Both the position numbers and the translations under genes were made by a program. The notes beneath the pieces are model-generated. The model ran no database searches, was not told the origin of the DNA, and saw nothing but the letters and a program-made list of their open reading frames with translations. A stretch of DNA of 9,547 bases from JALTID01 sp027004335 [NCBI: bacterium] (GTDB lineage: Bacteria > JALSQH01), in the NCBI GenBank assembly GCA_027004335.1, contig JALTID010000145.1, positions 1 through 9,547 on the forward strand, given 5' to 3'. Shown here piece by piece: positions 1-9,547 of this stretch (positions are counted from its first letter, which is position 1; each line of letters starts with the position of its first letter).

Positions 1-1433
1 GGGATATATATGAGTCTGAAATTGATTCAAAAAATCTAAACTCTGTAAGTCTCTATTTCAAAGAAATGGGAGAGATACCCCTCATATCTCATGAAAAAGA
101 AATTGAGCTTTCTAAAAAAATTAAATCAGGCGAAAAGGAAATTATTGAAATCCTGACCACCAACAAATTTTTTATGAACAGACTAAGAGAAGAAAAAGAA
201 AAACTTGAAAGGAATAGAATAAAATTGAGGAATCTGATTGAGATTGAAGAAAGTGAAGAACCAAAAATAACAGAAGATTACATTGAGGAGATAATAAATA
301 AAATTGACCGTCTGATAAGGAGAAGAGGGGAGATTAACAAGCTAAAAAATAAGTTAAAAAACGAGATAGCTGAAGGAAAGAAAGAAGTTATTCTGAAAAA
401 AATTGAAAATAAAGTGAAAAATCTTAGAAGGATCCTTGATAACATTAAATTTAACAGAGACTTCCTTGACAAAGTGATTTCAGAAATAAGATATTACGAT
501 GCAGAGGTTAAAAAGGCACATCAAGAAATTGAATTCTACAAAACAAAACTGGCAAGTAATCAGATCCCAGATGATGAGAAAACCATCTGGAAACAAAAAA
601 TTAAAAACAGTGGAAATGCGATAAGGGAAACACTTGAAAAATTAGATACCACTGAAGAGGAATTCAATGAATTTCTCCATAAGCTTAAAGAAGCTGATGC
701 TAAAATAAAAGAGGCACGAAATGAGTTAATGCAGGCAAATCTCAGACTTGTTATCTCTATCGCAAAAAAATATGTAGGCAGAGGTTTAACTCTTAATGAT
801 CTAATTCAAGAAGGAAATTTAGGACTTATTAAGGCTGTGGAAAGATTTGATTTCAGCAAGGGGTTTAAATTCTCAACTTACGCTACATGGTGGATCAGAC
901 AATCCATAACTAGGGCTATTGCAAACAAGGCAAGAACAATCAGAATCCCGGTGCACATGCTGGATATTATAAACAACATTCTCAATGTTTCCAGGGAATT
1001 AAGCAGTGAACTGGGAAGAGAACCCACAGAAGAAGAAATTGCAGAAAGAACAGGGCTCTCTGTGGAAAGAATAAAAGAGATAAAGAAACTTGTTAAAGAG
1101 CCTATCTCCCTGGATGAGCCAATAAGTGAAGGAGAAGAAAATACTGTTGCATATTTTGTGCCTGATACAAAAACTCCTACTCCCCTTGAAGTAACTGTGA
1201 GCAAGCAGATCTCGGAGAAAACCCTTCATTTACTCTCCCTCCTCAGTGAAAGGGAGGCAAAAATCCTTGAAATGAGGTTTGGATTGAGAGGAGAAAAGGA
1301 ACACACACTGGAAGAGATCGGTCAGTATTTTAATCTGAGTAGAGAAAGAATAAGGCAAATTGAAGCAGAAGCCATAAGAAAACTCAGATCCCCTGAACTG
1401 GGTAAAGATCTTAAGGATCTTATAGAAGACTGA
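1..1433 (+). CDS. rpoD: Primary RNA polymerase sigma factor, sigma-70 family (5' truncated by window edge)
   Basis: This is the promoter-recognition subunit of RNA polymerase. The reading frame is open from base 3 with no stop, and 21 codons precede the first ATG at 66. Those codons complete conserved region 1.2 ([15 protein letters not shown]), so the ATG at 66 is internal and the true start lies upstream of the window. Counting from that Met, residues about 40-215 are a Lys/Glu-rich, probably coiled non-conserved region. Region 2 spans about 218-298 and includes the -10 recognition helix with [11 protein letters not shown] and the [14 protein letters not shown] end. Region 3 is about 299-375 (ISLDEPIS finger, 347-354). 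Region 4 is about 385-445, with the -35 helix-turn-helix [19 protein letters not shown]. The strict match in regions 2.4 and 4.2 points to a housekeeping sigma, not an alternative one. sufC follows after 14 bases with no terminator. Confidence 0.96.
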
Positions 1434-1447
1434 AAAGAAGAGGGATT

Positions 1448-2161
1448 ATGCTACAAATTGAGAAACTAACCGCTGCAATAGCGGAGACGGGGGAGATTAA
1501 GCTCAAAAACATCAATCTAACAATCGGACCAGGTGAACTACATGTTCTCATGGGTCCCAATGGGAGTGGAAAGAGCACCCTCGCCAATACAATAATGGGC
1601 TCATCACAATACAAAATTGTAGAGGGTAGTATAAATTTAAATGGTGAAGAAATAAATAATCTTCCCACTGAAGAAAGAGCAAAAAAAAGCCTTTTTCTCT
1701 CTTTCCAATCGCCCCCAGAAATCCCGATGGTGAATTACACTAAATTCTTACAGGCCATCCTGGAAGCCAATGGAATGGAAGTGGATCTCAACAGGATCAA
1801 GGGCGTCCTCAGAAAAGTAGGGCTTTCTGGAGAATTTATTTCAAGAGAGGTAAACAAAGGCTTCTCAGGGGGAGAAAGGAAAAGAGCAGAAATGGCACAA
1901 ATGCTCCTCTTAAAACCCTCCTTTGCAATACTTGACGAGCCTGATTCTGGAGTAGATGTGGACTCATTAAAATATATTGCAGGCACAATAAATGAGATAT
2001 TAAACAGAAATGCCGGCGTACTTCTGATCACTCATGCAGCAAAAATATTGGGACATCTACCTTCAAACTTTAAGGTACATATCCTTGTAGATGGTGAAAT
2101 AAGAGCAAGTGGAGGCCCTGAACTTGTAGAAAAAATTGAATCTGAAGGGTTCGGGAGCTAA
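1448..2161 (+). CDS. sufC: Fe-S cluster assembly ATPase SufC
   Basis: SufC is a cytoplasmic ABC-type ATPase without membrane segments. In the known system it binds SufB and SufD and drives the conformational change needed for Fe-S cluster assembly. The 237 residues are close to the usual length of about 250. Visible motifs are Walker A GPNGSGKST (36-44), Q-loop Q87, ABC signature FSGGERKR (139-146), Walker B with catalytic Glu in FAILDEPDSGVD (159-170, E164) and H-loop H196 in ITHAAK. The FSGGERKR signature, the DEPDSGVD run and the late HILVDGEI segment are typical of SufC rather than of transporter ATPases. The ATG is preceded by GAAGAGGG. sufB starts 2 bases after the stop, so co-translation is likely. 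Confidence 0.96.
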   Translation: MLQIEKLTAAIAETGEIKLKNINLTIGPGELHVLMGPNGSGKSTLANTIMGSSQYKIVEGSINLNGEEINNLPTEERAKKSLFLSFQSPPEIPMVNYTKFLQAILEANGMEVDLNRIKGVLRKVGLSGEFISREVNKGFSGGERKRAEMAQMLLLKPSFAILDEPDSGVDVDSLKYIAGTINEILNRNAGVLLITHAAKILGHLPSNFKVHILVDGEIRASGGPELVEKIESEGFGS

Positions 2162-2163
2162 AA

Positions 2164-3468
2164 GTGTGGAACTTCGCAAGGAAAATCGGTGAAAAAAACG
2201 GGGAGCCAGAATGGCTCATCCAGTTAAGAGAAGAAGCAGAAAGCTATATTGATAGGGCACCATTTCCAGAAGAAATCAAATCGGTGGACCTGGAGTACTA
2301 TAATCCTATGGGAAGAGGGGATATTGATCTCCCTGATATCAAGGATCCGAGAAATATTCCTCCAGAAATAAGAGATATGCTAACCAAGATGGGCATCCCG
2401 GAGAGGGAATGGCCCACTGTACTGGGTATGATCCAGGTGGACACATCTTCAAGTATATCCTCTTTGAAAAGTTATTTTGAAAAATTGGGGGTAATACTCC
2501 TTCCCTTCAGGGATGCACTAAAGGAGGTGGAAGAAGCAAGGGAATACGCTTTTAAGCTGATGCCATACAAGGAGAATAAAATTGTAGCATACCACACTGC
2601 ATACTGGAATGGCGGCGTTTATCTTAAAATAGGTAAAAATGTTAAGGTTCCACAACCCCTTCATACATACTTTTTGATAACAGAATCAAAGCTTGCTCAG
2701 GCTGATCATGCACTTTTTATTCTTGAAGAGGGGAGCGAAGCAACTCTGATCGAAGGATGTACGGCCCCTATACTTACAAGATTTTCTGCTCATCTTGGAG
2801 CAACCGAAGTTTATGTTAAAAAAAATGCAAAGGCAAAAGTTGTGGTTCTGCAGAACTGGCCAGGATATGTTAACACGAGACCTTATACCCGTGTTGTTGT
2901 AGAGGATGGCGGGGAAATAGAAGTGGTGGTGGCAATTCTGGGCACAGGCAAAACCTCAGGTAGATACGAAGAGATATTTTTAAAAGGAAAAGGATCAAAG
3001 GCAAAGATAAACAGTATCTCTTTTGTAAGAGATCAAGGATATCTTGACGATGTAATTAAAGTGTATTTGGAAGCTCCAGAGACCACAGGCTATATAAATA
3101 CAAAAGGTGTGGTAAAAGACAATGGTATAAGCAACTCTTACACCCTTATTGAGGCCAGGAAAGAAGCGGAAAATTCACTTGGTCATATTGAATGCACAGG
3201 GTTACTTCTGAACAGAGGTGCGATCCATTCCACTTTTCCTTTCATTTATTCTAACACAAGATCAGCTCAGTTAGAACATGAAGCATTTGTTGGCAAAATA
3301 GGAGATGATGTCATTGAGTATATGAGAAGTAGAGGACTTACAGAAGAAAAGGCTGTCTCACTTGTTCTCAGAGGCTACATTGACCCCGTTGCTGAAATGA
3401 TCCCATTTGAATTTTCAGCAGAAATCAGGAGAATGGCCAATATTCTAGCAGAGAGAGGCGGTGCATGA
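2164..3468 (+). CDS. sufB: Fe-S cluster scaffold subunit SufB
   Basis: SufB is the scaffold on which new Fe-S clusters form, in complex with SufC and SufD. The start is GTG at 2164, with GGGAG at 2153-2157 inside the end of sufC and the usual SufB opening GEPEW at residues 13-17. The 434 residues are shorter than E. coli SufB (495). Only two cysteines are present: C199 in the family motif EGCTAP, and C344, which aligns with the essential E. coli Cys405. E373 in QLEHEA aligns with E. coli Glu434; both proteins have exactly 61 residues after this Glu, and the Cys-Glu spacing of 29 is the same. The SufBD beta-helix core and the C-terminal helix segment YMRSRGLTEEKAVSLVLRG are clear. The stop overlaps the sufD start as ATGA. 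Confidence 0.95.
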   Translation: MWNFARKIGEKNGEPEWLIQLREEAESYIDRAPFPEEIKSVDLEYYNPMGRGDIDLPDIKDPRNIPPEIRDMLTKMGIPEREWPTVLGMIQVDTSSSISSLKSYFEKLGVILLPFRDALKEVEEAREYAFKLMPYKENKIVAYHTAYWNGGVYLKIGKNVKVPQPLHTYFLITESKLAQADHALFILEEGSEATLIEGCTAPILTRFSAHLGATEVYVKKNAKAKVVVLQNWPGYVNTRPYTRVVVEDGGEIEVVVAILGTGKTSGRYEEIFLKGKGSKAKINSISFVRDQGYLDDVIKVYLEAPETTGYINTKGVVKDNGISNSYTLIEARKEAENSLGHIECTGLLLNRGAIHSTFPFIYSNTRSAQLEHEAFVGKIGDDVIEYMRSRGLTEEKAVSLVLRGYIDPVAEMIPFEFSAEIRRMANILAERGGA

Positions 3469-4559
3469 AAATAGAAGAAGTCATAAAGCCGCTTAATATT
3501 GAAGAAAAAGAACGGAAAATTAGAAAGATTCCTCAAAATATAAAAGAAATACTTGAGGTCATGGGAATCCCCGAGGATGAATGGTTTTTTCTTACCGGGT
3601 TAGGGGAAAAAATTCCTGGGAGATATCAGCGTTTGAAAAATTATTTTATACACAAAGGAATAGAGTTCAAAGAACTACCCCGTGAAAAATCTTCCTCACT
3701 TCATGTGATTTTCCCTGAAGGGAAAAGAATAATGGAAGAAGCACTTTTTCTTTCCTGCCTCTCAAGATGCGCTATCCAGCCACACAAAAATTTAGAGATT
3801 TCATTTGCAAGGGGAAGCCAGGGAACAGTTGTTATAGGAAGCCCTATTCCCAAGCTCTTCTCTACAAATCTTGTTAAAAATAGCATTAGAATCAATGTAG
3901 AAGAGGGAAGCAGCGCAGATATCGCTCTTCTCTTTAGTTATGATACAGAAACTTCCTCACGAACAGAAGTGGAAATAAATATGGATGCCGGAGCTTCCCT
4001 TATCATTTCAGGAGTGATATTCAATCCAGGGAAAGACACAGGAATCCACTGGTCAATAAATATGAAAGAAAAAAGTACAGTTCAATTTGATGAAATAGGG
4101 TTTCTCCTTTCCCCGGAGAATTACAGGGGAAGCTGGACAGATCTTTTTGTAAGAGGGAAAAAAGTCTCAGCAAGTTTAAACAGCGCGGATTTTGCACTGG
4201 GAGAGGGGGAAAGCAGGGTAGTTTATCTGGCAAAGATATTCAAGGGTAATTCAGGAGCTGAGGTTATAATCAATTCATACAGTATGGATTTCTCCCGTGG
4301 CGCAAAGAAGGGCTTTCTACCAGGATTTTACACAGAGGAAGATGATGTGATACTTCAACACTCAGCAGGAAGCACCCAATTTACACCGCAGAAAATAGAA
4401 TATATGAAAAGCCGCGGTTTAACAAACAAAGATATTTCAAAAATATTTATTGACTCGGTCCTTGAAAAAACCGTTTACAGAAAACTTCCTGCCGAGTTTA
4501 CTGAAGAAATGAGCAACTATACTCGTTATCTTCTGAATCGTATGGAAATTATTGTTTAG
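3465..4559 (+). CDS. sufD: SufBD-family protein, SufD subunit of the Fe-S scaffold
   Basis: This second SufBD-family protein (364 residues) is expected to pair with SufB in a SufBC2D complex. H299 in ILQHSAG aligns with E. coli SufD His360, which acts with SufB Cys405 at the cluster-forming interface. The C-terminal YMKSRGLT segment is the shared SufBD helix. The SufB cysteine motif EGCTAP appears as IGSPIP, with no Cys, and there is no Cys at the SufB C344 position, so the roles are split as in known SufB/SufD pairs. The N-terminus (residues 21-66) resembles that of the neighbouring SufB: IPQNIKEILEVMGIPEDEW against IPPEIRDMLTKMGIPEREW. The ATG overlaps the sufB stop and has GAGAGG upstream. 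The stop lies 2 bases from the convergent phosphatase gene. Confidence 0.9.
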   Translation: MKIEEVIKPLNIEEKERKIRKIPQNIKEILEVMGIPEDEWFFLTGLGEKIPGRYQRLKNYFIHKGIEFKELPREKSSSLHVIFPEGKRIMEEALFLSCLSRCAIQPHKNLEISFARGSQGTVVIGSPIPKLFSTNLVKNSIRINVEEGSSADIALLFSYDTETSSRTEVEINMDAGASLIISGVIFNPGKDTGIHWSINMKEKSTVQFDEIGFLLSPENYRGSWTDLFVRGKKVSASLNSADFALGEGESRVVYLAKIFKGNSGAEVIINSYSMDFSRGAKKGFLPGFYTEEDDVILQHSAGSTQFTPQKIEYMKSRGLTNKDISKIFIDSVLEKTVYRKLPAEFTEEMSNYTRYLLNRMEIIV

Positions 4560-4561
4560 GT

Positions 4562-5206
4562 TCAGACTGTCTGAGACTCTTCCTGAATTCCACCAAGGTG
4601 GTGAGTGTAATTAAGAAAAATAAGAGTATATCCTCTTTCTGGAGAATGTTTTGCAAGAGAATAGGAGGCTGTATCAAATTGAACTCTCCAGAAGTAGGGA
4701 GGGGTTAAATTTAATATTCCAGCAAAAATAACCTTTAATAGAGCTGTATGAGATACCACTGCAATAGTCTTGCCCTGATTTTCTCTTACTATTCTATTTA
4801 AAGCTCGCATTGCTCTTCTTCTCAGTTGAGAAATTGGTTCAAAACCAGGCATCCTGAGTTTTTCAGGAGTTTCAAGCCACATCTTGAATTCTTCAGGATA
4901 GAGTTTTTCGATTTCCGCTATTGTTCTTCCCTCCCAATCCCCCAGAGCTATGCTTTTGAAGGCAGGTTCAACCACGATTTTAGCCCCCGTTGTTTCAGCA
5001 ACAGCAGAGGCAGTATCATACGCTCTTACAAGGGGGCTGCTGTAAATTACCTCTATTCCACTATTTCTCAGAGCCTTTCCCAGATTCTTTACCTGCTTCC
5101 TTCCATTTTCACTGAGGGGGAAATCCTCCCAGCCGCGAAATCTTCTTTCTTTATTTCCTTCAGACTCACCATGCCTTATCAGGTAAATTAGAGTCTTTTC
5201 CATCAT
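4562..5206 (-). CDS. Histidine phosphatase superfamily (phosphoglycerate mutase-like) protein
   Basis: This is a cytoplasmic phosphatase or mutase fold protein of 214 residues, near the usual 200-220. The phospho-accepting His is H12 in LIRHGES; R61 in YSSPLVRAYDTA and H153 in VVSHTALLK complete the phosphate pocket. The LGDWEG motif (88-93) and the final LNYTHHL are typical of the cofactor-independent phosphatase branch that includes CobC, PhoE-like and phosphoserine phosphatases. The usual proton-donating Glu a few residues before GDWEG is Ser (S85, codon AGC) here. The substrate cannot be told: no cobalamin or serine genes are nearby. Two ATGs are adjacent (5206 and 5203). GGAG at 5211-5214 sits 4 bases from the first and 7 from the second, so the second may be the real start. 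The gene lies just after a terminator, with no obvious promoter of its own. Confidence 0.9.
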   Translation of the reverse strand: MMEKTLIYLIRHGESEGNKERRFRGWEDFPLSENGRKQVKNLGKALRNSGIEVIYSSPLVRAYDTASAVAETTGAKIVVEPAFKSIALGDWEGRTIAEIEKLYPEEFKMWLETPEKLRMPGFEPISQLRRRAMRALNRIVRENQGKTIAVVSHTALLKVIFAGILNLTPPYFWRVQFDTASYSLAKHSPERGYTLIFLNYTHHLGGIQEESQTV

Positions 5207-5216
5207 TATACTCCAT

Positions 5217-5251
5217 TTAAAAAAAGAGGGGGGAAGTTAACTTCCCCCCTC
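5217..5251 (-). terminator. Rho-independent terminator of the Trp-rich small protein gene
   Basis: Bases 5226-5251 form a perfect 26-bp palindrome (half-site GAGGGGGGAAGTT), giving an 11-bp G/C-rich stem with a TTAA loop. On the - strand it is followed directly by seven T (A run at 5219-5225 on the + strand). The + strand side has no T run, so it works for leftward transcription only. It lies 31 bases past the stop of the small protein gene and 10 bases before the phosphatase start. Confidence 0.92.
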
Positions 5252-5281
5252 ATACTATGGTAGGGAGAGGGACGGACTTAG

Positions 5282-5545
5282 CTATTCCAGATCTTTTAAT
5301 CTTTCCTCAATACGCTCAAGTTCCTTCTTCAACCTTTCAGCCTGAGCTCTGAGATATGCCTTCTCCTCCTCCTTAGTAGGATAGTAATCATAGTAATCAT
5401 TCCATGCATCAGGATAATCATAATAATCCGCCCACCATGGGCCATGGCCCCATCCCCAGCCATGGTGCCAGCCACCATGCCATCCTCCCCATCCCCACCA
5501 TCTACCTCTTCCCCACCACGGACCATATCCATCACCCCATGGCAT
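5282..5545 (-). CDS. Small Trp/Gly/His-rich protein with C-terminal coiled coil, DUF5320-like
   Basis: The protein has 87 residues and no known function. Residues 1-36 are almost entirely Trp, Gly, His, Pro and Arg, with WW pairs and GWG/GGWHGGW-type repeats. Residues 37-56 are Tyr/Asp-rich (DYYDYP, DYYDYYP). About 57-87 form a charged amphipathic helix, probably a coiled coil (KKELERIEERLKDLE). About 13 of the first 50 residues are Trp. There is no Cys, signal peptide or membrane helix. The start MPWGDGYGP followed by a Gly-rich part and a Glu/Lys coil resembles the DUF5320 pattern (MPxGDGxGP), whose members often lie near Fe-S or metal-cofactor genes in anaerobes; this is recall, not a search. 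ATG at 5545 is preferred over an in-frame TTG at 5551, because AGGAGG (5553-5558) is 7 bases from ATG but 1 base from TTG. The gene has its own promoter and terminator. It might bind metal through His, but that is a guess. Confidence 0.85.
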   Translation of the reverse strand: MPWGDGYGPWWGRGRWWGWGGWHGGWHHGWGWGHGPWWADYYDYPDAWNDYYDYYPTKEEEKAYLRAQAERLKKELERIEERLKDLE

Positions 5546-5552
5546 ATTCAAA

Positions 5553-5558
5553 CCTCCT
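5553..5558 (-). promoter_or_regulatory. Strong ribosome binding site AGGAGG that decides the small-protein start
   Basis: A perfect Shine-Dalgarno AGGAGG lies 7 bases before ATG 5545-5543. The upstream in-frame TTG (5551-5549) would have only 1 base of spacing, so it is not the start. Confidence 0.88.
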
Positions 5559-5569
5559 TCTCTTTTTAA

Positions 5570-5597
5570 ATTTTAATCCCCTTTAAAGTTTTGTCAA
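5570..5597 (-). promoter_or_regulatory. Sigma-70 promoter of the Trp-rich small protein gene
   Basis: Reading leftward, TTGACA (5592-5597, perfect -35) is followed after 16 bases by TAAAAT (5570-5575, one mismatch from TATAAT). Initiation would fall near 5563, just upstream of AGGAGG at 5553-5558, giving a short leader of about 18 bases. It sits in the 69-base gap after the phosphodiesterase stop. This is the best promoter in the window and fits the sigma factor encoded here. Confidence 0.85.
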
Positions 5598-5614
5598 CCT
5601 AACTTCTTCACGGA

Positions 5615-6409
5615 TCATTTTTCCTCTGATTTACAAAGTTCCTCCCTTATATTTACTGCAATATATGGATAATCAGTAATTATCCCGTCAACTCCTTGAA
5701 GGAGCAACCTCTTGATCATTTCTCCTGAATTTACAGTCCAGACAATAACTTTTAAGTTAGCAATTTTCGCTTTTTCAATTTTTTCCTCTTTAGTCGCAGA
5801 ATAATGGGGATGTAGAGAAAAAATCCCTGTGGCAATTCCTCTCTTTAATGCTTCCTCCCACCTGTTGTTTTCAAAAAGATAACCTCCTTTTACCACATCA
5901 TTCAGCGATATGAGATAATCTACAGCATCCCAGTTGAAACTTGACACAATGACTCTCTCAAGAGACTCGTTCAGAGTAAGAAGAGAAAGAATATATTTTA
6001 TCCATATCTTCTCCCTATCTGAAAGTCCGCTATTGTGTGAGAATTTTAATTCAAGATTAAAATAGATCTCGCTGAAATGCTGGAGGATCTCCTCAAGGGG
6101 AGGGGGGCTTCTCCATTTTCCCATAATCGTTTTTTGCCTCCCTGGTAGAGGGGTAAAATTCCTCTCTGAAAGGATTTCCCTTGCAAGTGCTTGATCCGTT
6201 TTAACTTTTTTCCCCGTCAGAGATACCTCATTATCGTGTAGGAGGAGTGTTTTATTATCCTTAGAAAGCCAGACATCTATCTCAACCCCTCTGATCCCGA
6301 GGTTTCTTATCTTTTCAATGGCCCCAATCGTGTTATCCCTGGCTTCCCCAAGAAGTCTACATCTTCCCCTATGAGAGAAAATTAGAATCCTGTAATATCG
6401 GCAGCTCAT
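5615..6409 (-). CDS. Glycerophosphodiester phosphodiesterase (GDPD family)
   Basis: The predicted enzyme splits glycerophosphodiesters (deacylated phospholipids) into glycerol 3-phosphate and an alcohol. Its 264 residues form a single TIM-barrel GDPD domain. Visible active-site elements are FSHRG (H13, R14), VEIDV (metal ligands E43, D45), LLHDN (H58, D59), NLELK (E120, K122), VIVWTVN (221-227) and GVDGIITDYP (239-248). The common ENT motif after HRG is DNT (25-27). No signal peptide or membrane helix is evident, so it is probably cytoplasmic. The ATG overlaps the stop of the upstream diguanylate cyclase gene as ATGA and has a poor Shine-Dalgarno, which suggests translational coupling. No terminator is seen after it, so its transcript may continue into the Trp-rich gene. 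The general family call is firm; the exact substrate is not known. Confidence 0.92.
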   Translation of the reverse strand: MSCRYYRILIFSHRGRCRLLGEARDNTIGAIEKIRNLGIRGVEIDVWLSKDNKTLLLHDNEVSLTGKKVKTDQALAREILSERNFTPLPGRQKTIMGKWRSPPPLEEILQHFSEIYFNLELKFSHNSGLSDREKIWIKYILSLLTLNESLERVIVSSFNWDAVDYLISLNDVVKGGYLFENNRWEEALKRGIATGIFSLHPHYSATKEEKIEKAKIANLKVIVWTVNSGEMIKRLLLQGVDGIITDYPYIAVNIREELCKSEEK

Positions 6410-8088
6410 CTTTGATCTTTAATCTGCCCAGCTATATCCTGATAATGTACTACTCTATTTTTACCTTCTCTCTTTGCCTCATAAAGAGCCTTATCTGCCT
6501 CTTCAATTATTTCTTCTCTACTGTGAGGTCCTACAACAAAAGGTTTCTTAGTAGATGCTCCGACACTGATAGTAACATGAACCTCTATCTCTTTTTCGCC
6601 TCTTTTTATTTTAAAGGGATAATGACTTACCATCATCCTTATCTTTCCTCCAATATAAATTGATCCTTCTTTATCTGTGTTAGGTAAAATCAGGCCAAAC
6701 TCCTCTCCTCCATATCTTGTGGCGATATCAGTACTTCTCAACTGCTTAGAAATTAAACCACCCAACTGTGAGAGCAGCGCATCACCAGACTGATGTCCAT
6801 AGGTATCATTAAAGATTTTGAAATCATCAATATCAAGCATCAGATAAGAAAGAGGATACCCCACTCTTCTGGCCATTCTCAACTCTTTCTCCAGTGTTTC
6901 CTGAAGATATCTATGGTTGTAAAGACCAGTTAAGCTGTCAGTGATAGAAAGTATCTGTAATTTGCTGTTTACTGCCTCTAATTCTTTGTTTCTCTCTGAA
7001 AGAGTTTTATTCATAATTTCAAGTCTTCTGTAAGCATCCCTGAGTTCATTATGTGCTGTCTCTAATTCAAGTTTGTCATCTCTCAATCTCTCAAGCATAT
7101 GGTTAAAAACTTTTATAAGCTCACCAATTTCATCTTTTGTCCTGACGGGGATGGTTATATTCAATTCCCCTTCACTTACCTTTTTTGCTGCCCATAAGAG
7201 ATTATCAATGGGTCTTAAAATGCCTCTCAACATAAATGAAATAATTACCACAGACACAAGAAAGAGAAGAGAAACAACTACTGCAAGACGGACAATTCCA
7301 TAATAATAGTTCTTTCCAATATCTTCTTTTAGCATCACCAGTTGAATATAATTATCAAGAATATCATCAAAGTAGAAACCATTGAAGTACTTTTCATTCT
7401 CAAAGTAACTTTTACCTGAAGAGAAATTTCTTGAATCACATCCCTCACCTATGCCGGCATGAAATAGAACTTCCCCATCTTTATTACAAACTATTAAGCC
7501 CCACGAGATCCCCTGAAAAAGGTCCTGAAGCTTTTCATAAATTCTCCTATAAAGTGGAGAAAAATTCAAAATTCCGACAAAATAACCTGTAATTAACCCT
7601 TTTGAATTTTTTAAGCATTCCACAACCACTTTGAGACTCGTCCCCGGAACATTCTTAACAGCATCTTTCACAGACTCATATTCGCAACTGAAGGGATAAA
7701 AAGTAGTGAAAGGGAGGTATCTTGCAGTAACCAAAATCTTCCCTCTGAGATCACTCACAAAGAAATTGGAGAATTCAGGATTAACAGAAAGCAATATTTT
7801 AAAATCAGAAACAAGCTCATATTTTTTCTGATCTGTTGGATTTTCAATAAATTCTGTCATTGGTCTTCTTGAAGAGAATCTGTCCATCTCCCTTATAACA
7901 TAAATAACCCAGTTCTCCACCTCTGTCTTGATGTTAATGAAAGACATTTTTACAGTATTCTGGGCATCTCGCATAGCCACAGTTTTACCCATTGTCACAT
8001 TCACATAAGAAATAATGAGGACAGAGATAAGAATAATGACTCCCAGCAGAATCACTATCTTGGCTCTAACAGAAGATAATCCACCCAC
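6406..8088 (-). CDS. Membrane-bound diguanylate cyclase: sensor domain, HAMP, GGDEF
   Basis: The enzyme makes cyclic di-GMP from two GTP. Of 560 residues, about 10-30 form the first membrane helix. About 31-264 form an extracytoplasmic sensor with four Cys (C135, C158, C201, C217), probably Cache-like by layout. About 265-288 are the second membrane helix, 289-342 a HAMP domain (LRPIDNLLWAAKKVSEGEL) and 340-380 a coiled coil. About 383-550 are the GGDEF domain. Active residues are present: DIDDFKIFND (419-428) and GGEEF (460-464). The inhibitory I-site RxxD is intact as RSTD (451-454), five residues before GGEEF. No EAL or HD-GYP domain follows. The start is GTG 8088 with a weak GAGTTAGG upstream; the next in-frame GTG, at codon 12, would cut into the first membrane helix. 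The ligand cannot be told. The gene overlaps the phosphodiesterase gene by 4 bases. Confidence 0.94.
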   Translation of the reverse strand: MGGLSSVRAKIVILLGVIILISVLIISYVNVTMGKTVAMRDAQNTVKMSFINIKTEVENWVIYVIREMDRFSSRRPMTEFIENPTDQKKYELVSDFKILLSVNPEFSNFFVSDLRGKILVTARYLPFTTFYPFSCEYESVKDAVKNVPGTSLKVVVECLKNSKGLITGYFVGILNFSPLYRRIYEKLQDLFQGISWGLIVCNKDGEVLFHAGIGEGCDSRNFSSGKSYFENEKYFNGFYFDDILDNYIQLVMLKEDIGKNYYYGIVRLAVVVSLLFLVSVVIISFMLRGILRPIDNLLWAAKKVSEGELNITIPVRTKDEIGELIKVFNHMLERLRDDKLELETAHNELRDAYRRLEIMNKTLSERNKELEAVNSKLQILSITDSLTGLYNHRYLQETLEKELRMARRVGYPLSYLMLDIDDFKIFNDTYGHQSGDALLSQLGGLISKQLRSTDIATRYGGEEFGLILPNTDKEGSIYIGGKIRMMVSHYPFKIKRGEKEIEVHVTISVGASTKKPFVVGPHSREEIIEEADKALYEAKREGKNRVVHYQDIAGQIKDQR

Positions 8089-8100
8089 GCCTAACTCATC

Positions 8101-8137
8101 TAATTAAAAAATTAGAGGGAGAAAACACCCCCTCTAA
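8101..8137 (-). terminator. Rho-independent terminator after the thiolase gene
   Basis: An 8-bp perfect stem (TTAGAGGG at 8112-8119 and CCCTCTAA at 8130-8137) with a 10-base loop is followed on the - strand by six T (A run 8106-8111). It lies 27 bases past the thiolase stop and ends the thiolase transcript before the diguanylate cyclase gene. The + strand side lacks a T run. Confidence 0.82.
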
Positions 8138-8139
8138 GG

Positions 8140-8168
8140 ATATTAAACCAGTTTTGCTTGAAAATCAA
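8140..8168 (-). promoter_or_regulatory. Possible promoter of the diguanylate cyclase-phosphodiesterase pair
   Basis: Reading leftward, TTGATT (8163-8168) and TAATAT (8140-8145) are separated by 17 bases; each matches consensus at four of six positions. The -35 box overlaps the thiolase stop codon. Initiation near 8133 would fall inside the terminator's first arm, so the new transcript would carry only part of the hairpin and escape termination. This is a moderate match in AT-rich DNA. Confidence 0.4.
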
Positions 8169-9355
8169 GGTGTGCCATAAACTGCAACAGCAGCCACAGA
8201 ACCAGGACCACCTAAGTTATGGATCAATCCAAGTTTTGGATTTTTAACCTGCATCTTCTCCGCTCTACCAAGAAGCTGCTGGTATATCTGATAAGTCATT
8301 CTTACCCCGGTGGCACCAATTGGATGTCCGCAGGATTTCAGCCCTCCACTGGTATTAATAGGTAACCTACCATCAAGGGCAGTAACTCCCTCTCTTATAA
8401 AGGTTGCGCCCTTTCCTTTCTCAACAAAAAATAGATCTTCATAGTTGATTATCTCTGTAATTGTGAAACAATCATGAACCTCCGCTACCCCAATTTCCTC
8501 AGCAGGATTTTTTATTCCCGCTTCCTCATAGGCCATCTTTGCTGCCATCTGAGTGGAACGGAAACCGATGTACTGCTCGTAGGGATCAAAGTATCTGGCA
8601 TCAGTAGTTATTGATAATCCGATTGATTTAATAAGTACATAATCTCCATTGGGTTTAAGAGATTTTGCAATCTCAGGGGTCGTCACAATTGCTGCTGCTG
8701 CACCATCAGCCACTGTGCTGCAATCATACAGACCCAGAGGATCAGCTATCATATATGCATTCATAACAGTATCAATATCAACCACCTTTCTTATATGAGC
8801 CTTTGGGTTAAGACTCCCATTGTAATGATTTTTTACCGCCACCTTGGCAAGATCCTCCTTTGTTGTACCAAATTCGTGAAAATGCCTGTTAGCCATAAGT
8901 GCAAACATACCAGGGGCAGTCTGGCCTTTACCAACCACAGGATGCCCATTGAGCAGAGTCTGCCTTATAAGGCTATCTCTGGAGCCAACATCTCTCATCT
9001 TCTCCTCACCCAGGACAAGAACCATCTTATATAGACCAGCAGCAATGGCATTTGCAGCGTTTCTCAAAGCATCCATACCTGTAGCACAGTAATTGGAAAC
9101 TCTTGTAGATGGCCTATCCCACAGGCCCAGTGCCTCGGCGAGGTATGACCCTGCCATTCCCTGAAATCCACCAGCCATGTTGGGCTCAAAAACACCTACC
9201 CACATTGCTTCTATCTCTTTTGGGTCTATGCCAGCATCCTGAATCGCTTCTACATACGCCTCCACAGCTAAGTCAACAAAACCAGCATCAAACCTGTCAC
9301 CAAGTTTTGTCTGGCCCATTCCTATTATTGCAGCTCTGTCTTTTAAACCCTGCAT
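8165..9355 (-). CDS. Thiolase, SCP2/archaeal acetyl-CoA acetyltransferase type
   Basis: Thiolases join or split acyl-CoA units. The 396 residues match a normal single-domain-pair thiolase. The nucleophile is C90 in SNYCATGMDA, followed by HDCF (H294-F297) and GHPIGATG (H344). The C-terminal CxG motif of classical thiolases is replaced by HNLGGPGS (379-386), which marks the SCP2/archaeal subfamily, where the HDCF Cys is thought to serve instead. The start has AGGAGG overlapping the upstream stop and 6 bases from the ATG. It sits 11 bases after a gene for a DUF35-type OB-fold protein. Such pairs are known, for example in the archaeal acetoacetyl-CoA thiolase/HMG-CoA synthase complex and in BbsAB of benzylsuccinate degradation. 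The substrate is therefore open: acetoacetyl-CoA or another 3-ketoacyl-CoA. A terminator follows. Confidence 0.93.
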   Translation of the reverse strand: MQGLKDRAAIIGMGQTKLGDRFDAGFVDLAVEAYVEAIQDAGIDPKEIEAMWVGVFEPNMAGGFQGMAGSYLAEALGLWDRPSTRVSNYCATGMDALRNAANAIAAGLYKMVLVLGEEKMRDVGSRDSLIRQTLLNGHPVVGKGQTAPGMFALMANRHFHEFGTTKEDLAKVAVKNHYNGSLNPKAHIRKVVDIDTVMNAYMIADPLGLYDCSTVADGAAAAIVTTPEIAKSLKPNGDYVLIKSIGLSITTDARYFDPYEQYIGFRSTQMAAKMAYEEAGIKNPAEEIGVAEVHDCFTITEIINYEDLFFVEKGKGATFIREGVTALDGRLPINTSGGLKSCGHPIGATGVRMTYQIYQQLLGRAEKMQVKNPKLGLIHNLGGPGSVAAVAVYGTP

Positions 9356-9360
9356 AATTT

Positions 9361-9367
9361 GCCTCCT
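9361..9367 (-). promoter_or_regulatory. Ribosome binding site of the thiolase gene, overlapping the upstream stop
   Basis: AAGGAGG-type sequence (complement of 9362-9368) lies 6 bases before ATG 9355. Its first bases are shared with the TAA stop (9369-9367) of the upstream OB-fold gene, which supports coupled translation of the pair. Confidence 0.8.
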
Positions 9368-9547
9368 TATTTATTTCCTCTAATAGGTCTTGCTTTCCAG
9401 TAATAATTGTAAAATCCTTTAGCTGTATGAAAAATTCTAAAGGTTAGTTCCACCTCTTTATCTATCAGGCTCGCTCCTCTTTCTGCCCAGTCCGGTGGAA
9501 GATCAGTTAGCTGGGTGAAGGTTCTACCCCCACCTTCAAAATCCACC
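9367..9547 (-). CDS. DUF35-type OB-fold acyl-CoA-associated protein, C-terminal fragment
   Basis: Only the last 59 codons are in the window; the start lies beyond 9547. The frame begins at 9546 and ends at TAA 9369-9367. The visible part carries GGGRTFTQLTDLPPDW, then a VELTFR strand and the ending NYYWKARPIRG. This matches the C-terminal OB-fold of DUF35 proteins, which normally have an N-terminal zinc ribbon (not visible here). In characterised archaeal and BbsAB complexes, these proteins form a CoA-channelling or structural partner of the adjacent thiolase. The 11-base gap to the thiolase gene and the shared stop/ribosome binding site fit that role. The fragment was identified by translating the end of the window; it is too short for a full family check. 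Confidence 0.85.
   Translation of the reverse strand, partial: VDFEGGGRTFTQLTDLPPDWAERGASLIDKEVELTFRIFHTAKGFYNYYWKARPIRGNK

What the first reader, a model, noticed from the sequence alone, without database searches (positions are those of the whole stretch)
5282..5597. Self-contained transcription unit for a Trp-rich small protein
An 87-residue protein with about 13 Trp in its first 50 residues, Gly/His repeats, a Tyr/Asp block and a C-terminal coiled coil sits alone between a near-consensus promoter, a perfect AGGAGG and a perfect 26-bp palindromic terminator. This suggests high, independent expression. It resembles DUF5320, whose function is unknown, but here the Gly-rich part has no Cys and is unusually rich in Trp and His. 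Trp is costly to make, so such a protein is probably under selection for a specific role. Metal binding, RNA binding or self-assembly are possible; none is shown.
Basis: partly seen in the sequence, partly recalled or inferred. Interest (0 to 1): 0.65.

Follow-up and report, generated by a model that had tools for sequence, protein, structure and literature searches.

The report
Tryptophan-rich variant of a DUF5320 protein
A short, strongly signposted bacterial gene makes an 87-residue member of a little-studied protein family (DUF5320) that usually sits beside iron-sulfur-cluster handling genes; here the usual cysteine part is gone and a conserved tryptophan/histidine-rich stretch is present instead, which makes it an unusual, testable variant, though no function has been shown.

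Summary
ORF 5545-5282(-) encodes 87 aa, 13 Trp in the first 50, behind TTGACA-16-TAAAAT and AGGAGG and before a perfect 26-bp palindromic terminator. By Pfam's criterion it is a DUF5320 protein (45.4 bits, cut-off 27), but a divergent one. An 84%-identical ortholog in G001, the only other held genome of its family, keeps the order rpoD-sufCBD-phosphatase-DUF5320, the Trp/His repeats, a 12/12 promoter, the terminator and an identical 20-nt 3'UTR element; dN/dS is 0.06. So the gene is real and selected. Its Trp share (15-16% in the pair) stands out among 75 sampled sequences (median 1.6%, next 6.3%), and the usual Cys-bearing segment is missing. Sampled DUF5320 genes mostly lie by NifX-like (45 of 51) and MinD/ParA-type ATPase (40 of 51) genes, and one is fused to a ferredoxin; the Trp-rich pair lie by suf genes instead. 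Best reading (inferred, 0.4): an oligomeric low-complexity accessory of Fe-S cluster handling. 'Self-contained' is too strong: a phosphatase gene follows 19 nt after the terminator. New variant of a known kind.

The parts
5282..5545 (-). DUF5320 protein, 87 aa: Trp/Gly/His-rich 1-38, Tyr/Asp block 39-56, helix/coiled coil 57-87
   Evidence: PF17253 45.4 bits; ortholog 84%; helix 58-86
5592..5597 (-). -35 box TTGACA
   Evidence: TTGACA also in the ortholog
5570..5575 (-). -10 box TAAAAT, 16-nt spacer
   Evidence: ortholog TATAAT, 16-nt spacer
5553..5558 (-). Shine-Dalgarno AGGAGG
   Evidence: AAGGAGGT identical in the ortholog
5258..5277 (-). C/U-rich 3'UTR element, 20 of 20 bases identical in the ortholog; its 16-nt core occurs without mismatch exactly once in each of the two genomes
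5226..5251 (-). intrinsic terminator, perfect 26-bp palindrome, followed by T7 (5225-5219)
   Evidence: the ortholog keeps it with a G-C to C-G change at the stem tip
4562..5206 (-). histidine phosphatase (His_Phos_1), starting 19 nt after the palindrome; perhaps served by read-through
   Evidence: same order in G001
1448..4559 (+). sufC-sufB-sufD, convergent with the phosphatase/DUF5320 pair
   Evidence: order kept in G001
5615..6409 (-). GDPD-family phosphodiesterase, codirectional, ends 17 nt upstream of the -35 box; no match to it in G001's contig

Best explanation
A genuine, selected, probably abundant cytoplasmic small protein: a divergent DUF5320 member. The C-terminal coiled coil makes oligomers (predicted helix only). 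The N-terminal aromatic/Gly-rich part is disordered and makes many weak contacts (inferred). In the family as sampled this module accompanies NifX-like and MinD/ParA-ATPase-ferredoxin proteins of the kinds that handle Fe-S or Fe-Mo-S clusters, so the likeliest job is an accessory scaffold that gathers cluster carriers or shields their clusters. In this lineage the Cys segment is missing, Trp/His stand where Arg/Phe repeats are usual, and the gene lies beside sufCBD, so it probably serves SUF-made clusters. Shown: gene reality, family score, anatomy, conservation, neighbourhood. Inferred: oligomerisation, multivalent binding, Fe-S role, SUF partner, abundance.
For: PF17253 over cut-off and full length; ortholog and synteny with suf in a second genus; dN/dS 0.061 for the gene, 0.088 in the low-complexity part; nearest NifX-like gene within 8 kb in 45 of 51 sampled DUF5320 loci (36 within 2 kb, 8 at 2-4, 1 at 4-6, none further), MinD/ParA-type ATPase in 40 of 51, Fur in 10, NifU_N in 6 (names from one representative each); one protein carries DUF5320 (37.2 bits, cut-off 27) and two Fer4 stretches (60.7 bits, cut-off 21.1); C-terminal helix 58-86, block means 95-98 pLDDT for residues 61-87, most of residues 1-36 below 50. 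A two-domain Mrp/NifX-like protein of Desulfovibrio binds Fe-S clusters and transfers them in vitro (PMC6345978; abstract, introduction and one results section read).
Against: The window protein and its ortholog lack the NifX/MinD neighbours. Genome G000 has such a cluster elsewhere (contig C69, L114) with no DUF5320 match beside it, and G001 has one NifX-like gene over the cut-off. The suf genes are convergent, not in the same unit; suf matches in 50 other loci were found only in G001's contig and, at about 6.5 kb, in L079. No Cys, so no cluster ligation by thiolates. The 51 loci lean to well-scoring classic members, some from the same genus. The N-terminal model is low-confidence. No experiment exists.
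Confidence: 0.4

Rival explanations
1. Nucleic-acid binding protein: the Gly/aromatic/Arg-rich part contacts RNA or G-rich DNA and the coiled coil makes it multivalent, as in RGG proteins.
For: Many classic members carry long RG/FG repeats. A paper on archaeal G-quadruplexes lists a Methanosarcina mazei DUF5320 protein as matching a G4-binding motif, called an RG-domain there (PMC7565180, one passage seen).
Against: The window protein has few RG steps (R13, R15) and an acidic Tyr/Asp block; neighbours of sampled members are metal-cofactor genes. The paper's match is computational.
Confidence: 0.2
2. Metal (Ni, Cu, Zn, Fe) buffer: four His in a Gly/Trp frame bind metal.
For: All four His are in invariant columns of the two orthologs; Fur-family genes lie by 10 of 51 sampled loci.
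Against: Only four His and no Cys; other members shown have 0-3 His, so His is not a family trait; no signal peptide is apparent by eye, unlike periplasmic ZraP-type proteins (recalled).
Confidence: 0.15
3. The mRNA matters as well as the protein: the 20-nt C/U-rich 3'UTR element and terminator form an attenuator or a 3'UTR-derived small RNA; Trp codons could sense Trp supply and set read-through into the phosphatase gene.
For: Element 20 of 20 identical while synonymous sites of this and neighbouring genes differ at 50-86%; its core is unique in both genomes; the phosphatase follows the terminator closely in both. The element is predicted to pair with Trp/Gly codons in both transcripts, better than most shuffles of the element itself (6 and 28 of 300 reach the observed energy), and can pair with the terminator's G-run in both.
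Against: Synonymous shuffles of the gene pair as well (67 and 131 of 300 reach it), and the paired codons differ in place between the orthologs; the antiterminator is no better than with shuffled elements (282 and 570 of 1000). No Rfam family over its gathering score. The downstream gene is not a trp gene. TrpB is present in both genomes, which is neutral.
Confidence: 0.15
4. Low-complexity drift: an ordinary DUF5320 whose repeats wandered to Trp and mean nothing special.
For: The middle part of the family varies greatly in composition between sequences.
Against: dN/dS 0.088 over 54 codons of the low-complexity part; 12 of 13 Trp and all 4 His lie in invariant columns. Only two orthologs are known.
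Confidence: 0.1

Closest known systems
DUF5320 (Pfam PF17253)
   Same: Full-length profile match over the cut-off; MPxGDGxGP start; Gly/aromatic middle; C-terminal coiled coil
   Different: Lacks the GPMTGRxxGYCxGYxxPGY segment and any Cys; 15% Trp against a median of 1.6%; Tyr/Asp block; no NifX/MinD neighbours
ORP complex / MrpORP of Desulfovibrio (Orp3, 4, 5, 8, 9)
   Same: Sampled DUF5320 neighbours are of the same kinds: NifX-like (Di-Nase) and MinD/Mrp-type ATPase-ferredoxin proteins, with sigma-54 activators in 21 of 51 loci
   Different: The introduction read names no DUF5320 protein in the complex; the window gene has a sigma-70-type promoter and suf neighbours
Trp leader peptide attenuators (trpL; recalled)
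   Same: Run of Trp codons upstream of a terminator
   Different: 87-codon conserved gene with a family match; competing hairpins not clearly above controls; no trp gene downstream
RGG-type RNA/G4-binding proteins (recalled, and one passage)
   Same: Gly-rich low complexity with aromatic residues
   Different: Trp/His in place of Arg/Phe; binding untested

Membership tests
DUF5320 (PF17253) | Score over Pfam's gathering cut-off (27 bits), the formal definition | tested here: met
   45.4 bits, profile 1-99; 38.5 bits in the genome search; ortholog 49.3
DUF5320 (PF17253) | MPxGDGTGP-type N-terminus (common, not part of the formal definition) | tested here: met
   MPWGDGYGP; ortholog MPWGDGTGP
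DUF5320 (PF17253) | Cys-bearing GPMTGRxxGYCxGY segment (usual, not part of the formal definition) | tested here: not met
   Absent in window and ortholog; 70 of 75 sampled sequences have a Cys. Hence filed as a divergent variant
DUF5320 (PF17253) | C-terminal coiled coil | tested here: met
   Predicted helix 58-86; heptad pattern. Oligomer state not tested
DUF5320 (PF17253) | NifX/MinD-type neighbours (usual, not defining) | tested here: not met
   None in the window or in G001:C237
Trp leader attenuator | Competing hairpins better than chance | tested here: inconclusive
   Pairing with Trp codons beats element shuffles (6 and 28 of 300) but not synonymous shuffles (67 and 131 of 300); antiterminator not better than shuffles
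Trp leader attenuator | Trp biosynthesis genes downstream | tested here: not met
   Downstream gene is a histidine phosphatase
Metal-binding His-rich protein | Binds metal | not testable with these tools
   Four invariant His only
RGG/G4-binding protein | Binds RNA or G-quadruplex | not testable with these tools
   Literature lead only

The most novel reading that the evidence does not exclude
A DUF5320 module has left the NifX/MinD cofactor system in this lineage and become an abundant stand-alone aromatic 'sticker' scaffold: Trp/His-Gly repeats plus a coiled coil drive a bacterial condensate around SUF-made Fe-S clusters, while the mRNA's invariant C/U-rich 3'UTR element and terminator tune read-through into the phosphatase or release a small RNA.
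Probability: 0.1. Interest if true: 0.7.

Novelty: new variant of a known kind. Interest (0 to 1): 0.4.

Why it matters
DUF5320 is widespread (over its cut-off in 116 of 386 sampled genomes), yet a full-text search found the name in two papers only. Its neighbourhood and a ferredoxin fusion give a concrete, testable Fe-S/Fe-Mo-S hypothesis for the family. The Trp/His variant without Cys is a natural experiment: the Cys segment can be lost while both ends are kept, so it helps to separate the roles of the parts.

Tried and rejected
3'UTR element pairing with the Trp codons: better than most element shuffles (6 and 28 of 300) but not better than synonymous shuffles (67 and 131 of 300), and at different codons in the two orthologs, so left open. 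Antiterminator with the terminator's G-run: not better than shuffles (282 and 570 of 1000). Rfam on 4500-6500: 15 matches up to E 5, none over its gathering score. Solved structures: 7 weak matches, best E 0.15, to molecules with no evident relation. NCBIfam for the protein: one chance match, 10.9 bits, cut-off 380. Related loci in genome contigs: 3; L015 (Pacearchaeota) is a DUF5320-like protein, the two Geobacillus loci match residues 57-86 only and look by eye like sensor kinases. Papers: DUF5320 2 (of one a single passage was read, the poplar HSF paper was seen in the listing only); PF17253 none; four N-terminal peptide strings none; three wider term searches showed nothing on the family in their listings, of which one search listed 15 of 24; led to PMC6345978. 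Neutral drift of the low-complexity part was judged unlikely on dN/dS. That suf proximity is general in the family was rejected. In one search a 'SufC' label also appears in L025 and L062; they gave no sufC match of 80 bits or more and may be other ABC ATPases. The organism could not be named.

Slips and limits: one search read minus-strand loci on the wrong strand and was redone; searches stopped on script errors; the column headed 'bits' printed E-values, so no score is taken from it, and its 75 rows (hits of a profile built from 29 seeds, the window included) hold some fragments, one of 44 residues. In one search at most 13 first-look candidates per genome were scored. Random control regions for the neighbourhood count were not taken; the fall-off with distance serves instead. 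The dN/dS of the C-terminal part is not usable (synonymous sites saturated).

Full report
What is there. The reverse strand at 5545-5282 encodes an 87-residue protein: MPWGDGYGP, a Trp/Gly/His-rich stretch to residue 38, a Tyr/Asp block (39-56) and a 31-residue heptad segment. Thirteen of the first 50 residues are Trp, against 0.9% Trp in the eight other long proteins of the window. Upstream lie TTGACA-16-TAAAAT (11 of 12, the best of 24 sites listed) and AGGAGG seven bases before ATG; downstream lies a perfect 26-bp palindrome followed by seven T. The number of promoter-like sites in the window is not above shuffles (24 against 20.1), so the promoter alone would prove little.

Independent support. 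Of 59 genomes searched with the protein, 11 had a match at E 0.01, the own genome included; one, G001, the only other held member of the same family, has an 84%-identical ortholog. In G001 the order rpoD, sufC, sufB, sufD, phosphatase, DUF5320 is the same. Its contig ends 483 nt upstream of the ortholog's start; the window's GDPD protein has no tblastn match there at E 1e-5, so that neighbour seems not to be kept. The ortholog has a 12-of-12 promoter with the same 16-base spacer, the same ribosome site and the same terminator, whose tip pair changed from G-C to C-G. dN/dS by Nei-Gojobori is 0.061 over 85 aligned codons and 0.088 over 54 codons of the low-complexity part; five neighbouring genes gave 0.03-0.10 where it could be computed. 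So the gene is real, selected, and equipped with strong signals in two genera.

Family. Pfam gives DUF5320 (PF17253) at 45.4 bits, cut-off 27, over the whole profile. An alignment with the ortholog and six other members shows the shared MPxGDGxGP start and the coil, and shows that the segment around GPMTGRxxGYCxGYxxPGY is missing in the pair. Among 75 distinct sequences collected from the loci (some are fragments), the median Trp share is 1.6%; the pair has 14.9% and 15.9%, the third-ranked 6.3%; 70 of 75 contain Cys, the pair does not. A profile of the pair searched in 386 genomes scores 178-182 bits on the pair and 31-34 bits on nine others at E 1e-6 (at most 13 candidates per genome were scored). 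As far as sampled, the Trp-rich form is restricted to this family.

Neighbourhood. DUF5320 is over its cut-off in 116 of 386 genomes. I took 51 loci: the window, G001, the nine other matching genomes, and 40 regions chosen from the better-scoring matches, one per genome but some of the same genus. Genes were called mechanically and clustered by BLAST. The nearest NifX-like gene (PF02579) lies within the region in 45 of 51 loci: 36 within 2 kb, 8 at 2-4 kb, 1 at 4-6 kb, none further. A MinD/ParA-type ATPase with ferredoxin motifs lies in 40 of 51, a sigma-54 activator in 21, an ARMT1-like protein in 11, Fur in 10 and NifU_N in 6 (names from one representative per cluster). The fall-off with distance is the only control; random regions were not taken. 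One protein in L022 holds DUF5320 and two Fer4 stretches, both families over their cut-offs. Some loci are cut by contig ends, and the sample leans to classic members.

The window is an exception. Neither the window nor G001:C237 has NifX or MinD genes nearby. The own genome (80% complete) has two NifX-like and two MinD-type genes and an FeS_assembly_P gene together on contig C69, and a further NifX-like gene on C15, with no DUF5320 match near them. G001 (97% complete) has one NifX-like gene over the cut-off. Each of the two genomes has a single DUF5320 over the cut-off. So the gene is apart from the usual partners and is kept beside sufCBD, in convergent orientation; among 50 other loci, suf matches were found in G001's contig and, about 6.5 kb away, in L079.

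Transcription unit. The phosphatase gene starts 19 nt after the palindrome in the window; in G001 the matching ATG lies 28 nt after the stem, though a mechanical ORF starts earlier. No other promoter-like site of 9 or more matches is listed on this strand between the DUF5320 promoter and the phosphatase start. The simplest reading is partial read-through; it is not shown. The upstream GDPD gene ends 17 nt before the -35 box and no terminator-like site is listed between. 'Self-contained' is therefore too strong. Between stop codon and terminator lies a C/U-rich element, 20 of 20 identical between the genera, whose 16-nt core occurs without mismatch once per genome. It is predicted to pair with Trp/Gly codons in both transcripts: this beats most shuffles of the element (6 and 28 of 300 reach it) but not synonymous shuffles of the gene (67 and 131 of 300), and the codons differ in place. 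An antiterminator with the G-run is no better than with shuffled elements (282 and 570 of 1000). The element stays unexplained.

Structure. Single-sequence AlphaFold gives a helix 58-86 (block means 95-98 for residues 61-87), two short low-confidence helices at 37-53 and mostly below 50 for residues 1-36; pTM 0.35. No solved relative was found by sequence.

Mechanism. I commit to an oligomeric low-complexity accessory of Fe-S (or Fe-Mo-S) cluster handling, at 0.4. The family link rests on neighbourhood and one fusion; a two-domain Mrp/NifX-like protein of Desulfovibrio binds Fe-S clusters and transfers them in vitro (PMC6345978: abstract, introduction and one results section read). The step from there to SUF in this lineage rests on conserved adjacency in two genomes only. 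RNA/G4 binding (a paper lists an archaeal DUF5320 as a motif match, one passage seen), metal buffering and an mRNA-level role remain open.

Verdict. Real, conserved, and an unusual variant of a known family of unknown function; the more useful product is a testable hypothesis for that family.

Noticed in passing
L065 7216-7800(+), L084 7562-7819(-), L086 9532-9834(+), L097 9344-9571(+), L022 6996-7469(-): The MPxGDGTGPxGxGP-type start occurs on different C-termini in these neighbourhoods: the DUF5320 coil, a zinc-ribbon-like end with CPxCG pairs (label by eye), and a two-cluster ferredoxin (L022, start MPFGDGKGP). It may be a shared recruitment tag.
   Followed up: partly
5258-5277(-): C/U-rich 3'UTR element identical 20 of 20 between two genera with diverged synonymous sites; role unknown.
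   Followed up: partly
5206-5226(-): Phosphatase gene starts 19 nt after a strong terminator, with a similar arrangement in G001; suggests conserved read-through.
   Followed up: partly
L114 3369-6563(-) (G000:C69): ORP-like cluster in the same genome: two NifX-like, two MinD-type ATPases, FeS_assembly_P and a ferredoxin-like gene, with a transporter-like gene upstream (ferredoxin and transporter named by eye), without DUF5320.
   Followed up: partly
2164-4559(+): SufB and SufD score below NCBIfam's curated cut-offs (SufB 290 of 346.4; SufD 45.1 of 222) and SmsB is the top model for SufB (302.6 of 650), so this SUF system is divergent; SufC is over its cut-off.
   Followed up: no
66-1433(+): The RpoD-like sigma factor, cut by the window's edge, has a long charged stretch between region 1.2 (residues 1-25 of the ORF from 66) and region 2 (from residue 221).
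   Followed up: no
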